The position numbers were made by a program, and so were the translations under genes. The notes below the pieces were generated by a model. That model made no database searches and was not told the origin of the DNA. It saw nothing but the letters and a program-made list of their open reading frames with translations. From the NCBI GenBank assembly GCA_004017535.1, contig SAJS01000023.1:27985-91984 (forward strand): a stretch of 64,000 nucleotides of DNA, written 5' to 3'. The number at the start of each line of letters is the position of its first letter. Position 1 is the stretch's first letter. This stretch comes from Mesorhizobium sp. Its GTDB lineage: Bacteria; Pseudomonadota; Alphaproteobacteria; Rhizobiales; Rhizobiaceae. Shown here piece after piece: positions 1-64,000 of the stretch.

Positions 1-789
1 GACGTGCCGATGTCGCTGCTGCCGGGCAGCGACTTCTGGGTCAACATCAAGACGGCATGGACGACGGCCGATCTCGGCCCGAAGCTGCTCAATTCCTTCA
101 TCATGGCGTTTGGCGTTGCCGCCGGCAAAGTGATCATCTCGGCGCTCACCGCCTTCTCGATCGTCTATTTCCGCTACCCCGGCCGCATGCTGATCTTCTG
201 GCTGATCTTCATCACGCTGATGCTGCCGCTCGAAGTGCGCATCGTGCCGACCTATGCGGTGGTCGCCAACGTGCTCGAGCCCTATCAGACGATCATGAAC
301 CTGACAGGGCTGTCCTGGCTGATCGAGAAGATATCGGGGGTTCAGGTCCAGCTCAGCCTGGGGCTGCTCAATTCCTATAGCGGCCTGATCCTGCCGCTGA
401 TTGCGACCGCCACCGGTACTTTCCTCTACCGCCAGTTCTTCCTGACCGTGCCGGACGAGTTGACCGAGGCGGCGCGCATGGACGGCGCCGGCGCGCTGCG
501 CTTCTTCGTCGATATCCTGTTGCCGCTGTCGCGCAACAACATGGCGGCGCTCGGCACCATCATGTTCCTGTGGGCCTGGAACCAGTATCTGTGGCCGCTG
601 CTTATCACCACGGACCAGTCGCATGCGATGGCGGTGACCGAGCTGAAGCAGCTCATTCCCAATGTCGGTGGCGCGCCGGAATGGCATATCGCCATGGCCG
701 GCACGCTGATCATCATGCTGCCGCCTATGATGGTCGTGGTGCTGATGCAGCGATGGTTCGTGCGCGGCCTGATCGCCACCGAAAAATAA
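1..789 (+). CDS. ugpE: sn-glycerol-3-phosphate ABC transporter permease UgpE (5' end cut by window)
   Basis: This is the inner-membrane permease of the Ugp importer for glycerol-3-phosphate and glycerophosphodiesters. The visible part begins at PMSLLPG, which lines up with residues about 45-50 of known UgpE proteins, so the first membrane segment lies outside the window. The EAARMDGAGALRFF stretch is the EAA loop that docks on the ATPase, and the end QRWFVRGLIATEK is typical of UgpE. Between PTYAVVAN and LLNSYSGL there are roughly 28-30 residues more than in the E. coli and Agrobacterium proteins as I remember them. Twelve bases separate it from ugpC, so ugpB and ugpA are expected just upstream. 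Confidence 0.9.
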   Translation, partial: DVPMSLLPGSDFWVNIKTAWTTADLGPKLLNSFIMAFGVAAGKVIISALTAFSIVYFRYPGRMLIFWLIFITLMLPLEVRIVPTYAVVANVLEPYQTIMNLTGLSWLIEKISGVQVQLSLGLLNSYSGLILPLIATATGTFLYRQFFLTVPDELTEAARMDGAGALRFFVDILLPLSRNNMAALGTIMFLWAWNQYLWPLLITTDQSHAMAVTELKQLIPNVGGAPEWHIAMAGTLIIMLPPMMVVVLMQRWFVRGLIATEK

Positions 790-801
790 GGAGACGATAA
801 G

Positions 802-1908
802 ATGGCCTCCATCACCATTCGCGGCGTCAAGAAGAACTATGCCAAGACGCAGGTCGTGCACGGCGTCGACCTCGACTTCGCCTCGGGCGAATTCGTCGTC
901 ATCCTGGGACCCTCCGGCTGCGGCAAGTCCACGCTGCTCAGGATGATCGCCGGGCTGGAAGAGATTTCCGACGGCACGATCGCCATCGACGGCACGGTCG
1001 TCAACAAGCTCGAGCCGCGCGAGCGCGGCTGCGCCATGGTGTTCCAGAATTACGCGCTCTACCCGCATATGAGCGTGGCGCAGAACATCGGCTATTCGCT
1101 GAAGGTGGCAGGCGTTCCCGCCGCCGAGCGGACGCAGCGCATCCAGGCGGTGGCGCGCGTCCTGGAACTGGAGCACCTGCTCGACCGTAAGCCGATGGCG
1201 CTGTCCGGCGGCCAGCGCCAGCGCGTCGCCATGGGCCGCGCCATGATCCGCGAGCCGAAGGTGTTCCTGTTCGACGAGCCGCTCTCCAACCTCGACGCCA
1301 AGCTGCGCGTGCAGATGCGTTCCGAGATCCGCAAGCTGCACCGGCGACTCAACGCGACGTCGGTCTTTGTCACGCATGATCAGGTCGAGGCGATGACGCT
1401 GGCCGACCGGCTGGTGGTGATGAATGGCGGCCGCGTCGAGCAGGTCGGCACGCCGGCGGAAGTTTATGGCCGGCCGGCAAGCCGCTTCGTCGCCACATTC
1501 GTCGGCGCGCCGGCGATGAACATGCTCGAAGGCACGGTGACGCTCGACGGGCTGTCGCTGCTCGGCGGCAGCCGCAAGCTCAACGTGTCGCGCACGGGCC
1601 TTGCCGTGGGCTCGAAGGTCGCGGTCGGCGTCCGGCCGGAGGCGGTGCGCATGGTGGCGCCGGGGATGTCCGGAGCGCTCGCGGCGACCGTCGACCTCAT
1701 CGAGGAATTGGGCGCAGGCCGCGTCATCTATGTCGATCTCGACGGCGCGCCGTTCTCCATTGTGACGTCTGAGACCGTTCACCCCGAACCGGGCAGCACG
1801 ATCGGCCTGCAGTTCGCCGAATCGGACCTGCACTTCTTCTCCTCGGAGACAGGCGGTAGACTGGAGGTGTTCAAGGCTTCTGTGCCGGAGCCGGCGCTCC
1901 AAGGGTGA
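802..1908 (+). CDS. ugpC: sn-glycerol-3-phosphate ABC transporter ATPase UgpC
   Basis: This is the ATPase that powers Ugp import. It has Walker [10 protein letters not shown] at residues 36-44, the signature LSGGQRQR from 134, Walker B KVFLFDEP at 153-160, and the switch histidine in THDQ at 191-194. After about residue 235 comes the OB-fold (TOBE) regulatory domain seen in MalK/UgpC-type subunits. At 368 residues the length is normal. A GGAG site sits 8-11 bases before the ATG. It is co-transcribed with ugpE. Closely related sugar-transporter ATPases look alike, so the substrate is taken from the UgpE-like neighbour. Confidence 0.9.
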
Positions 1909-1954
1909 TCCCTTCCCATCGGCTTTGCGAACATTTTGATTGAGGGTTCAGGGC

Positions 1955-2752
1955 ATGAGGATCATCCAGGTTACCGACGTCCATCTCGGCCGTCTGCGCG
2001 AGATACGATATGGCGCGAACCTGAATGAGCGGCTCGATCGTTGCATCGACCATATCAATCAGCGCCACAGCGATGCGGCGCTCTGCATCTTCACCGGCGA
2101 CCTGACCGACGACGGCGAGGCCGACAGCTATGCTGACCTGAAGGCGGCGCTGAGCCGGCTTGCCGTGCCTTACCGGCTGCTGCCTGGAAACCATGACCGG
2201 CGCGCCAACCTCATCGCCGCCTTCCCGGAAAACGGGACTGACGGAAACGGTTTCGTGCAGTCGGTTTTCGACACGCCGGAAGGGCGGCTCATTTTCCTCG
2301 ACAGCCTGGCGGAAGGCCGCGTCACCGGCGAGTTGTGCGACGACCGGCTCGGCTGGCTCGATGCGCGGCTCGCCGAGGCGGCAGGCAAGGCCGCCTATAT
2401 CTTCCTGCACCATCCACCGGTCGAGCTCGGGCTCACGCTGCTAGACCCGCTCGGGCTCGAACAGCCGCAGCGGCTCATTGACGTGCTGACGCGCCACGGC
2501 AATGTCCGCTACATCTTCTTCGGGCATGTCCACCGCGACATCGCCGGTACCGTCGCCGGCATTCCGTTCTCGGTGCAGCGCGGCCTACATGCCCGTTTCA
2601 TGCTCGACGTGGTCGGCGACGAGATGGTCGAGCAGGCGCCGCCCGCCTATTCGATCATCCTGATCGAGGGGCAGCGCGTCGTCATCCACAGCCACGACTT
2701 TCTCGAGCAATGGCCGCTCTGGTCGCCGGCAACGGGACAGCGCGTGCGGTAG
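1955..2752 (+). CDS. Metallophosphoesterase, probable glycerophosphodiester phosphodiesterase
   Basis: This is a calcineurin-like phosphoesterase of about 265 residues. The metal-binding motifs occur in family order: TDVHLG near the start, TGDLTDDG, PGNHDRR, LHHPP and FGHVHRD. The set is that of the CpdA/GpdQ group, which cleaves cyclic nucleotides or glycerophosphodiesters. Its position 46 bases after ugpC favours hydrolysis of imported glycerophosphodiesters to glycerol-3-phosphate. A TTG at 1940 is in frame, but the ATG at 1955 has a purine-rich GAGGG about 8 bases upstream and gives the conserved start MRIIQVTDVHLG. The substrate is inferred from context only. Confidence 0.82.
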   Translation: MRIIQVTDVHLGRLREIRYGANLNERLDRCIDHINQRHSDAALCIFTGDLTDDGEADSYADLKAALSRLAVPYRLLPGNHDRRANLIAAFPENGTDGNGFVQSVFDTPEGRLIFLDSLAEGRVTGELCDDRLGWLDARLAEAAGKAAYIFLHHPPVELGLTLLDPLGLEQPQRLIDVLTRHGNVRYIFFGHVHRDIAGTVAGIPFSVQRGLHARFMLDVVGDEMVEQAPPAYSIILIEGQRVVIHSHDFLEQWPLWSPATGQRVR

Positions 2753-2753
2753 A

Positions 2754-3152
2754 TCACTCGAGCAGCAGTGTGGGCGTTCCCTGTCCTTCGACCAGCTTTG
2801 CTGCTTTCTTATCGAAGGACACGAAGGTTTCGCCGCCGAGCCACTGACCGTCGAAGGCTATCACGCCGTCGGCGAAATCTCCGCCGGCGTCGAGCACGGC
2901 CAAGCCCGCCTCGATCGTTGGTCGGTTGGCTACGACATTGCGCATATCCAGGATGCGACGGATCGAGACTGATATGTCGGGCCGCGCGACCTGGTAGCTT
3001 CTGTCCAGCACCCAGACGAACTCGCCGAGCGCTTGAACGCTGATCGCGACCAGTTCGGCCCTTTCCAGGGTCTCCGCTGCGGTCTGCTGCTGCGCTTCGT
3101 CATCCCCGACAATGAGCCGCAACAGCACGTTGGTGTCGAGGCTGACCTTCAC
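2754..3152 (-). CDS. vapC: PIN-domain ribonuclease toxin (VapC type)
   Basis: This is a 132-residue PIN-domain protein, the usual size for VapC toxins, which cut RNA. The acidic residues expected in the active site are present: Asp6 in SLDTNVLLR, Glu44 in ALGEFVWVL, Asp92/Asp95 in GGDFADG, and Asp114 in SFDKKA. The start overlaps the antitoxin stop by four bases (ATGA), so the two are translationally coupled. It ends only two bases from the stop of the convergent phosphodiesterase gene. The RNA target cannot be told from the sequence. Confidence 0.87.
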   Translation of the reverse strand: MKVSLDTNVLLRLIVGDDEAQQQTAAETLERAELVAISVQALGEFVWVLDRSYQVARPDISVSIRRILDMRNVVANRPTIEAGLAVLDAGGDFADGVIAFDGQWLGGETFVSFDKKAAKLVEGQGTPTLLLE

Positions 3153-3424
3153 TTGCGTTCGATTCCGTGCATTCCGCTCGAAGCGCCGGCGTCGGCGATC
3201 GCATCGTTGATCTCCTCGATCGAAAGCCGTGCACCGTTGGTTTTGCCCTTGAGCATCCCGCTCAGCTCTTGCCAGGAGCCCTTCCCCTGGTCGGCTTTCA
3301 GCTCCGCCCGCCCACCGGGCAGAAGATCAAGCCTGATCTTGTCGCCGGGCTGGATACCGAGATGCTTGAGCACGTCCTTCCGGAACGTGACCTGACCCCG
3401 TGCGGTAACCGTCAATGTCGTCAT
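3149..3424 (-). CDS. vapB: AbrB/SpoVT-fold antitoxin (VapB type)
   Basis: This 91-residue protein has an N-terminal swapped-hairpin AbrB/MazE DNA-binding domain (TVTARGQVTFRKDVLKHLG, then a PGDKIRL turn). Its charged, flexible C-terminal half probably wraps around the PIN toxin. GGAGG lies six bases before the ATG. It is the first gene of the pair, as is normal for VapBC modules. A perfect inverted repeat about 20 bases upstream is the likely autoregulatory operator. Confidence 0.87.
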   Translation of the reverse strand: MTTLTVTARGQVTFRKDVLKHLGIQPGDKIRLDLLPGGRAELKADQGKGSWQELSGMLKGKTNGARLSIEEINDAIADAGASSGMHGIERK

Positions 3425-3442
3425 ATGTAGCCTCCAGCGCTA

Positions 3443-3470
3443 AAAATAATGCAAAACTGCATTATTTCAA
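3443..3470 (-). promoter_or_regulatory. Promoter and operator palindrome of the vapBC module
   Basis: Bases 3444-3453 (AAATAATGCA) and 3458-3467 (TGCATTATTT) form a perfect 10-bp inverted repeat around a 4-base centre. On the minus strand a -35-like TTGAAA (3470-3465) and a -10-like TATTTT (3448-3443) are 16 bases apart and flank the repeat. Antitoxin binding would therefore block transcription. The palindrome is seen directly; its role is inferred from how VapBC modules are regulated. Confidence 0.75.
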
Positions 3471-3478
3471 GGCAGAGA

Positions 3479-4561
3479 TTAGGCGAACACGTGTGCCTTG
3501 CCGGTGACGGTCAGCCGCACGATCTCGCCGACGGACGGCGCGTCCATGCCTGTCCTGCGCAAGATAAGCGGCGTGTTGCCGATGGCGGCGGCGTCAGGCG
3601 GATCCGGGCTGTTGAGCAGCCGTACCGCCACGGTGCAGACCGCGCCCGCGAATTCGCAGTCCGTCACCTCGCCGAACAGCATGTCCGGCGTGCCCGACAT
3701 GCCTTCGCGCGAGGTGAGCTTGAGCAGAATTTGCTCGGGCCGCAGCATGATGCGCGCGACATCACGCCGTTCATTCGTGTCGACGGCGATGCGGCCGAGC
3801 CGCGACACGGCGAAGCCGTCCGCGATCCTGGCGGGCACGATGATGGCGTCGCCGAGGAATTCGGCGATCATCCTGTCCTTGGGCTGGAAATAGAGCTCGC
3901 GAGGCGTGCCGACCTGCGAGAACAGGCCGTCGCGCATCACCGCCACCTGGCTGGCGAAGGACAGCGCCTCAGCCTGGTCGTGCGTGACCAGGATCGTGGT
4001 GATGCCCGCCTCTTCCAGAAGCTCTGCCACCGCCTTGCGCATCGAGGCGCGAAGCCCGGTGTCGAGCGCCGAGAAGGGTTCGTCCAGCAGCATCAGCCTC
4101 GGCTTCATGGCCATGGCACGCGCAAGCGCGACGCGCTGCTGCTGGCCGCCGGAAAGCTCATGCGGCCGGCGTTTCAGGACCGCCTTGTCCAGCCCGACGA
4201 TATAGGCGAGCTCGACGATATGCTCGGCCCGCTTGTCGGCATTCCGCGCGATGCCGAAACCGATGTTGTCGGCGATGCTGAGATGCGGGAACAGGGCGCC
4301 GTCCTGGGCCACCACGCCGATGCCGCGACGATGCGCCGGCACGGCCGCGTCGCCATTGGCGAGCATCTTGCCGTCAAGCGCGATGCGGCCGCGGTCCGGC
4401 GCCTCGAAGCCGGCGATCAGCCTGAGCAAGGTGGTCTTGCCGCAGCCGGACGGTCCGACGATCGCGGTGCGGCTGCCGCTTTCGACCCGAAGGTCGACGC
4501 CGGCCAGCGCCGTCACCGGACCATAGTTCTTCGCGACATCGCTCAGTTCGAGAAAGCTCAT
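3479..4561 (-). CDS. fbpC: Ferric-iron ABC transporter ATPase FbpC
   Basis: This is the ATP-binding subunit of a ferric-iron (Fbp/Afu-type) importer. From the chosen ATG the protein has 360 residues, with Walker [10 protein letters not shown] at 36-44, signature LSGGQQQR, Walker [13 protein letters not shown], the H-loop THDQAEAL and a C-terminal TOBE-like region. An upstream in-frame start at 4597 would add 12 residues inside fbpB. The ATG at 4561 overlaps the fbpB stop (ATGA, 4558-4561) and gives the usual N-terminus. Spermidine/putrescine ATPases are similar, but the fused permease and the binding protein next door point to iron. Confidence 0.87.
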
Positions 4562-6132
4562 CGTCCGGCCATCCGCTTCGACTGGACGTAGAGCCACCAG
4601 GTCATCGGCAGCGACATCGCCACCATGATCAGCGCGTAAGGAGCGGCGGAGGCGTAGTCGATCTCGCCGCTATAGGACCAGAAGGCCATCGCCAGGGTGC
4701 GGGTGCCGTTGGGCGCAAGCATCTGGGTGGCGGTGAGCTCGTTGGTGATGCCGAGCGCCACCATCGCCATGCCGGCCGCGGCGCCCGGCGCCGACAGGCG
4801 GATGGTCGTCGCCCACAGCGCCTTGACCGGCGGTCGCCCAAGGCTGGAAGCGGCGCGCTCCAGCTCCACCGGAGCCTGCGCGATCGAAGCGCGCAGGCTT
4901 ATCAGCGCGCGCGGCAGGAACATCAGCGCATAGCCGAACAGGATGGTGAACAGCGTCTGGTAGAGCGGCAGTGCGACGCGCACGGTGATCGTCACCAGCG
5001 CCAGCGCAATGACCACGCCCGGCAGGGCGCCGACGATGTAGTTGCAGCCCTCGAGCAGGCGCTGGAGCCGGCTCGGCGCGCGGATCGAGATCCAGCCCAT
5101 CGGCATGGCGGCAACCGTCGCAAGCACGGCGCCGACGATGGCGAGGAACAGCGTCTGGCCGAGCGCCAGGCCGATCTCGTCCCAGCGCCAGACATCCGCG
5201 CCTCCCGCCAGCAGCCAGCGGCCGACAGTGACGAAGGGCACTCCGAGCGACAGCAGCGCGACACCGGCCGGCAAAAGCAGGCAGGGCAGGGCGGCGCGGC
5301 CGAGGCGGGCACGCTGCTGCTTGCGCGCGGCGCCGGAACCGACACGCGCATAGCGCTCCTCGCCACGTATCATCACCTCGAGGGCGAGCAGGAAAAGGCA
5401 GCAAGCCACAAGCACGGCGGCCAGCATGTTGGCGGCCGGGCCGTTGAAGGTCGATTGGAACTGGTCGACGATCGCGGTGGTGAAGGTGTCGAAGCGAATG
5501 AAGACATAGAGGCCGTATTCGGCCAGAAGATGCAGGCCGACCAGCAGCGAGCCGCCGCAGATGGCAAGCCTCAACTGCGGCAGCACGACGCGCGCGAAAA
5601 CCCGCCACGGACCGAGGCCAAGCGCCGCCGCCGCATCCTCCAGCGCCGGGTCGAGACGGCGCAACGCGGCGGAGATCGGCAGATAGAGGAACGGGAAATA
5701 GGCGATGACGGAGACAAGCACGCCGGCCCAGAGCCCGTGCAGGCCAGGGACAAAGCTGATCCAGGCATAGGAGTGCACGAAAGCAGGGATGGCGAGCGGC
5801 GCCACCGACAGCCACGACCACAGCCGATTGCCCGGCAGGTCGCTGCGTTCGGTCAGCCAGGCCAGCGCCACCGACAGCGTGATGGCGATCGGCACGGTGA
5901 CGATGACGAGGAGCACGGTGTTGATCAGCAGCTCGCCGACGCGCGGGCGGAAGATCAGCGCCACCACCGTTTCCCAGCCGGTCTGGATCGCGATCCAGAC
6001 GATGAAGGCCAGAGGCAGCAGCGCGATAAACGAGATCAAAGCCGCGGCGAGCGTGATCCACGACATGGCCCGGCGCTTCTTCATTCCGGCCGCCGGCAGC
6101 GCGGAAGGCGTGAGGTGGATCGCGGACGCCAT
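4558..6132 (-). CDS. fbpB: Ferric-iron ABC transporter fused permease FbpB
   Basis: This inner-membrane permease has two fused halves of the binding-protein-dependent transport domain, with about 12 membrane segments. That arrangement is typical of FbpB/ThiP-type proteins. An EAA-like loop occurs in each half ([16 protein letters not shown] and LERAASSLG). About 524 residues from ATG 6132; a TTG at 6186 would extend it with an arginine- and proline-rich stretch unlike a permease start. It lies 160 bases downstream of fbpA with a hairpin and U-rich tract between them, and overlaps fbpC by four bases. Confidence 0.87.
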
Positions 6133-6220
6133 CAGTCGGAATAGGCCGCCCGGAAGCGACGTGATGAACCGCGGCCGCGGCCGCAAACGCAGATGATCGT
6201 CATCGACGAGGCCATCTCCA

Positions 6221-6260
6221 AAACAAAAGCGCTCCCACGGAAGCGAGTTCCCGCGGGAGC
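6221..6260 (-). terminator. Intercistronic attenuator between fbpA and fbpB
   Basis: The arms 6231-6240 and 6251-6260 form a 10-bp stem. In the minus-strand transcript its one non-Watson-Crick pair is a G-U wobble (GCTCCCGCGG against CCGTGGGAGC). A U-rich stretch GCTTTTGTTTT follows at 6230-6220. It sits after the binding-protein gene and before the permease gene. Partial termination here would give more binding protein than permease and ATPase, as is common for such operons. Confidence 0.72.
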
Positions 6261-6292
6261 ACGGTCGTTTGCCCTTTTAGGACGAACGCGAA

Positions 6293-7297
6293 CTAAAGCA
6301 AGCCGGCTTGCGTCATCAGGTCGATGACCTTCTTGGAATTCAGCGTCGCCGGATCGATTTTCGGCGCCTGCAGGTCGGCCAGCGGCACCAGCTTCGGGTT
6401 GGACTGGGCATCCTTGCCGACCGCATATTCATACGACGTGCCCGTTTTCAGCACGTCCTGGCCGCCCTTGCCGGTCACCCATTTCAGGAACGCCTGGGCT
6501 TCCTTCTGATGCTTGCTGGAGGCCAGCACGCCGCCGCCCGACACCGAAACGAAGGCGCCCGGGTCCTGGTTCTTGAAATAGTGCAGGCCGACATTCTTGC
6601 TGTTCTCGCCGGTCTTGGCCTGATCGCCGAACCAGTAATAATGGTAGATCACGCCGCCATCGATCTCGCCGGCATTGACCGCCTTCATGACGGTGCTGTT
6701 GCCCTTGTAGGCGGTGAAATTCTCCTTCATCGCCTTCAGCCAGTCGGCGGTCGCGGCCTCGCCCTTCAGCTGGAGCAGGGCGCTGACGATGGCCTGGAAG
6801 TCGGCGCCCGACGGCGAGGCGGCCCAGCGGCCTTTCCAGCTCGGATCGGCGAGGTCCAGCAGCGACTTGGGGAGCTGGTCTTCCTTCAGCTTGTCCTTGT
6901 TGTAGGCAAAGACGGTGCTGCGGGCCGCGACGCCGACCCATTTGCCGCTCGACGGCTGGTATTGCTGGGGAACCTGGGCGAGGGTGCCGGCGTCGACCGG
7001 GGCGAATAGGCCGGCCGCCTCGACCAGCGCCATGGCCGGCGAATTCTCGGTCAGGAACACGTCGGCCGGCGAGGCCGCGCCCTCGGCGACGATCTGGTTG
7101 GAGAAATCGCTGTCGCCGCCATTGCGCAGCGTGACCTTGATGCCGGTCTCCTTGGTGAAGCCGGCAGCCCATTCCTTGGCGAGGCTCTCATGCTGGGCGT
7201 TGTAGACCACGATGCCTTGATCCGCGGCCATGGCCGGACCGGCGATCAGGCCGAGCGCCATCGCAGCGCCGGCGAGCGTAGAAAGGGCAATTTTCAT
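6293..7297 (-). CDS. fbpA: Periplasmic ferric-iron-binding protein FbpA
   Basis: This is the periplasmic solute-binding protein of a ferric-iron ABC importer, 334 residues. The N-terminus MKIALSTLAGAAMALGLIAG ending AMA|ADQ is a classical signal peptide. The mature start GIVVYNAQHE and the paired tyrosines in HYYWFGDQ match the iron-ligand tyrosines of the transferrin-like FbpA family. It is the first gene of the minus-strand fbpABC operon and is preceded by a promoter containing a RirA-type box. Thiamine-binding relatives exist, but the tyrosine pair and operator favour iron. Confidence 0.88.
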   Translation of the reverse strand: MKIALSTLAGAAMALGLIAGPAMAADQGIVVYNAQHESLAKEWAAGFTKETGIKVTLRNGGDSDFSNQIVAEGAASPADVFLTENSPAMALVEAAGLFAPVDAGTLAQVPQQYQPSSGKWVGVAARSTVFAYNKDKLKEDQLPKSLLDLADPSWKGRWAASPSGADFQAIVSALLQLKGEAATADWLKAMKENFTAYKGNSTVMKAVNAGEIDGGVIYHYYWFGDQAKTGENSKNVGLHYFKNQDPGAFVSVSGGGVLASSKHQKEAQAFLKWVTGKGGQDVLKTGTSYEYAVGKDAQSNPKLVPLADLQAPKIDPATLNSKKVIDLMTQAGLL

Positions 7298-7355
7298 GGG
7301 TCATCGTCCTCAAATCTGCAGACAGGGGTTCAGGCTCGGCTCACCTACCAATACC

Positions 7356-7390
7356 TGATTATTGTAGTCAACATTGTGACCCTGCTTCAA
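7356..7390 (-). promoter_or_regulatory. fbpA promoter with an iron-responsive (RirA-type) operator
   Basis: On the minus strand a -35-like TTGAAG (7390-7385) is followed after 17 bases by a -10-like CTACAAT (7367-7361). Overlapping the -10, bases 7356-7370 read TGATTATTGTAGTCA, an exact TGA-N9-TCA, which is the consensus for the rhizobial iron regulator RirA. The motif is short and could occur by chance, but its place on the -10 of an iron-uptake operon makes iron repression plausible. Confidence 0.6.
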
Positions 7391-7458
7391 TCCGTCGCCA
7401 TGCCGCAAACTTTCGTGATTTTGCGTCAGTTTGGCTTGGACATTATTTCGCCGGCCAC

Positions 7459-7484
7459 GTAACAAACCAGGGCCGAGATGCGAA
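7459..7484 (+). promoter_or_regulatory. Candidate autoregulated promoter of the ECF sigma/NrsF operon
   Basis: GTAACA at 7459-7464 and CGAA at 7481-7484 are separated by exactly 16 bases. This matches, with one mismatch in the -35 box, the GTAACC-N16-CGAA promoter described for Caulobacter SigF, an ECF sigma factor with the same NrsF-type partner. Transcription would start about ten bases before the GTG at 7503, giving a very short leader. I saw no second copy of this motif in the window. Confidence 0.6.
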
Positions 7485-7502
7485 CTTCGGGGGTAAACTC
7501 TT

Positions 7503-8039
7503 GTGACCGGCAAGGACGAGGCAGAGCTCTCCGGGCTGCTCAGGACCGCGATCGCGGGAGACGAAAGGGCTTATGCCGACTTTCTGCATCGCATCGCCGC
7601 CCTCGTTCGCGGCTTTGTCCGGCGCAAGATCGTTCAGGGCGGAGTCGACCCCGAGGATGTCGTGCAGGAAACCTTGCTTGCCATTCATGTGAAACGCCAC
7701 ACCTGGCGGCCGGACGCGCCGGTGCTGCCCTGGGTTTACGCGATCGCCCGCTTCAAGCTTATCGACGCGTTTCGCCGGCGAGGGCGCCGCATCGAGGTCG
7801 AGATCGACGAGATCGCCGAGACCTTCGCCGAGCCGGAGACGGAGACGGTCAGCGAGCGCGACATAAACCGGGCGCTCGAGGGACTGCCGCCGACGCAACG
7901 CTCGGTCGTCTCGTCAATCTCGGTCGACGGCCATTCGATCGGCGAGACCGCCGCCAAGCTCGGCGTCAGCGAAACGGCTGTGCGCGTGTCGCTGCATCGC
8001 GGCCTCGCCGCGATCGCTAAAAGATTCGGACGACAATGA
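7503..8039 (+). CDS. ECF RNA polymerase sigma factor (SigF-like, NrsF-controlled)
   Basis: This is an extracytoplasmic-function sigma factor of 178 residues. Region 2 spans about residues 20-85 and includes DPEDVVQETLLAIH and WVYAIARFKLIDAFRRRGR. Region 4 lies near the C-terminus (LPPTQRSVVSSISVDGHSI, then GVSETAVRVSLHRGLAAI). The GTG start has a G-rich site about ten bases upstream. The anti-sigma gene follows one base after the stop. In Caulobacter and Bradyrhizobium such pairs respond to heavy metal or oxidative stress; the inducer here is not shown by the sequence. Confidence 0.9.
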   Translation: MTGKDEAELSGLLRTAIAGDERAYADFLHRIAALVRGFVRRKIVQGGVDPEDVVQETLLAIHVKRHTWRPDAPVLPWVYAIARFKLIDAFRRRGRRIEVEIDEIAETFAEPETETVSERDINRALEGLPPTQRSVVSSISVDGHSIGETAAKLGVSETAVRVSLHRGLAAIAKRFGRQ

Positions 8040-8040
8040 C

Positions 8041-8679
8041 ATGAGGACAGAGGATCTCATCAAAGCGCTCGACGCGGATGCCGGCAAGAAGGCCATGCCG
8101 ATGGGCAAGGCCTGGTGGCTGGCGGTCGGCGTTGCCGTGGCGATCGCGGCAGCCGTGTTCTTCACGACCATCGGGCCTCGTCCCGACATCATGCCGGCCA
8201 TGCACACGATGCGCTTCATGTCGAAATTCGTGTTCACGCTGGTGCTTGCGGTCAGCGCCTTCGCGCTGATCCGCGCGCTGTCGGTGCCGGGCGCTTCGAC
8301 CAGGCGGAGGATGGCCTGGATGCTCGCCGCCCCGCTTCTGGTCGTGCTGGCGGTGGTCCTGGAGCTTTTCGTCGTGCCCCAGGCCGATTGGGGCAAACGG
8401 CTCGTCGGCTCGAACATGATGATCTGCATGACTTTCATCCCGCTAATCGGCATCGGCCCGCTGGCGGTCTTCCTCGGCATGCTGCGCTACGGCGCGCCGA
8501 CGCGGCCGGTGCTTGCGGGCGCGGTGGCCGGGCTGCTCGCGGGCGGGCTCGCGGCAACCTTCTACGCCGCGCATTGTTTCGACGATTCGCCGCTCTTCGT
8601 CGCCACCTGGTATACGATTGCCATCGCCTTCCTGACGCTGCTCGGGGCTATCGGCGGGCGGCTTTTCGTGCGCTGGTAG
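8041..8679 (+). CDS. nrsF: NrsF-family membrane anti-sigma factor (DUF1109)
   Basis: This is an integral-membrane anti-sigma factor of 212 residues with about six membrane segments and a short cytoplasmic N-terminus (MRTEDLIKALDADAGKK) likely to hold the sigma factor. It contains only two cysteines, Cys129 and Cys179. As I recall, the two cysteines required for signal response in Caulobacter NrsF are Cys131 and Cys181, which gives the same 50-residue spacing. The gene starts one base after the sigma-factor stop, so the two are one operon. Confidence 0.87.
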   Translation: MRTEDLIKALDADAGKKAMPMGKAWWLAVGVAVAIAAAVFFTTIGPRPDIMPAMHTMRFMSKFVFTLVLAVSAFALIRALSVPGASTRRRMAWMLAAPLLVVLAVVLELFVVPQADWGKRLVGSNMMICMTFIPLIGIGPLAVFLGMLRYGAPTRPVLAGAVAGLLAGGLAATFYAAHCFDDSPLFVATWYTIAIAFLTLLGAIGGRLFVRW

Positions 8680-8685
8680 CCCGCC

Positions 8686-8711
8686 GGGGCTGTTTCGAAA
8701 CAGTCCCTTAA
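8686..8711 (+). terminator. Possible terminator after the sigma/nrsF operon
   Basis: GGGGCTGTTT and AAACAGTCCC close a tight hairpin around a CG centre just after the nrsF stop (8686-8707). The following TTAAT is a weak U-tract. Termination is therefore plausible but probably incomplete. Confidence 0.45.
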
Positions 8712-8801
8712 TCATGCCGGCAATTGTTTGACGGTTAGCGGAGCGATCGCCATCATCTGCGCAACGATTCCTTAAAACCGATTCGCCAAGCTTGTCGCAA
8801 C

Positions 8802-10793
8802 GTGCAGTTGCGTGTTGGGGTGGATCGCATCGTGGCGTGGTTGAACTGGAAAGGGCTTCGTGCCGACAGGCACGCCGCGCAGGGTTTGCTGGCAATCGGC
8901 CTGGTTGCCACCGCTGTGTCGATCCTGCTGCCGCGTCTCGAATTCGGCGCCGACGCGCTGAGGCTCGGCCTGCAGATTTCCGTCGCCATCACGGCCGTGA
9001 CGCTGTTCTTGTCGGCCATGTTCATTCATCGCATCGTCGACGACCGCCGGCAGATCGCCGAGAGCGAGCAGCGCTTCCGCCGCGCCATGGAGGATTCGGC
9101 GATCGGCGTCGCCATTGTCGGGCTCGACGGGCGCATCGTTCAGGCCAATCCGGCCTTCGCCGACATGCTCGGCTATACCCAATCGGAAATCGAGGCGCTG
9201 ACTTTCCTCCAGATCACCCATCCCGACGACCTGCAGATCGGCCGCGAGACGATGATGAGCCTGAAGGAAGGCAAGATCCACTCCTTCCATTTCGAGAAGC
9301 GGTATCTGCACAAGGACGGTACTCCGGTCTGGGCGCAGCTCGCCGGCTCGGTCATCCTCGACGGGGACACCGGCAAGCCGCTGTATCTGGTGTCGCAGAT
9401 CGAGGACATCGACGCGCGCAAGCAAGCGGAGGCGCGCATCGCCGAGGCCGAGACCCGTTGGAACTTCGCGCTCACCAGCACCGGACAGGGAGTCTGGAGC
9501 CTCGATATGCGCAAGGGCGGCACAACCTATTCCGAAACCTGGGCGAAGATGCTGGGCTATGCCGCTGGCGAGCTCGACGGCGACCCGGACCGCTGGCTGA
9601 CCATGATCCATCCCGACGATCAGGCACGCGTCGCCGAGGCGGATCGCGCGCACCTTGCCGGCGAGACCCCCTTTTTCGAAGCCGAGTTCCGGATGCGGCA
9701 CAAGGACGGCCACTGGGTCTGGATCCTCGATCGTGGCAAGACGATCGAGCGCGACGCCGAGGGCCGGGTGATCCGCGCCATCGGCAGCCTGACCGATATC
9801 ACGCAGCGCAAGGAGGCCGAGACGCGGCTGATGGTTTCGGCGGCGATGCTGGCCGACGAGAAGGAGCGTCTGAGGGTCACGCTGCAATCGATCGGTGACG
9901 CGGTGATCTGCACCGATGCCGCCAACCGCATCACCTTCATGAACCCGATCGCGGAAAAGCTCACCGGCGTTGACGTTGGCGAAGCGCTTGGAAAGGTGCT
10001 CGGCCACGTCTATTGGGCGGTCGACGAGGAAAGCGGGCAGAGAATCGGCCTGACGCGTCCTTCGGCGAGCGAACGGCCCCGTTGCGACCAGAACACGCGC
10101 GCGGTTCTCGTGCGGCGCGACGATACGCGCTGCAGCATCCGCCAGGTGGTGTCGCCGATCATGAACGACCGCGAGCAGTTCTGCGGCCTGGTCATCGTCT
10201 TCCAGGACTTCACCGACGCGCGCGCCCTGCAGCGCCAACTGGCCTACGCCGCCGCCCATGACGCGCTGACCGGGCTTGCCAACCGTTCGAGCTTCATGCG
10301 CACCATGGAGGAACTGGTCGACCAGTGTCGCCTCAATGGCGGCGAGCACCAGTTCATGTTCGTCGATCTCGACCACTTCAAGGCCGTCAACGACACCGGC
10401 GGCCATGCCGCGGGCGATGCGCTGCTCAGGCGCGTGGCAGAAACCTTGCGCAATGTGCTTGGCCCGGAAGAGATCGTCGCGCGGCTCGGCGGCGACGAGT
10501 TCGCCGTCATCCTCACATCGGGCGGCGCGGCGCGCGGACCGGTCGCGGCGCGCTCGATCATCGACGCAATCCGCAACCTCAATTTCAGCTGGGACGGCCG
10601 CCCGCATTCGATCGGCGCCAGCATCGGGCTTGCGCCGATCCGCGCCGGTTGCGGCGAGGTGGACGAGATCATCGCCCGCGCCGATGCTGCCTGCTACGAT
10701 GCCAAGGCGGCAGGCCGCGGCTGCGTTTCCGAGGCCCACTATGAGGATATCAGAGACGACAGCGCGCCGGCTCCGCTCGCCGCTGCTTCCTGA
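8802..10793 (+). CDS. Membrane-anchored diguanylate cyclase with three PAS domains
   Basis: This protein is predicted to make cyclic di-GMP. Two membrane segments (about residues 26-43 and 56-76) are followed by three PAS/PAC sensor modules (about 88-210, 215-340 and 345-465) and a GGDEF domain (about 475-640). The catalytic motif ARLGGDEFAVIL near residue 565 is intact. The usual product-inhibition site RxxD nine residues before the motif is replaced by GPEE, so feedback inhibition is probably absent. There is no EAL domain. The start is uncertain: GTG codons at 8802, 8820 and 8832 are all possible. It stands alone and converges on hbdA. Confidence 0.88.
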   Translation: MQLRVGVDRIVAWLNWKGLRADRHAAQGLLAIGLVATAVSILLPRLEFGADALRLGLQISVAITAVTLFLSAMFIHRIVDDRRQIAESEQRFRRAMEDSAIGVAIVGLDGRIVQANPAFADMLGYTQSEIEALTFLQITHPDDLQIGRETMMSLKEGKIHSFHFEKRYLHKDGTPVWAQLAGSVILDGDTGKPLYLVSQIEDIDARKQAEARIAEAETRWNFALTSTGQGVWSLDMRKGGTTYSETWAKMLGYAAGELDGDPDRWLTMIHPDDQARVAEADRAHLAGETPFFEAEFRMRHKDGHWVWILDRGKTIERDAEGRVIRAIGSLTDITQRKEAETRLMVSAAMLADEKERLRVTLQSIGDAVICTDAANRITFMNPIAEKLTGVDVGEALGKVLGHVYWAVDEESGQRIGLTRPSASERPRCDQNTRAVLVRRDDTRCSIRQVVSPIMNDREQFCGLVIVFQDFTDARALQRQLAYAAAHDALTGLANRSSFMRTMEELVDQCRLNGGEHQFMFVDLDHFKAVNDTGGHAAGDALLRRVAETLRNVLGPEEIVARLGGDEFAVILTSGGAARGPVAARSIIDAIRNLNFSWDGRPHSIGASIGLAPIRAGCGEVDEIIARADAACYDAKAAGRGCVSEAHYEDIRDDSAPAPLAAAS

Positions 10794-10816
10794 TCGGAAG
10801 CCGTCTTATTCCGGAT

Positions 10817-11695
10817 TCAGCGCGTCGGCACCGGGTGATCGCCGCGATAGTCGTAGAAACCGCGCCCGGTCTTGCGGCCGAGCCAGCCGGCCTCGACATA
10901 TTTCACCAGCAACGGGCAGGGGCGGTATTTCGAGTCCGACAGGCCGTCATGCAGCACCTGCATGATCGATAGGCAGGTGTCGAGACCGATGAAGTCGGCG
11001 AGCTGCAGCGGGCCCATCGGATGGTTGGCGCCGAGCCGCATGGCTGTGTCGATGGCGTCGACCGTGCCGACGCCCTCATAGAGGGTGTAGATCGCCTCGT
11101 TGATCATCGGCAAAAGGATGCGGTTGACGATGAAGGCCGGGAAATCCTCCGAGACGGTGATCGTCTTGTCGAGATGCTTCACATAGGTCTTGGCCGCCTC
11201 GAAGGTCTGGTCCTCGGTGGCGATGCCGCGCACCAACTCGACCAGCTTCATCACCGGCACAGGATTCATGAAGTGGATGCCGATGAAGCGCTCGGGACGG
11301 TCCGTCTGGGCGGCAAGCCGAGTGATCGAGATCGATGACGTGTTGGTCGCCAGAATCGCTTCCGGATTGAGCTGCGGGCAAAGCTGCGCGTAGATCTTGC
11401 GCTTGACGGTCTCGTCCTCGGTTGCCGCTTCGATCACGAGGTCGGCGGCGGCAAGATCGGCCATGGCCGGGGCGGCGGAGATGCGCGCCATCGCTTCGTT
11501 GCGCGCCTTTTCCTCAAGCTTGCCGGAACCGACCTGGCGGGCCATGTTGCCGCTGATGGTGGCGATGCCCTTCTCGATCCGGTCGGCCGAGATGTCGTGG
11601 ATCAGGACCTTGTAGCCACCCAGCGCCGAGACATGGGCGATACCGCCACCCATCTGACCCGCGCCGACAATGCCGATCGTCTCGATCTTGCTCAT
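10817..11695 (-). CDS. hbdA: 3-hydroxybutyryl-CoA dehydrogenase
   Basis: This cytoplasmic enzyme oxidises 3-hydroxybutyryl-CoA to acetoacetyl-CoA with NAD(P). The Rossmann motif GIVGAGQMGGGIAH is at the N-terminus. The catalytic histidine-glutamate region is seen in RFIGIHFMNPVPVMKLVE, and the C-terminal helical domain has NHPMGPLQLADFIGLD. The length of 292 residues is typical of the short monofunctional form. It lies downstream of etfBA on the same strand, but terminator-like hairpins in the 200-base gap suggest separate transcription. The context fits fatty-acid or polyhydroxybutyrate metabolism. Confidence 0.92.
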   Translation of the reverse strand: MSKIETIGIVGAGQMGGGIAHVSALGGYKVLIHDISADRIEKGIATISGNMARQVGSGKLEEKARNEAMARISAAPAMADLAAADLVIEAATEDETVKRKIYAQLCPQLNPEAILATNTSSISITRLAAQTDRPERFIGIHFMNPVPVMKLVELVRGIATEDQTFEAAKTYVKHLDKTITVSEDFPAFIVNRILLPMINEAIYTLYEGVGTVDAIDTAMRLGANHPMGPLQLADFIGLDTCLSIMQVLHDGLSDSKYRPCPLLVKYVEAGWLGRKTGRGFYDYRGDHPVPTR

Positions 11696-11794
11696 GACCC
11701 CGATCCCGTCCGGAACGCCCGCACTTCCTTGAAGTACAAGGACGCTCCTGCTTGTTTGTTTCCCGCAATCCGGAGGCGAACCGCCGGATTGGCT

Positions 11795-11818
11795 GCGGGC
11801 CTTGATGGCCCGCTTTTT
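11795..11818 (+). terminator. Plus-strand intrinsic terminator inside a minus-strand gene row
   Basis: GCGGGCC (11795-11801) and GGCCCGC (11807-11813) form a 7-bp GC stem with a 5-base loop, followed directly by TTTTT on the plus strand. Both flanking genes are on the minus strand, so no annotated plus-strand transcript ends here. An imperfect hairpin (CCCGCAATCCGG with CCGGATTG...GCGGG) lies immediately upstream. Together they could be the 3' half of a small RNA. Confidence 0.5.
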
Positions 11819-11832
11819 GTGCAGTGCAAACT

Positions 11833-11864
11833 AAAAGGGCGGGGCGACTTCGTCTACCCCACCC
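11833..11864 (-). terminator. Terminator after etfA
   Basis: On the minus strand GGGTGGGG (11864-11857) pairs with CCCCGCCC (11844-11837), including one wobble pair. TTTTAGTTTG follows. It starts about 30 bases past the etfA stop, as expected for the end of the etfBA transcript. Confidence 0.65.
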
Positions 11865-11895
11865 TTCGGATTTTAATATGCCAGAACGGACGGCG

Positions 11896-12825
11896 TCAAA
11901 GCGCCTTTTGCAGCTCCGGCAAAATGACGAAGAGATCGCCGACAAGGCCGTAGTCGGCAACCTGGAAGATCGGGGCTTCCTCGTCCTTGTTGATGGCAAC
12001 GATCACCTTGGAGTCCTTCATGCCGGCCAGGTGCTGGATGGCGCCGGAGATGCCGACGGCAATGTAGAGGTCGGGCGCGACCACCTTGCCGGTCTGGCCG
12101 ACCTGCCAGTCGTTCGGGGCATAGCCGGCGTCGACTGCGGCGCGGGAGGCGCCAACCGCGGCGCCGAGCTTGTCGGCGACCGGCAGGATGACTTCCTGGA
12201 ACTTCTCCGAGGAGCCGAGCGCGCGGCCGCCCGAGATGATGATCTTGGCCGAGGTCAGCTCCGGACGGTCGTTCTCGGAAAGCTTGTTCTCAACGAAAGA
12301 CGACAGGCCGGGGTTGGCGGCGACGCCGACCGTCTCGACCGAGGCGGAACCACCTTCCGGCGCTGCCGCGAAGGAAGCGGTGCGCACCGTGATGACCTTC
12401 TTGGCGTCGGTCGACTGCACGGTCTGGATGGCGTTGCCGGCATAGATCGGCCGCTTGAAGGTGTCAGGCGAGACCACTTCGATGATTTCCGAAACCTGGG
12501 CGACGTCGAGCAGGGCGGCGACGCGAGGCGCGATGTTCTTGCCGGCGGAGGTCGCCGGCGCGACGATCGTGTCGTAACCGCCCGCAAGCGACACGACGAG
12601 AGCCGCAGTCGGCTCGGCGAGGCGTTCCGAAAGCTCGTCCGCTTCGGCCAGCAGCACTTTCCGAACACCTTTCAGCTTGGCCGCGGCGTCGGCCGCGCCC
12701 TTGGCGCCCTTGCCGGCCACCAGCACGTCGACTTCCGCGCCGATCTGGAGCGCCGCCGACAGAGCCTTGGCGGTCTGATCGGAAAGGGTTGCGTTGTCAT
12801 GTTCGGCGATGAGGAGAATTGCCAT
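11896..12825 (-). CDS. etfA: Electron transfer flavoprotein alpha subunit
   Basis: This is the alpha subunit of the flavoprotein that carries electrons from acyl-CoA and other dehydrogenases to the quinone pool. It has 309 residues. The C-terminal FAD-binding region is recognisable from [48 protein letters not shown] and [15 protein letters not shown] good AAAGGA site precedes the ATG. It lies 23 bases after etfB. The adjacent hbdA suggests a role in beta-oxidation rather than the nitrogen-fixation-specific FixAB branch. Confidence 0.94.
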
Positions 12826-12848
12826 TGTCTTTGTCCTTTCCCGATCGC

Positions 12849-13598
12849 TTAGAGCACGCCGGCTTCGTTCTTGAGTTTCTCGACGAGCTCGGCCACGCTC
12901 TTCACCTTGACGCCCGCCTTGCGGCCGCCCGGCTCCTCTGTCTTGATCACCTTGAGGCGCGGCTTGACGTCGGCGCCGAAGTCGGCCGGGCTCTTCTCGT
13001 CGAGCGGCTTCTTCTTGGCCTTCATGATATTGGGCAGCGAGGCGTAGCGCGGCTGGTTCAGGCGAAGGTCGGCGGTGACGATCGCCGGCATCTTCAGCTC
13101 GACCGTCTGAAGGCCGCCGTCGACCTCGCGCGTCACCTTGGCCTTGTCGCCGGCGAGCTCGATCTTGGAGGCGAAGGTGCCCTGCGACCAGCCGAGAAGC
13201 GCGGCCAGCATCTGGCCGGTCTGGTTGGAATCGTCGTCGATCGCCTGCTTGCCGAGAATGACGAGGCCGGGCTTCTCGGCCTCGACCACGCCCTTCAGCA
13301 CCTTGGCGACGCCGAGCGGCTCGGTCTGCTCGTCGGTCTTGACCAGGATGGCGCGGTCGGCGCCCATGGCGAGCGCGGTGCGCAGCGTCTCCTGCGCCTG
13401 CTGCGGACCGACCGACACGACGATGATCTCTTCCGCCTTGCCGGCTTCCTTGATGCGGATCGCTTCCTCGACCGCGATCTCGTCGAACGGGTTCATCGCC
13501 ATCTTGACGTTGGCGAGCTCAACGCCCAGTCCGTCGGCTTTCACCCGGACCTTGACGTTGGCATCCACAACCCGCTTCACGGGCACAAGGATCTTCAT
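12849..13598 (-). CDS. etfB: Electron transfer flavoprotein beta subunit
   Basis: This beta subunit partners EtfA. At 249 residues its length is normal. The start [20 protein letters not shown], the [17 protein letters not shown] segment and the AMP-binding stretch [20 protein letters not shown] are diagnostic. A GAGAGG ribosome site precedes the ATG. It is the first gene of the etfBA pair. Confidence 0.94.
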
Positions 13599-13760
13599 TT
13601 TCCTGTCACCTCTCCTGAGATAGTCGGGGCGCTATAGCAGCGTACGCCCTGTCAGAGTTGTCGAAAGCCGACATTACGGGCGGAATATCCGCCCAGCGGT
13701 GCCGTTTCCGTAGTGGCGGCAAATCCGCGCGTCAATATCCCACGACGCACCCAAATCGGT

Positions 13761-14564
13761 TCAGTCGCGAGGCGTCGCTGCTCTACGGCCCCATTGCGAC
13801 CCCGGCTGCGCCGAGTCGCTGCCCGCCGGCTCGACAGGGACGGGCGGCTGCTGGATGTTCGGCGTCGGGTCAGGCTCGCCGTCGGCGCCGGCCAGCAGCG
13901 GCACGCCGCGGCTGCGCAGCACCAGCACCAGCACGAATCCGGCGATGATGCCGCCGATATGGCAGGCCCAGGAAATCCGGTCCTCGCCGCCGGCAGCGAA
14001 CATCACGATCTGGAACAGGATCCAGAGGATCAGCGGGATGAAGGCCGGAATGCGCAAGGGGATGCGGGCAAAGGCCAGCACCCAGACTTTCACGCGAGGG
14101 TAGAGAATCAGATAGGCGGTGACGACGCCGGCAATGGCGCCGGACGCGCCGATCAGCGGCACCTGCGAATCCCAGGCCACCAGCCCCTGGAAGAAAGCGC
14201 CGGCGACGGCGCAGGCGAGGTAGAAGATCAGATAGCGGATGTGGCCGAGCGCATCTTCGACATTGTCGCCGAACACCCACAGGAACAGCATGTTGCCGCC
14301 GATGTGGAAAATGTCGGCGTGCAGGAAGGAATAGGTGAGATAGCTGAGGCTTTCGGGAATGACGACGAATTCTGGCGACAGCTCGACCTTGTCGTGGACC
14401 ACCGAAGGGATAAAGCCGAGACCGAGAACCGCGGCATTGGTGAAGTTCTCACCGCCAAGCGTGGTCGCCAGATAGACCAGCGCATTCACCACGATCAGCC
14501 CGATCGTCACATATTGCAGGCGGATGTGGCGCAGCCTGTTGGTGTCGTAAAGCGGGATGAACAT
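13761..14564 (-). CDS. Rhomboid-family intramembrane serine protease
   Basis: This multi-span membrane protein of 267 residues belongs to the rhomboid family, which cuts transmembrane substrates within the bilayer. The nucleophile motif GASGAIAGVVTAYL (Ser in GxSG) and the histidine in WACHIGGIIAGF are present, as is the HIGGNMLFLWVFGDNVED segment. The C-terminus is a proline-rich tail after the last membrane segment. GGAGGG lies just before the ATG. It is followed 21 bases upstream in the row by the adenosyltransferase gene, so they are likely one operon. Confidence 0.88.
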   Translation of the reverse strand: MFIPLYDTNRLRHIRLQYVTIGLIVVNALVYLATTLGGENFTNAAVLGLGFIPSVVHDKVELSPEFVVIPESLSYLTYSFLHADIFHIGGNMLFLWVFGDNVEDALGHIRYLIFYLACAVAGAFFQGLVAWDSQVPLIGASGAIAGVVTAYLILYPRVKVWVLAFARIPLRIPAFIPLILWILFQIVMFAAGGEDRISWACHIGGIIAGFVLVLVLRSRGVPLLAGADGEPDPTPNIQQPPVPVEPAGSDSAQPGSQWGRRAATPRD

Positions 14565-14585
14565 CGGACCCTCCCGCCTCTGGAT

Positions 14586-15167
14586 TCAGCGGTTCTTGCC
14601 GGGAACCCATAGCACGTCGGCCTTTCCATTGTCATTGACCGCACGGGCTGCGACGAACAGGAAATCCGACACGCGGTTGATGTATTTGAGCGCCTCGCGG
14701 TTGACATGCTCGGCCGGATCCTGGGCCAGCGCCACCATCTGGCGCTCGGCCCGGCGCGCCACGGTGCGGGCCAGATGGAGCGCGGCCGCGGCCGGCGTGC
14801 CGCCGTTCAGCACGAAGGATTTCAGCGGCTGCAGGTCCTTGTTGAGGAGGTCGATGTCCTGCTCGACGCGGCCGGTCTGGGCGGCGACGATACGCAGCGG
14901 CTCATAGTCCAGGGGCTTGCCGTCATCGGGCACGGCGAGGTCGGCTCCCAAGTCGAACAGATCATTCTGGATGCGCGACAGCATCGCGTCGATCAAGGGG
15001 TGTTGGCCGGCGGTATGGATGCGGGCCATGCCGATGCAGGCATTGGCCTCGTCGACGGTGCCGTAGGCGTCGACGCGCAGGTCGGATTTCAGCCGCCGCT
15101 CGCCGGTGCCGAGCCCGGTGGTGCCGTCATCGCCGGTACGGGTGTAGATCTTGTTGAGCTTGACCAT
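14586..15167 (-). CDS. Cob(I)yrinic acid a,c-diamide adenosyltransferase, PduO type
   Basis: This enzyme attaches the adenosyl group of ATP to cob(I)alamin to make coenzyme B12. It has 193 residues and the PduO-type ATP-binding start KIYTRTGDDGTTGLGTGERRLKSD. The helical-bundle signature TARRAERQMVALAQ...NREALKYINRVSDFLFVAAR is present. It lies between the HIG1 protein and the rhomboid gene on the same strand. In rhizobia it would supply mutases such as methylmalonyl-CoA mutase. Confidence 0.9.
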   Translation of the reverse strand: MVKLNKIYTRTGDDGTTGLGTGERRLKSDLRVDAYGTVDEANACIGMARIHTAGQHPLIDAMLSRIQNDLFDLGADLAVPDDGKPLDYEPLRIVAAQTGRVEQDIDLLNKDLQPLKSFVLNGGTPAAAALHLARTVARRAERQMVALAQDPAEHVNREALKYINRVSDFLFVAARAVNDNGKADVLWVPGKNR

Positions 15168-15185
15168 AACGTCCCCAAAAGACCC

Positions 15186-15377
15186 CTATTTGCGCGTGAA
15201 ATAGACCACCAGCAACAGCAGCGCCAGGGCCACGGCCTGCAGCATGACGCGGGCCTGCATCAGCTTGTTCGATGTGACGCCGGAGCCGCCGCGCATCATG
15301 TTGATGAGGCCGCGGACCAGCACGATCAGCACGGCCGCCATCGCGATGACGGCGAGAATCTTCAAGATGATGACCAT
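15186..15377 (-). CDS. HIG1-domain small twin-transmembrane protein
   Basis: This is a 63-residue inner-membrane protein with two membrane helices (about residues 3-27 and 42-60) joined by the loop MMRGGSGVTSNKLMQARVM. The loop and helix pattern match the hypoxia-induced HIG1 domain, whose mitochondrial members associate with respiratory complexes. Its function in bacteria is not settled. It heads the row HIG1, adenosyltransferase, rhomboid with short gaps. Confidence 0.78.
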   Translation of the reverse strand: MVIILKILAVIAMAAVLIVLVRGLINMMRGGSGVTSNKLMQARVMLQAVALALLLLVVYFTRK

Positions 15378-15402
15378 CTGGATGGCTCCGGTTCAGTTTC
15401 GG

Positions 15403-16269
15403 TCAGGCGCGCCTGGCGAGCACGCGGTAGAGCAGGGACGCCGGCAGGATGCGTTTGAGCACCGCGCCGATCCTGGCTGGCACGGTTACCACATAGTGGG
15501 GGCGCGGGCGCTGTGACAGAAGCGCGTGGCGGAGCGCCTTGTGCACGATCTCCGGCCCGGGCTTCAGTTTCGACACGCTGCCGCCGGCCTGCAGCCGGGC
15601 GAGCTGCGCCTGATAATCGGCGCGGTGGACGGAATTCTCGACGTCGATGTTCTTCAAAAACCAAGGCAGGCCATTGCTGGCGATTTTCGACGTCACCGGT
15701 CCCGGTTCGATGAGGGAAAGGTGAATGCCGCTGCCTTCGAGCTCCTGGCGCATGCACAGCATCAGGCCTTCGATGGCGTGCTTGGATGCCGAATAGGCGC
15801 CGCGGAAGCGGACAGGTGCCAGTCCGAGGATCGAGGAGCAATGGACAAGGCGGCCGTGCCCCTGGCGGCGCATGACCGGCATGACGCGCCGGGTGAGATC
15901 GTGCCAGCCGAAGAAATTGGCCTCGAACTGCTCGCGAAGTGCTGCGACCGGCAGGTCCTCTACGGCGCCGGGCTGAGCGTAGGCGCCGTTGTTGAACAGC
16001 GCGTCAAGCGTGCCGCCGGTGCGTTCAAGCACCGCCTCGACCAGCGCGGCGATGGATTCCGGCTCACGATAATCGAGATAGAAGGCCTCCAGGCCGTCGG
16101 CCTCGAGCACTGCGATGTCGGCCGGCTTGCGCGCCGTGGCGAAGACCCGCCAGCCCTCCGCCTTCAGCGCCCGCGCGCAATAGGCGCCGATGCCGGAGGA
16201 GGCCCCGGTGACGAGCACGGTGCGCAATTCTTTCGCGACGGTGGACGTTGTCTGACCTGGGGTTGCCAT
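15403..16269 (-). CDS. Short-chain dehydrogenase/reductase family oxidoreductase
   Basis: This is an NAD(P)-dependent SDR. It has the cofactor motif TGASSGIG, an NNGAYAQPG variant of the usual NNAG loop, a serine in VHCSSILGL, and the catalytic pair in YSASKH. About 288 residues from ATG 16269; a TTG three codons upstream is also possible. The substrate is unknown. The C-terminal tail PARIGAVLKRILPASLLYRVL is basic and partly hydrophobic, as in SDRs that touch membranes. It is divergent from the yihY-like gene, with about 60 bases between them. Confidence 0.82.
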   Translation of the reverse strand: MATPGQTTSTVAKELRTVLVTGASSGIGAYCARALKAEGWRVFATARKPADIAVLEADGLEAFYLDYREPESIAALVEAVLERTGGTLDALFNNGAYAQPGAVEDLPVAALREQFEANFFGWHDLTRRVMPVMRRQGHGRLVHCSSILGLAPVRFRGAYSASKHAIEGLMLCMRQELEGSGIHLSLIEPGPVTSKIASNGLPWFLKNIDVENSVHRADYQAQLARLQAGGSVSKLKPGPEIVHKALRHALLSQRPRPHYVVTVPARIGAVLKRILPASLLYRVLARRA

Positions 16270-16327
16270 TTGCCGCAATCACTTCCCATATTCGCGGCGT
16301 CGACACAATCGAGCGGAGCGCGGGTCC

Positions 16328-17179
16328 TTGCTCAGGAATATCGTCGCCGTCAAGCGCGTGCTCTACGATGCGATCGGCCATTTCACCAATGACGACGGGT
16401 GGGCGATGGCCAGCCATCTCGCCATCACCTCGCTCATGGCGCTGTTTCCGTTCCTGATCTTCGCCACGACACTGGCCAGCTTCCTCGGCGCGCAGGCGTT
16501 CGCGGACACGGCGGTGCATCTCGTCTTCGACACCTGGCCGGAGCAGATCGCCAAGCCGATCGCGCGCGAGGTGCAGAACGTTCTCACCGTCAGGCGGACC
16601 GACCTTTTGACGTACGGCGTCGTGCTTGCCGCCTATTTCGCATCGAACGGCATCGAGGCGCTGCGCACCTCGCTCAACCGGGCCTATCGTGTCACCGAAA
16701 CGCGCGGCATCATCCACCGCAGGGTGCAGAGCATCATTTTCGTGCTGATCGCCACGGCCTGCTTCCTGGCCGTCAGCGTGCTTCTGGTGTTTGCCCCTCT
16801 GCTGGCAAGGCTGGCGGAGGCGCATCTCGAATGGATCAAGCCCTATATGGGCACCATCACGCTGTGGCGTTACGTCGTCGCCTCCACCGTCATCGTCATC
16901 GGGCTGTTCTCGGTGCATATCTGGCTGCCGGCCGGCAAGCGCCGCTTCGTCTCGATCATACCGGGTATCGTCTTCACGCTGATCGCCTGGCTCGCCGGCT
17001 CGACCATCTTCGCCTCCTATCTCGACCATTTCTCGTCCTACGTGACGACCTATGCGGGGCTCGCCTCGATCATGATCGCGGTGGTTTTCCTCTACATCAT
17101 CTCGGCGATCTTCATCCTCGGCGGCGAGCTCAACGCCGCGATCAGCCGTTACCTGGAGGCGCGTGCGCGCGTCGGGTGA
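16328..17179 (+). CDS. YihY/BrkB-family inner-membrane protein
   Basis: This integral-membrane protein of about 283 residues has six predicted membrane segments. The N-terminal GWAMASHLAITSLMALFPFLIF and the late TYAGLASIMIAVVFLYIISAIFILGGELNAAI are the characteristic YihY/UPF0761 signatures. The molecular role is unknown. The only start before the conserved region is TTG at 16328 (a GTG at 16358 would be very short). Its last 31 bases overlap the 3' end of the convergent EamA gene. Confidence 0.8.
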   Translation: MLRNIVAVKRVLYDAIGHFTNDDGWAMASHLAITSLMALFPFLIFATTLASFLGAQAFADTAVHLVFDTWPEQIAKPIAREVQNVLTVRRTDLLTYGVVLAAYFASNGIEALRTSLNRAYRVTETRGIIHRRVQSIIFVLIATACFLAVSVLLVFAPLLARLAEAHLEWIKPYMGTITLWRYVVASTVIVIGLFSVHIWLPAGKRRFVSIIPGIVFTLIAWLAGSTIFASYLDHFSSYVTTYAGLASIMIAVVFLYIISAIFILGGELNAAISRYLEARARVG

Positions 17180-18051
17180 GATGTGTTGGATCTGGTGGTC
17201 GCGAGGGCTACGCCAAGGGTGGCAATCGCCATGCCGGCGATCTGCAGCAGGTTGAGCTGCTCGTCGAAAAGCATCCAGGCGATGACCGCGGTCACGGCGG
17301 GCACGAGGTAGAACAGCGAAGCGACCTTCGACATCTCGCCGTCCCTGATCATCACCATCAACAGGAAGATGGCGCCGACCGACAGCACCAGGACCAGCCA
17401 GGCCATGGCAAAGATCAGCTCGCCGTTGACGGTGATGGCGCGTGTCTCGAAGGCGAGCGAGCCCAGGATCATCACGATGGAGCCGCCGACATACTGCCAC
17501 ATCGTCGCCGACACCAGGTCGCCGCCGGAAGCATAGCGTTTCTGCCAGATGGTGCCGGCGCTCATGCCGAGCACCGAGACGAGCGAGGCGATTAATGTTG
17601 CCGCGGTCACGCCGCCGCCGACCGCTCCGAGCTTCGGCCACAGCACAATGACGACGCCCACAAGCCCGACAGCGAGCCCGGCCCAATGGCGGGGCAGGAT
17701 CGCCTCGCCGAGGAATCTGCCGGCGAGCACGGCGGTGATCAGCGGCTGCAGGCCGACGATCAATGCCGAAAACCCTGCCGGCATGCCCCGGTGGATCGCC
17801 CAGAAGACAGCGCCGAGATAAACGCCGTGCATGAGGACGCCGGCCATCGTCGCATGCAACGCCTCGTCGCGCGTCGCCTTGCGCGAGCCAAGCAGCACGG
17901 CGAGGCCGGCAAACAGGATCGCCGCTATCACGAAGCGGATGGCAAGGAAGGTAAAGGGCTCGGCCCAGGGCATGGCGTAGCGCGCGCCGATGAAGCCTGT
18001 GGCCCACAGAACGACGAAGGAGGCGGGAATGAACCGCTTGATGCTCTGCAT
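17149..18051 (-). CDS. EamA/DMT-superfamily transporter
   Basis: This is a ten-segment drug/metabolite transporter-type exporter with two EamA repeats. The start MQSIKRFIPASFVVLWATGFIGARYAM is typical of the family. About 300 residues from ATG 18051; an ATG at 18090 would add 13 residues. The substrate cannot be deduced. It is divergent from the small membrane protein at 18209. Confidence 0.82.
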   Translation of the reverse strand: MQSIKRFIPASFVVLWATGFIGARYAMPWAEPFTFLAIRFVIAAILFAGLAVLLGSRKATRDEALHATMAGVLMHGVYLGAVFWAIHRGMPAGFSALIVGLQPLITAVLAGRFLGEAILPRHWAGLAVGLVGVVIVLWPKLGAVGGGVTAATLIASLVSVLGMSAGTIWQKRYASGGDLVSATMWQYVGGSIVMILGSLAFETRAITVNGELIFAMAWLVLVLSVGAIFLLMVMIRDGEMSKVASLFYLVPAVTAVIAWMLFDEQLNLLQIAGMAIATLGVALATTRSNTSHPTRARASR

Positions 18052-18208
18052 GGGTGGGAAGCTGCCGGGGTGAACGGTTGATGACGGCATTTGCTCTAAT
18101 GCCGTTCAATCCGGCAAGCAAAACGAAACGGTTGATCCATAAGCTAAGTCGAATTCAACAAACCGTGCCAACAGGGGGCATGGCGCATGGCCGCGCCATG
18201 GGTGAGGC

Positions 18209-18496
18209 ATGCTTTTGCATCTCGACACGACCTGGCTTTTGTTCGCCTTCTTGATCATCGCCGCCTTCGGTTTCTTCTTCGGTACGGCGCTCGACGCGAT
18301 CATGAAGGAGAACGGATTTGGCCCGACCGGCAACACGCTGCTGTTCATCTTCGGCTTCTTTGCCGCAGTGACGGTCGCCGGCAAGCATGGCATCAGCCTG
18401 AGCGATCTCAGGCTGGCGGTTGCCTGTGGGCTCGGCGGCGCCTTTGCCCTCATCAGCACGCTGGCGCTGATCAAAGCCGGGATGGCGCGGCTTTAA
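18209..18496 (+). CDS. Small hydrophobic membrane protein of unknown function
   Basis: This 95-residue protein has three likely membrane helices (about residues 8-30, 42-58 and 68-90) joined by short polar loops. I do not recognise the family. The ribosome site GTGAGG and codon use like its neighbours support a real gene. Its stop overlaps by four bases the 3' end of the convergent gluQRS gene. Confidence 0.65.
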   Translation: MLLHLDTTWLLFAFLIIAAFGFFFGTALDAIMKENGFGPTGNTLLFIFGFFAAVTVAGKHGISLSDLRLAVACGLGGAFALISTLALIKAGMARL

Positions 18497-19365
18497 TCAA
18501 ACTCGACAAGCCGCCTGACGTCCTGCGGCGACATGCCCGCCTCGCGAAGCGCGGCTAGACCGGTGTCCTTGAAGCTCTTGGACAGTTTTCTCCCGTCCGA
18601 ACCAAGGATCAGGCGGTGGTGGAAATAGCGCGGCTGCCGGAGACCGAGCAGCTCCTGCAGCAGGCGCTGCACGCCGGTCGCCGCATGGAGGTCCTGGCCC
18701 CGCACGACATGGCTGACGCCCTGCAGCGCGTCGTCGAGGACGACGGCGAGATGGTAGCTGGTCGGGATGTCGCGGCGGGCGACGATGACGTCGCCCCAGG
18801 CCTGCGGTTGTGCTTCGATCATTTGCGTCGCGGACATCAACTGGTCGGTGAACTCCACCCATGACAGGCCGGCGGTCACGCGCGCCATGGCCGCCTCGAC
18901 GTCGAGCCGCCATGCGAAGGGCTTGTTCTCGGCGATCCGCCGCTTGCGCTCCCTGGCCGGCAAGGCCTTGTCGAGCGGCGGGTAGAGTGGCACGCCATCC
19001 GGATCGCGCGGCCAGTCGCGGCCGCCTCTCTCGGCGATGAAGGCGCGGATCTCGCCCCGGCTCATGAAGGCCGGATAGACCAGTTCCTCGGTGATCAATC
19101 GATCGAGCACGGCCCGGTATTCGGCAAAATGCTCGGACTGGCGACGCACCGGTTCTTCCCAGCGCAATCCCAGCCATTCGAGGTCGCGGAAAATGCCGGC
19201 CTCGAATTGCGGCGTGCAGCGGGTGATGTCGATATCCTCGATGCGCAGCAGCAGCCGTCCGCCCACCCGCGCCGCCATCCGCTGGTTGAGCAAGGCGGAA
19301 TAGGCATGGCCGAGATGCAGTTCGCCATTCGGGCTCGGCGCGAAGCGGAATGTCAGGAGCGTCAT
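18493..19365 (-). CDS. gluQ: Glutamyl-queuosine tRNA(Asp) synthetase GluQRS
   Basis: This is a truncated glutamyl-tRNA synthetase paralogue that attaches glutamate to the queuosine of tRNA(Asp). It has the ATP-binding HLGH motif in FAPSPNGELHLGHAYSALL and the KLSKS form of KMSKS near the C-terminus, and lacks the anticodon-binding domain. At 290 residues the length is standard. The zinc-binding cysteines present in E. coli YadB (YPCFCTR) are missing: the equivalent stretch is LVYPAFMSRGEI. Starts at 19422 and 19428 are in frame but would add about 20 residues before the conserved LTFRFAPSPNG. Confidence 0.87.
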   Translation of the reverse strand: MTLLTFRFAPSPNGELHLGHAYSALLNQRMAARVGGRLLLRIEDIDITRCTPQFEAGIFRDLEWLGLRWEEPVRRQSEHFAEYRAVLDRLITEELVYPAFMSRGEIRAFIAERGGRDWPRDPDGVPLYPPLDKALPARERKRRIAENKPFAWRLDVEAAMARVTAGLSWVEFTDQLMSATQMIEAQPQAWGDVIVARRDIPTSYHLAVVLDDALQGVSHVVRGQDLHAATGVQRLLQELLGLRQPRYFHHRLILGSDGRKLSKSFKDTGLAALREAGMSPQDVRRLVEFD

Positions 19366-19454
19366 TTCTCGGGCGGCATTCGGGTTGAAAGGTGCTTTCG
19401 CCGGTTGGTATTTAGCCTCCATTGCCATTTCGCGGGCGCCCTGGGAACAAGAAC

Positions 19455-20114
19455 GTGCAACGCATCGCCTCGCTCGACGACATTGCGGCAGGGCTCGATG
19501 CCCTCTGCCGGATCGATCCGCGGCTGAAGACGGTGCGCCGCAAGGCGGGTGAGGTGCCGCTCCGGCTGTCGGAGCCAGGCTTTCAAAGCCTGGCCTCGAT
19601 CATCGTTTCGCAGCAGGTTTCCCGCGCCAGCGCCGATGCCATTTTCGGCCGGCTGGTCAAGCTGGTCGATCCGCTGACGCCACAGGCAATCCTGGCCGCG
19701 GGCGAAGACGTGTTTCGCGAGGCCGGGCTGTCGCGGCCGAAGCAGCGTGGTCTGCTCGCCGTGGCCGAAGCGGTGGCTGGCGGGCTCGATCTCGATCACC
19801 TGTGCACCCTGGATGCCGGCGAAGCGATCGCGGCGATGACGGCCGTGCCCGGCATCGGCCCATGGACGGCCGAATGCTATCTGTTGTTCGCCGCCGGCCA
19901 TCCGGATGTGTTCCCGGCGCGCGACGTCGCGCTGCAAACGGCGGTCGGCCATGCGCTCGGCATCGACCCGCGTCCGCCGGAAAAAATGCTTATCCGGCTG
20001 GCCGAATCATGGAGCCCCTGGCGGGGTGTCGCGTCGCGGCTTTTTTGGGCCTACTATCGTGAACTGAAGGGCAGGGACGCGGCGCCTCCCGTCGAAATGG
20101 CCAAAAAAGCATGA
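19455..20114 (+). CDS. AlkA-like DNA-3-methyladenine glycosylase
   Basis: This base-excision repair glycosylase removes alkylated bases. About 219 residues from GTG 19455. The helix-hairpin-helix motif VPGIGPWTAECYLLFAAG is followed by ARDVALQTAV, which carries the catalytic aspartate. The N-terminal domain of full-length E. coli AlkA is absent, as in many alphaproteobacterial forms. It is divergent from gluQRS with no room for a long promoter region. Confidence 0.85.
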   Translation: MQRIASLDDIAAGLDALCRIDPRLKTVRRKAGEVPLRLSEPGFQSLASIIVSQQVSRASADAIFGRLVKLVDPLTPQAILAAGEDVFREAGLSRPKQRGLLAVAEAVAGGLDLDHLCTLDAGEAIAAMTAVPGIGPWTAECYLLFAAGHPDVFPARDVALQTAVGHALGIDPRPPEKMLIRLAESWSPWRGVASRLFWAYYRELKGRDAAPPVEMAKKA

Positions 20115-20224
20115 AAATCATGCGTTTTTGGGAGTTTCGGCGAGAGACAATCCGCTTCACATCCCTGTCATGTCGGGCTTACAGTATCCGCGCCGTTCGG
20201 TTTGGAATGTAGGAGGCGAAGGAC

Positions 20225-20782
20225 GTGACGGTTGCCGTATCTCCGGATGGGCTTCCCGCGCTGGTGCTGAATGCGGACTACCGCCCGCTCAGCTATTACC
20301 CCCTGTCGCTCTGGTCGTGGCAGGACGCCATCAAGGCTGTGTTCCTCGACCGGGTCAACATCGTCGCCGAATACGAGCACGCCGTCTCCTCGCCGACCTT
20401 CTCGATGAAGCTGCCGAGCGTGGTCAGCCTCAAGGCCTATGTGAAGCCGTCCAGGCATCCTGCCTTCACCCGCTTCAACGTGTTCCTGCGCGACCGCTTC
20501 CAGTGCCAGTATTGCGGCACGCCGGAGGATCTGACGTTCGACCATGTCATCCCACGCCATCGCGGCGGGGCGACGACCTGGGAGAATGTCGTCGCCGCCT
20601 GCTCGCCCTGCAATCTTCGCAAGGGCGGCATGATGCCGGCCCAGGCCAAGATGTGGCCGCTGCAGAAGCCGTATCAGCCGACGGTGCACGACCTGCACAA
20701 CAACGGCCGCCTGTTCCCGCCCAACCATCTGCATGAAAGCTGGATGGATTATCTCTACTGGGATGTCGAACTGGAACCTTGA
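20225..20782 (+). CDS. HNH endonuclease family protein
   Basis: This 185-residue HNH protein carries two zinc-knuckle CxxC pairs (CQYCG and CSPCN). The His-Asn-His core sits in LTFDHVIPRHRGGATTWENVVAACSPCNLRKG. It is found as a single chromosomal gene across rhizobia, not beside restriction or phage genes here, so a housekeeping or repair role is more likely than defence. The GTG start follows AGGAGG by about ten bases. The stop codon is the first base pair of the long hairpin element at 20781. Confidence 0.87.
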   Translation: MTVAVSPDGLPALVLNADYRPLSYYPLSLWSWQDAIKAVFLDRVNIVAEYEHAVSSPTFSMKLPSVVSLKAYVKPSRHPAFTRFNVFLRDRFQCQYCGTPEDLTFDHVIPRHRGGATTWENVVAACSPCNLRKGGMMPAQAKMWPLQKPYQPTVHDLHNNGRLFPPNHLHESWMDYLYWDVELEP

Positions 20783-20923
20783 GATCGTTTGAGAATTCGT
20801 GAGGCTGGCCGTCTGGAGCGATTGTCTGCGCTTCCGATGCTCACGGACCTGAATGTCCGCTGCGCTTCGGTTCTCGACAATCACTCCATACGACTCAGCC
20901 TGACGAATTCTTTCAACGATCTC
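20781..20923. repeat. Long structured inverted-repeat element, copy A
   Basis: The outer arms GAGATCGTT (20781-20789) and AACGATCTC (20915-20923) begin a roughly 45-bp interrupted stem that also pairs AATTCGT, AGGCTG, TGGAG and GATTGTC. An apical stem CGGAC/GTCCG (20844-20848 and 20855-20859) closes on the loop CTGAAT. The unpaired internal sequences TGCGCTTCCGATGCTCA (20827-20843) and TGCGCTTCGGTTCTCGA (20861-20877) recur almost unchanged in copy B at 50666-50784, although the stems there are different. It starts at the HNH gene stop and lies between convergent genes, so it may also end transcription. Confidence 0.7.
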
Positions 20924-20945
20924 GCGTCGGCGCTTTTGTGCTGAC

Positions 20946-21464
20946 TCAATCCCGCGCGAGCGCGCTGCGGAAGGCGACTGCGGCCAGCACGAGGCTGGCG
21001 ATGGCGTTCCAGCCGGCGAGCGAGAGGCCGAGGATGCGCAACGCCGCCTTGTCGCAGGAGGGCGGCACGAATTTGTCGAGCGCGTCGAGCACGCCCTTGC
21101 CGCCGGTGTCGACCGGGCCGGCGCCCGCCGTGCAGTCGGTCGGGCCGGCCCACCAATGCCATTCGACGCCGGAGTGGTAGACGCCGAGATAGAGGCCGTA
21201 GAGCATCAGCAAGCCGCCGATCGCCAGCAGGCCGCGCGTCACCCAGGCCGGCGCATGAAGCATCGAGGCTATCACCGCCAGCAGCATCAGCGGCGCGCCA
21301 ATATAGTAGGGGGTGCGCTGCTCGAGGCAGAGATGGCAGGGGATGTAGCCGCCGATATACTGGAAGGCGAGCGCCGAGCCGACGGTCGCCGCCATGGCGA
21401 CGGCGAGAAACAGGGCCGCGCGCGTACGCTGGCGTCCGGTATCGGCATTCATGGTCGCTGTCAT
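20946..21464 (-). CDS. dsbB: Disulfide bond formation protein DsbB
   Basis: This inner-membrane quinone-linked oxidase re-oxidises periplasmic DsbA. It has 172 residues and four membrane helices. The first cysteine pair is in YIPCHLCLEQRTPYY and the second periplasmic pair in PTDCTAGAG and VPPSCDKAAL. Length and spacing are normal. It is followed 25 bases upstream in the row by the YqaA-family gene on the same strand. Confidence 0.88.
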   Translation of the reverse strand: MTATMNADTGRQRTRAALFLAVAMAATVGSALAFQYIGGYIPCHLCLEQRTPYYIGAPLMLLAVIASMLHAPAWVTRGLLAIGGLLMLYGLYLGVYHSGVEWHWWAGPTDCTAGAGPVDTGGKGVLDALDKFVPPSCDKAALRILGLSLAGWNAIASLVLAAVAFRSALARD

Positions 21465-21489
21465 CTAATCGGGTCCGTTGGTTGCGTCG

Positions 21490-22077
21490 CTATCCGTGGG
21501 CGTATCTGACGAGGATATAGAGCAAAATCAGGGCAGCCGCGCCGGCGCCGACGATCAATCCCAAGCGCATTTCGATGAACTCCCGGATCGATTCACCATA
21601 GCGACGCAACAGCCAGGCCAGCAGCAGGAAACGCGCGCCGCGCGCCACAATGGCCGAGACGACGAAGACAAGAATGTTGACGTGAAGCGCGCCGGCCAGA
21701 ATGGTCACTACCTTGATGGGCGGCAGGTGCGCGGCGCCGGATGTGACGAGCAGCACTAGCATCAGCCCGGTGCCTGACGACTGCCACCTCTCGAACGTGT
21801 CAAGCCCGCCGAAATGCTCCAGGATCGGCCGCGCTATCGCGTCGTAGGCATAGTAGCCGATCAGCCAGCCGGCAATGCCGCCCAGCACGGAGGCAACAGT
21901 GGCGGTCAGCGCGTAGCGATACGCGCGGTCGGGCCGCGCCAACGCCATGGGAAGAAACAGCACGTCGGCCGGTATGAAGAACACTGAGCTTTCGACGAAG
22001 GCGATGAAGGCCAGCCACCATTCGGCGGATTTGCGCGCCGCCAGCGACAGGGTCCAGTCGTAAAGTCCGCGAAGCAT
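21490..22077 (-). CDS. YqaA-family (DedA-like) membrane protein
   Basis: This membrane protein of about 195 residues has the SNARE-associated/VTT-type core: FIAFVESSVFFIPADVLFLPMALARP and GWLIGYYAYDAI...GGLDTFERWQ. DedA relatives act as lipid transporters, but the role of YqaA proteins is not established. The ATG at 22077 was chosen over 22101 because AGGAGAG lies about six bases before it. Confidence 0.82.
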   Translation of the reverse strand: MLRGLYDWTLSLAARKSAEWWLAFIAFVESSVFFIPADVLFLPMALARPDRAYRYALTATVASVLGGIAGWLIGYYAYDAIARPILEHFGGLDTFERWQSSGTGLMLVLLVTSGAAHLPPIKVVTILAGALHVNILVFVVSAIVARGARFLLLAWLLRRYGESIREFIEMRLGLIVGAGAAALILLYILVRYAHG

Positions 22078-22100
22078 CGGCTCTCCTAATGCAGTCGACA

Positions 22101-22143
22101 CAATTCCGGACGGAAAACCGCAGCGCGCTTTTCATGGAATTGC
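22101..22143. repeat. Intergenic palindrome, CAATTCCGGACGG family, copy 1
   Basis: CAATTCC and GGAATTG close a 43-base imperfect hairpin containing CGGACGGAAAACCGCAGCG. Related palindromes occur at 28809-28876 and 61469-61519. The element lies just upstream of the yqaA-like gene. Such REP-like sequences are scattered in rhizobial genomes. Confidence 0.7.
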
Positions 22144-22210
22144 TCTCATCAATGTCACCCGAGACGCTTGGCGGTTTTGGGCAACGGCAGGCAGGAAGAC
22201 AAGGACCCAA

Positions 22211-22243
22211 AGCGCCGCATCCAGCTTGCGGATGCGAGGCGCT
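22211..22243. other. Strong isolated hairpin in the gap before tRNA-Leu
   Basis: AGCGCCGCATCC (22211-22222) pairs with GGATGC..GGCGCT (22230-22243) around a 7-base loop with a two-base bulge. No U-tract follows on either strand. The rest of the 335-base gap from 22078 to 22412 holds the palindrome at 22101 and the tRNA promoter; I see no coding sequence in it. Confidence 0.45.
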
Positions 22244-22356
22244 CAACGCTTCGCCTGTCTAGAAAGATTTTCTGCGCCGCACAATGTCTGCGTCGCCACG
22301 AGGCCGAAGGGCGGGGCAATGCCGCCGGTTGCGCGGGCAAATCCGCAACAGGCCAG

Positions 22357-22384
22357 TTGACGAACACCCATCCGCCCGTATAGT
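22357..22384 (+). promoter_or_regulatory. tRNA-Leu promoter
   Basis: TTGACG (22357-22362) and TATAGT (22379-22384) are spaced by 16 bases and end 28 bases before the tRNA. That is the expected distance for a vegetative promoter with a short 5' leader. Confidence 0.65.
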
Positions 22385-22412
22385 CCGCGCCCATCCAGGC
22401 CGCCCGGCCTGA

Positions 22413-22497
22413 GCCCCTATGGCGGAATTGGTAGACGCGCTCGACTCAAAATCGAGTTCCGCAAGGAGTGCTGGTTCGATCCCGGCTAGGGGCACCA
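22413..22497 (+). tRNA. tRNA-Leu (anticodon CAA)
   Basis: The acceptor stem GCCCCTA (22413-22419) pairs with TAGGGGC (22487-22493), followed by discriminator A and an encoded CCA. The anticodon arm CTCGA-CTCAAAA-TCGAG gives anticodon CAA for UUG codons. A long variable arm and a TTCGATC T-loop are present, as expected of a class II leucine tRNA. Confidence 0.97.
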
Positions 22498-22542
22498 CCC
22501 TTCGCTCTGCGAGCTTCGGATGGCGGGCCATCTCAAATGATC

Positions 22543-23706
22543 CTACCGCATATTCCCCGTATGTCCCTGCGAATACCGTCCGGGCTGCGGCCACACCGTT
22601 AGGCCATGCGGCTCGACGCCGACGCGGATTTTCGTCACGGCGCCGCTCGTCGTGTCGATCATGTAGACCTCGCTGTCGAAGCGGCCGGAGAGCCATAGCT
22701 GCTTGCCGTCGGCGCTGACATTGCCCATGTCGGGGCTGCCGCCGCCGGGGATCGGCCATTGCGCGACGACGGCACGGGTGGCGAAGTCGATCACCGTCAC
22801 GCTGCCCGGGCCCTTGGCCTTGCCCTGTTCCATCTTGTGCGAGCCGCGGTTCGAGACATAGAGCCGCTTGCCGTCGCGGCTGACGACGAAGCCATGCGTG
22901 CCGATGCCAGTGGGGATGAAGCCGATTTCCTTGAAACTGTCGCCGTCGATCAGGAAGACGCCGTCACTCATCATGTCGGCCACATAGAAGACCTTGCCGT
23001 CGGGCGACAGCCGGATGTCCTGTGGCATGCCCATCTTGGAGAGGTCGAGATGGCCGAGCACCTTCTGGTTCTTCAGGTCGATTTTGGCCAGGCCTCCGTC
23101 GCCATATTCGCAGGTGAAGATCGCGTAGGAATTGTCGGCCGCGAAATCGGCATGGTTGATGCCGGGACAGGTCGGCGTCGGCAGGCTCGATTTCAGCGCC
23201 ATGGTGTGCGGGTCGCGGAAATCGAGCTGCTTCATAGCCTCGTCGACGACGATCGCGGCGCTGCCGTCCGGCATGAAATAGAGGTTGTAGGGGTCGTCGA
23301 CTGGAATCTGCTGGCCGGGCTTGGCCGTCATCGGGTCGATCGGCGTCAGGCTGCCGTTTTTGCCGGTGCCGTTGTTGGCAACCCAAAGCGTCTTGAGGTC
23401 CCAGGAAGGAACGACATGTTGCGGCTTGCTGCCGACATTGAAGCGGTCGACTTCCTTGAGCGTTACGCTGTCGATCACCGAGACGCTGTTGGAGGAGCGG
23501 TTCGGCACATAAACGCGCGGCAGCGACCCGGTCGTCACGGGGCTCAGATGACCGGCGGCGGTGTGTTTGTAAATGTTGACGGGAGGCGGTGGCGGTTCGG
23601 AACAATCTTCCGGACAGGAGCCGGCATGGGATGCACCGGGCTGCAGCGATATGAGCAGCGCAAGCGCCACGCAAACACGGAGGAAGCGCGGAAAAGTCTC
23701 GATCAT
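22543..23706 (-). CDS. Periplasmic YVTN/YncE-type beta-propeller protein
   Basis: This secreted protein of 387 residues is built of repeated beta-propeller blades. The N-terminus is a signal peptide ending near SHAGS. Next comes a short CPEDCSEPPPPPV segment with two cysteines and a proline run. Blades with YVPNRSSNSVSVIDSVTL, LWVANNGTGKNGSLTPIDP, RLYVSNRG and LWLSGRFDSEVYMIDT follow. Such propellers often occur with quinoprotein or cytochrome systems, but none is visible here. Its ATG overlaps the creatininase stop by four bases, so the two are translationally coupled. Confidence 0.82.
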   Translation of the reverse strand: MIETFPRFLRVCVALALLISLQPGASHAGSCPEDCSEPPPPPVNIYKHTAAGHLSPVTTGSLPRVYVPNRSSNSVSVIDSVTLKEVDRFNVGSKPQHVVPSWDLKTLWVANNGTGKNGSLTPIDPMTAKPGQQIPVDDPYNLYFMPDGSAAIVVDEAMKQLDFRDPHTMALKSSLPTPTCPGINHADFAADNSYAIFTCEYGDGGLAKIDLKNQKVLGHLDLSKMGMPQDIRLSPDGKVFYVADMMSDGVFLIDGDSFKEIGFIPTGIGTHGFVVSRDGKRLYVSNRGSHKMEQGKAKGPGSVTVIDFATRAVVAQWPIPGGGSPDMGNVSADGKQLWLSGRFDSEVYMIDTTSGAVTKIRVGVEPHGLTVWPQPGRYSQGHTGNMR

Positions 23707-24536
23707 TTTGGCTGACTTGCGATGAAGGCGCGGATCGCATCCGTCGTCCCATTGACGATGAGATCCACCCCGAGTTGCCCGAATTGCGCGGAAGACCTTG
23801 CCGGATCGCCGCCATAAACGCCATCCCCGGCGCCGAGCGTTGGCGGGCTTGCAAGACGATCCTTGCGCACCAGGGACGGGTCGACGGCGAGCATCAGCGA
23901 GGTATCGGCCAAGCCGGCATGGGTTCCGATTTCGGCGCGGGTGGCGCCGGCGGCCAGGAGCTTGTCGGTATAAGGGCCTTGCGCGAACCGATAGTAATCA
24001 AGCGCGGCAAGGACCCGAACGGGGGTCTTCTTCCACTCGGCATTGAGCCGGTCGGCCACATGGCGTTCGTCAGTCTGATAGCCGCCGTGGTCTCCGATCA
24101 GCACGATCGTCTTGAAGCCGGCGTGTCTGAAGCTGCGAGCCGCGGACTCCAGCAATTGCTCGAAAGTCTTGTCGCTGATCGTGATGGTTCCCGGAAAACG
24201 CATGTGCTCGGTGGGCGGATCGATATTGCCTTCCGGCACATAGGCGACAACCGGCGCGACCAGCGCATTGCCCAGCTTCACTGCGATCTTCTCGGCGAGA
24301 AACTTCACCCGCACATTGTGCTTGCCCAGCGCCATTGCCGGACCGCTCTGCTCGGTACCGCCGATCGGAATGATGATCGTGGTGGTCCCCGCCGCGACGA
24401 GATCGCGCAGCTCGGTCCAGGTCTGGTCTTCCAGGAAGACCGAAGCGCAGGCCGGGTTCGCCGCCTGCAAGAACAGCAGCACCCCGGCACCAGCCAAGAT
24501 GCGCCGTAGCGCGCCCCTTCCGATCTCGACGAGCAT
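23703..24536 (-). CDS. Exported creatininase-family amidohydrolase with altered metal-site motif
   Basis: This protein of about 277 residues has a signal peptide (RRILAGAGVLLFLQAANPACAS) and a creatininase-family fold. The classical metal motif TEQHGPHLPLGTD is here TEQSGPAMALGKHN, and the second motif NGHGGN is GDHGGYQ. One histidine ligand is thus replaced by serine and the aspartate position carries histidine. I recall similar exported forms in other proteobacteria. The substrate is unknown; a periplasmic amidase acting with the coupled beta-propeller is only a guess. ATG 24536 follows GGAAGAG; an in-frame GTG lies six bases earlier. Confidence 0.78.
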   Translation of the reverse strand: MLVEIGRGALRRILAGAGVLLFLQAANPACASVFLEDQTWTELRDLVAAGTTTIIIPIGGTEQSGPAMALGKHNVRVKFLAEKIAVKLGNALVAPVVAYVPEGNIDPPTEHMRFPGTITISDKTFEQLLESAARSFRHAGFKTIVLIGDHGGYQTDERHVADRLNAEWKKTPVRVLAALDYYRFAQGPYTDKLLAAGATRAEIGTHAGLADTSLMLAVDPSLVRKDRLASPPTLGAGDGVYGGDPARSSAQFGQLGVDLIVNGTTDAIRAFIASQPK

Positions 24537-24558
24537 GTGCACTCTTCCCGGGATTGCC

Positions 24559-25839
24559 CTAGCGACGCTTCAGCAGGCTCCGCATGCGGTTGCGCAGCAG
24601 GCGCGCCATGTTGCGGGTCTCGCGGTAGAGGTGCAGTTGCGAGGCCGCCTGGCGAGCCAGCCGGTCGGCGTCCGGCGTCAGCCCGACCACCAGCGTGCCC
24701 ATCGGCTTGCGCTCGCTCCACAGGCGGCTCATCACTGGATGGTCCGGAACCGCGCAGGAATCGGTCATGACGATGTTGGGATCGTCGAGATGCTGCTTGG
24801 TCACCTCGATCATCAAAAGCGTGCCCGGAGAATAGGCGGAGAGCGTCTCGTCATAGGCCGTCTTCCAGGTGTAGGCGACGCCGGCCTCGACGAAGACAAC
24901 CAGGCAGGCGATGGCGCGGCCATCGAGCGTCAGCATGTGGATGCGGCACATGTCCTGCTCGGCCAGCCGGTGCACGGCCTCGCGGGCGAAGGCCGCGCGG
25001 TAGCGGTCGATCGCCATGGCGGTGCGCTCGCGACCCTTCCAGCCGGCGGCCTCCAGCGTCAGGAAGCTTTCGATGGCATGGCGGATCTCGTCCGGCCCGC
25101 GCGCCACGATGTGATCGAGCTTGCCGAGGTCGGCAAGGCGCCGCTTCAGCCGGCGGAATTCGCGATAGTGATGCGAACGCAGCGACGCCTTGAGGTAATC
25201 CTCGCCGTAGGCATCGCTTTCAAGCACCGGACGCTCGAGCTTGCCGGTGGTCACCAGGGTCAGGCCGCGGCTGTCGGCAAACGAGGTGAGCAGGCTCGCG
25301 ACCGGACCGTCGAGGCGCATGTCGGGCAGCACGAAGACTTTTGGCAGCTTGAGATGCGGCCGCGACAGCATCGAGAAGAAATCCTCGATGACGCCGATCG
25401 GATCGTCGCGGTCGACCAGCGGCGTGCCGAGCGGGCCGAACGGGCTCGACCATGTGCGCATCACCGGGACGCCGAGCGGGATCGCCGGCCGCTCGACCGA
25501 GAAGGGCACCAGAAGGCGCAGCCGGTTGCGGTATTCGTCGCCGTCGCGGATGACGGCCAGCCGCACCTCGCGGTCTTCCAGCCGGGGCATCGCCGGCGCC
25601 AGGAAGCGCGGGTTGAAGAAGACATTCGGCTCGACCGTGCGGGCGCTGAGATAGTCGAGCTCCTCGACGAGGTCGAAGCCGGCCGAGGCCGGGTAGATGG
25701 CGAGCTTGCGTTCCGGTCTGTTGCTGGCGAAGAGCTCGATATGGGCGGGGTCGACCTCGCGCGCCAGGCCGGCAAGGTTGGAGACCATGGCGCCGGCGGG
25801 GCCGCCGCTGGTCTCTTCAAGCAACGGGACGGCGGCCAT
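24559..25839 (-). CDS. GNAT-type acetyltransferase of the polysaccharide-associated BioF2-like class
   Basis: This protein of about 426 residues contains an acetyltransferase domain of the kind often found in exopolysaccharide clusters. Recognisable parts are SLRSHHYREFRRLKRRLADLG, LEAAGWKGRERTAM, ACLVVFVEAGVAYTWKTAYDE and the acyl-CoA-facing SPGTLLMIEV. The true start is the ATG at 25839, which shares its A with the TGA stop of the flippase gene (TGATG); the open frame upstream overlaps that gene. The pairing suggests that it modifies a polysaccharide precursor that the flippase exports. Confidence 0.8.
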   Translation of the reverse strand: MAAVPLLEETSGGPAGAMVSNLAGLAREVDPAHIELFASNRPERKLAIYPASAGFDLVEELDYLSARTVEPNVFFNPRFLAPAMPRLEDREVRLAVIRDGDEYRNRLRLLVPFSVERPAIPLGVPVMRTWSSPFGPLGTPLVDRDDPIGVIEDFFSMLSRPHLKLPKVFVLPDMRLDGPVASLLTSFADSRGLTLVTTGKLERPVLESDAYGEDYLKASLRSHHYREFRRLKRRLADLGKLDHIVARGPDEIRHAIESFLTLEAAGWKGRERTAMAIDRYRAAFAREAVHRLAEQDMCRIHMLTLDGRAIACLVVFVEAGVAYTWKTAYDETLSAYSPGTLLMIEVTKQHLDDPNIVMTDSCAVPDHPVMSRLWSERKPMGTLVVGLTPDADRLARQAASQLHLYRETRNMARLLRNRMRSLLKRR

Positions 25840-27242
25840 CAGGCTACTTCCTTTCTTGCGGGCACGAAGATCGCCATCACGATGCCAAGCTTGCGCCAGA
25901 CGGTGAAGGAGAGCGCGCTGGCCTCGAAGACCATGGCGAGGCTGGTTGCCATCGCCGCGCCCCAGAGGCCGAACAGCGGGATGAGGATCACGTTGAGGCC
26001 GATGTTGAGCGCAAGCGTCATGGCATAGACGGCGGCGCAGATGTTCTGGTTGCCGCTCATGGTGAGCAGGCTTTCGCAGGGGCCGACGGCGGCGCGGGCC
26101 ACGACGCCCAGCACAAGCAGGAAGAGCAGCGGATAGCCGGCGGTGAATTCTGGACCGAACAGCACCAGCATCGGCTCGCCCAGCGCCAGCACCAGCAGCG
26201 CCATCAAAAGCGAGGGCCAGAAGGTCCAGGAGACGGTCTCGCGGGCGAAGGCGGCAAGCCTGTCCGGCTCGCCATGGGTGAATTGCGCATAGCGCTGGGC
26301 AACGCCGGCCTTGACCGCGAAATAAACGAAATGCACCAGCGCCAGCGTCTTCACGGTCGCGAAATAGACGGCGACATCGTTGGGCGGGAGGTAGGCGCCC
26401 ACCATCAACACGTCGGCATTGGTGAGCAGGAAGAAGAAGCTCTCGACCAGGAAGATCGGCAGCGAGACGAGGATCCATTGGCCGAAATGCACCGTCATCG
26501 GCCCGGGCGGGACCTTCTTGTCCATGCGAGAGGTGACGGCCATCAGCTGGCCGAGCGTCGTGACATAGGTGGCGGCGATAGAGGCGAAGATCGCGGTCTT
26601 GGCGTCCGGCACATAGTGCAGGCCAAGCATCAGCGCCATGAACGCCAGGATCAGCACCGGCCGCACCAGATAGGTCGGCGACAGCGCCAACAGCGCCCAG
26701 GAATTGGCGCGCGCCAGCCCTTGCAGGAGGTCGCCGAGCGCGATCATCGGCAGGCAGATGACGCCGAGGATGAAGGGGATGACGTAGTAGTTCTCGATCC
26801 AGTCCGAGGCCAGCCACACGCCAAGGGCGCCGAGGCCGGCGATCAGCGTCGAGGCGACGAGCACGAACAGGCGGCTGGCAAGCACGATGCCGCGCAGCTC
26901 GGCCAGCATGCCGCGCTCACGATACTCCGGAATGAAGCGGATGACGGAGGTGTGGAAGCCAAGGCAGGCGAGATTGCCGACGATGACCATCGTCACCCAG
27001 ACCAGCACAGAGATGCCGTACTCGAACGACCCCATCCAGCGCGCCATCAGCACCTGGCTGACAAAGGCGATCAAGGCGCTGATGATGCGGATGGAAAAGG
27101 CGATAAGCGACATGCGCCCGGCTTCGCCGCGCGCATCGGCGGTGAAGAGGATGGCATCGATGCGGCCAAGCAGCGGCCGCATGCGCAGCGCCCAGCGCTG
27201 CGGCAGGAACCGCCCGGCAGTCGTTGCCGCGGAAAAGCGCAC
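25839..27242 (-). CDS. Polysaccharide/oligosaccharide flippase (Wzx/PST type)
   Basis: This integral-membrane protein of about 467 residues has 12-14 hydrophobic segments. The start of the core (SLIAFSIRIISALIAFVSQVLMARWMGSFEYG) is the typical MATE/Wzx-like N-terminal helix pair. It is expected to flip lipid-linked sugar units across the inner membrane. A GTG start at 27242 has GGAGAG about eight bases upstream; ATG 27182 is the alternative. It is coupled to the acetyltransferase gene downstream. No glycosyltransferase is adjacent. Confidence 0.82.
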   Translation of the reverse strand: MRFSAATTAGRFLPQRWALRMRPLLGRIDAILFTADARGEAGRMSLIAFSIRIISALIAFVSQVLMARWMGSFEYGISVLVWVTMVIVGNLACLGFHTSVIRFIPEYRERGMLAELRGIVLASRLFVLVASTLIAGLGALGVWLASDWIENYYVIPFILGVICLPMIALGDLLQGLARANSWALLALSPTYLVRPVLILAFMALMLGLHYVPDAKTAIFASIAATYVTTLGQLMAVTSRMDKKVPPGPMTVHFGQWILVSLPIFLVESFFFLLTNADVLMVGAYLPPNDVAVYFATVKTLALVHFVYFAVKAGVAQRYAQFTHGEPDRLAAFARETVSWTFWPSLLMALLVLALGEPMLVLFGPEFTAGYPLLFLLVLGVVARAAVGPCESLLTMSGNQNICAAVYAMTLALNIGLNVILIPLFGLWGAAMATSLAMVFEASALSFTVWRKLGIVMAIFVPARKEVA

Positions 27243-27319
27243 CCAAAACTCTCCGTTTTCCGCCTTTTTCCAGCGTTCGGGTCTATCCGAAACACCTTAA
27301 GAAAGGGTGGGTGGAGAGT

Positions 27320-27430
27320 TTCCCTCTCCCGTCAATATATGGGTAGGTGAGGAGTGGTCCCGCGCAGCGGACGAAAGCCAATTGCTTGGCTTTTCGAATG
27401 ACGAGCGCCGGCAGGCGGATGAGGGCCAGC
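27320..27430 (-). repeat. Dispersed intergenic repeat, copy 1
   Basis: This element is repeated in the opposite orientation at 31745-31878. Shared parts in order are TTTCCCTCTCCC, GAGGAGTGGTCC, GCGCAGCGGAC, CGAAAGCCAATTGC, TTGGCTTTTCGAA and GGCGGATGAGGG. It contains two small palindromes (AAAGCCAA/TTGGCTTT and GTCC-GCG). It lies just upstream of the flippase gene, in the 369-base gap 27243-27611. That gap otherwise holds only the hairpin at 27550. Confidence 0.75.
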
Positions 27431-27549
27431 GCCGGCCTCGGAAATTTGGAACGAACCGCGTGTCCAAGAGGTTCTTTGCGGGAGTGTCCCAAACAGGGTG
27501 ATTATCCTCTGTTGGACTACGAAGGGTGGCCAATCGCAATCACCGACGC

Positions 27550-27607
27550 CGCCCTCATCCGGCCCTTCGGACCACCTTCTCCCCGTCATACGGGGAGAAG
27601 GAAAAGG
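27550..27607. repeat. Dispersed hairpin repeat CCTTCTCCCCGT...ACGGGGAGAAGG
   Basis: A perfect 12-bp stem (27575-27586 with 27590-27601) closes on a 3-base loop, preceded by GCCCTCATCCGGCCCTTCGG. The same family occurs widely in Mesorhizobium as I recall. It sits directly after the stop of the minus-strand gene at 27612 and may protect or end that transcript, although no U-tract follows. Confidence 0.7.
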
Positions 27608-27611
27608 GCGC

Positions 27612-28118
27612 TTACATTCCCTTCATCGCATCGCACGAGACGTTCGGGTTCATGTCGGCGAAGGCGCCGGTGGGGTTCTGCTTCCAGGCCCAGACATGCA
27701 GCTCGTAGAACGGGCCGAGGCCGTAGCGGTTGGGCGCGGTGTTGAAGTTGAAGAGATGGCCTTCGAGCGATGCCGGTCCTTTCGACGTGATGTATTCGAC
27801 GGCGATCAGCTTCAGCGTGCCGTCGGCCATCGGCTCGTACATGACGGCTTCCGGCTTGGCGACGTCGACCGCATCGTCCTTCAGGTAGGCGGCGTTGACG
27901 TAGTGGATGCCCATGGCGCCGCCGGTGAGGCCGCTGGCGCAAGGGATCGGCGCATAGCCTTCGGCCTTCGCCACCGCGACGTCCTCGAAGCGGCTGTCGA
28001 GCGCCCGCACCTTTTCGGCCAGCGGGTTGACGGTCTCGGCTGTGGCGGCGCCCGCCGTCAGCAGGATGATCGCGGCAGAGGCGCCGACAAGGCACCTGGC
28101 CCAATTGCGAATGGTCAT
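27612..28118 (-). CDS. Exported protein of unknown function
   Basis: This 168-residue protein has a clear signal peptide (WARCLVGASAAIILLTAG, cleavage after ATA or AETA). I do not recognise the family. The mature part has two cysteines (PIPCASG and NVSCDAMKGM), a GGAMGIHYVN stretch, and an aromatic C-terminal half (GPFYELHVWAWKQNPTGAFADMNP). GGAG lies seven bases before the ATG. It stands between the flippase gene and the DUF1127/DUF4242 pair on the same strand. Confidence 0.72.
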   Translation of the reverse strand: MTIRNWARCLVGASAAIILLTAGAATAETVNPLAEKVRALDSRFEDVAVAKAEGYAPIPCASGLTGGAMGIHYVNAAYLKDDAVDVAKPEAVMYEPMADGTLKLIAVEYITSKGPASLEGHLFNFNTAPNRYGLGPFYELHVWAWKQNPTGAFADMNPNVSCDAMKGM

Positions 28119-28234
28119 TTCATGTCTCCAATGCGGTTGAGGCGCGCAACGGCGGGCCGGCCCGCCAAGGCCAACTCCGGGCGCCGGCGACGCTTGTCGT
28201 TAAAAGAATGGACACTGATCCCGACGCGGCGGGA

Positions 28235-28483
28235 TCAGTGGTGAAGCCGCCAATATTCCCAGTATTCGCGCGGCATCTCCCGCTCATCGAGGCCGATGTC
28301 GCGTCTCAGGTAATCGTCCCGAGGCGGCAGAAGGCGGCGCCGGTTTCGCAACGGCGAAAGCAGCGCCGACAAAGCCCGTCGCATGACGCCGCGCCGTGGC
28401 GGGAGGTAGTCCGCCGCGGCGGATACACTCTCGCTGTCCGGCACGGCGTCAGGTCCGCCGGCGACGGGTATGGTCTGCCCGAC
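28235..28483 (-). CDS. DUF1127-type small protein
   Basis: This protein of about 82 residues has a C-terminal DUF1127 (YjiS-like) signature, DDYLRRDIGLDEREMPREYW, after a basic linker. Short DUF1127 proteins in alphaproteobacteria are linked to RNA and phosphate or nitrogen metabolism; the role of this longer form is unknown. The GTG at 28483 has GGGGAAGA about five bases upstream. It begins 13 bases after the DUF4242 stop, so the two are probably co-transcribed. The frame stays open far upstream, but that part overlaps DUF4242. Confidence 0.6.
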   Translation of the reverse strand, partial: VGQTIPVAGGPDAVPDSESVSAAADYLPPRRGVMRRALSALLSPLRNRRRLLPPRDDYLRRDIGLDEREMPREYWEYWRLHH

Positions 28484-28496
28484 ACGGTCTTCCCCG

Positions 28497-28769
28497 TCAG
28501 CGATAAAAGTAGGGGTCGAGGACCCGCACCTCCGTGATCTTGTCGACAGGAAGCGCATTCTTCTGCGCGGTGCTGCGGATCGCCTCCGGCGAGGGCGCGT
28601 CGTAGATGCAGAAACTCTTGCCCTTGTCGGGCGAGACGTATGATTGCACCCAGGTGACGCCTTTCTCGGCATTGCGGGCGATGACGCCGCCCATCGCCGT
28701 GGCGCCGGCATCGTTCATCGGCACATGCAGGCCTTCGGGGAAGGTGCGTTCAACGAGATAACGTGGCAC
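28497..28769 (-). CDS. DUF4242 protein (possible metal-binding ferredoxin-like fold)
   Basis: This is a 90-residue DUF4242 domain with VPRYLVERTFPEGL at the start and GVTWVQSYVSPDKGKSFCIYDAPSPEAIR in the core. A Streptomyces member of this family was reported to bind nickel; metal binding here is untested. The GTG at 28769 follows AAGGAAAG and gives the usual N-terminus. It is divergent from the LuxR-type regulator at 29091 and leads into the DUF1127 gene. Confidence 0.8.
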   Translation of the reverse strand: MPRYLVERTFPEGLHVPMNDAGATAMGGVIARNAEKGVTWVQSYVSPDKGKSFCIYDAPSPEAIRSTAQKNALPVDKITEVRVLDPYFYR

Positions 28770-28808
28770 GATCGTCTTTCCTTTCGTGATCGGATTGCAA
28801 GTTTCCAC

Positions 28809-28876
28809 GCAATTCCGGACGGAAGGCCGCGGCGAAGTCGCCGAGCCCAACAGCTACGCAGTTTTCCCGGAATTGC
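28809..28876. repeat. Intergenic palindrome, CAATTCCGGACGG family, copy 2
   Basis: GCAATTCCGG (28809-28818) and CCGGAATTGC (28867-28876) are perfect 10-bp inverted arms, with CGGACGG next to the left arm as in copy 1. It occupies the divergent region between DUF4242 and the LuxR-type regulator. Confidence 0.75.
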
Positions 28877-28937
28877 TGCGTGCTCGGTTCGAGCAAGGCG
28901 GATACCACCATTTCGGGAAAGGCCATGCATCGGAGCC

Positions 28938-28978
28938 ATTCCCTATATTGGCCGGGACGATTCCCTATCTTTGGGACG
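28938..28978. promoter_or_regulatory. Tandem operator-like repeats before the LuxR-type regulator
   Basis: ATTCCCTATATTGGCCGGGACG (28938-28959, written here in parts as ATTCCCTAT-N-TTGG and GGGACG) is followed at once by a second copy ATTCCCTATCTTTGGGACG (28960-28978). Each unit has TCCC and GGGA ends. Two abutting copies in a divergent promoter region look like binding sites for a regulator, perhaps the one encoded next to them. No function is shown. Confidence 0.45.
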
Positions 28979-29090
28979 TTTTATGTGGAAGATGGCACTT
29001 GAATGTGTGGAAAGTCACATTTTAGGGCTGTCTCCCACGCTATCGCGGCGGCGATCCGCCACGATGGAATTCCAATTTCGCGAGAGAGCG

Positions 29091-31679
29091 ATGATGCTTC
29101 TGGAACGGCAGCCGCAGCTGCAGCAGATGGATGCCCTGTTGGCGGACGCAATCGGAGGCCGCGGCCGCGTCGTGGTCGTCTTGGGCGAGGCGGGCGCCGG
29201 CAAGACGGCGCTGGTCGAGGCGTTCGCGAGCCGACTGGATGATGGCCTGACAATGCTTCGCAGCGCCTGCGAGGACCTGTCCATCCCGGATCCACTGGGG
29301 CCGCTTCACGATCTGGCCCGCGACGCGCATTGGGAACTGCCGCGGGCGATGGACGACCGCCAGGTGCAGCGGCTGCCGTTGTTTTCCGAGGCGCTCGACG
29401 TTTTCGAGGCGAAAGGCCCATGCCTGCTCGTCATCGAGGATCTGCACTGGGCCGACGACGCGACGCTAGACTTCGTGCGCTTCCTCGGCCGGCGCATCGC
29501 AAACACCCGCATCCTGCTCCTGATGACGGCGCGGACCGACCGCAGCGAAGGGCAGATGCGCGTGCGCCGGGCGCTCGGCGAGATCCCGGCCGGCAATGTC
29601 GCGCGTATCGACGTGCCGCTGCTCAGCGAAAGCGCCGTGCTGTCGCTGGCCGAGGCCGCCGAGCGCGACGGCGAGGCAATCTACCGGGCGAGCGCCGGCA
29701 ACGCCTTCTTCGTCACCGAACTGCTTGCCGCCGAAAGCGATGGCGCCTTGCCGGCGAGCGTGCGCGACGCCGTGCTGGCGCGCGCCGAAAAACTGTCGCC
29801 GGGCGCGCGCTCGATGCTCGACGCCGTCTCGGTGTTTCCACGCCGCGCCGACGCCTGGGCGCTGAGCGGCCTTTGCGGGATTGCCGCCGCCGGCCAGCTC
29901 GCCGAATGCGTCGCCAACGGCCTGCTCGAGGATTTCGGCGACGGCTATGCCTTCCGGCACGAGATCGCCCGTACGGCAATCGAGATGGCGCTGACGCCGA
30001 GCAAACGGCGCGAATACAATGAACGCGCCTTGTCAGCCTTGCGCGAAAACCCGCAAGTGGCCACTGCCAGGCTGGTGCACCACGCGGTGGAAGCGCAGAA
30101 CCTGGATGTGGTGCGCGAGCTCGCGCCGACCGCGGCGCGCGAGGCTTCCCGGGTGGGCGCGCATCGCGACGCGGTGGGTTATTACGAGGTTGCCCTGCGC
30201 TATGCGGAGATACTGCCGGTCGAGAAGCGAGCCGAGCTCTATGAGGGCCACGCTTTCGAGTGCCACTTGATCGGCCGCGTCGAGGCGGCCATGGAGGCGC
30301 AGCAGCAGGCGCGCCTGCTGCGCCAGGCGCTGGGCGATCGGGTGAAGGAGGGCGACGGTCTACGCTGCCTGTCGCGCTTTGCCTATCTGCTCGGCGATCG
30401 CGAGGCCGCGGACAGGTTCGGAGCACAGGCCGTGGAGCTGCTGGAGACAGCGCCTGACGGTCCCGAGCTCGCCATGGCTTATTCCAACCTCTCGCAGCTG
30501 GCGATGCTCGCCGAACGGCTCGAGGACACGCTCATGCTCGGCGGCAAGGCCGTGGAACTGGCGGAGCGGCTCAACCGGCCCGACATCCTCTGCCACGCCC
30601 TCAACAATGTCGGCGCCGCCGGGCAATGGCTGGATTTCACCAAAGGGCGGCGCGATCTCGCCCGCAGCCTGGGAATCGCCTTGTCAGGGAACTTCCAGGA
30701 ACATGCGGCGCGCGCCTTCACCAATTGCGCCTGCGTCGAGATGAACAGGCTCAACTTCAAGGAGGCGTCCTCGTTGCTGGAGCGCGGCATCGGCTACTGC
30801 GTCGATAACGATCTCGCGACCTGGCGCGATTACATGCGCGGCGTGCAAGCGCAGCTTCTGCTGAGGTACGGCCTCTGGGACGACGCCGCGGCGGTGGCGC
30901 ATGAAGTTGTCGACGATGAAGCAACGACGCCGTTGGTGCGCTATCCGTCGCTGGTGGCCCTGGCCAGATTGCGCATCCGACGCGGCGACCCGTCGGCCGA
31001 GCCGATCGTGGAAGAGATGAGGCGGTTCCTGGACAAGGGCATGGAACTGCAACGGCTTGTGCCTTTCGCCGAGGTGATGGCGGAGCTGGCGTGGCTGGGC
31101 GAGGGCGACAGGGATGAAGCGCTGCATCTGATCGCCCTTGCCGAAGGCCTCGCGCCGACGCGGGCGGTGTTCGGTGGGCTGGCGGCCTGGCGGCGGCTTT
31201 TGTTGCCGGAAAGCGATCCCGGCGAGACCGACGGCATGGCCGAGCCGCATCGCCTGCAATTGATCGGCGACTGGCGCGCCGCCGCTGCGCTTTGGGCGAG
31301 GATGGGCGCCCCCTTCGAACGGGCGCTCACCTTGCTGCAGGGCGACGAGGCCGCGCAGCGGGAAGCGCTGGATATTTTCGAGGCGCTCGGCGCAAGACCG
31401 GTGGCGCAGCACGTGCGCGGCCTGCTGCGGCAGAGCGGCGTGAGCCGCATTGCCAGAGGTCCAAGGCAGGCGACACGCGCCAACCAGGCCGGCCTCACGC
31501 AGCGCCAGATGGAGGTCCTGCAGTTGATCGAACGAGGCTTCTCAAACAAGAAGATCGCCGCGCATATGGCGATCTCGCCGAAGACGGTCGATCACCATGT
31601 TTCAGCGGTGCTCGGGAAACTGGAAGCCGTCTCGCGCGGCGAGGCGGCGGCCGCGGCGCGCGCGTCAGGGCTGGTGTAG
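29091..31679 (+). CDS. LuxR-family regulator with AAA ATPase domain (LAL type)
   Basis: This is a large signal-transduction ATPase regulator of about 862 residues. The N-terminal ATPase has Walker A GEAGAGKTAL (about residues 31-40) and Walker B CLLVIEDLHWADD. A long helical, TPR-like middle follows. The C-terminal LuxR helix-turn-helix reads LTQRQMEVLQLIERGFSNKKIAAHMAISPKTVDHHVSAVLGKL. The frame is open from 28644, but the ATG at 29091 has GAGAGAG just before it and starts the conserved MLLERQPQL. It is divergent from DUF4242, which it may control; this is inferred from position only. Confidence 0.85.
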   Translation: MMLLERQPQLQQMDALLADAIGGRGRVVVVLGEAGAGKTALVEAFASRLDDGLTMLRSACEDLSIPDPLGPLHDLARDAHWELPRAMDDRQVQRLPLFSEALDVFEAKGPCLLVIEDLHWADDATLDFVRFLGRRIANTRILLLMTARTDRSEGQMRVRRALGEIPAGNVARIDVPLLSESAVLSLAEAAERDGEAIYRASAGNAFFVTELLAAESDGALPASVRDAVLARAEKLSPGARSMLDAVSVFPRRADAWALSGLCGIAAAGQLAECVANGLLEDFGDGYAFRHEIARTAIEMALTPSKRREYNERALSALRENPQVATARLVHHAVEAQNLDVVRELAPTAAREASRVGAHRDAVGYYEVALRYAEILPVEKRAELYEGHAFECHLIGRVEAAMEAQQQARLLRQALGDRVKEGDGLRCLSRFAYLLGDREAADRFGAQAVELLETAPDGPELAMAYSNLSQLAMLAERLEDTLMLGGKAVELAERLNRPDILCHALNNVGAAGQWLDFTKGRRDLARSLGIALSGNFQEHAARAFTNCACVEMNRLNFKEASSLLERGIGYCVDNDLATWRDYMRGVQAQLLLRYGLWDDAAAVAHEVVDDEATTPLVRYPSLVALARLRIRRGDPSAEPIVEEMRRFLDKGMELQRLVPFAEVMAELAWLGEGDRDEALHLIALAEGLAPTRAVFGGLAAWRRLLLPESDPGETDGMAEPHRLQLIGDWRAAAALWARMGAPFERALTLLQGDEAAQREALDIFEALGARPVAQHVRGLLRQSGVSRIARGPRQATRANQAGLTQRQMEVLQLIERGFSNKKIAAHMAISPKTVDHHVSAVLGKLEAVSRGEAAAAARASGLV

Positions 31680-31744
31680 GGTTCAGCTGACGGAAAGCCC
31701 GAACAAGTCAGGCGATCTGCGGTAATCGCAAGCGCCGGCGCTGC

Positions 31745-31878
31745 CCCTCATCCGCCCTTGGGGCACCAGCCGGCCCTTCGCTATCGCTCCGGGCGTTCGT
31801 CGTTCGAAAAGCCAAGCAATTGGCTTTCGGTCCGCTGCGCGGACCACTCCTCATCCTCGCAGGCGGGGAGAGGGAAAG
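31745..31878 (+). repeat. Dispersed intergenic repeat, copy 2
   Basis: This is the inverted counterpart of the element at 27320-27430, sharing TTCGAAAAGCCAAGCAATTG, GTCCGCTGCGCGGACC, CACTCCTCATC and the end GGGGAGAGGGAAA. It lies between convergent genes (the LuxR-type regulator and secA). Its CTCATCCGCCC part also resembles the start of the hairpin repeat at 27550. Confidence 0.75.
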
Positions 31879-31882
31879 AAGG

Positions 31883-34615
31883 TCAGGCAAAGGCGCCGTG
31901 GCAGTGCTTGTATTTCTTGCCGGAGCCGCAGGGGCAGGCTTCGTTGCGGCCGACCTTGCCCCAGGTCGCGGGGTTCTTCGGGTCGCGGTTTTCCGGAGCG
32001 ACGACGGTATTCGAATCCTGGCGCAGGAGAAGCGCGGTTTCGCCGCCCTGGAAATCGTCCTCGCCGGTGGAGCCGTCGATATGGCTGCCGAACATCTCGG
32101 GCGCCTCGGGCGGCGGCGCGTCCGCAGCCTCGCGCACCAGCTCGACGCGCATCAGCTGCGCGGTGACGGCCTGGCGCAAATTGCCCAGCATGCCCTGGAA
32201 CAGCTCGAAGGCTTCGCCCTTGTATTCCTGCAGCGGGTCGCGCTGGGCGTAGCCGCGGAAGCCGACGACCGAGCGCAGATGATCGAGATTGACGATATGC
32301 TCGCGCCACAGATGATCGAGCGTCTGCAGCACCACGGAACGCTCGACATAATTCATCACGTCGGGGCCGAAGCGATCGGCGCGCTCCTTGGCGGCGGCGT
32401 CGGCCGCGGCGGTGATGCGCTCGCGGATGTCGTCCTCGGCGATGCCCTCTTCCTTGACCCATTCCTCGATCGGCAGGTCGAGGTTGAGGTATTGCGCCAC
32501 CTCTTCCTTGAGGCCGGCGACGTTCCATTGCTCGGCATAGGCGTTTTCGGGGATGTTCTTGGCGACGATCTCCTCGATGACGCCTTCACGCATCTCGGTG
32601 ATCGTCTCCGACAGGCCTTCGCCGTCCATCAGCTCGATACGCTGCTCGAACACCACCTTGCGCTGGTCGTTCGAGACGTCGTCATACTTCAACAGATTCT
32701 TGCGGATGTCGAAGTTGCGCGCCTCGACCTTCTTCTGCGCCTTCTCCAGCGCCTTGTTGATCCAGGGATGGATGATCGCTTCGTCTTCCTTGAGGCCGAG
32801 CTTCTGCAGCATGCCGTCCATGCGCTCGGAGCCGAAGATGCGCATGAGGTCATCCTGCAGCGACAGGAAGAATTTCGAGCGGCCCGGATCGCCCTGGCGG
32901 CCGGAGCGGCCACGCAGCTGGTTGTCGATGCGGCGCGATTCGTGGCGTTCGGTGGCCAGAACGTAAAGGCCGCCGGCGGCCAGCGCCTTTTCCTTCAGGC
33001 GCTCGACATCGTCGATGATGGCCTTTTCCCGCGCCTCGCGCTCGGGTCCGGGCGGCATGTCGCCAAGCTCCTCGGCAATCCGCATCTCGGCATTGCCGCC
33101 GAGCTTGATGTCGGTGCCTCGGCCGGCCATGTTGGTGGCGATGGTGATGGCGCCGGGCTTGCCGGCCTGAGCGACGATGGACGCCTCGCGCTCATGGTGG
33201 CGGGCGTTCAGCACTTCGAAGTCCTTGATGCCTTCCTTGCGCAGGCGCTCGGCCAGTTGCTCGGATTTCTCGATCGAGGTGGTGCCGACCAGGATGGGCT
33301 GGCCACGCTCGCGCGCGTCTTTGATTTCCTTGACGATCGCCTTGTATTTCTCGTCGACCGTACGGTAGACCTCGTCGTCCTCGTCCTTGCGGGCGACCGG
33401 CAGGTTGGTCGGGATCTCGGTGACTTCGAGATTGTAGATGTTGGCGAATTCCTCGGCCTCGGTCAGCGCCGTGCCGGTCATGCCGGCGAGCTTCTTATAG
33501 AGGCGGAAATAGTTCTGGAAGGTGACGGAGGCCAGCGTCTGGTTCTCCGGCTGGATCTGGACATGCTCCTTGGCCTCGAGCGCCTGGTGCAGGCCTTCCG
33601 AATAGCGGCGTCCGGGCATCATGCGGCCGGTGAACTCGTCGATGATGACGATCTCGCCGTTGCGCACGATGTAATCGCGATCCTTCTGGAACAGCAGATG
33701 CGCCTTCAGCGCATTGTTGACGTGGTGGACGATGGCCACGTTCTCGACGTCGTAGAGCGACTCGCCCTTGAGCAAGCCCGCCGCTGTCAGCATGTTTTCG
33801 AGCTTCTCGGTTCCTTCCTCGGTGAAGATCGTCGTCTTCTGCTTCTCGTCCACCTCGTAGTCGGCCGGGCCGAGCTTCAGCATGAAGGCGTCGATGGTGT
33901 TGTACATTTCCGAGCGGTCCTCGAGCGGGCCGGAAATGATCAGCGGCGTGCGCGCCTCGTCCACCAGGATGGAATCGACCTCGTCGACGATGGCGTAGGA
34001 GTGGCCGCGCTGCACCATCTGCGAGCGCTCATACTTCATGTTGTCGCGCAGATAGTCGAAGCCGAGCTCGTTGTTGGTGGCGTAGGTGACGTCGGAAGAA
34101 TAGGCCTCGCGGCGCTCGTCGTCGGAAAGGCCGTGGACGATGATGCCGACGGTCAGGCCAAGGAATTTGTAGACGCGGCCCATCCATTCGGCGTCGCGCT
34201 TGGCGAGGTAGTCGTTGACGGTGACAACATGCACGCCCTTGCCGGCGAGCGCATTGAGGTAGACGGGCAAGGTGGCGACCAGCGTCTTGCCCTCGCCGGT
34301 GCGCATCTCGGCGATGCCGCCATTGTGCAGCACCATGCCGCCGATCAACTGGACGTCGAAAGGCCGCATGCCGAGCACGCGGCGGGCCGCCTCACGCACC
34401 GTGGCGAAGGCCGGGACCAAGAGATCGTCGAGTGAAGCGCCGTTGGCGAGATCCTGGCGGAACTTTTGCGTGCGCCCCGCAAGCTCGGCGTCGGAAAGCG
34501 CCCGCATCTCGTTTTCCATGGCGTTGACGGCCTCGACCCTGGGCCGGGTCGACTTGACGCGCCGGTCGTTGGAAGAACCGAAAACCTTACGGGCGAGACC
34601 GCCGAGACTGACCAT
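31883..34615 (-). CDS. secA: Preprotein translocase ATPase SecA
   Basis: SecA is the motor that drives secretory proteins through SecYEG. It has 910 residues, a normal length. Visible parts are Walker A in [11 protein letters not shown], the [13 protein letters not shown] box, the [14 protein letters not shown] helicase motif, RSGRQGDPG, and the C-terminal zinc-binding tail [14 protein letters not shown] that binds SecB and phospholipid. AAAGGA precedes the ATG. It is divergent from the parvulin foldase gene, which acts on the same secretory route. Confidence 0.97.
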
Positions 34616-34877
34616 CCAATGGTCCTTTCGATAGCAATTTTGGCCGTTTGCGACAGGCGCCTGGCGGGCCCATCAAATCCGCGTGAATGCGGACAAACGC
34701 AAAAAGCGCCCGGAAAACGGTTCTGGACGCCAAGTCGTTGGACAGATAAGAGGGGGCTCAATCGATGTCAACGCCGCGTTAGCCCTATGGGCAGCGCCAA
34801 ATTCCGCCACAATTCGACTGATCTGGAACCCTTCCGCTCACGCGATCCTCATTGGCAATCCCATTGGAGTTATCTTG

Positions 34878-35798
34878 ATGTCCCTGTCGTTCCGCCGCGC
34901 CTCGCTCGCCAGCCTCGGTCTGGCCTTCGGGCTCTCGGCTCTCTGCCTGTCGCCGCTGATGGCGCAGGAGGCCAAGCCCGCGGATGCCGCCGCGCCTGCC
35001 GCTGCCCCCGCGAAGCCCGTCGATCCCAATGCCGTGGTGGCCACAATCAATGGCGAGAAGCTGACCGAGGCCGATCTTCAGCTCGCCGAAGGCGAACTCT
35101 CGCAGCAATTCGCGCAGCTGCCGCCCGATCAGCGCCGCGCGGCCGCCCTTTCGGCGGCGATCGAAATCCGCGTCATGGCCAAGAAGGCGGTCGACAGCGG
35201 CCTCGACAAGGATCCCGATTTCCAGCGCCGCATGGCTTTCCTGCAGGCGCGCGCGCTGCATGGCGAGGTCGTCGAGAAGGAAGTGGTCGACAAGGTCACG
35301 GACGCCGAAGTCCGCGCCCGCTACGATCAGGAGATCGCCAACACGCCGCCAGTCAACGAAGTGCATGCGCGTCACATCCTCGTGAAGACGAAGGAAGAGG
35401 CCGAGGCGATCATCAAGCAGCTCGACGGCGGCGCCGACTTCCAGAAGCTCGCCAACGAACACACCAACGACCCCTCGGGTAAAACGAGTGGCGGCGATCT
35501 CGGCTGGTTCGGACCGGGCCAGATGGTGCCGGAATTCGACAAGGCGGCCTTCGCGCTCGACGTCGGCAAGTACACCAAGGAGCCGGTGCAGACGCAGTTC
35601 GGCTGGCACGTCATCAAGCTCGAGGACAAGCGCGCCAAGCAGCCGCCGGCCTTCGACGACGTCAAGGACCAGGCCAAGCAGGCGGTGATCCGCGACAAGT
35701 ATTTCGCCATGGTGAAGGACCTGCGCGCCGCCGCCAAGGTCGAGATCCCGGACGAGAAGCTCAAGAAGGACGTCGACACGCTGGAAGCGGGCAAGTAA
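34878..35798 (+). CDS. Periplasmic parvulin-type peptidyl-prolyl isomerase
   Basis: This SurA/PrsA-like foldase of about 306 residues has a signal peptide (RRASLASLGLAFGLSALCLSPLMAQ) and an Ala/Pro-rich linker. An N-terminal chaperone-like region precedes the PpiC domain, which includes VHARHILVKTKEEAEAI, GGDLGWFGPGQMVPEF and VQTQFGWHVIKL. The ATG at 34878 has GGAG nine bases upstream; the longer open frame from 34683 has no signal peptide at its start. It is divergent from secA and ends at a strong terminator. Confidence 0.88.
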   Translation: MSLSFRRASLASLGLAFGLSALCLSPLMAQEAKPADAAAPAAAPAKPVDPNAVVATINGEKLTEADLQLAEGELSQQFAQLPPDQRRAAALSAAIEIRVMAKKAVDSGLDKDPDFQRRMAFLQARALHGEVVEKEVVDKVTDAEVRARYDQEIANTPPVNEVHARHILVKTKEEAEAIIKQLDGGADFQKLANEHTNDPSGKTSGGDLGWFGPGQMVPEFDKAAFALDVGKYTKEPVQTQFGWHVIKLEDKRAKQPPAFDDVKDQAKQAVIRDKYFAMVKDLRAAAKVEIPDEKLKKDVDTLEAGK

Positions 35799-35822
35799 TC
35801 GGCTATCGGCCTGATTATCGTG

Positions 35823-35852
35823 AAAAGGGCGCCGTCCGGCGCCCTTTTGCTT
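35823..35852. terminator. Strong bidirectional terminator
   Basis: AAAAGGGCGCC and GGCGCCCTTTT form a perfect 11-bp stem with a GTCC loop, followed by GCTTTT on the plus strand. The A-run on the other side gives a U-run on the minus strand. It separates the convergent foldase and TetR genes. Confidence 0.85.
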
Positions 35853-35857
35853 TTGGT

Positions 35858-36451
35858 TCAGGCGGTCAGTATCCCCCGCGTGATGTAGCCAACGGCCGCG
35901 CGGATCGCCGCCTCGTCCTCGTCGAGCCGTCCGGTCAGCAGATGCCGCCAGGCGTAGGACGCGATCAGATCGGCGACGATCCCGGCGTCGACATCGGCCG
36001 CCACCTCGCCCCGCGCCTTGGCGCGCTCGATGATCCGGCCGGTATGGCTGCGGCGTTCCCTCGAATACTCGGCAAGCACGGCCGCGGCTGCCTCGTCCGA
36101 CTGCGCCTCCGCGATCAGCGAGCGGTAGATGTTGCCCGAAGGGGTGTCGCGCCAATGGGCGAAGAGATTTTCGAGAAAGCCGGCCAGGTCGTCCTCGACG
36201 TTTCCGGTGTCGGGCGTCTCGACATGCTTCTGCCTCTGGTAGATCTCGATCAGCAGCGCCGCCTTGCTCGGCCACCAGCGATAGATGGTCGGCTTTCCCG
36301 CCCGCGCCCGCCGGGCGACGGCCTCGATCGAAAAGCCGGCATAACCCGCCTCGCGCAACACGGCCTCGGCCGCCTCGATGATGGCATCAGCGCTCTCGGG
36401 ATTGCGTTTTGCGCCGATCGACTTGCGCCCGCGAGCGGCGGCTTCGCCCAT
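35858..36451 (-). CDS. TetR/AcrR-family transcriptional regulator
   Basis: This regulator has 197 residues with the helix-turn-helix region AIIEAAEAVLREAGYAGFSIEAVARRARAGKPTIYRWWPSKAALL, followed by a helical ligand domain. ATG 36451 has AAGGAAG about eight bases upstream; the longer frame to 36598 is arginine-rich and not family-like. A dyad at 36499-36531 lies 48 bases upstream and is the likely operator. Its neighbours are a foldase and argJ, so its target is not evident. Confidence 0.86.
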   Translation of the reverse strand: MGEAAARGRKSIGAKRNPESADAIIEAAEAVLREAGYAGFSIEAVARRARAGKPTIYRWWPSKAALLIEIYQRQKHVETPDTGNVEDDLAGFLENLFAHWRDTPSGNIYRSLIAEAQSDEAAAAVLAEYSRERRSHTGRIIERAKARGEVAADVDAGIVADLIASYAWRHLLTGRLDEDEAAIRAAVGYITRGILTA

Positions 36452-36498
36452 TCCAGTCTTCCTTAGCCGGTGAATCTGCCGCCGATCATATTGGCTCC

Positions 36499-36531
36499 GC
36501 GGCCGAAACGAAACGACCCGTTTCAGGCCGC
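36499..36531. promoter_or_regulatory. Dyad-symmetric operator candidate between tetR and argJ
   Basis: The arms GCGGCC-GAAACG and CGTTTC-A-GGCCGC form an extended inverted repeat around an 8-base centre. This fits a TetR-family homodimer site upstream of the regulator gene. It could also lie in the argJ promoter region, which is divergent. Confidence 0.55.
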
Positions 36532-36638
36532 GAGCCCTTCGGCCGGGGCGATCAGGGGTGGCCAGAACGCCCTTGCGCCGGGACGCGCTATCGGGCAAAC
36601 CGGCCTTCCTTTCGCTTCATTGCCGTTCCGGGGTTCCG

Positions 36639-37880
36639 ATGTCCGCTACGCTCTCGCCTCTTGCACCGAAGAAATATCCCAAGATGCCGGTCATCGAGGG
36701 TGTGCGCATCGCGACCGCGGAAGCGGGCATCAAATACCGGAATAGAACCGATCTGCTCGCCATGGTCTTCGATCCGGGCACGGCTGTCGCCGGCGTGTTC
36801 ACCAGGTCGAAATGCCCGTCGGCGCCGGTCGACTTCTGCCGCCAGAACCTGCCCGCCGGCAAGGCGCGCGTGCTGGTGGTCAATTCCGGCAATGCCAACG
36901 CCTTCACCGGCAAGAAGGGCAAGGTCTCGACCGCGCTGACCGGAGAGGCGGCGGCGAAGGCCGCCGGCTGTTCCGAGAGCGAAGTGTTCCTGGCCTCGAC
37001 CGGGGTCATCGGCGAGCCGCTCGACACGACCAAGTTCAGCCATCTGCTCGCCGGCCTGGTCAAGGACGGCAAGCCAGATCTGTGGACCGAGGCTGCCAAG
37101 GCCATCATGACCACCGACACCTATCCGAAGGTGGCGACGGCGACGGTCAAGCTCGGCGATACCGACGTCACCATCAACGGCATCGCCAAGGGCGCCGGCA
37201 TGATCGCGCCCGACATGGCGACGATGCTTTCCTTCATCGCCACAGACGCGCCGATCGCGGCGCCCGTGCTGCAGGATCTGTTGTCGCGCGGCACGGCCAA
37301 GACCTTCAACGCGGTTACCGTCGACAGCGACACCTCGACCAGCGACACGCTGCTGATCTTCGCCACCGGCAAGGCCGCCGCGCGGGGCGCGCCGGCGATC
37401 AGCGACGCCAAGGACGCGCGGCTCGGCGCGTTCCGTCGGGCGCTCGGCAAGGTGTTGAAGTCGCTGGCGCTGCAAGTGGTGCGCGACGGCGAGGGCGCGC
37501 GCAAGCAGGTCGAGGTCACAGTGACCGGCGCCAAGTCGGCGCGTTCGGCCAAGCGCATCGCGCTTTCGATCGCCAATTCGCCGCTGGTCAAGACGGCCGT
37601 CGCTGGTGAGGACGCCAATTGGGGCCGCGTCGTCATGGCCGTCGGCAAGGCCGGCGAACCGGCCGACCGCGACCGGCTGTCGATCTGGTTCGGCGACAAT
37701 CGCCTCGCGCATGAGGGCGAGCGCGATCCGGCCTATTCGGAGGAAGCGACGTCTGCCTATATGAAGCGCGACGACATCCGCATCCGCGCCGATATCGGCA
37801 TCGGCCGCGGCAAGGCGACGGTGTGGACCTGCGACCTCACCAAGGAATATGTCGCCATCAACGGCGACTACCGGAGCTGA
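36639..37880 (+). CDS. argJ: Bifunctional ornithine acetyltransferase/N-acetylglutamate synthase ArgJ
   Basis: ArgJ recycles the acetyl group from N-acetylornithine to glutamate in arginine biosynthesis and can also make acetylglutamate from acetyl-CoA. About 413 residues. The self-cleavage site with nucleophilic threonine lies in [28 protein letters not shown] and [15 protein letters not shown] are family hallmarks. ATG 36639 gives the usual N-terminus [14 protein letters not shown]; an upstream in-frame start would add 27 unconserved residues. The stop overlaps the next start (TGATG). Confidence 0.95.
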
Positions 37881-38659
37881 TGGCGCCGGTGTCCAGGCAT
37901 CCGGCAAGCGTGCTGGCGGTCGTGCGCCGCTACGAGGCGGCGGGCTTTCGTGCCTGGCCGGCGGCGGCCGTCCATTATGACGGGACCTGGGTGGTGCGGC
38001 TGACCGCCGGGCACCCGGCCAAGCGCCTGAACTCGGTCAATCCGCTCGATCCGGGCGACACGCACGCCATCGAGGAGCGCATCGGTCGCGCCGCGCGCCG
38101 CTTCGATGCCTATGGCAGGCCGCTGACCTTTCGCATGTCGCCGCTGTCGGGACAGGTGCTGTCCACCCATCTCGACAAGGCCGGCTGGAACAAGTTCGAC
38201 GAATCCATGGTGATGCGGCTGCCGCTCAAGGACCTCGAGCTCGGCGCGGCCATGGACCAGATACCGCTCAAGGACATCAGCCGCTTCATCGGCGCGTCGC
38301 TGAGGACCAGCGGCTCGGACGCCTCGCTGCGGCCTGGCCTGTCGGAGGTCATCGGCGCCATTCAGCCCGAAGCCGGGCTGTTCGCGCTGGAGGACGGCAA
38401 CGAGCCGCTGGCGACGCTGATCTGCGTCCATGATGGCGATCTCGCCGGCCTGTTCGAGGTAGCCACCGAAAAATCGGCGCGCAAACAGGGCCATGGCCGC
38501 AATCTCATCCTGTCGGCGCTGAAATGGGCGCGACTGCGCGGCGCGCGCGAGGCCTGGCTGCAGGTCGAGGCCGGCAATGCGCCGGCGCTCTCGCTCTACC
38601 GGTCGCTCGGCTTCGAGGAAGTCTACCGCTACCACTATCGACGGCCGCCGGGCGCATGA
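37880..38659 (+). CDS. GNAT-family N-acetyltransferase
   Basis: This acetyltransferase of about 259 residues has its GNAT domain in the C-terminal half: LICVHDGDLAGLFEVATEKSARKQGHGRNLILSALKWA, then AWLQVEAGNAPALSLYRSLGF. The acetyl-CoA loop is the QGHGRN stretch. The N-terminal third is extra and of unknown role. It is translationally coupled to argJ (shared base) and to mutT (ATGA), so it is the middle gene of a three-gene operon. The substrate is not known. Confidence 0.85.
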   Translation: MAPVSRHPASVLAVVRRYEAAGFRAWPAAAVHYDGTWVVRLTAGHPAKRLNSVNPLDPGDTHAIEERIGRAARRFDAYGRPLTFRMSPLSGQVLSTHLDKAGWNKFDESMVMRLPLKDLELGAAMDQIPLKDISRFIGASLRTSGSDASLRPGLSEVIGAIQPEAGLFALEDGNEPLATLICVHDGDLAGLFEVATEKSARKQGHGRNLILSALKWARLRGAREAWLQVEAGNAPALSLYRSLGFEEVYRYHYRRPPGA

Positions 38660-39078
38660 GCGAGGTGAAGCCAGCCGGAAAGCGCCTGCTGCTGGTCGCC
38701 GCCTGCGCGCTGGTCGATGCCGACCGGCGCGTGCTTCTGGCGCAGCGCCCGGAGGGCAAGCAGCTTGCCGGCCTGTGGGAGTTTCCTGGCGGCAAGGTCG
38801 AGCCCGGCGAGACGCCTGAGGAGTGCCTGGTCCGCGAGCTGCATGAGGAACTCGGCATCGAGACCGAGATTCCGTGCCTGGCGCCGCTCACCTTCGCCAG
38901 CCATTCCTATGACGATTTCCATCTGCTGATGCCGCTTTATGTCTGCCGCCGCTTTCGCGGGATCGCGCAACCCAGGGAAGGGCAGGGGCTGAAATGGGTC
39001 AGACCACGGCAGATGCGCGACTACCCGATGCCGCCGGCCGACGCACCGCTGATCCAGTTCCTGATCGATCTTTTGTAA
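38656..39078 (+). CDS. mutT: (Deoxy)nucleoside triphosphate pyrophosphohydrolase MutT
   Basis: This Nudix hydrolase of 140 residues is predicted to remove oxidised dGTP from the nucleotide pool. The complete Nudix box runs from GGKVEPGETPEECLVREL into HEELGIE. The LAGLWEFPGGK lead-in is typical of MutT. The ATG overlaps the GNAT stop by four bases. Confidence 0.9.
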   Translation: MSEVKPAGKRLLLVAACALVDADRRVLLAQRPEGKQLAGLWEFPGGKVEPGETPEECLVRELHEELGIETEIPCLAPLTFASHSYDDFHLLMPLYVCRRFRGIAQPREGQGLKWVRPRQMRDYPMPPADAPLIQFLIDLL

Positions 39079-39231
39079 TTTCGCGACCTGCCTTCGCGGC
39101 CATTCACGTTTGCCGAAAGCGTCGTTTTCCGGAGCTGCTTTAGCCCGCGTTAATTGAAGATTTATCTCGACGTGAAAAATTGCTCGAGGCCGTTTCGCGC
39201 GGCAACATCGTTGATGACCGGGAACAACGGC

Positions 39232-39552
39232 ATGAGCCTTGAAAGAGAGTGGGACTCGATCCGGCCTGACCGAGGCTTCCGCGCCGCGGATGCCGGCATG
39301 GGCATCCTGCGAGTAACGCTTCTCTTCGGCTCGGTCGCCGTGGCGCTGGCGCTGATCGCAACGCCCTTCCTGGACAATCAGACGCGATCGCAGGGCGCTC
39401 GCGACGGCTTGGCTGTCGGGCTCGACATGACAGCGACTGGATCGATTGGCCATCGCACCAATACATACACGGTGCGCCGCAGTGTGCTGCAGCCGATGCC
39501 CAGTTCAATCTGCGTCATCCGCAATAACGGAAGCCGCAGCGGCGAGTGCTGA
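39232..39552 (+). CDS. Small single-pass membrane protein of unknown function
   Basis: This protein of about 106 residues has one membrane helix (GILRVTLLFGSVAVALALIATPFL) after a charged N-terminus MSLEREWDSIRPDRG. The C-terminal part carries two cysteines (SSICVIRN and SGEC). I do not recognise the family. Starts at 39214 and 39154 are also in frame; none has a clear ribosome site. It lies just upstream of the Flp pilin gene on the same strand, and small proteins of this kind accompany Flp genes in rhizobia. Confidence 0.55.
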   Translation: MSLEREWDSIRPDRGFRAADAGMGILRVTLLFGSVAVALALIATPFLDNQTRSQGARDGLAVGLDMTATGSIGHRTNTYTVRRSVLQPMPSSICVIRNNGSRSGEC

Positions 39553-39608
39553 CATGGTTAACGATTTTTTGGGACACCGGCATTTCACTCGCTGTTAAGC
39601 TTTCGCCG

Positions 39609-39623
39609 TTAACCTTTCTTAAC
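39609..39623 (+). promoter_or_regulatory. CtrA-like site upstream of the Flp pilin gene
   Basis: TTAACCTTTCTTAAC contains two TTAA half-sites spaced by six bases; the CtrA consensus is TTAA-N7-TTAAC. Other TTAA half-sites occur at about 39554 and 39594. The Caulobacter pilA gene is under CtrA control, which makes this worth noting, but the spacing is one base short. Confidence 0.35.
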
Positions 39624-39663
39624 GGGTAGGACATTAGAATTTCTGCATAAGGGATGGATGACC

Positions 39664-39843
39664 ATGAAGAACCTGCTGCAGCAATTCCTTAGAGACGAGA
39701 CCGGCGCCACGGCCATCGAATATGGCCTGATCGTGACCGTGCTGTCGCTTGCTATCATCGGCGGCGTAAGCAGGGCGGCGGATGCGATCCAATGGCTGTT
39801 CAGCGACAACAACAGCAGGCTGGTCCAGGCCTTCTCCCACTGA
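39664..39843 (+). CDS. Flp-family type IVb pilin
   Basis: This 59-residue pilin has the Flp signature DETGATAIEYGLIVTVLSLAIIGG. The prepilin peptidase would cut before the hydrophobic segment, in the GATAIEYG region. AAGGGA lies nine bases before ATG 39664 and only three before ATG 39658, so the inner start is preferred. No tad or cpa assembly genes are in the window, so this is an orphan pilin locus here. Confidence 0.85.
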   Translation: MKNLLQQFLRDETGATAIEYGLIVTVLSLAIIGGVSRAADAIQWLFSDNNSRLVQAFSH

Positions 39844-39872
39844 CGAAACCGATCGGGCAATCAGAGACGCAG

Positions 39873-40745
39873 TCAACTCTTCGACGGGTTCTCCAGGATC
39901 GCCTTCAGCGATACCTTGGCTGATCCAGGCTTGAGCGGTTTTTGCTGCGAGGCGTCGGGCGCCCAGCCGGACATCCAAACAATCGAAAAGCCTGCGCGGA
40001 TGCGGCCATCCGGGTCGGAGAACCGTTCGGCATAGATTGCGGCCGCGCGGGCGAACAAACGCCTGCTGCCGGGCCGCCGGCTGCGGTCGATGAGCGGACT
40101 GGTTTCGCCCATGGCGCGCAGGTCGCTAGCCAGATCGAACAGCGTGTCGTATCGCACGGCGACCGCTTCGACATCGGCGACAGGCAATGCCAGGCCGGCG
40201 CGCTGCAACAGCCCGCCCGCATCGCGCACGTCGGTGAAGGGAAGGATGCGCGGGCTCGCGCCGCCGTAAAGCTCCGTCTCGGCCGCCAGCAGGCTTTCGC
40301 GCAACTCGGCCAGCGTACCCGCGCCGGCGAGAGCGCCAAGGAAAAGCCCGTCCGGTTTCAGCGCCCGGCGGATTTGCGCCAGCACGCCGGGAATGTCGTT
40401 CATCGCGTGCAGCGAGAGCAAGGAGACGACAAGGTCGAGGCTGCCGTCCTCGAACGGCACGGTCTCCAGCGGCGCAACCAGGCCGGGGCCGTCGGCGAGA
40501 AGCGCTTCGTCCATCTCGACGCGGACTATTTCGCCGACCTTGCCGCTGGCAGCGAGCACGTCAGCGGCCGCCGACGTCTGGCAGAACAGCGCGGCCGCCT
40601 TGCCGAAGCGGCGCTCGACGGCACCCAGCCGGTCGGCAAGGTCTTCGGCCGCTCGCCGCATCAGGAAATCGGCACCCTCGACGGGGCGGACGAGGGCCCG
40701 GCGCTTGCGCGCGAGCCAGAGCTCAGTGTCGATCAAAGGCTGCAA
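39873..40745 (-). CDS. SAM-dependent methyltransferase-fold protein (NDUFAF5-like)
   Basis: This 290-residue class I methyltransferase-like protein carries the core LVAPLETVPFEDGSLDLVVSLLSLHAMNDIPGVLAQIRRALKPDGLFLGAL. The glycine-rich cofactor motif near VLAASGKVGEIVRVEMD is weak. The arrangement resembles the BioC/NDUFAF5 group; the mitochondrial member hydroxylates a complex I subunit, so the reaction here is open. The TTG start follows AGGAAG by about seven bases. It is divergent from comF. Confidence 0.75.
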   Translation of the reverse strand: MQPLIDTELWLARKRRALVRPVEGADFLMRRAAEDLADRLGAVERRFGKAAALFCQTSAAADVLAASGKVGEIVRVEMDEALLADGPGLVAPLETVPFEDGSLDLVVSLLSLHAMNDIPGVLAQIRRALKPDGLFLGALAGAGTLAELRESLLAAETELYGGASPRILPFTDVRDAGGLLQRAGLALPVADVEAVAVRYDTLFDLASDLRAMGETSPLIDRSRRPGSRRLFARAAAIYAERFSDPDGRIRAGFSIVWMSGWAPDASQQKPLKPGSAKVSLKAILENPSKS

Positions 40746-40786
40746 TCAAAAGCTTCCTGTTGTCCGCGCCCGCCGGAGTGGTGTTA

Positions 40787-41611
40787 ATGTGGCGAGGGGT
40801 TTCCTTTCACGTGGCCGATCCGGTGCACAAGATCAAGACCAGCGCGGTTCAGGACATGACGCGGCAGGCACTGGCCTGGCCGGCTCGTCTGTTGTTTCCG
40901 CCGGTTTGCGCCGGCTGCCGTCGCCATGTGTCGCAGCCCGGCGTCTTGTGCGGCGCCTGCTGGCCGAAGCTCAGGCTGCTGGAGAAGCCCTGGTGCCCGG
41001 TGATGGGCACGCCCTTCACCCACGACATGGGGGAGGGGTTTCTGTCGGCGGAAGCGATCGCCGATCCGCCGCCCTTCGAGCGGGCGCGGGCCGCCGTCAT
41101 CTATTCGGGCGTCGCCCGGCAGATGGTTCAGGGGCTGAAATACCAGGACCGGACCGATCTGGCGCCCTGGATGGCGAACTGGATGATCCGCGCCGGCGCG
41201 GAGCTTATTGCCGAGGCCGATGTGGTCGTGCCGGTTCCGCTGCACTGGCGGCGCTTCTTCCGGCGCCAGTTCAATCAGTCTGCGGAGCTTGGACGCGCCG
41301 TTGCAAAGCTCAGCGGGCTGCCATTCTCGCCATCCGCGGTCAAACGCGTGAAGCTGACGCGCCAGCAGGTCGGGCTCGAACGGCATGAGCGCGAAGAGAA
41401 TGTGCGCGCCGCCTTTCGCGTGCCGCCCGACGCCGAGATCGAAATCGCGGGCCGCCGGGTGCTGGTCGTCGACGATGTCTACACCACCGGCGCCACGGTG
41501 AGGGCGGTCGCCAAGGCGCTGAAGCGGGGCGGCGCCGGGGCGGTCGACGTGCTGACGTTCGCCCGAGTCCTGCCGGGGGACTTTCGGACGGATGAGTCCG
41601 CGACTATATAG
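40787..41611 (+). CDS. comF: ComF-family phosphoribosyltransferase-like protein
   Basis: This protein of about 274 residues has an N-terminal zinc-knuckle (CAGCRRH and CGACW) and a C-terminal phosphoribosyltransferase domain with the PRPP loop RVLVVDDVYTTGATVRA. FNQSAELGRAVAKLSGLPF is also diagnostic. ComF proteins take part in DNA uptake in competent bacteria and are widespread elsewhere. ATG 40787 has GGAG nine bases before it; ATG 40856 is a shorter alternative. grxC follows after about 75 bases. Confidence 0.85.
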   Translation: MWRGVSFHVADPVHKIKTSAVQDMTRQALAWPARLLFPPVCAGCRRHVSQPGVLCGACWPKLRLLEKPWCPVMGTPFTHDMGEGFLSAEAIADPPPFERARAAVIYSGVARQMVQGLKYQDRTDLAPWMANWMIRAGAELIAEADVVVPVPLHWRRFFRRQFNQSAELGRAVAKLSGLPFSPSAVKRVKLTRQQVGLERHEREENVRAAFRVPPDAEIEIAGRRVLVVDDVYTTGATVRAVAKALKRGGAGAVDVLTFARVLPGDFRTDESATI

Positions 41612-41687
41612 AAACTCAAACGTTGTTTTTGGTGCAGGTCGCTTCCATACAACCATTGGGCGACATGCATTGGCAGGACTGTGATTG

Positions 41688-41951
41688 ATGGTCGATGTGA
41701 CGATCTATACCCGAATGATGTGCGGCTACTGCAGCGCCGCCAAGCGGCTGCTCGATCGCAAGGGCGTGGCCTATACCGAGCACGATGCCTCGTTCTCGCC
41801 GGAACTGCGCCAGGAAATGATTTCCAAGGCGCATGGGCGAACCACCTTTCCGCAGATTTTCATCGGCGACACGCATGTCGGCGGCTGCGACGATCTCCAT
41901 GACCTGGAGTCGCAGGGCCGGCTGGATGTGATGCTCGCCAACGGGAGATGA
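41688..41951 (+). CDS. grxC: Glutaredoxin 3
   Basis: This 87-residue dithiol glutaredoxin reduces disulfides with glutathione. The active site is CGYC (in YTRMMCGYCSAAKRLL) rather than the usual CPYC. TTFPQIFIGDTHVGGCDDL provides the cis-proline and glutathione-binding residues. It starts a likely three-gene operon with a nitrilase-like amidase and a DUF1178 protein. Confidence 0.93.
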   Translation: MVDVTIYTRMMCGYCSAAKRLLDRKGVAYTEHDASFSPELRQEMISKAHGRTTFPQIFIGDTHVGGCDDLHDLESQGRLDVMLANGR

Positions 41952-41953
41952 TC

Positions 41954-42820
41954 ATGGGTGTTTTCAAGGCCGCCGCCGTGCAGATGCGTTCGGGCACGAG
42001 CCCCGAACGCAACGCCGCCGACATGGAAATCCTGGTCCGCCAGGCCGCCGGCCAGGGCGCCACCTATGTCCAGACGCCGGAAATGACGGGCGCGTTGGTG
42101 CGCGACAAGGAAGCCGGCGCGGCCGCTTTCACCACCGAGGACAAGGACATTGTCGTCGCCACCGCGCGCAGGCTGGCTAAGGAGCTCGGCATCCACCTGC
42201 ATATCGGCTCGACGGCGATCCGTCGCGCCGACGGCAAGCTCGCCAACCGCGCCTTCCTGTTTTCACCCGACGGCACGCTGATTGCCGGCTACGACAAGAT
42301 CCACATGTTCGATGTCGATCTCGACAATGGCGAGAGCTGGCGCGAATCCGCATCCTACGAGCCGGGAACGGAAGCGGTCGTGACCGACATCAAAGGGACG
42401 AAGCTGGGCTTTGCCGTCTGCTACGACCTGCGTTTCCCACAGCTGTTTCGCGCCGAGGCGATGGCCGGGGCGGAGGTTCTGACGGTGCCCGCCGCCTTCA
42501 CGCGCCAGACCGGCGAGGCGCATTGGCATGTGCTGCTGCGCGCCCGCGCCATCGAGAACGGCGCCTATGTCATCGCCGCAGCGCAGGGCGGCCTGCATGA
42601 GGACGGCCGCGAGACCTATGGCCATTCGCTGATCGTCGATCCGTGGGGCCGCGTCATCGCCGAGGCCGCGCATAACGAGCCGGGTGTGATTGTCGCCGAG
42701 ATCGATCCGGCGCAGTCGCTTGCGGCGCGCCGCAAGATCCCCAACCTGAAGAACGCACGTGACTTCACCGTCAATGCCGGCGCAGGCGAAGCGCCGCGTC
42801 TTAGGGGTGCTGCCTCTTGA
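41954..42820 (+). CDS. Carbon-nitrogen hydrolase, probable deaminated-glutathione amidase (Nit1/Nit2-like)
   Basis: This nitrilase-superfamily amidase of about 288 residues has the Glu-Lys-Cys triad in TPEMTG, GYDKIHMFDVDL and GFAVCYDLRFPQLFR. The motif set matches the Nit1/Nit2 branch that repairs deaminated glutathione or hydrolyses omega-amides. Its place directly after grxC (ATG three bases past the stop, GGGAG six bases before it) supports a glutathione-related role. The next gene overlaps its stop. Confidence 0.88.
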   Translation: MGVFKAAAVQMRSGTSPERNAADMEILVRQAAGQGATYVQTPEMTGALVRDKEAGAAAFTTEDKDIVVATARRLAKELGIHLHIGSTAIRRADGKLANRAFLFSPDGTLIAGYDKIHMFDVDLDNGESWRESASYEPGTEAVVTDIKGTKLGFAVCYDLRFPQLFRAEAMAGAEVLTVPAAFTRQTGEAHWHVLLRARAIENGAYVIAAAQGGLHEDGRETYGHSLIVDPWGRVIAEAAHNEPGVIVAEIDPAQSLAARRKIPNLKNARDFTVNAGAGEAPRLRGAAS

Positions 42821-43242
42821 TACGCTTTTCCCTGATCTGCGAGCACGAGCACGAATTCGAAGCGTGGTTTCGCAGCAATGACGACTTCGACACCCAGAAG
42901 AAGCGCGGCTTCGTCGATTGCCCGACCTGCGGTTCGCATAAGATCGAGAAGGCGCTGATGGCGCCGGCCGTCTCGACCTCCCGCAAGCAGGAGAAGATGG
43001 CTTTGGCCATGGGCGAAGCGCAGAAGCAGGCGCTGGCGCAGTTGAAGGCGCTGGCCGAGAAGGTGCGCGAGAATGCCGACTATGTTGGCGACAAATTCGC
43101 CGAGGAAGCGCGCAAGATCCACTTCGGCGAGACCGACCCGCGCGGCATCTACGGCGAGGCGACGCCGGAAGAGGCGCAAGGCCTGATCGAGGATGGCGTC
43201 GAGTTCATGCCGATACCGAGCTTTCCGGACGACCGGAATTAG
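42817..43242 (+). CDS. DUF1178 family protein
   Basis: This 141-residue protein begins IRFSLICEHEHEFEAWFRSNDDF and has a zinc-knuckle-like CPTCGSHKIEKALMAP. The C-terminal region includes AEEARKIHFGETDPRGIYGEATPEEAQGLIEDG. The function is unknown. The TTG start overlaps the amidase stop by four bases, so it is translated as part of the grxC operon. Its own stop overlaps by four bases the stop of the convergent marR gene. Confidence 0.88.
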   Translation: MIRFSLICEHEHEFEAWFRSNDDFDTQKKRGFVDCPTCGSHKIEKALMAPAVSTSRKQEKMALAMGEAQKQALAQLKALAEKVRENADYVGDKFAEEARKIHFGETDPRGIYGEATPEEAQGLIEDGVEFMPIPSFPDDRN

Positions 43243-43733
43243 GACGGCGAACTCAAGCGTCCGATCAGTTTTTCCAGCAGTTTCGCAAGCATTTCCCGGT
43301 CCTCTTGCGTCAGGCCGGCGAGAATCTCATGCTCGTTGGCGACATGGGCGGTGAGTGCGGTGTCGGTGAGCTCGAGGCCTTTCGCGGTGAGTTGCACGAC
43401 CACGCCGCGCCTGTCGCTCGGGTGCGGCGCGCGTTGGATCAGACCGGCCTTTTCCAGGCGATCGAGGCGGGCTGTCATGGCGCCGGACGTCACCATCGTC
43501 GCCTCATAGAGCTCGGTCGGCGTCAGCGCATAGGGTGAGCCCGACCGGCGCAATGTCGCCAGCACGTCGAACTCGCCGGCCTGCAGTCCGAACCGGGCGA
43601 AGACCGGCGCGAGCCGGTCGCGCGCAATGAGCGCCGAGGCCTCGTTCAGCCGTCCGATCACTCCCATCGGCGACACGTCGAGATCCGGCCGCTCCCGCCG
43701 CCACTGTTCCATGGCCCTGCCCGCTCTATCCAT
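43239..43733 (-). CDS. MarR-family transcriptional regulator
   Basis: This winged-helix regulator of about 164 residues has the recognition region LTPTELYEATMVTSGAMTARLDRLEKAGLIQRAPHPSDRRGVVVQLTAKG. ATG 43733 has GTGAGAG just before it; ATG 43760 would place the start inside the operator-like repeat. It is divergent from an EamA transporter, with a promoter and two AAGNATCTT repeats between, so it probably represses that transporter and itself. Confidence 0.87.
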   Translation of the reverse strand: MDRAGRAMEQWRRERPDLDVSPMGVIGRLNEASALIARDRLAPVFARFGLQAGEFDVLATLRRSGSPYALTPTELYEATMVTSGAMTARLDRLEKAGLIQRAPHPSDRRGVVVQLTAKGLELTDTALTAHVANEHEILAGLTQEDREMLAKLLEKLIGRLSSPS

Positions 43734-43746
43734 ATCTCTCACCGTA

Positions 43747-43781
43747 AAGTATCTTGACATAAAGAATCTTCACGCTATCTT
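43747..43781 (+). promoter_or_regulatory. Promoter of the EamA gene overlapped by MarR operator repeats
   Basis: On the plus strand TTGACA (43754-43759) and TATCTT (43776-43781) are spaced by 16 bases. AAGTATCTT (43747-43755) and AAGAATCTT (43762-43770) are near-palindromic sites 15 bases apart that overlap the -35 box and the spacer. Binding of a MarR dimer would block the promoter. Confidence 0.6.
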
Positions 43782-43832
43782 ATCGCAAGAAGAACCGGCC
43801 GCCAAGCGGTCACGCAGCGACAGGACCGCCCG

Positions 43833-44765
43833 ATGAAATTTCTCTGGGATTCGGCGATTGGCCTTCTGGTCGTGACCGGCGGCCTGCTCGGCATGACGCT
43901 GCCGTTTGGCAAGCTCGCCACCGCCGCCGGCGTGCCGGCAATGCTCTGGGCTTTCATTATCTCGGTCGGCGCCGGCGGCGTGCTGTTGCTTGCGCTTCTG
44001 CTGCGCGGCGACCGCATCCGGCTGACGCCGCACAAGCTGCGCTATTTCTTCATCACTGCGGCGATTTCCTATGCCATCCCCAATCTTTTGATGTTTTCCG
44101 CCATCCCGCATCTCGGCGCCGGCTACACCGGCATCATGTTCACGCTGTCGCCGGTGATCACGCTGGTGTTCTCGATCCTGCTCGGCGTCAGGCGTCCGAA
44201 CCTGCTCGGCGTCATCGGCATCGCCGTCGGCTTTGTCGGCGCGGTGATGGTCGCGCTGACGCGCGGCGAGGCCGGCCAGGCAGCGGATTATTTCTGGGTG
44301 GCGATCGGGCTGCTCATCCCGGTCAGCCTCGCGGCCGGCAACATCTACCGTACCGTCGACTGGCCGGAAGGCACCGGCCCGATCGAGCTTGCCGTCGGCA
44401 GCCATCTGGCCTCGGCCACGCTGCTCCTCGCTGGCATCCTGACGCTTTTGGGCTGGCAGGCCTTCGCACCGCTCGCTGGCGTGCCGCTGGTGATCGTCGG
44501 ACAGATCGCCTCGGCCTCGGCAATGTTCGTTTTCTTTTTCCGCCTGCAGGCCGTCGGCGGCCCCGTCTATCTCAGCCAGATCGGCTATGTGGCCGCGGCC
44601 GTCGGCCTGTTCGCCGGGACGATCGTCCTCGGCGAGCATTACCACCTTCTGACTTGGCTGGGTGCGGCCATCATCACCGCCGGCGTGTTCATTACAACGA
44701 AAGCGCAAAGCCAGGCCGGCGCGCCTGCACCGGTTCGCGTGGAGCCGGCGTCCTCGCGCAGCTAA
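43833..44765 (+). CDS. EamA/DMT-superfamily transporter, MarR-controlled
   Basis: This 310-residue protein has ten predicted membrane segments in two EamA repeats (MKFLWDSAIGLLVVTGGLLG..., and VGGPVYLSQIGYVAAAVGLFAGTIVLGEHYHLLTWLGAAIITAGV). It is divergent from marR across an operator-like region, which suggests an inducible exporter. The substrate is unknown. It is a different subfamily from the EamA protein at 17149. Confidence 0.84.
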   Translation: MKFLWDSAIGLLVVTGGLLGMTLPFGKLATAAGVPAMLWAFIISVGAGGVLLLALLLRGDRIRLTPHKLRYFFITAAISYAIPNLLMFSAIPHLGAGYTGIMFTLSPVITLVFSILLGVRRPNLLGVIGIAVGFVGAVMVALTRGEAGQAADYFWVAIGLLIPVSLAAGNIYRTVDWPEGTGPIELAVGSHLASATLLLAGILTLLGWQAFAPLAGVPLVIVGQIASASAMFVFFFRLQAVGGPVYLSQIGYVAAAVGLFAGTIVLGEHYHLLTWLGAAIITAGVFITTKAQSQAGAPAPVRVEPASSRS

Positions 44766-44840
44766 TTCTCGTTGCTGCCGGCGGGTTCCGGCTGCGGATG
44801 CCGCGGCGATGGGTGGGGCGTCTTGGCTCGCTGTGCCAGT

Positions 44841-44945
44841 CCTAAAGCGCGTCGCGATCTTTCAGATTCGCCCCATGCGCTTTAGGTTTGGTTTCACGCA
44901 TGTCCTTATCCGAAACCGGTTCCCACTCTCGGGAGCCATGCTTCA
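44841..44945. repeat. Dispersed two-hairpin intergenic repeat, copy 1
   Basis: CCTAAAGCGC (44841-44850) and GCGCTTTAGG (44877-44886) are perfect inverted arms. A second block follows with ACGCATGTCCTTATCCGAAA, CCGGTTCCCAC and CGGGAGCCATGC, able to form another hairpin. This layout is common in rhizobial genomes. A related element is at 54136-54224. It occupies most of the 257-base gap before the flavin reductase gene. Confidence 0.75.
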
Positions 44946-45022
44946 AGTTCGCCTTGACGCTGTTCCAGACAGGGGAACAACTGCGCAACTTTCCTGAGAT
45001 TTCGGCGAAAAAGGAGAAAGCC

Positions 45023-45526
45023 ATGCCCAACTCGGAAGGTCCCGTCAGCGTCGCGGATTTCCGCGCCGCCATGCGGCTCATCGTCGGCAATGTCAGCGTC
45101 ATCACCGCCGGCGTCGGCGATGACCGCACCGGCCTCGTCGTCATCTCGGTAGTGTCACTGTCGGCGGAACCGCCGAAGGTGATTGCCTGCGTCAACCGCT
45201 CCTCGTCGACCTGGCCGGTCATCGAGCGCCACCGGCATTTCGGCGTCAACTCGCTCGGGCCTCAGCATCAGCGGGTGGCTGAGCGCTTCTCCGGCTTCGG
45301 CGGCATCAAGGGCAAGGACCGCTATGAGGGTGCCGAATGGACGACGCTGAAGACCGGCGCATCGTTGCTTACCGATGCGGTGGCCGCGTTCGACTGCAGC
45401 CTCGACGAGATGATCGACCGCGGCGCGCATTCGATCGTCATCGGTTCGGTCGAAGCTGTCAGAACCCAGGACGCTGGGCAGGCCCTGATCTACTGGCGGG
45501 GCGGCTATCGGCCGTTGGAAGCCTGA
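45023..45526 (+). CDS. Flavin reductase-like domain protein
   Basis: This 167-residue protein has the FMN-binding split-barrel fold of flavin reductases. Recognisable are DFRAAMRLIVGNVSVITAG, VVSLSAEPPKVIACVNRSSSTWP, FGVNSLGPQHQRVAERFSG, and GAHSIVIGSVEAV...ALIYWRGGYRPL. Members supply reduced FMN to partner monooxygenases; none is adjacent. AAGGAGAAAG precedes ATG 45023, which sets the start although the frame is open from 44888. Confidence 0.87.
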   Translation: MPNSEGPVSVADFRAAMRLIVGNVSVITAGVGDDRTGLVVISVVSLSAEPPKVIACVNRSSSTWPVIERHRHFGVNSLGPQHQRVAERFSGFGGIKGKDRYEGAEWTTLKTGASLLTDAVAAFDCSLDEMIDRGAHSIVIGSVEAVRTQDAGQALIYWRGGYRPLEA

Positions 45527-45538
45527 GGTCTGATGCGA

Positions 45539-46288
45539 TCAGACCGAGGCTTTCTCCGCCAGCACCATGTAGTTGACGTCCATATCCTTCGAGCGCTGCC
45601 AGCGGTCGGCCAGCGGGTGGTACATGACGCCGGTACGGTCGATCACCGTGAGGCCGGCTGCGCCCAGCGCCTTTTCCAGTTCGTCCGGCCGCACCAGCTT
45701 GCCGAATTGATGCGTGCCGCGCGGCAGCCAACGCAGCACATATTCGGCGCCGATGATGGCAAGGCCGAGCGCCTTCAGCGTGCGGTTGATCGTGGCGACG
45801 AAGATGATGCCGCCCGGGCGGACCATCTGGCCGCATTTGGCGACGAAAAGATCGACATCGGCGACATGCTCGACCACTTCCATGTTGAGGATGACGTCGA
45901 AGGTCTCGCCGGCTTCGGCCAGTTCCTCGGCCGTCGTGGCCCGATAATCGATGCTGACGCCGACCTCCGCCGCATGCAGCTTGGCCACTTCGATGTTGGT
46001 GGCGGAAGCGTCGGCGCCGACCACTTCAGCACCTAGTCTGGCCATCGGCTCGCACAAAAGCCCGCCGCCGCAGCCGATATCGAGGAAGCGCAGGCCTTCG
46101 AAGGGCCGGGCCGCGCGCGGATCGCGTCCGAAGCGCGCTGCCACCTGGTCGCGGATATAGGCGAGCCGCACCGGATTGAACTTGTGCAGCGGACGGAACT
46201 TGCCGTTCGGGTTCCACCACTCGGCGGCAAGGGCGGAGAAGCGTTCCACTTCTCCGGCATCGATGGTCGATCGTCCGGGCTCTGGCAT
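45539..46288 (-). CDS. ubiG: Ubiquinone biosynthesis O-methyltransferase UbiG
   Basis: This 249-residue enzyme performs both O-methylations in ubiquinone synthesis. It has the SAM motif [28 protein letters not shown], the UbiG hallmark [30 protein letters not shown], and [19 protein letters not shown] precedes the ATG by about eight bases. It is convergent with the flavin reductase gene. Confidence 0.95.
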
Positions 46289-46410
46289 AGGCGGGTCTCC
46301 TCGAACGCCAAGAACTCGGGTCCCGCCTTAAGAAAGTCAAGGCAGGTTTTTGCAGTTGCTGCCATGAGTGCCCCGGCACAGGACAGCAGGCCATCCACAG
46401 AGGATCAAAA

Positions 46411-46521
46411 ATGCGCATCGATACTTCGATCCTTTGGCGCCGGCTCGACCAGGAAGGCCACGATGCCGTGCTGACGGTTTCGCCGGCCGGCTTCGTTGTC
46501 GATTATCCAGGCCTGTGGTGA
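46411..46521 (+). pseudogene. Internally deleted remnant of a glycolipid-binding-domain gene
   Basis: A short frame of 36 codons begins RIDTSILWRRLDQEGHDA and ends GFVVDYPGLW. As I recall them, these are the N-terminal and C-terminal ends of the putative glycolipid-binding family (PF06475), whose members have about 180-200 residues. The middle, some 150 codons, is missing without loss of frame. An AGAGGATC site precedes the ATG. It is read as an in-frame deletion product that is most likely non-functional; a tiny functional peptide cannot be excluded. Confidence 0.5.
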
Positions 46522-46546
46522 AGCTCTGCCTGAGCAAGTTGCGCGA

Positions 46547-46843
46547 TCAGCGCGACAGCGCAACCTCGGCGTGGCTCATGGCGACGCTGGCGGGCTGGAT
46601 CGCCTGCATGGCCTCGCTGTCGCCGATCTCGGCCATGATGCGGTTGGCCGCCGCCTGGGCCTGATCCAGGCTCTGCCAGCGCACGACGTCCACCCAGGTG
46701 CCATCCTCACGCTTCCCGAGATGACGGGCAAGAAAGCCCGGCTGCCGGGCGAGCCAGTCCGTCATTACCCCATTGTTGGCGACAAAGCCGGCTTCGGTGC
46801 CTGGCTTGAGGCGGAAGGTGACGATTTCCAAGGTCTCGGTCAT
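46547..46843 (-). CDS. Antibiotic biosynthesis monooxygenase (ABM)-like small protein
   Basis: This 98-residue dimeric ferredoxin-like fold protein has the core TLEIVTFRLKPGTEAGFVANN, QPGFLARHLGKREDGTWVDVVRWQSLDQAQAAA. Members of the ABM domain family include haem-degrading enzymes, quinol monooxygenases and proteins of unknown role. ATG 46843 has GGAG about seven bases upstream; an in-frame start four codons earlier is less likely. Confidence 0.75.
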   Translation of the reverse strand: MTETLEIVTFRLKPGTEAGFVANNGVMTDWLARQPGFLARHLGKREDGTWVDVVRWQSLDQAQAAANRIMAEIGDSEAMQAIQPASVAMSHAEVALSR

Positions 46844-47057
46844 GAGAATCTCCAAAGGCCGGGTTTCGGCAGTTTATGGCACGATCGGCGACAGAAATCC
46901 GTCAGGATGAGCGTTGTCGGGCCGGCTATAGCTCGCTCGCTTGCGAAGCGTTGTTGTTTTGGCTAAGGAGGCCGCGCATTTCCGCGCCCGGCTTAACCCC
47001 TGGCGTTTCCTTCGGTTCCGGCCGTGCGCCGGCTTCAGTCAAAGGCATTTCGCTTCC

Positions 47058-48311
47058 ATGGCGCGTATCGTGATGAAATTCGGCGGAACCTCGGTCGCCG
47101 ACATCGCCCGCATCCGCAATGTGGCGCGCCATGTCAAACGCGAGGTCGATGCCGGCCATGAGGTGGCGGTCGTGGTGTCGGCGATGGCCGGCAAGACCAA
47201 CGAACTGGTCGCCTGGACGCGCGAGGCCTCGCCGATGCATGACGCGCGCGAATATGACGCGGTCGTCGCCTCGGGCGAACAGGTCACCGCCGGCCTGTTG
47301 GCGATCACGCTGCAGAGCATGGGGGTGCACGCCCGCTCGTGGCAGGGCTGGCAGATCCCGATCAAGACCGACAATGCGCATGGCGCGGCGCGCATCCTTG
47401 ACATCGACGGCGCCTTCCTGATCAAGCGCTTCGGCGAGGGCCAGGTGGCCGTCATCGCCGGTTTCCAGGGCATCGGGCCGGACAACCGCATCGCGACGCT
47501 CGGCCGCGGCGGTTCCGATACAAGCGCCGTCGCGATCGCCGCGGCGGTCAAGGCCGACCGCTGCGACATCTACACCGATGTCGACGGCGTCTACACCACC
47601 GACCCGCGCATCGAGCCGAAAGCCCGGCGTCTGGCCAAGATTTCCTTCGAGGAAATGCTCGAAATGGCTTCGCTCGGCGCCAAGGTGCTGCAGGTGCGCT
47701 CGGTGGAGCTTGCCATGGTACACAGGGTGCGTACCTTCGTGCGGTCGTCCTTCGACGATCCCGATGCACCCGGAATGGGGGATTTGCTCAATCCGCCCGG
47801 AACGCTCATTTGCGACGAGGAAGAGATCGTGGAACAGCAGGTCGTCACCGGAATTGCCTACGCCAAGGACGAAGCGCAGATTTCGCTGCGCCGCGTCGGC
47901 GACCGTCCAGGCGTCGCCGCCGGCATTTTCGGCCCGCTGGCCGAAGCCAATATCAATGTCGACATGATCGTCCAGAACATCTCCGAGGACGGCAAGTTCA
48001 CCGACATGACCTTCACCGTGCCGTCCGGCGATGTCGACAAGGCGCTTGCCGTGCTGGAGAAGCTGAAAGCTGAAGTCGGTTATGATGTCGTGCAGTCCGA
48101 AGCCGGCATGTCGAAGGTTTCGGTCATCGGTATCGGCATGAGGAGCCATGCCGGCGTCGCCGCCACCGCCTTCAAGGCCCTGGCCGACAAGGCGATCAAC
48201 ATCCGCGCCATCACCACTTCCGAGATCAAAATCTCGATACTGATCGACGGTCCCTATACGGAACTTGCAGTTCGTACTTTGCATTCCGTCTACGGTCTGG
48301 ATAAGCAATAG
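47058..48311 (+). CDS. lysC: Aspartate kinase
   Basis: This enzyme phosphorylates aspartate in the first step of lysine, methionine and threonine synthesis. It has 417 residues with the kinase motif VMKFGGTSVADIARI and the GRGGSDTSAVAIAAAVKADRCDIYTDVDGVYTTDPR region. Two C-terminal ACT domains (GVAAGIFGPLAEANINVDMIVQN and SHAGVAATAFKALADKAINIRAI) are the usual sites of feedback inhibition. The ribosome site is weak (AAAGG 12 bases upstream). ptsP follows on the same strand. Confidence 0.95.
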   Translation: MARIVMKFGGTSVADIARIRNVARHVKREVDAGHEVAVVVSAMAGKTNELVAWTREASPMHDAREYDAVVASGEQVTAGLLAITLQSMGVHARSWQGWQIPIKTDNAHGAARILDIDGAFLIKRFGEGQVAVIAGFQGIGPDNRIATLGRGGSDTSAVAIAAAVKADRCDIYTDVDGVYTTDPRIEPKARRLAKISFEEMLEMASLGAKVLQVRSVELAMVHRVRTFVRSSFDDPDAPGMGDLLNPPGTLICDEEEIVEQQVVTGIAYAKDEAQISLRRVGDRPGVAAGIFGPLAEANINVDMIVQNISEDGKFTDMTFTVPSGDVDKALAVLEKLKAEVGYDVVQSEAGMSKVSVIGIGMRSHAGVAATAFKALADKAINIRAITTSEIKISILIDGPYTELAVRTLHSVYGLDKQ

Positions 48312-48394
48312 CAAGAACTGAGTCAGTTGTTGCGTGAACGCCGGCCGCGGGAGAAACTGCGGCGGGCGAAATGCCCATTGGAGAACAAGCCGCG

Positions 48395-50665
48395 ATGCGT
48401 GATACGGCCGGTGGCCCGCGCGTTCTGCTCAAACGGCTTCGCGAGCTCATGCAGGAGCCGCTGGAGCCGCAGGAGCGGCTCGACCGCATCGTGCGCGACA
48501 TCGCCTCCAACATGGTGGCGGAAGTCTGCTCGCTCTATGTACTGCGCGCCGACTCCGTGCTCGAGCTCTACGCCACCGAGGGTCTGAACCCCAACGCCGT
48601 CCACCTGGCGCAGCTCAGGCTCGGGCAGGGCCTGGTCGGCACGATCGCCGCCAGCGCGCGGCCGCTCAACTTGTCCAACGCGCAGGAGCATCCGGCTTTC
48701 GCCTACCTGCCGGAGACGGGCGAAGAGATCTACAATTCCTTCCTCGGCGTGCCAGTGCTGAGGGCAGGGCGCACGCTGGGCGTGCTGGTGGTGCAGAACA
48801 AGACCATGCGCCATTATCGAGACGACGAGGTCGAGGCGCTCGAAACCACGGCGATGGTGATCGCCGAGATGATCGCTACCGGCGATCTCGCGCGCCTGAC
48901 CCGGCCCGGGCTGGAACTCGACCTGCGCCGGCCGGTGAGCTTCACCGGCCTTTCGTTCAACGAGGGCGTCGGCCTCGGCCATGTCGTGCTGCACGAGCCG
49001 CGCATCGTCGTCACCAACCTGTTCAACGAGGACAGCGAGGAGGAGGTGCGCCGGCTGCAGTCCTCGCTCGGCTCGCTCAGGCTTTCCATCGACGACATGC
49101 TGGAGCGGCGCGAAGTCGCCTTCGAGGGCGAGCACCGCGAGGTGCTCGAGGCCTATCGCATGTTCGCCAATGACAGCGGTTGGGTGCGCCGGCTGGAAGA
49201 GGCGATCCGCAATGGCCTGACCGCGGAAGCGGCGGTCGAGAAGGTGCAGAGCGACATGCGCGCCCGCATGCTGCACATGACCGACCCCTATCTGCGCGAG
49301 CGGATGAGCGATTTCGACGACCTTGCCAACCGGCTCCTGCGCCAGCTGATGGGACGCGGTCCGGAGGACGTCGCGGCCGCCCTGCCCAAGGACGCCATCA
49401 TCGTCGCCCGTTCGATGGGCGCGGCCGAACTGCTCGACTATCCCAGGGACAAGCTGCGCGGCCTGGTGCTGGAGGACGGCGCCGCGACCAGCCATGTGGT
49501 CATCGTCGCCCGCGCCATGGGCATTCCCGTCGCCGGCCAGATGAAGGGCGCCGTTTCCATGGCGGAAAACGGCGACGCCATCATCGTCGACGGCGAGGAG
49601 GGCACCATCCATCTGCGGCCGCAGTCGGACCTCGAGGCCGCATACGCAGAAAAAGTCCGGTTCCGGGCCCGGCGGCAGGAAGTCTATCGCGAGCTGCGCA
49701 AGAAGCCGTCGCTGACCAAGGATGGCGTTCCGGTCGATCTCTTGATGAATGCCGGTCTTGCCGTCGACCTGCCGCAGCTGACCGAATCGGGCGCCGCCGG
49801 CATCGGCCTGTTCCGCACCGAATTGCAGTTCATGGTCGCCTCGACCTTCCCGCGCGCCGAGGCGCAGGAGCGGCTCTACCGCGACGTCCTCGATGCCGCG
49901 CGCGGCAAGCCGGTCACCTTCCGCACCATCGACATCGGTGGCGACAAGGTGCTGCCCTATTTCAAGGGCGCGATCCAGGAGGAAAACCCGGCGCTCGGCT
50001 GGCGCGCGATCCGGCTGACGCTCGATCGCCCCGGCCTGCTCAGAACGCAGATCCGGGCGCTGCTGAAGGCCAGCGGCGGCCGCGAGCTGAAGCTGATGCT
50101 GCCTATGGTGACCGAGCTTTCGGAGATCGCGCAGGCGCGCGAGATCATCGACCGGGAGGTCCGGCACCTGTCGCGCTTTGCCCATCACCTGCCCACCAGC
50201 CTCAAGCTCGGCGCGATGCTGGAAGTGCCCTCGCTCTTGTTCCAGCTCGACGAATTGATGAAGGCGGTGGATTTCGTTTCGGTCGGCTCCAACGACCTCT
50301 TCCAGTTCATGATGGCGGTAGACCGCGGCAACACGCAGCTTGCCGACCGTTTCGACACGCTTTCGGCGCCGTTCCTGCGGGTGTTGAAGACGATTGCCGA
50401 TGCCGGCGTGCGCAACAACACGCCGGTGACGCTCTGCGGCGAGCTTGCCGGCAAGCCTATCTCGGCGATGGCGCTGATCGGCCTCGGCTTCCGCTCGATC
50501 TCGATGTCACCGGCCTCGATCGGTCCGGTCAAGGCGATGCTGACAGAGCTGCCGCTGCAGGAGCTGAAAGACTTCTTCAAGGACAATCTGATGGCGCCCA
50601 CTCTGGGAACGCCGATGCGGGCGCTGCTGCAGGCCTTTGCCGACGACCGTTCTATTCCGCTCTAG
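48395..50665 (+). CDS. ptsP: Nitrogen-type PEP-protein phosphotransferase PtsP (EI-Ntr)
   Basis: This is the first enzyme of the regulatory nitrogen PTS, which passes phosphate from PEP to NPr and EIIA-Ntr. About 756 residues. The N-terminal GAF domain (about residues 18-160) is the sensor that in relatives binds glutamine. It is followed by the EI domain with the phosphorylated histidine in EDGAATSHVVIVARAMG and the PEP-binding barrel (GIGLFRTELQFM, RTIDIGGDKVLPYF, LMLPMVTELSEI, VGSNDLFQFMMAVDR). ATG 48395 has GGAGAAC about ten bases before it; ATG 48371 would add eight residues. The stop directly abuts structured element B. Confidence 0.94.
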   Translation: MRDTAGGPRVLLKRLRELMQEPLEPQERLDRIVRDIASNMVAEVCSLYVLRADSVLELYATEGLNPNAVHLAQLRLGQGLVGTIAASARPLNLSNAQEHPAFAYLPETGEEIYNSFLGVPVLRAGRTLGVLVVQNKTMRHYRDDEVEALETTAMVIAEMIATGDLARLTRPGLELDLRRPVSFTGLSFNEGVGLGHVVLHEPRIVVTNLFNEDSEEEVRRLQSSLGSLRLSIDDMLERREVAFEGEHREVLEAYRMFANDSGWVRRLEEAIRNGLTAEAAVEKVQSDMRARMLHMTDPYLRERMSDFDDLANRLLRQLMGRGPEDVAAALPKDAIIVARSMGAAELLDYPRDKLRGLVLEDGAATSHVVIVARAMGIPVAGQMKGAVSMAENGDAIIVDGEEGTIHLRPQSDLEAAYAEKVRFRARRQEVYRELRKKPSLTKDGVPVDLLMNAGLAVDLPQLTESGAAGIGLFRTELQFMVASTFPRAEAQERLYRDVLDAARGKPVTFRTIDIGGDKVLPYFKGAIQEENPALGWRAIRLTLDRPGLLRTQIRALLKASGGRELKLMLPMVTELSEIAQAREIIDREVRHLSRFAHHLPTSLKLGAMLEVPSLLFQLDELMKAVDFVSVGSNDLFQFMMAVDRGNTQLADRFDTLSAPFLRVLKTIADAGVRNNTPVTLCGELAGKPISAMALIGLGFRSISMSPASIGPVKAMLTELPLQELKDFFKDNLMAPTLGTPMRALLQAFADDRSIPL

Positions 50666-50784
50666 ATTCACGTGAGGGCGGTCTGCAAATGGCGATTTTC
50701 TGCGCTTCCGGTGCTCATGTACCTAAATGTACATTCCGCTCCGGTTCTCGAAACCCGCCATTTTCGACTCGCCCTGACGTGAAT
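50666..50784. repeat. Long structured inverted-repeat element, copy B
   Basis: The outer arms ATTCACGT (50666-50673) and ACGTGAAT (50777-50784) begin an interrupted stem that also pairs AGGGCG, AAATGGCG and TTTC. The apical stem TGTAC/GTACA (50718-50722 and 50729-50733) closes on the loop CTAAAT. The internal sequences TGCGCTTCCGGTGCTCA (50701-50717) and TTCCGCTCCGGTTCTCG (50734-50750) match copy A at 20781-20923, while the stems do not share sequence. It begins at the base after the ptsP stop and ends 20 bases before prfA. Confidence 0.7.
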
Positions 50785-50804
50785 TCCATCGAAGTTCGAA
50801 GACC

Positions 50805-51884
50805 ATGATCAACCTGCCTCGCGACCGCATGGATCAAGTCGTCAAGCGTTTCGACATGCTCGAAGCGCAGATGGCGGCTGGGCCCGCCGCCGATCAATAT
50901 GTCAAAATGGCTTCCGAATATGCCGACATCCAGGAGATGGTGGGCAAGATCCGGTCGTTGCGATCTGCCGAGCAGGAGCAGGCGGATCTCGAGGCGATGC
51001 TCGCCGACAAGGCAACCGATGCCGAGATGCGGGCCCTGGCCGAGGCGGACCTGCCTCAGGTGGAGAGCCGCATCGAGGCGCTGCAGAAGGACATCCAAAT
51101 CCTGCTCCTGCCCAAGGATGCGGCCGACGAAAGGAACGCCATCCTCGAAATCCGCGCGGGCACCGGCGGCGACGAGGCAGCGCTGTTCGCAGGCGATCTC
51201 TTCCGCATGTATGAGCGCTACGCCGCCTCGCGCGGCTGGCGGTTCGAAGTCGTTTCGGCAAGCGACGGCGAGGTCGGCGGCTTCAAGGAAATCATCGCCT
51301 CGGTGTCGGGAAAGGGCGTGTTCGCGCATCTGAAGTTCGAATCCGGCGTTCACCGCGTCCAGCGCGTGCCGGAAACCGAAGCCGGCGGGCGCATCCATAC
51401 CTCGGCGGCGACGGTCGCCGTGCTGCCCGAGGCCGAGGAGGTCGATATCGATATCCGGCCGGAGGATATCCGCATCGACACGATGCGCGCCTCGGGGTCC
51501 GGCGGCCAGCACGTCAACACCACCGACTCGGCGGTTCGCATCACCCACCTGCCGACCGGCATCATGGTGGTGCAGGCGGAGAAGTCGCAGCACCAGAACC
51601 GGGCGCGCGCGATGCAGATCCTGCGCGCGAGGCTCTACGACCTGGAGCGCAGCCGGGCCGACGAAGAACGCTCGGAGTCGCGGAAATCGCAGGTCGGGTC
51701 CGGCGACCGGTCGGAGCGCATCCGCACCTACAACTTCCCGCAAGGGCGCGTCACCGACCATCGCATCAACCTCACGCTCTACAAGCTCGACCGGGTGATG
51801 ATGGGCGAGCTCGACGAGGTCATCGACGCGCTGATCGCCGACCATCAGTCGAAGCTGCTTGCCGATATGAGCCTCGATGGCTGA
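50805..51884 (+). CDS. prfA: Peptide chain release factor 1
   Basis: RF1 ends translation at UAA and UAG. It has 359 residues. The catalytic GGQ lies in [25 protein letters not shown], and the codon-recognition region is in the earlier domain. The following prmC methylates this GGQ glutamine, and the two genes overlap by eight bases. The leader before it contains structured element B. Confidence 0.96.
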
Positions 51885-52755
51885 TCGACTGCCCGCTGCG
51901 CTTGGCCCGCTGCTCAGGGCGGCGCGCGAACGTCTGGCCGCCGCCGGTATTGACGATCCAGGGCTCGATTCCCGGGTGATCGTCGAACATTTCTCCGGCA
52001 CGACCCGCACCCAAGCCATTGCCGAACCAGGGCAAAAGGTGGATTCGGCGGCGCTTTCGGCCATCGAAGCGGCCCTGAGGCGTCGCGTCGCAGGCGAGCC
52101 GGCGCACCGCATCCTCGGTTATCGCGAATTCTACGGCTTACGCCTGTCGCTTTCACCGGAGACGCTTGAGCCGCGGCCGGACACCGAGACGCTGGTCGAC
52201 GCCATTCTGCCTTTCGCCCGGGTAACCGCCGAACGGCTGGGCGAATGCCGCATTCTCGATCTCGGCACCGGCACCGGCGCCATCGCGCTGGCTCTGCTCC
52301 ACGCCGTTCCAGCCGCGATCGCGACCGGCGTCGATATTTCCGAGGGGGCGTTGTCAAAAGCGGCCGGAAATGCCCGGGATCTGGGGCTCGGCGGGCGCTT
52401 CAAAGCCTTGCATTCCAACTGGTTCGAAAAAGTTTCGGGGTCCTACCATGTAATTGCCTCGAACCCTCCCTATATACCCAGTCGAGAGATTGGAAATCTG
52501 CAGGACGAGGTCCGCGATTTCGACCCGCACCAGGCCTTGGATGGCGGTGCGGATGGTTTGGACCCTTATCGGGTCATCGCCGCCGAAGCGGCAGGATTTC
52601 TGGAAACGCAAGGCAGAGTAGCGGTCGAGATTGGCCACACGCAGAAAAACGAGGTCAGCGGAATATTCGCGGCAGCGGGCTATGTGTTAACCGGGACACA
52701 TCGCGACCTCGGCGGCAAGGACAGAGTTCTGGTGTTCGAGCGGCGAAAGCCCTGA
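51877..52755 (+). CDS. prmC: Release-factor glutamine N5-methyltransferase PrmC
   Basis: PrmC methylates the GGQ glutamine of release factors. It has 292 residues with an N-terminal helical domain ([30 protein letters not shown]), the SAM motif [16 protein letters not shown] and the catalytic [12 protein letters not shown]. Overlap with prfA shows tight coupling of the enzyme with its substrate. Confidence 0.95.
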
Positions 52756-53059
52756 TGCAGCGCGAAAAAACCGCTTGGCAATATAAGGGAATGCAGTTAG
52801 GGTCCGGCTCGACCGGATGAGACGAAGCAGGCAGTGCTCCCAGCGATTCGGTTTTCCTTGGAAATAGCTGCCTTCTTGCGCAAACGACGCCCAAGCTTCG
52901 TGCGGGAATCGTCCGGCAAGTGATGTAACCGGAACAGGATGGCACGTGGCGCCAACGCAATTGATGCGGGCGAACGCCGGTGAAGAAACGAAACGGCTGG
53001 CTGCATGAGCGCCTCCGTTCGTGAAGAGTTTTTCGAAAATTCACTATGAAGAGAGTCTA
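52756..53059. other. Intergenic region between prmC and the DUF4167 gene
   Basis: I see no coding sequence, repeat of the families noted elsewhere, or clear terminator in these 304 bases. A weak promoter-like stretch (TTGGCAATATAAGGGAATGC near 52784) could drive the DUF4167 gene with a leader of about 250 bases. Confidence 0.4.
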
Positions 53060-54070
53060 ATGAGGCCACAACAGCAGAACAGGCGCATGCGCGGTCGCAA
53101 CAACAATGGCGGCGGTGGCAACAACAACAACCGCAAGGGGCCAAATCCCCTGACCCGCACCTACGAGAGCAACGGCCCGGACGTGAAGATCCGCGGATCG
53201 GCTCAACAGATCGCCGAAAAATACGCAACACTCGCCCGCGACGCGCAGAGCTCCGGCGACCGGGTGATGGCGGAGAACTATCTCCAGCACGCCGAGCACT
53301 ACAATCGCATCATTGCCGCCGCGCAGGCGCAAATGCCAATCCAGAACGCCCAGCAAAACCGCGATGACTTCGACGACGATCTCGATGAGGATCGTGACGA
53401 GTTCGATTCCGTCGGCAACAGCAGCGGCGGTGCCGAGGCGCCGGCCGCGGCGAACGGCTCGGGGCCGCAGCCTGTGATCGAAGGCACGCCGGCGGAACTC
53501 GCCTACAACCAGGAAAACGGCCGCGACAACAACCGGCGCGACAACAACCAGCGCGACAACCGCGACAACAATGGCCGCGACCGGCATCGCGACCGCCGCA
53601 ACGGCGGCTACGGCCAATATGGCCAGAATGGTCAGCGTGGCGACAACGGCCAGCGCGGCGAGCATGGCGGCCAGCAGTTCGACCAGAACCGGCGCAATGA
53701 GGCCCCGGCGCAGCCCCAGGCCGCTGGAGAGTCCGGAACCCAGGCCGAGCAGGCGCCGAAGTTCGACAGTTTCTCGCCGGCAGCGCTCGCCGCACAGGCC
53801 GAGCTCAACGAAGCCGCCGTGGACAATGGTGGCGGTCGCCGGCCGCGACGTCCGCGCCGCCCGCGCGGCACCTATGCCGACCAGGCCGGCAATGGCGAGC
53901 AGGGCGACCAGCCGCAGGGCGCAAGCCCCGAAAATGCAGGCGAAGCACACAACGCGACGAACAATGGCGGCGAGGCTGGCACCAAGCCCGCCGAAGAGGC
54001 AAGGCCGGCAAGCGAGCCTGTCGCCGGCGAAGCTCCCGGCGAGCCTGTGACCGCCGACGCGAATAACTGA
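53060..54070 (+). CDS. DUF4167 protein, low-complexity and probably RNA-binding
   Basis: This 336-residue protein starts MRPQQQNRRMRGRNNNGGGG and then has the conserved DUF4167 segment VKIRGSAQQIAEKYATLARDAQSSGDRVMAENYLQHAEHYNRIIAAAQAQ (about residues 43-95). The rest is disordered: an acidic run, then repeats rich in Arg, Asp, Asn, Gly and Gln (RRDNNQRDNRDNNGRD and GQRGDNGQRGEHGGQ), then basic and Ala/Pro/Glu-rich tails. The function is unknown; the composition resembles RGG-type RNA-binding proteins. GAAGAGAG precedes ATG 53060. Confidence 0.83.
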   Translation: MRPQQQNRRMRGRNNNGGGGNNNNRKGPNPLTRTYESNGPDVKIRGSAQQIAEKYATLARDAQSSGDRVMAENYLQHAEHYNRIIAAAQAQMPIQNAQQNRDDFDDDLDEDRDEFDSVGNSSGGAEAPAAANGSGPQPVIEGTPAELAYNQENGRDNNRRDNNQRDNRDNNGRDRHRDRRNGGYGQYGQNGQRGDNGQRGEHGGQQFDQNRRNEAPAQPQAAGESGTQAEQAPKFDSFSPAALAAQAELNEAAVDNGGGRRPRRPRRPRGTYADQAGNGEQGDQPQGASPENAGEAHNATNNGGEAGTKPAEEARPASEPVAGEAPGEPVTADANN

Positions 54071-54135
54071 CACAAACGCCATTTCAGGCATTGCAGACGG
54101 CGGGGATCTTCTCCGCCGTTTTCATTCGCGCGGGG

Positions 54136-54224
54136 CTAAAGCGCGCCGCGGCGCGCGTTAGCTCTCTTTGCTCGATGCATATCGCTTGTCCCAAAACCGC
54201 TGCGCACCTTTGGGGCGACACGCA
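54136..54224. repeat. Dispersed two-hairpin intergenic repeat, copy 2
   Basis: CTAAAGCGCG and CGCGCGTTAG form a GC-rich hairpin (54136-54161). A second block, GATGCATATCGCTTGTCCC, AAAACCGCTGCGCACC and TTTGGGGCGACA, pairs TGTCCCAAA with TTTGGGGCGACA. The layout matches the element at 44841. It fills part of the 310-base gap 54071-54380, whose remainder holds the clpB promoter. Confidence 0.7.
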
Positions 54225-54258
54225 GTGGAATATTCTGCTTTGATCGACGTCAAGGCGT

Positions 54259-54287
54259 CTTGAGGGACCGCACCCCATACACCATAT
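54259..54287 (+). promoter_or_regulatory. Heat-shock (RpoH-type) promoter of clpB
   Basis: CTTGAG (54259-54264) and CCATAT (54282-54287) are separated by 17 bases, close to the sigma-32 pattern CTTGAA with a CCAT-containing -10. It lies about 95 bases before clpB, whose orthologues are regularly under RpoH control. Confidence 0.6.
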
Positions 54288-54380
54288 CTCGGCTGAACAG
54301 GGCTCGGCTCCTTTGAGCGGGTCCGTCACCGCAATCTGATCCGGTGCCGCAAAGCGGGCCGGTGACGGAAGGAGACAGAT

Positions 54381-56987
<2,607 letters not shown>

Positions 56988-57012
56988 TCCGGGTCGAGTT
57001 TGAATGAACGCG

Positions 57013-57050
57013 AAGCGCGCCGCACCGGGCTGGTGCGGCGCGCTTTGTTA
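57013..57050 (+). terminator. Terminator of clpB
   Basis: AAGCGCGCCGCACC and GGTGCGGCGCGCTT form a perfect 14-bp stem with a GGGCT loop, followed by TGTTATT. It lies about 25 bases after the clpB stop. Confidence 0.85.
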
Positions 57051-57105
57051 TTCCCGGTGACTGCGCAAAATCGGCTGCCGATTCGGATGATCGGGAAGGA
57101 CTCGG

Positions 57106-57474
57106 ATGAGGCTCGACGATTACAACGGCTTCTGCGCTTCGTTGCCCGCCACGACGCATGTCGTGCAGTGGGGTGGCGCCCATGTCTGGAAGGTCGGCGG
57201 CAAGGTGTTCGCCATCGGCGGCTGGAACGACGGCGGCGAGCTTTTCGTCACCTTCAAATGTTCCGAGATGGCCTATGACGTGCTGAAGGACCAGCCGGGC
57301 TGCCGGCCGGCGCCCTATCTCGCTTCGCGCGGCATGAAATGGATCCAGCGTCAGACAAGCCAAAGCATGGATGATGCCGCGCTCAAGGACTATCTGCGCG
57401 AAAGCCACCGCCTGGTCGTGCTGAAGCTGACCAGGCAGACACGCAAGCAATTGGGGCTCGCGCAGACTGGCTGA
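57106..57474 (+). CDS. MmcQ/YjbR-family protein
   Basis: This 122-residue cysteine-poor protein has the YjbR fold signature: HVVQWGGAHVWKVGGKVFAIGGW, FVTFKCSEMAYDVLKDQPGCRPAPYLASRGMKWI, and a C-terminal ESHRLVVLKLTRQTRKQL. The family is annotated as DNA-binding by fold; its role is unclear. AAGGA precedes the ATG. It is separated from clpB by a terminator. Confidence 0.85.
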   Translation: MRLDDYNGFCASLPATTHVVQWGGAHVWKVGGKVFAIGGWNDGGELFVTFKCSEMAYDVLKDQPGCRPAPYLASRGMKWIQRQTSQSMDDAALKDYLRESHRLVVLKLTRQTRKQLGLAQTG

Positions 57475-57603
57475 TGTTCCTCAAGGTATTGGAAATCCGC
57501 CATCTTCATGCCCGGTTCATGTTGGAACCTTAACTTGGGTAACTGGTTTGCTGGCGAAGATTCGCCCGCCAGAAGCCAGAGTCGACCGGAGAGCTTGACC
57601 CCC

Positions 57604-59142
57604 ATGCTGCGCTTGATCTTTTCCCTTTCGGCACTCGCGGCCGGGCTGGCGTCTTCCGCCGCGTTCGCCGTGCCGAGCGTGGATGGCCCGCAAGGCGTGC
57701 GCCCGGCTGAGCGCGGTGCGCTGATGCTGGCCCAGGAAGGCAATATCGATATCTATTACGACGCCAGGGGCAATCGGGTGCTGGTCGATGCCGACACCGG
57801 CAAGGTCATCGCCATCCAGCCGCCGGGCAGCAGGCTCGACCGCCGCGCGCTTCGCCGGCAGATGCGCTCGCAGGAGCTCGGCCGCGTGCCGGCCGCGGAC
57901 GACGACCGCTACTATCTCGACAACCCCGAGGACATGGCCCGCTTTCGCCGGCGGCAGTTGGAGGAGAATGGCCGGGTCATCCCGCCGCCGGCCGACGAAT
58001 ACGATCCCAATAGCGGCGACAATTCCGTCGATGCCTATCCGCCGGCGGCCAACAATGACGAAGGCTACGCCACCACCTATCCGGAGGAGCCGAAGTCCAA
58101 CACGATCAAGCGCCAGCCGCTGAATGAGGCGTCGATCGACCCGGAGCAGCCGGGCCAGGGCGAGGTGCTGCAGACCAATCCGGAGGCCTCGTTGCCGCCG
58201 AACACCGACGGCAAGGCCAGTGTCGATCCGTCGCTGTCGCTCGGGGTTCGTCAGGACGTCGCCGCGCTGCAGGTGCTGCTCGATCGCGGCGGCGCCTCGC
58301 CGGGCGTGATCGATGGGCGGTTCGGCTCCAATGTCGACAAGGCGCTGGCCGCCTATAACGAAATAAACGGCACCAACCTGAAATCGACCGATGCGGTCGG
58401 CATCCAGGCGGCGCTCGCCCAGTCGGGCGGCGATCCCTTTGCTTCCTACACGATCACACCGGAAGACGTGGCCGGCCCGTATGTCGCCTCGATCCCCGAG
58501 GACTACAGCCAGAAGGCCAAGCTCGACTGCATGTGCTACACCTCTGTCACCGAGGCGCTGGCCGAACGCTTCCACATGGACGAGACCTATCTGAAGTCGA
58601 TCAACAAGGGGGTCGACTTCAATCGCCCCGGTACGATGATCAAGGTCGCCAATTTCGGCAAGCTGGTCTCGACGCCGGTGACGCGCATCGTCGCCGACAA
58701 AACCAAGAAGGAAGTCTACGCCTATGATGGCAGCGGCAAGCTGGTCGCGGCCTATCCGGCGACCATCGGCTCGGCCGACACGCCGTCTCCCACCGGCATC
58801 CATGCCGTCTCGCGCATCGCGCTCGACCCGAACTACACCTACAACCCCAACATCAATTTCAAGCAGGGCCAGAACGACAAGATCCTGACCGTCCCGCCGG
58901 GGCCGAACGGTCCGGTCGGCTCGGTGTGGATCGCGCTCGACAAGCCGACCTACGGCATCCACGGCACGCCCGATCCCTCCAAGATCGGCAAGACCGAGAG
59001 CCATGGCTGCGTGCGCCTGACCAACTGGGATGCCAGGGAACTCGCCAAGCTGGTGTCGCCGGGCGTCACGGTGGAGTTCGTCGGCGGACCAACAATCGCG
59101 GAGGTCGGCGGAACCTCAACCGATGAGTTTACGCAGCAGTGA
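57604..59142 (+). CDS. L,D-transpeptidase with peptidoglycan-binding domain
   Basis: This exported YkuD-family enzyme of about 512 residues is expected to form 3-3 cross-links in peptidoglycan or attach proteins to it. It has a signal peptide (MLRLIFSLSALAAGLASSAAFA), a proline- and acid-rich linker, a peptidoglycan-binding segment (VAALQVLLDRGGASPGVIDGRFGSNVDKALAAYN) and the catalytic domain with HGTPDPSKIGKTESHGCVRLTNWD. Cys469 is the nucleophile. ATG 57604 has GGAGAG ten bases upstream. The last 27 bases overlap the convergent TMEM175 gene. Confidence 0.9.
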   Translation: MLRLIFSLSALAAGLASSAAFAVPSVDGPQGVRPAERGALMLAQEGNIDIYYDARGNRVLVDADTGKVIAIQPPGSRLDRRALRRQMRSQELGRVPAADDDRYYLDNPEDMARFRRRQLEENGRVIPPPADEYDPNSGDNSVDAYPPAANNDEGYATTYPEEPKSNTIKRQPLNEASIDPEQPGQGEVLQTNPEASLPPNTDGKASVDPSLSLGVRQDVAALQVLLDRGGASPGVIDGRFGSNVDKALAAYNEINGTNLKSTDAVGIQAALAQSGGDPFASYTITPEDVAGPYVASIPEDYSQKAKLDCMCYTSVTEALAERFHMDETYLKSINKGVDFNRPGTMIKVANFGKLVSTPVTRIVADKTKKEVYAYDGSGKLVAAYPATIGSADTPSPTGIHAVSRIALDPNYTYNPNINFKQGQNDKILTVPPGPNGPVGSVWIALDKPTYGIHGTPDPSKIGKTESHGCVRLTNWDARELAKLVSPGVTVEFVGGPTIAEVGGTSTDEFTQQ

Positions 59143-59748
59143 GGTGCGCGGCGCCGCGGCATAGATGAGCTGCACCAGCAGGATGAAGCCGATGCTGAGC
59201 AGCGGCGTGATCAGGCAAAGCGCCGCGCCGACCGCCCACAGGGCCTGCGCCTTGACGATGCGGTTGTAGACGGTGCGCCGCGTTTCAGCGTCGACGTCCT
59301 CGGCGATCATGCCGTTTCTGTCGGCATACCACCAACTGGCGAACAGCGTCGCGCCCAGCATCAGCAGGTTCAGCCAGTAGACCAGCACCGCGATCCTGAA
59401 CTCGAGGAAATCGGCCAGCAAGTCGGTCGAGAAGGGCAGCAGCGCGATGAAGGCGAGAAAGCACAGGTTGAGCGTCGCCAGCCTGCGGTCTGACTTCGCG
59501 ATCAGGCCATGCTGCGCCTGCTGGCCGAACCAGAAGATGGTGAGCGTCAGGAAGCTCAGCGCGTAGGTCAGGAACCGTGGCGCCAGCGCCAGGATCGCTC
59601 CGAGCAGCTCGCCTTCCGAATGCACCGCCTCATGCGACGGCACCCTGATCTCCAGCACGATCAAGGTCAGCGCGATGGCGAAGACGCCGTCGGTTATGCC
59701 GACGATGCGCCCGCGTCCTTCCGCCGACGGTTCGAGCGGCCGCTTCAT
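59116..59748 (-). CDS. TMEM175/DUF1211-family potassium channel-like protein
   Basis: This 210-residue protein has about six membrane segments. The first helix motif GRIVGITDGVFAIALTLIVLEI corresponds to the FSDG-containing pore helix of bacterial TMEM175 channels, with ITDG in place of FSDG. FLTLTIFWFGQQAQHG is a second family mark. Bacterial relatives conduct potassium; activity here is inferred. GGGGGGAAG precedes the ATG. Confidence 0.83.
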   Translation of the reverse strand: MKRPLEPSAEGRGRIVGITDGVFAIALTLIVLEIRVPSHEAVHSEGELLGAILALAPRFLTYALSFLTLTIFWFGQQAQHGLIAKSDRRLATLNLCFLAFIALLPFSTDLLADFLEFRIAVLVYWLNLLMLGATLFASWWYADRNGMIAEDVDAETRRTVYNRIVKAQALWAVGAALCLITPLLSIGFILLVQLIYAAAPRTSLLRKLIG

Positions 59749-59913
59749 GGCTTCCCCCCTCTATAAATCGTAATGTTGGTACCTAGCACGCGATCGGCGG
59801 TCTGCCTTCAAGATTGCCGCTCACCTCGCCACCCGGCCAGTGTCGCCTGGTTTCAAGAACAGCGATGCTCTGGCTCGTTGTTGCAATCATTCCGGAGGGC
59901 TAAGCAGGGATTC

Positions 59914-61467
59914 ATGTCATCCGCGAACGAAACCACAGCCGATTCGCATTCGCCCGCGCGGGCGAACGGCACGTTCTGCCCTCAGACACAGCGAAAGTTC
60001 GTGCTGGTGTCGGCAATCCTCGCCTCGGCGCTCGGCTTCATCGACGGGTCGATTCTTGCGATCGCCATGCCGGCGTTGCGCGCCGATCTCAGCGCCAGCC
60101 TCGCCGAAGCGCAGTGGATTTCCAACGCCTATGCGCTGACGCTCTCGGCGCTCATCCTGGCGGGCGGTGCCGCAGGGGACCGGTTCGGGCTGCGACGCGC
60201 CTTCGTGACCGGCATCGCGCTGTTCATCGCTGCCTCGCTCGCCTGCGCGGTGGCTCCCGACCCGGCAGTGCTGATCGCCTTCCGCGCCATCCAGGGCATC
60301 GGCGCGGCGATCATGGTGCCGGGCAGCCTCGCCATCATCGCCAAAGCCTATCCGAAGAAGGAGCGCGGCCGGGCGATCGGCATCTGGGCCGCCGCTTCGG
60401 CGTTGACCACGGCGCTCGGACCGGTGCTGGGCGGCTTCGTTTTGACGACGTTCGGCAACGGGGTCTGGCGCGCGATCTTCGCCATCAACCTGCCGCTTGG
60501 GCTGATCTCGATCTATCTGCTTTTGGCCAAGGTGCCGGCCGACAAGCCGACCGAAAAACGCAGCCTCGACCTTGGGGGCGCCGCGCTGGCGACGCTTGCC
60601 TTCGGCCTGCTCGCCTATGGGCTGACGGCCATGAATGCCGAAGGCGGCGGAATGCTGTCAACGCCCGCGATCGTTGCCGGTGTGGTCCTGCTCTTTGTCT
60701 TCATCGCTTATGAGCGCTGGCAGCGCGATCCGATGATCGATCTCGGCCTGTTCCGCATCCGCGCCTTTGCCGGCGCCAACCTGGCGACATTCTTCCTCTA
60801 TTTCGCGCTGTCGGCCAATCTGTTCTATCTGCCGATGCTTCTGATCGCCGGCTGGAGGCTGAGCGAGGCCGAGGTCGGCTTCATCTTCCTGCCGTTGTCG
60901 GCATTGATCGCGCTTCTGTCCGGGCCGGTCGGCCAGTGGTCGGACCGGATCGGTCCGCGTTTTCCGATCGCCAGCGGCAGCATGGTCGTCGCCATCGCCT
61001 TCGCCGGCCTCGCTTTGCTCACGCATTTCGGCATCCACAATTTCTGGACCGGGACCTTTCCCCTGATGGCGCTGATGGGGCTCGGCATGGCGCAGGTCGT
61101 GTCGCCGCTGTCGACCGCGGTCATGACATCCGTCGAGGACAAGGATACCGGGGCCGCCTCCGGCATCAACAATGCTGTCTCGCGCGTCGGTGGCCTGATC
61201 GCGGTGGCTGCGATGGGCTCGCTGGCGGCCTGGGTTTATGCGCGGATGACCGGCAGCGCTACCGGGATACCCGGTTTCGGCGAGCCGCCCGCTTCCGGAC
61301 TTGCCGCCAATCTCGACGCGGCCAGAGTTGCAGCAAGTGATTCGGCTTTTACCGCGGTCGCGGTGGTCACAGCGCTGCTTTGCGTGCTTGCTTCCCTCAC
61401 CGCCTGGTTCACGGTTCCCGGACAGGCATCGCCCTGGCCACGGCAGTCAGATGATGAGCGTGATTAG
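59914..61467 (+). CDS. MFS transporter, DHA2 (14-segment drug/proton antiporter) family
   Basis: This 517-residue exporter has 14 predicted membrane segments. The motif LASALGFIDGSILAIAMPALRADL with WISNAYALTLSALILAGGAAGDRFGLRRAF contains motif A of the DHA2 family, and LGPVLGGF is motif C. ATG 59914 follows AGGGA; the frame is open from 59773 but that part is not conserved. Similar pumps export dyes, antibiotics or lipids; the substrate is unknown. It converges on the M23 peptidase gene with a palindrome between. Confidence 0.87.
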   Translation: MSSANETTADSHSPARANGTFCPQTQRKFVLVSAILASALGFIDGSILAIAMPALRADLSASLAEAQWISNAYALTLSALILAGGAAGDRFGLRRAFVTGIALFIAASLACAVAPDPAVLIAFRAIQGIGAAIMVPGSLAIIAKAYPKKERGRAIGIWAAASALTTALGPVLGGFVLTTFGNGVWRAIFAINLPLGLISIYLLLAKVPADKPTEKRSLDLGGAALATLAFGLLAYGLTAMNAEGGGMLSTPAIVAGVVLLFVFIAYERWQRDPMIDLGLFRIRAFAGANLATFFLYFALSANLFYLPMLLIAGWRLSEAEVGFIFLPLSALIALLSGPVGQWSDRIGPRFPIASGSMVVAIAFAGLALLTHFGIHNFWTGTFPLMALMGLGMAQVVSPLSTAVMTSVEDKDTGAASGINNAVSRVGGLIAVAAMGSLAAWVYARMTGSATGIPGFGEPPASGLAANLDAARVAASDSAFTAVAVVTALLCVLASLTAWFTVPGQASPWPRQSDDERD

Positions 61468-61468
61468 A

Positions 61469-61519
61469 GCAATTCCAGCAGCGGTTAGGCCCGGCGACTT
61501 CGCCGTAGCCTGGAATTGC
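61469..61519. repeat. Intergenic palindrome, CAATTCC family, copy 3
   Basis: GCAATTCCAG and CTGGAATTGC close a 51-base imperfect hairpin. It begins two bases after the MFS stop and precedes the 3' end of the convergent M23 gene. This position suits a bidirectional transcript end. It differs from copies 1 and 2 in lacking the CGGACGG block. Confidence 0.65.
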
Positions 61520-61551
61520 GTCGAAACAGGTTGAACGGTTCCTCGAACTGC

Positions 61552-63714
61552 TCAGTTCGGAAGCTGCGAATCAGTCTTGGCGCTGGCGACCTTGAGCGAG
61601 TTGCCGTCTTCCTGCTTCAGAAGATCGTCGATGCGCTCGCGCTCTTTCTTGAAAGCCATCAGATCGTCACCCTTCAGCACCTTGCCGACCGGCAGGCGCA
61701 CGCGCATCGAATCGACCTTGGTGCCGTTGACGATCAGTTCGTAGTGAAGATGCGGGCCCGTCGACAGGCCGGTCTGGCCGAGATAGCCGATGACCTGGCC
61801 TTGGCGGACATGGACGCCGGGCTCGATGCCTTTGGCAAAAGCGCTCTGGTGATTGTAGGACGTCTCGTAGCCATTGGCATGGCGCAGGATGATCTGCTTG
61901 CCATAACCGCCGGCCCAGCCGGCCTTCTCCACGACGCCATTGCCGGCCGCGATGATGGGCGATCCGATCGGGGCGGCCCAGTCCGTGCCGGTATGCATGC
62001 GCACATAACCCAGAATCGGGTGCCGGCGCGCGCCGAAGCCGGAGGTGAAGCGCCCGTTGGGCAGCGGGTTGCGCAGCAGGAACTGCTTGGCGCTCGAACC
62101 GTTCTCGTCGAAATAGTCGGTGCTGCCGTCCTGCATCTGGAAGCGATAGAAATTCCGCGTCTGCCCGCCGAAGGTCGCCGACACGTAGAGAAGCTCGGAA
62201 TTGTCGGAGGTCTGGTCGTCGCCGTCGGGCTGCGAGAACAGGACCTCCAGCCGGTCGGCCGGCGAAAGCCGCGACTGGAAATCGACGTCGGAAGCGAGAA
62301 GCTTGATCAGCTTCTGCGTCATCGCTTTCGACATGCCGTAGGAATAGGCGGTGCGATAGATGCCGTCATAGACATTGGGCAGGTTGCCGCGCACCACCAC
62401 CGGCTGCGAATCGTCGAACGCCGTCAAAAGCTCGGGATTTGGCTCCGGTTCCTGTGCCGGCACATACTGGCCGCGGTCGTCGAGCGCGATGGTGACGATG
62501 TGCGTGGTCTTGTCATAGACGCTGGTGCGCACGACCTTGGCGATGTCGCCGCGCACCTCAAGGCCGACACGCAGCACCGTCCCGGCCTTGAGCGCTGTGG
62601 CGTTCAACAGCTTGCCGATCGCTTCCGCCATGCCGGTGGCGTCGTCGCCGGTGTAGCCCGAGTCGGCATAGGCCTCGGCGATATCGGTATCCTTGGTGAA
62701 GGGGATGATTTCCTCGGCGAAGGCCGGCGTCTGGTCGTCCAGCGTGGCGCGCGGCGCCACCGAAACGTTTTCCTGAGTGATCTTCACGTCGTAGGAACCG
62801 GCCATCGATTCGGCGAAGGCGTCGCCGAATCGCTGCGGATCGACATAATGCAGCGCCGCCACCTGGACGGCGCCGTCGCTCAAGCCGTTGCTGGCGTCGC
62901 GAACCACCTTTTCCACCTCGTCGGCCGACAGGTCGCTCTTTTCGTCGAATGAAGCCGTCTCAATCGGGAAATCGACCGTCTTGAGGCTCATTTCGCTCTC
63001 GACCTTGGCGCCGTAGATCTGCGCGGCGGCCGCGGTGGCCGTTGCCGGCTGGGCGTTGTCGTCGCTGTCGTCGCCGAACACCTGCAACGGGTCGAAGGGC
63101 GGATAGGGGCGGTTGGTGGTGTGGCCGGCGGCCAAGGCCATCTTGATCTGCACGAAAGGCATGGTGTGGATAACATCGCGGTCGCCGACCTTGGTGACCA
63201 TCGACACTTCCATGCGCCGCCGGTCCTTCGCCCGGGCGATCTGGCGGGGTGCTACGAGCCTGGTGGTCTTTGCCTGCTCGCCGGAATCATCGCCGCCGCT
63301 GGCAAGACCGATGAGCTCGGCGATTTCCGGCGGGGTGGCGAGCTGCTGGCGCCCGTCGAGCGCCGCAAATAATGCCACGCCCATCAACACGCTCGAGGTC
63401 ACACCGGTGAGGAACGTACCCGATAGCCAGCGCGCCGAGACCTCGCGACGGTCAGGCGGACCGCTGCGGCCGTCCGCGATCAGCGGCGGCTCGTTGCCGA
63501 GTTCGGCTATGACCTCTTCGGTGTCCGGCATCCAGAAAGGCTGCTTCTTCCCCAGGCGAAACGGCTTGTCGTTCTCGTTGCGGCCATGACATTTGCCTGT
63601 CACGGCCGTTGAAGTCAACGAAGCGGCAAGTCGGCCGATATCCCCAATGATGCGTCTCTTGCGAGACGGCGCTCTTGTCGTCTGTCGCGGTCGTCTGTTT
63701 TGGGGGCGCCTCAC
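61552..63714 (-). CDS. Membrane-anchored M23-family metallopeptidase
   Basis: This 720-residue (longest frame) envelope protein has a cytoplasmic, basic N-terminus, one membrane segment (about residues 98-118, FLTGVTSSVLMGVALFAAL), a long periplasmic region and a C-terminal LytM/M23 domain. The zinc motifs HxxxD (RMHTGTDWAAP) and HxH (GPHLHYELIVNG) are intact, so it should cut peptidoglycan cross-links. The start is uncertain: GTG 63714 gives the longest form, and an in-frame GTG near 63600 is also possible. Confidence 0.87.
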   Translation of the reverse strand: MRRPQNRRPRQTTRAPSRKRRIIGDIGRLAASLTSTAVTGKCHGRNENDKPFRLGKKQPFWMPDTEEVIAELGNEPPLIADGRSGPPDRREVSARWLSGTFLTGVTSSVLMGVALFAALDGRQQLATPPEIAELIGLASGGDDSGEQAKTTRLVAPRQIARAKDRRRMEVSMVTKVGDRDVIHTMPFVQIKMALAAGHTTNRPYPPFDPLQVFGDDSDDNAQPATATAAAAQIYGAKVESEMSLKTVDFPIETASFDEKSDLSADEVEKVVRDASNGLSDGAVQVAALHYVDPQRFGDAFAESMAGSYDVKITQENVSVAPRATLDDQTPAFAEEIIPFTKDTDIAEAYADSGYTGDDATGMAEAIGKLLNATALKAGTVLRVGLEVRGDIAKVVRTSVYDKTTHIVTIALDDRGQYVPAQEPEPNPELLTAFDDSQPVVVRGNLPNVYDGIYRTAYSYGMSKAMTQKLIKLLASDVDFQSRLSPADRLEVLFSQPDGDDQTSDNSELLYVSATFGGQTRNFYRFQMQDGSTDYFDENGSSAKQFLLRNPLPNGRFTSGFGARRHPILGYVRMHTGTDWAAPIGSPIIAAGNGVVEKAGWAGGYGKQIILRHANGYETSYNHQSAFAKGIEPGVHVRQGQVIGYLGQTGLSTGPHLHYELIVNGTKVDSMRVRLPVGKVLKGDDLMAFKKERERIDDLLKQEDGNSLKVASAKTDSQLPN

Positions 63715-63877
63715 ACATACGTGCGCGCCTTCCTTCTATGGGCTGGTTTCACGCCTTAATGCGGCGGCAATAGGGCCCGCTGTGGATGACCCAAGGGTTG
63801 CCGCTGGGGCAGTCGGCTATCGAAAAAAGCAGGCTGAAAAATTCGTCGCAAAAAATTCAAAAAAGTTCGAAATCGGT

Positions 63878-63908
63878 GTTGACGCCTCGAGGGAGCTCCG
63901 ACTATATA
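63878..63908 (+). promoter_or_regulatory. Strong stable-RNA promoter, probably of an rRNA operon
   Basis: GTTGACG (63878-63884) is followed after about 17 bases by CTATATA (63902-63908), close to the rhizobial vegetative consensus CTTGAC-N17-CTATAT. The 40 bases before it are runs of A and T (AAAAAATTC, AAAAAAGTTC), like an UP element. The pattern matches what I recall of rhizobial 16S rRNA promoters. Confidence 0.65.
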
Positions 63909-64000
63909 CGCCCCACCAACGACGGCGGTGCGCCGCTGGCGACGAAGAAGTTCGCTTCTAAATCTGCCCTCAAGCGAAATTCAAGAGAGCCGCGTGAGCG
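63909..64000 (+). other. Untranslated leader at the window end (probable rRNA operon leader)
   Basis: These bases hold no convincing start codon with ribosome site. GGCGGTGCGCCGC near 63924 can form a hairpin, and the sequence continues to AAGAGAGCCGCGTGAGCG at the edge. A 16S rRNA gene is expected beyond the window but is not seen. Confidence 0.5.

Follow-up and report, generated by a model that had tools for sequence, protein, structure and literature searches.

The window, a 64,000-nt stretch of a Mesorhizobium sp. genome, contains two copies of a long imperfect palindrome, both lying directly 3′ of a protein-coding gene. Copy A (20781..20923, + strand) is 143 nt long, with 20781-20923 as its outermost pair, and has orthologous copies in other genomes. 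It follows an HNH endonuclease-like gene from the ORF list (20225..20782, + strand, start codon predicted; PF01844, E 6.5e-15, and PF14279, E 2.3e-14) and faces a convergent DsbB-like gene (20946..21464, − strand; PF02600, E 1.5e-32). Copy B (about 50666..50786, + strand) lies between a ptsP-like gene with GAF and PEP-utilising domains (48371..50665, + strand; stop TAG at 50663-50665) and, on its 3′ side, prfA for peptide chain release factor 1 (50805..51884, + strand; PF03462, E 1.4e-68, and PF00472, E 6.8e-43).

Copy A folds into a single long imperfect hairpin of −83.2 kcal/mol (z −8.62), which none of 200 shuffles equalled. Copy B likewise forms a long imperfect hairpin (z −6.58) that lacks the outermost ~10 bp of stem present in most copies. 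The hairpin proposed for 20781-20923 in an earlier note on this DNA is therefore real, and it begins where that note had placed it, at the stop of the HNH gene (the HNH domain being PF01844): the TGA at 20780-20782 forms the base of the hairpin, and its second base (20781) pairs with 20923. As also described there, the arms of A and B are unlike each other and complementary inside each copy. Two strands reported as shared and unpaired are indeed common to both copies (TGCGCTTCCGNTGCTCA without mismatch, and the CGCTYCGGTTCTCGA strand), but they are partly paired, at CCGG and GC; the truly unpaired parts of a consensus of 40 copies from the same genome are TGCGCTT / TTCTC and TCA / CTSC. An apical loop CTRAAT did not hold up as a family feature, as loop length and sequence vary among these 40 copies. 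The conserved apex, TGCGCTTCCGATGCTCA ... CGCTTCGGTTCTCGA, occupies 20827..20877 in copy A and 50701..50750 in copy B (both + strand). At gathering thresholds, the Rfam comparison for which the earlier note had called returned a tRNA (22413-22494) as the sole match in the window and no family for the element; four matches below threshold fall at 20700-21000.

A Repeat Family and Its Distribution

The own genome holds 55 or more copies of the element, hairpin A among them: TGCGCTTCCGNTGCTCA occurs at 55 places with at most one mismatch (42 of them exact) and the reversed pattern at none; a class of repeats, the second option offered for the structure, is what was found. We inspected 49 of these copies, of which 41 were without large inserts; one of the 41 was omitted for its shortened 5′ arm, and the remaining 40 were aligned. 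The RNAalifold consensus of the 40 has 31 pairs, 20 of which show a double change. The suggested covariance-model search likewise retrieved further copies: model R1 matches 21 of the 240 genomes searched for the class and 47 of the 299 for the phylum, the own genome counted in both. The apex is present in 17 of 29 loci returned by the class search (strict pattern) and in all 21 from the phylum search. Order-wide, allowing two mismatches gives a place in 77 of 297 genomes; since low counts are also frequent with the reversed control, only multi-copy genomes are meaningful. Within the own genus, six genomes have 56, 51, 19, 17, 12, and 6 copies and two others 0 and 1; in one other genus, four genomes have 14-20 copies and two have 4 and 6.

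A scan of named genomes yielded at least 116 matching stretches. Among the 80 matches listed are Mesorhizobium, Phyllobacterium, Brucella/Ochrobactrum, Agrobacterium, Bosea, and Devosia, together with sphingomonads, Asticcacaulis, Acidocella, Listeria, Lysinibacillus, and Ureibacillus. Relatives are patchily distributed in Alphaproteobacteria, in other proteobacteria including Escherichia coli, and in some Bacillota. The apex, mismatches included, is conserved across phyla, and the arms diverge yet remain complementary. Termini vary by lineage: E. coli copies end in AGAGCCTGG, those of a distant genome (G346) in GGCCCTGTTGAC, and those of the own genome in TAGGGTGTG-like sequences. The terminal inverted repeats are identical in nine of nine G346 copies, partly shared in the own genome, and different between lineages.

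Several further features of individual copies were observed. Other palindromic repeats are nested inside the element, repeatedly at CCGG beside TGCTC or in the apical loop (orthologs L065-L067, L071, L084, L085, and L090; own copy L041), and the tip of the element appears to be a target at which further repeats land. Relatives of own-genome loci with internal deletions retain just the outer stem or one arm (L297, L305, L316), showing how copies may decay. Tandem copies lie 141-142 nt apart in L443, G627:C4, and G655:C8, with AA instead of TA at the L443 junction.

Filled and Empty Sites

Comparison of orthologous sites revealed that the element is present in some relatives and absent from others. 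Between ptsP and prfA, 25 same-genus loci comprise 6 that are filled, 18 that are empty (8-26 nt from stop to start), and one with other sequence; of five loci from other families, one is empty and four are unresolved. The two genes are 8-10 nt apart in most empty relatives. The idea that copy B had entered the loop of an older terminator hairpin was considered and rejected, as the empty sites measure 8-26 nt and display no hairpin by eye. Of 25 same-genus versions of the HNH locus, 18 carry the element (four with nested inserts), six are without an intact one, two of these beginning with an arm-like remnant, and one could be scored neither way. Short empty relatives were found for four of five further loci of the own genome.

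An insertion can be read to the base in E. coli. Strain 7/2 carries a 145-bp hairpin element in the hemE-nfi gap (173 nt folded, z −9.93), so that the empty K-12 site CGC-TA-AGGAG corresponds to CGC-TA-[145 bp]-TA-AGGAG; the duplicated TA lies within the hemE stop TAA, and the stop is recreated. Places at least 95% identical to this copy occur in 293 of 5,385 matching E. coli records, and all four of those listed are at hemE. In the qseE-qseG gap of E. coli (L524-L528), a relative fills the space, the match beginning 4 nt beyond the qseE stop; this region is present at ≥80% coverage in 5,374 of 5,426 E. coli genomes, and the laboratory strain CJ236 has the copy. Genome G346 contains nine near-identical-looking 140-bp copies, flanked by TA on both sides in eight of eight cases outside a tandem. 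The target there is YTAR, with a pyrimidine before the left TA in 8/9 copies and a purine after the right TA in 8/8. Target duplication is thus seen in relatives (the E. coli pair and G346) and is not directly readable in the own genome. Orthologous sites that are empty in most same-genus genomes (copy B) and a TA-duplicating insertion in E. coli identify the element as a mobile repeat, and the same two observations argue against a purely cis-regulatory RNA, a regulatory or processing RNA having been the first option offered for hairpin A.

Stop Codons, Pairing, and Orientation

In the own genome and its relatives, the element mostly lies in sense orientation behind a gene, with its stem starting from the second base of the stop codon. 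Of 49 own copies, 38 have an in-frame stop located 47-51 nt 5′ of the core. According to a simple gene finder, a sense gene end precedes 42/48 own and 53/81 other-genus copies, a gene end lies on the far side alone in 1/48 and 7/81, and neither side has a predicted gene end in 5/48 and 21/81. For comparison, YTAR sites in the window and 40 same-genus samples fall 523 times within genes, 520 times between them, and 119 times on in-frame stops. Stops therefore account for 119 of 639 gene-sparing sites (19%), and random insertion followed by loss of in-gene events would be expected to place about 19% of copies at stops, half of them in sense. The sense rule of the own lineage is not universal, as five of the nine G346 copies abut the stop of an ORF with 100 or more codons and four of those are antisense.

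Of 181 copies collected, 155 have an in-frame stop at −56..−34, at 121 distinct gene ends. The alignment was anchored on the 12 pairs following the stop, with 8.5 as the minimum; 95 gene ends passed, and the other 26 were dropped. The 95 loci use TAG 40, TGA 35, and TAA 20 times, against TGA 441, TAG 167, and TAA 108 in the background (window and 40 same-genus samples), and stops containing TA are hence enriched. Locus-specific complementarity at stop base 3 reaches 78%, against 45% when shuffled (maximum 61%); at base 2 it is 64%, against 39% (maximum 55%), and at base 1 and over the 20 nt upstream it stays at background. The stem accordingly closes on the stop codon, and the sequence of the far arm follows the type of stop. 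An origin of the far arm by copying from the host flank is ruled out upstream of the stop by the background pairing over those 20 nt, and after the stop it is not obvious.

The earlier note had taken conserved loops with compensating stem changes as a sign of selection on RNA shape. Compensating changes are present, both in the own-genome consensus described above and at the HNH locus, where 14 orthologs free of nested inserts were compared: 88.7% of cells are paired (78.6% after shuffling, no more than 41.4% after sliding), and the covariation score is 0.320 against 0.145 shuffled (0/500). The outer pairs, stop bases included, switch jointly between two clades, and the counts at this locus therefore overstate independence. 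As many doubly changed pairs were reached by 13 of 500 shuffles, and "further pair types" came to 27, compared with 34.6 under shuffles. Pairing at the locus is incomplete, at 42-54 of 54 pairs. Compensating changes in a palindrome can also come from DNA template switching, and covariation alone is therefore no proof of RNA selection. More generally, long covarying hairpins do not prove a regulatory RNA, since palindromic mobile repeats yield the same signal.

Copies are near-uniformly oriented along chromosomes, with an incomplete match to GC skew (taken from 20-kb samples). Neighboring own copies on one contig share their orientation in 33 of 37 pairs. Above 3.4 Mb in genome G004, 28 of 28 copies are on the minus strand, with sampled genes 93 minus and 62 plus and negative skew in 10/10 samples; of the 12 copies below 3.4 Mb, 7 are minus. 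Between 0.6 and 4.5 Mb in G009, 17 of 18 copies are plus, with sampled genes 91 plus and 94 minus and positive skew in 10/11 samples, and over the entire chromosome 19 of 21 copies are plus though the skew changes sign. Owing to shared ancestry, the data from these two genomes are not independent. In the own genome, skew sign matches copy orientation in four of seven stretches (the window, L284, L286, and L289) and disagrees in three (L285, L287, and L288). Against a simple replication rule stand the weakness of the skew, the 4/7 agreement in the own genome, the 7/12 minus copies of the lower part of G004, and the plus copies over both skew halves of G009. Copies also crowd into one half of the chromosome, with 28/40 above 3.4 Mb in G004 and 18/21 at 0.6-4.5 Mb in G009.

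Mobilization and Competing Explanations

Element A is probably a copy of a nonautonomous palindromic mobile element of ~120-150 bp, of the MITE (miniature inverted-repeat transposable element) kind, that becomes a 3′-UTR hairpin upon insertion. The family is short, palindromic, and present in many dispersed copies, as TA-type MITEs are. Under the mechanism we propose, some TA-duplicating transposase would insert the element at the TA of a TAA or TAG stop, and the first base of the element would recreate the stop and leave the host protein unharmed. The element would then be transcribed as the beginning of the 3′-UTR, where the hairpin could alter the fate of the mRNA by affecting 3′-5′ decay, by RNase cleavage, or by delaying the release of the last ribosome. 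By analogy with ERIC, discussed below, an effect at the mRNA 3′ end would be the most likely one. Pairing may be maintained by RNA selection, by template-switch copying between the arms, or by both. A TA-duplicating transposase acting at YTAR would account for the insertions, the excess of TAG and TAA, and the harmlessness of stop-codon sites; sense bias, orientation bias, and variable termini are left unexplained by such an enzyme and its symmetric target. Besides these biases, several findings count against the mobile-element reading: the termini differ between lineages, which is unusual for a transposase-recognized inverted repeat; TGA is the stop at 35 of the 95 aligned loci; and 5/48 own and 21/81 other-genus copies have no predicted gene end beside them. 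In addition, searching viral contigs and plasmids by terminal motif identified no parent IS or transposase; viral contigs with the motif display single ends, and plasmids yielded nothing of note. Phage records gave no element match, and in the 52 viral stretches with the apex pattern no paired terminal motifs were detected.

Other explanations draw on parts of the same evidence. Quasi-palindrome template switching at replication could keep the arms complementary without RNA selection, a possible if doubtful account: arms are 25-45% matched when shuffled across loci and 61-94% paired within a locus (values inflated by the use of these 12 nt for anchoring), and the far arm follows the stop type, a feature outside the anchoring. 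Such copying should erase the internal-loop mismatches, yet these are conserved across phyla, and pairing at locus A falls short of complete in the orthologs. It is unlikely that the element is a cis-acting structured RNA, a 3′-UTR element or processing signal selected at gene ends with mobility incidental or ancient. The fixed position at the stop codon in several lineages, the pairing excess over shuffles among HNH-locus orthologs, the conserved mismatched apex, and the high occupancy of locus A within the genus (18 of 25 genomes) would all suit this explanation, which conflicts with the emptiness of several loci in relatives, the missing hemE copy of E. coli K-12, and a copy number that falls from 56 to 0 inside one genus.

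An intrinsic transcription terminator is very unlikely, even though the hairpin stands directly after stops and often before a convergent gene (25/48 own copies, with sense stop). No T run follows, the T fraction in the 12 nt past the 3′ end being 0.19 in the own genome and 0.22 in other genera. A separate terminator-like site lies within 156 nt in 4/48 own and 8/81 other-genus copies. Copy B, moreover, sits inside the close ptsP-prfA pair, where a strong terminator is not to be expected given that prfA is downstream and that most empty relatives have 8-10 nt between it and ptsP. A REP-like element mobilized in single-stranded DNA form, whether by a Y1 (RAYT/IS200) transposase or through a retro-element, would fit the uniform orientation of copies (33/37 neighboring pairs in the own genome, 28/28 minus in G004, 17/18 plus in G009) but is highly improbable in view of the TA duplication in E. 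coli and G346 and the conflict between skew and orientation in 3/7 own stretches. Y1_Tnp was found in 3 of 24 genomes and RVT_1 in 10 of 24, neither of them in the own genome, and RVT_1 is not tied to carriers; a Y1 transposase or reverse transcriptase was rejected as a resident mobilizer for lack of such a tie.

A variant of the mobile-element reading concerns what the insertion machinery recognizes. It is quite unlikely, though worth stating, that the machinery reads the conserved mismatched apex in place of the ends, perhaps in single-stranded DNA on one fork strand, with the arms free to vary as long as they pair and the hairpin then kept as a 3′-UTR device whose stem includes the stop codon. 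If true, this would account for the variable termini and for one tip common to Pseudomonadota and Bacillota, as well as for the near-uniform orientation and the landing on stops of genes facing one way. A nonautonomous element of this type would be organized opposite to classical inverted-repeat MITEs. The wider interest of the mobile element is that, by landing on and pairing with stop codons, it would link transposition, translation termination, and mRNA fate; an element that pairs with the stop at 121 distinct gene ends and occurs in E. coli is directly testable there.

The small TA-ended palindromic repeat is an already known kind of element. ERIC, Correia (NEMIS), and RUP are described as TA-ended MITEs of 100-200 bp that form a stem-loop and encode no transposase, and an orientation-dependent action on mRNA is reported for ERIC (PMC2229807). 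The present family resembles them in size (100-200 bp), long stem-loop, TA ends, many copies, and absence of a transposase, and differs in that the apex and not the termini is conserved between lineages, copies lie in sense on stops, and two phyla are involved. REP elements are linked to RAYT. They are given as 20-40 bp (PMC3733652), and REP hairpins adjoining stop codons are reported to stall ribosomes when within 15 nt (PMC12306157). The element shares the position of hairpins by stop codons and is unlike REP in that REP measures 20-40 bp and Y1_Tnp is absent from the own genome. RIME repeats are palindromic and of similar size. The text available on them presents dispersed intergenic repeats of rhizobia (PMC2573895), a likeness drawn by description alone. 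QMITE2 of Coxiella is portrayed as a palindromic MITE with one insertion at a gene 3′ end, the stop alongside, and with relatives in alphaproteobacteria (PMC5896051). It is likewise comparable, by description alone, as a palindromic MITE inserted at a gene 3′ end beside the stop. The E. coli relatives, which are ~150 bp with a median of five places per matching genome, may correspond to the RSA repeats of that species, which are comparable in size and copy number; a search of the open-licence literature returned no text on RSA.

Local members of the family may already carry names, with Bru-RS, RIME, RSA of E. coli, and QMITE2 as candidates set beside it by description alone. The literature covered (mainly open-licence papers) gave no account uniting the four, nor one of the stop-codon anatomy. 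Six core sequence strings searched in open-licence papers gave, among the matches listed, hits that all look unrelated by title. Bru-RS1 and Bru-RS2 of Brucella are described as related palindromic repeats of 103-106 bp between or downstream of genes, into which IS711 inserts with duplication of TA at YTAR (PMC10800456, PMC2266754, PMC3163539). They are probable relatives of the element, compared by description alone, and copies of the element exist in the Brucella-named contigs L231 and L240. The contig L240, named Brucella gallinifaecis, has apparently the same HNH gene end, judged by its last codons, followed by an element with different arms; counting L240, three arm types occur at the HNH stop codon across two genera.
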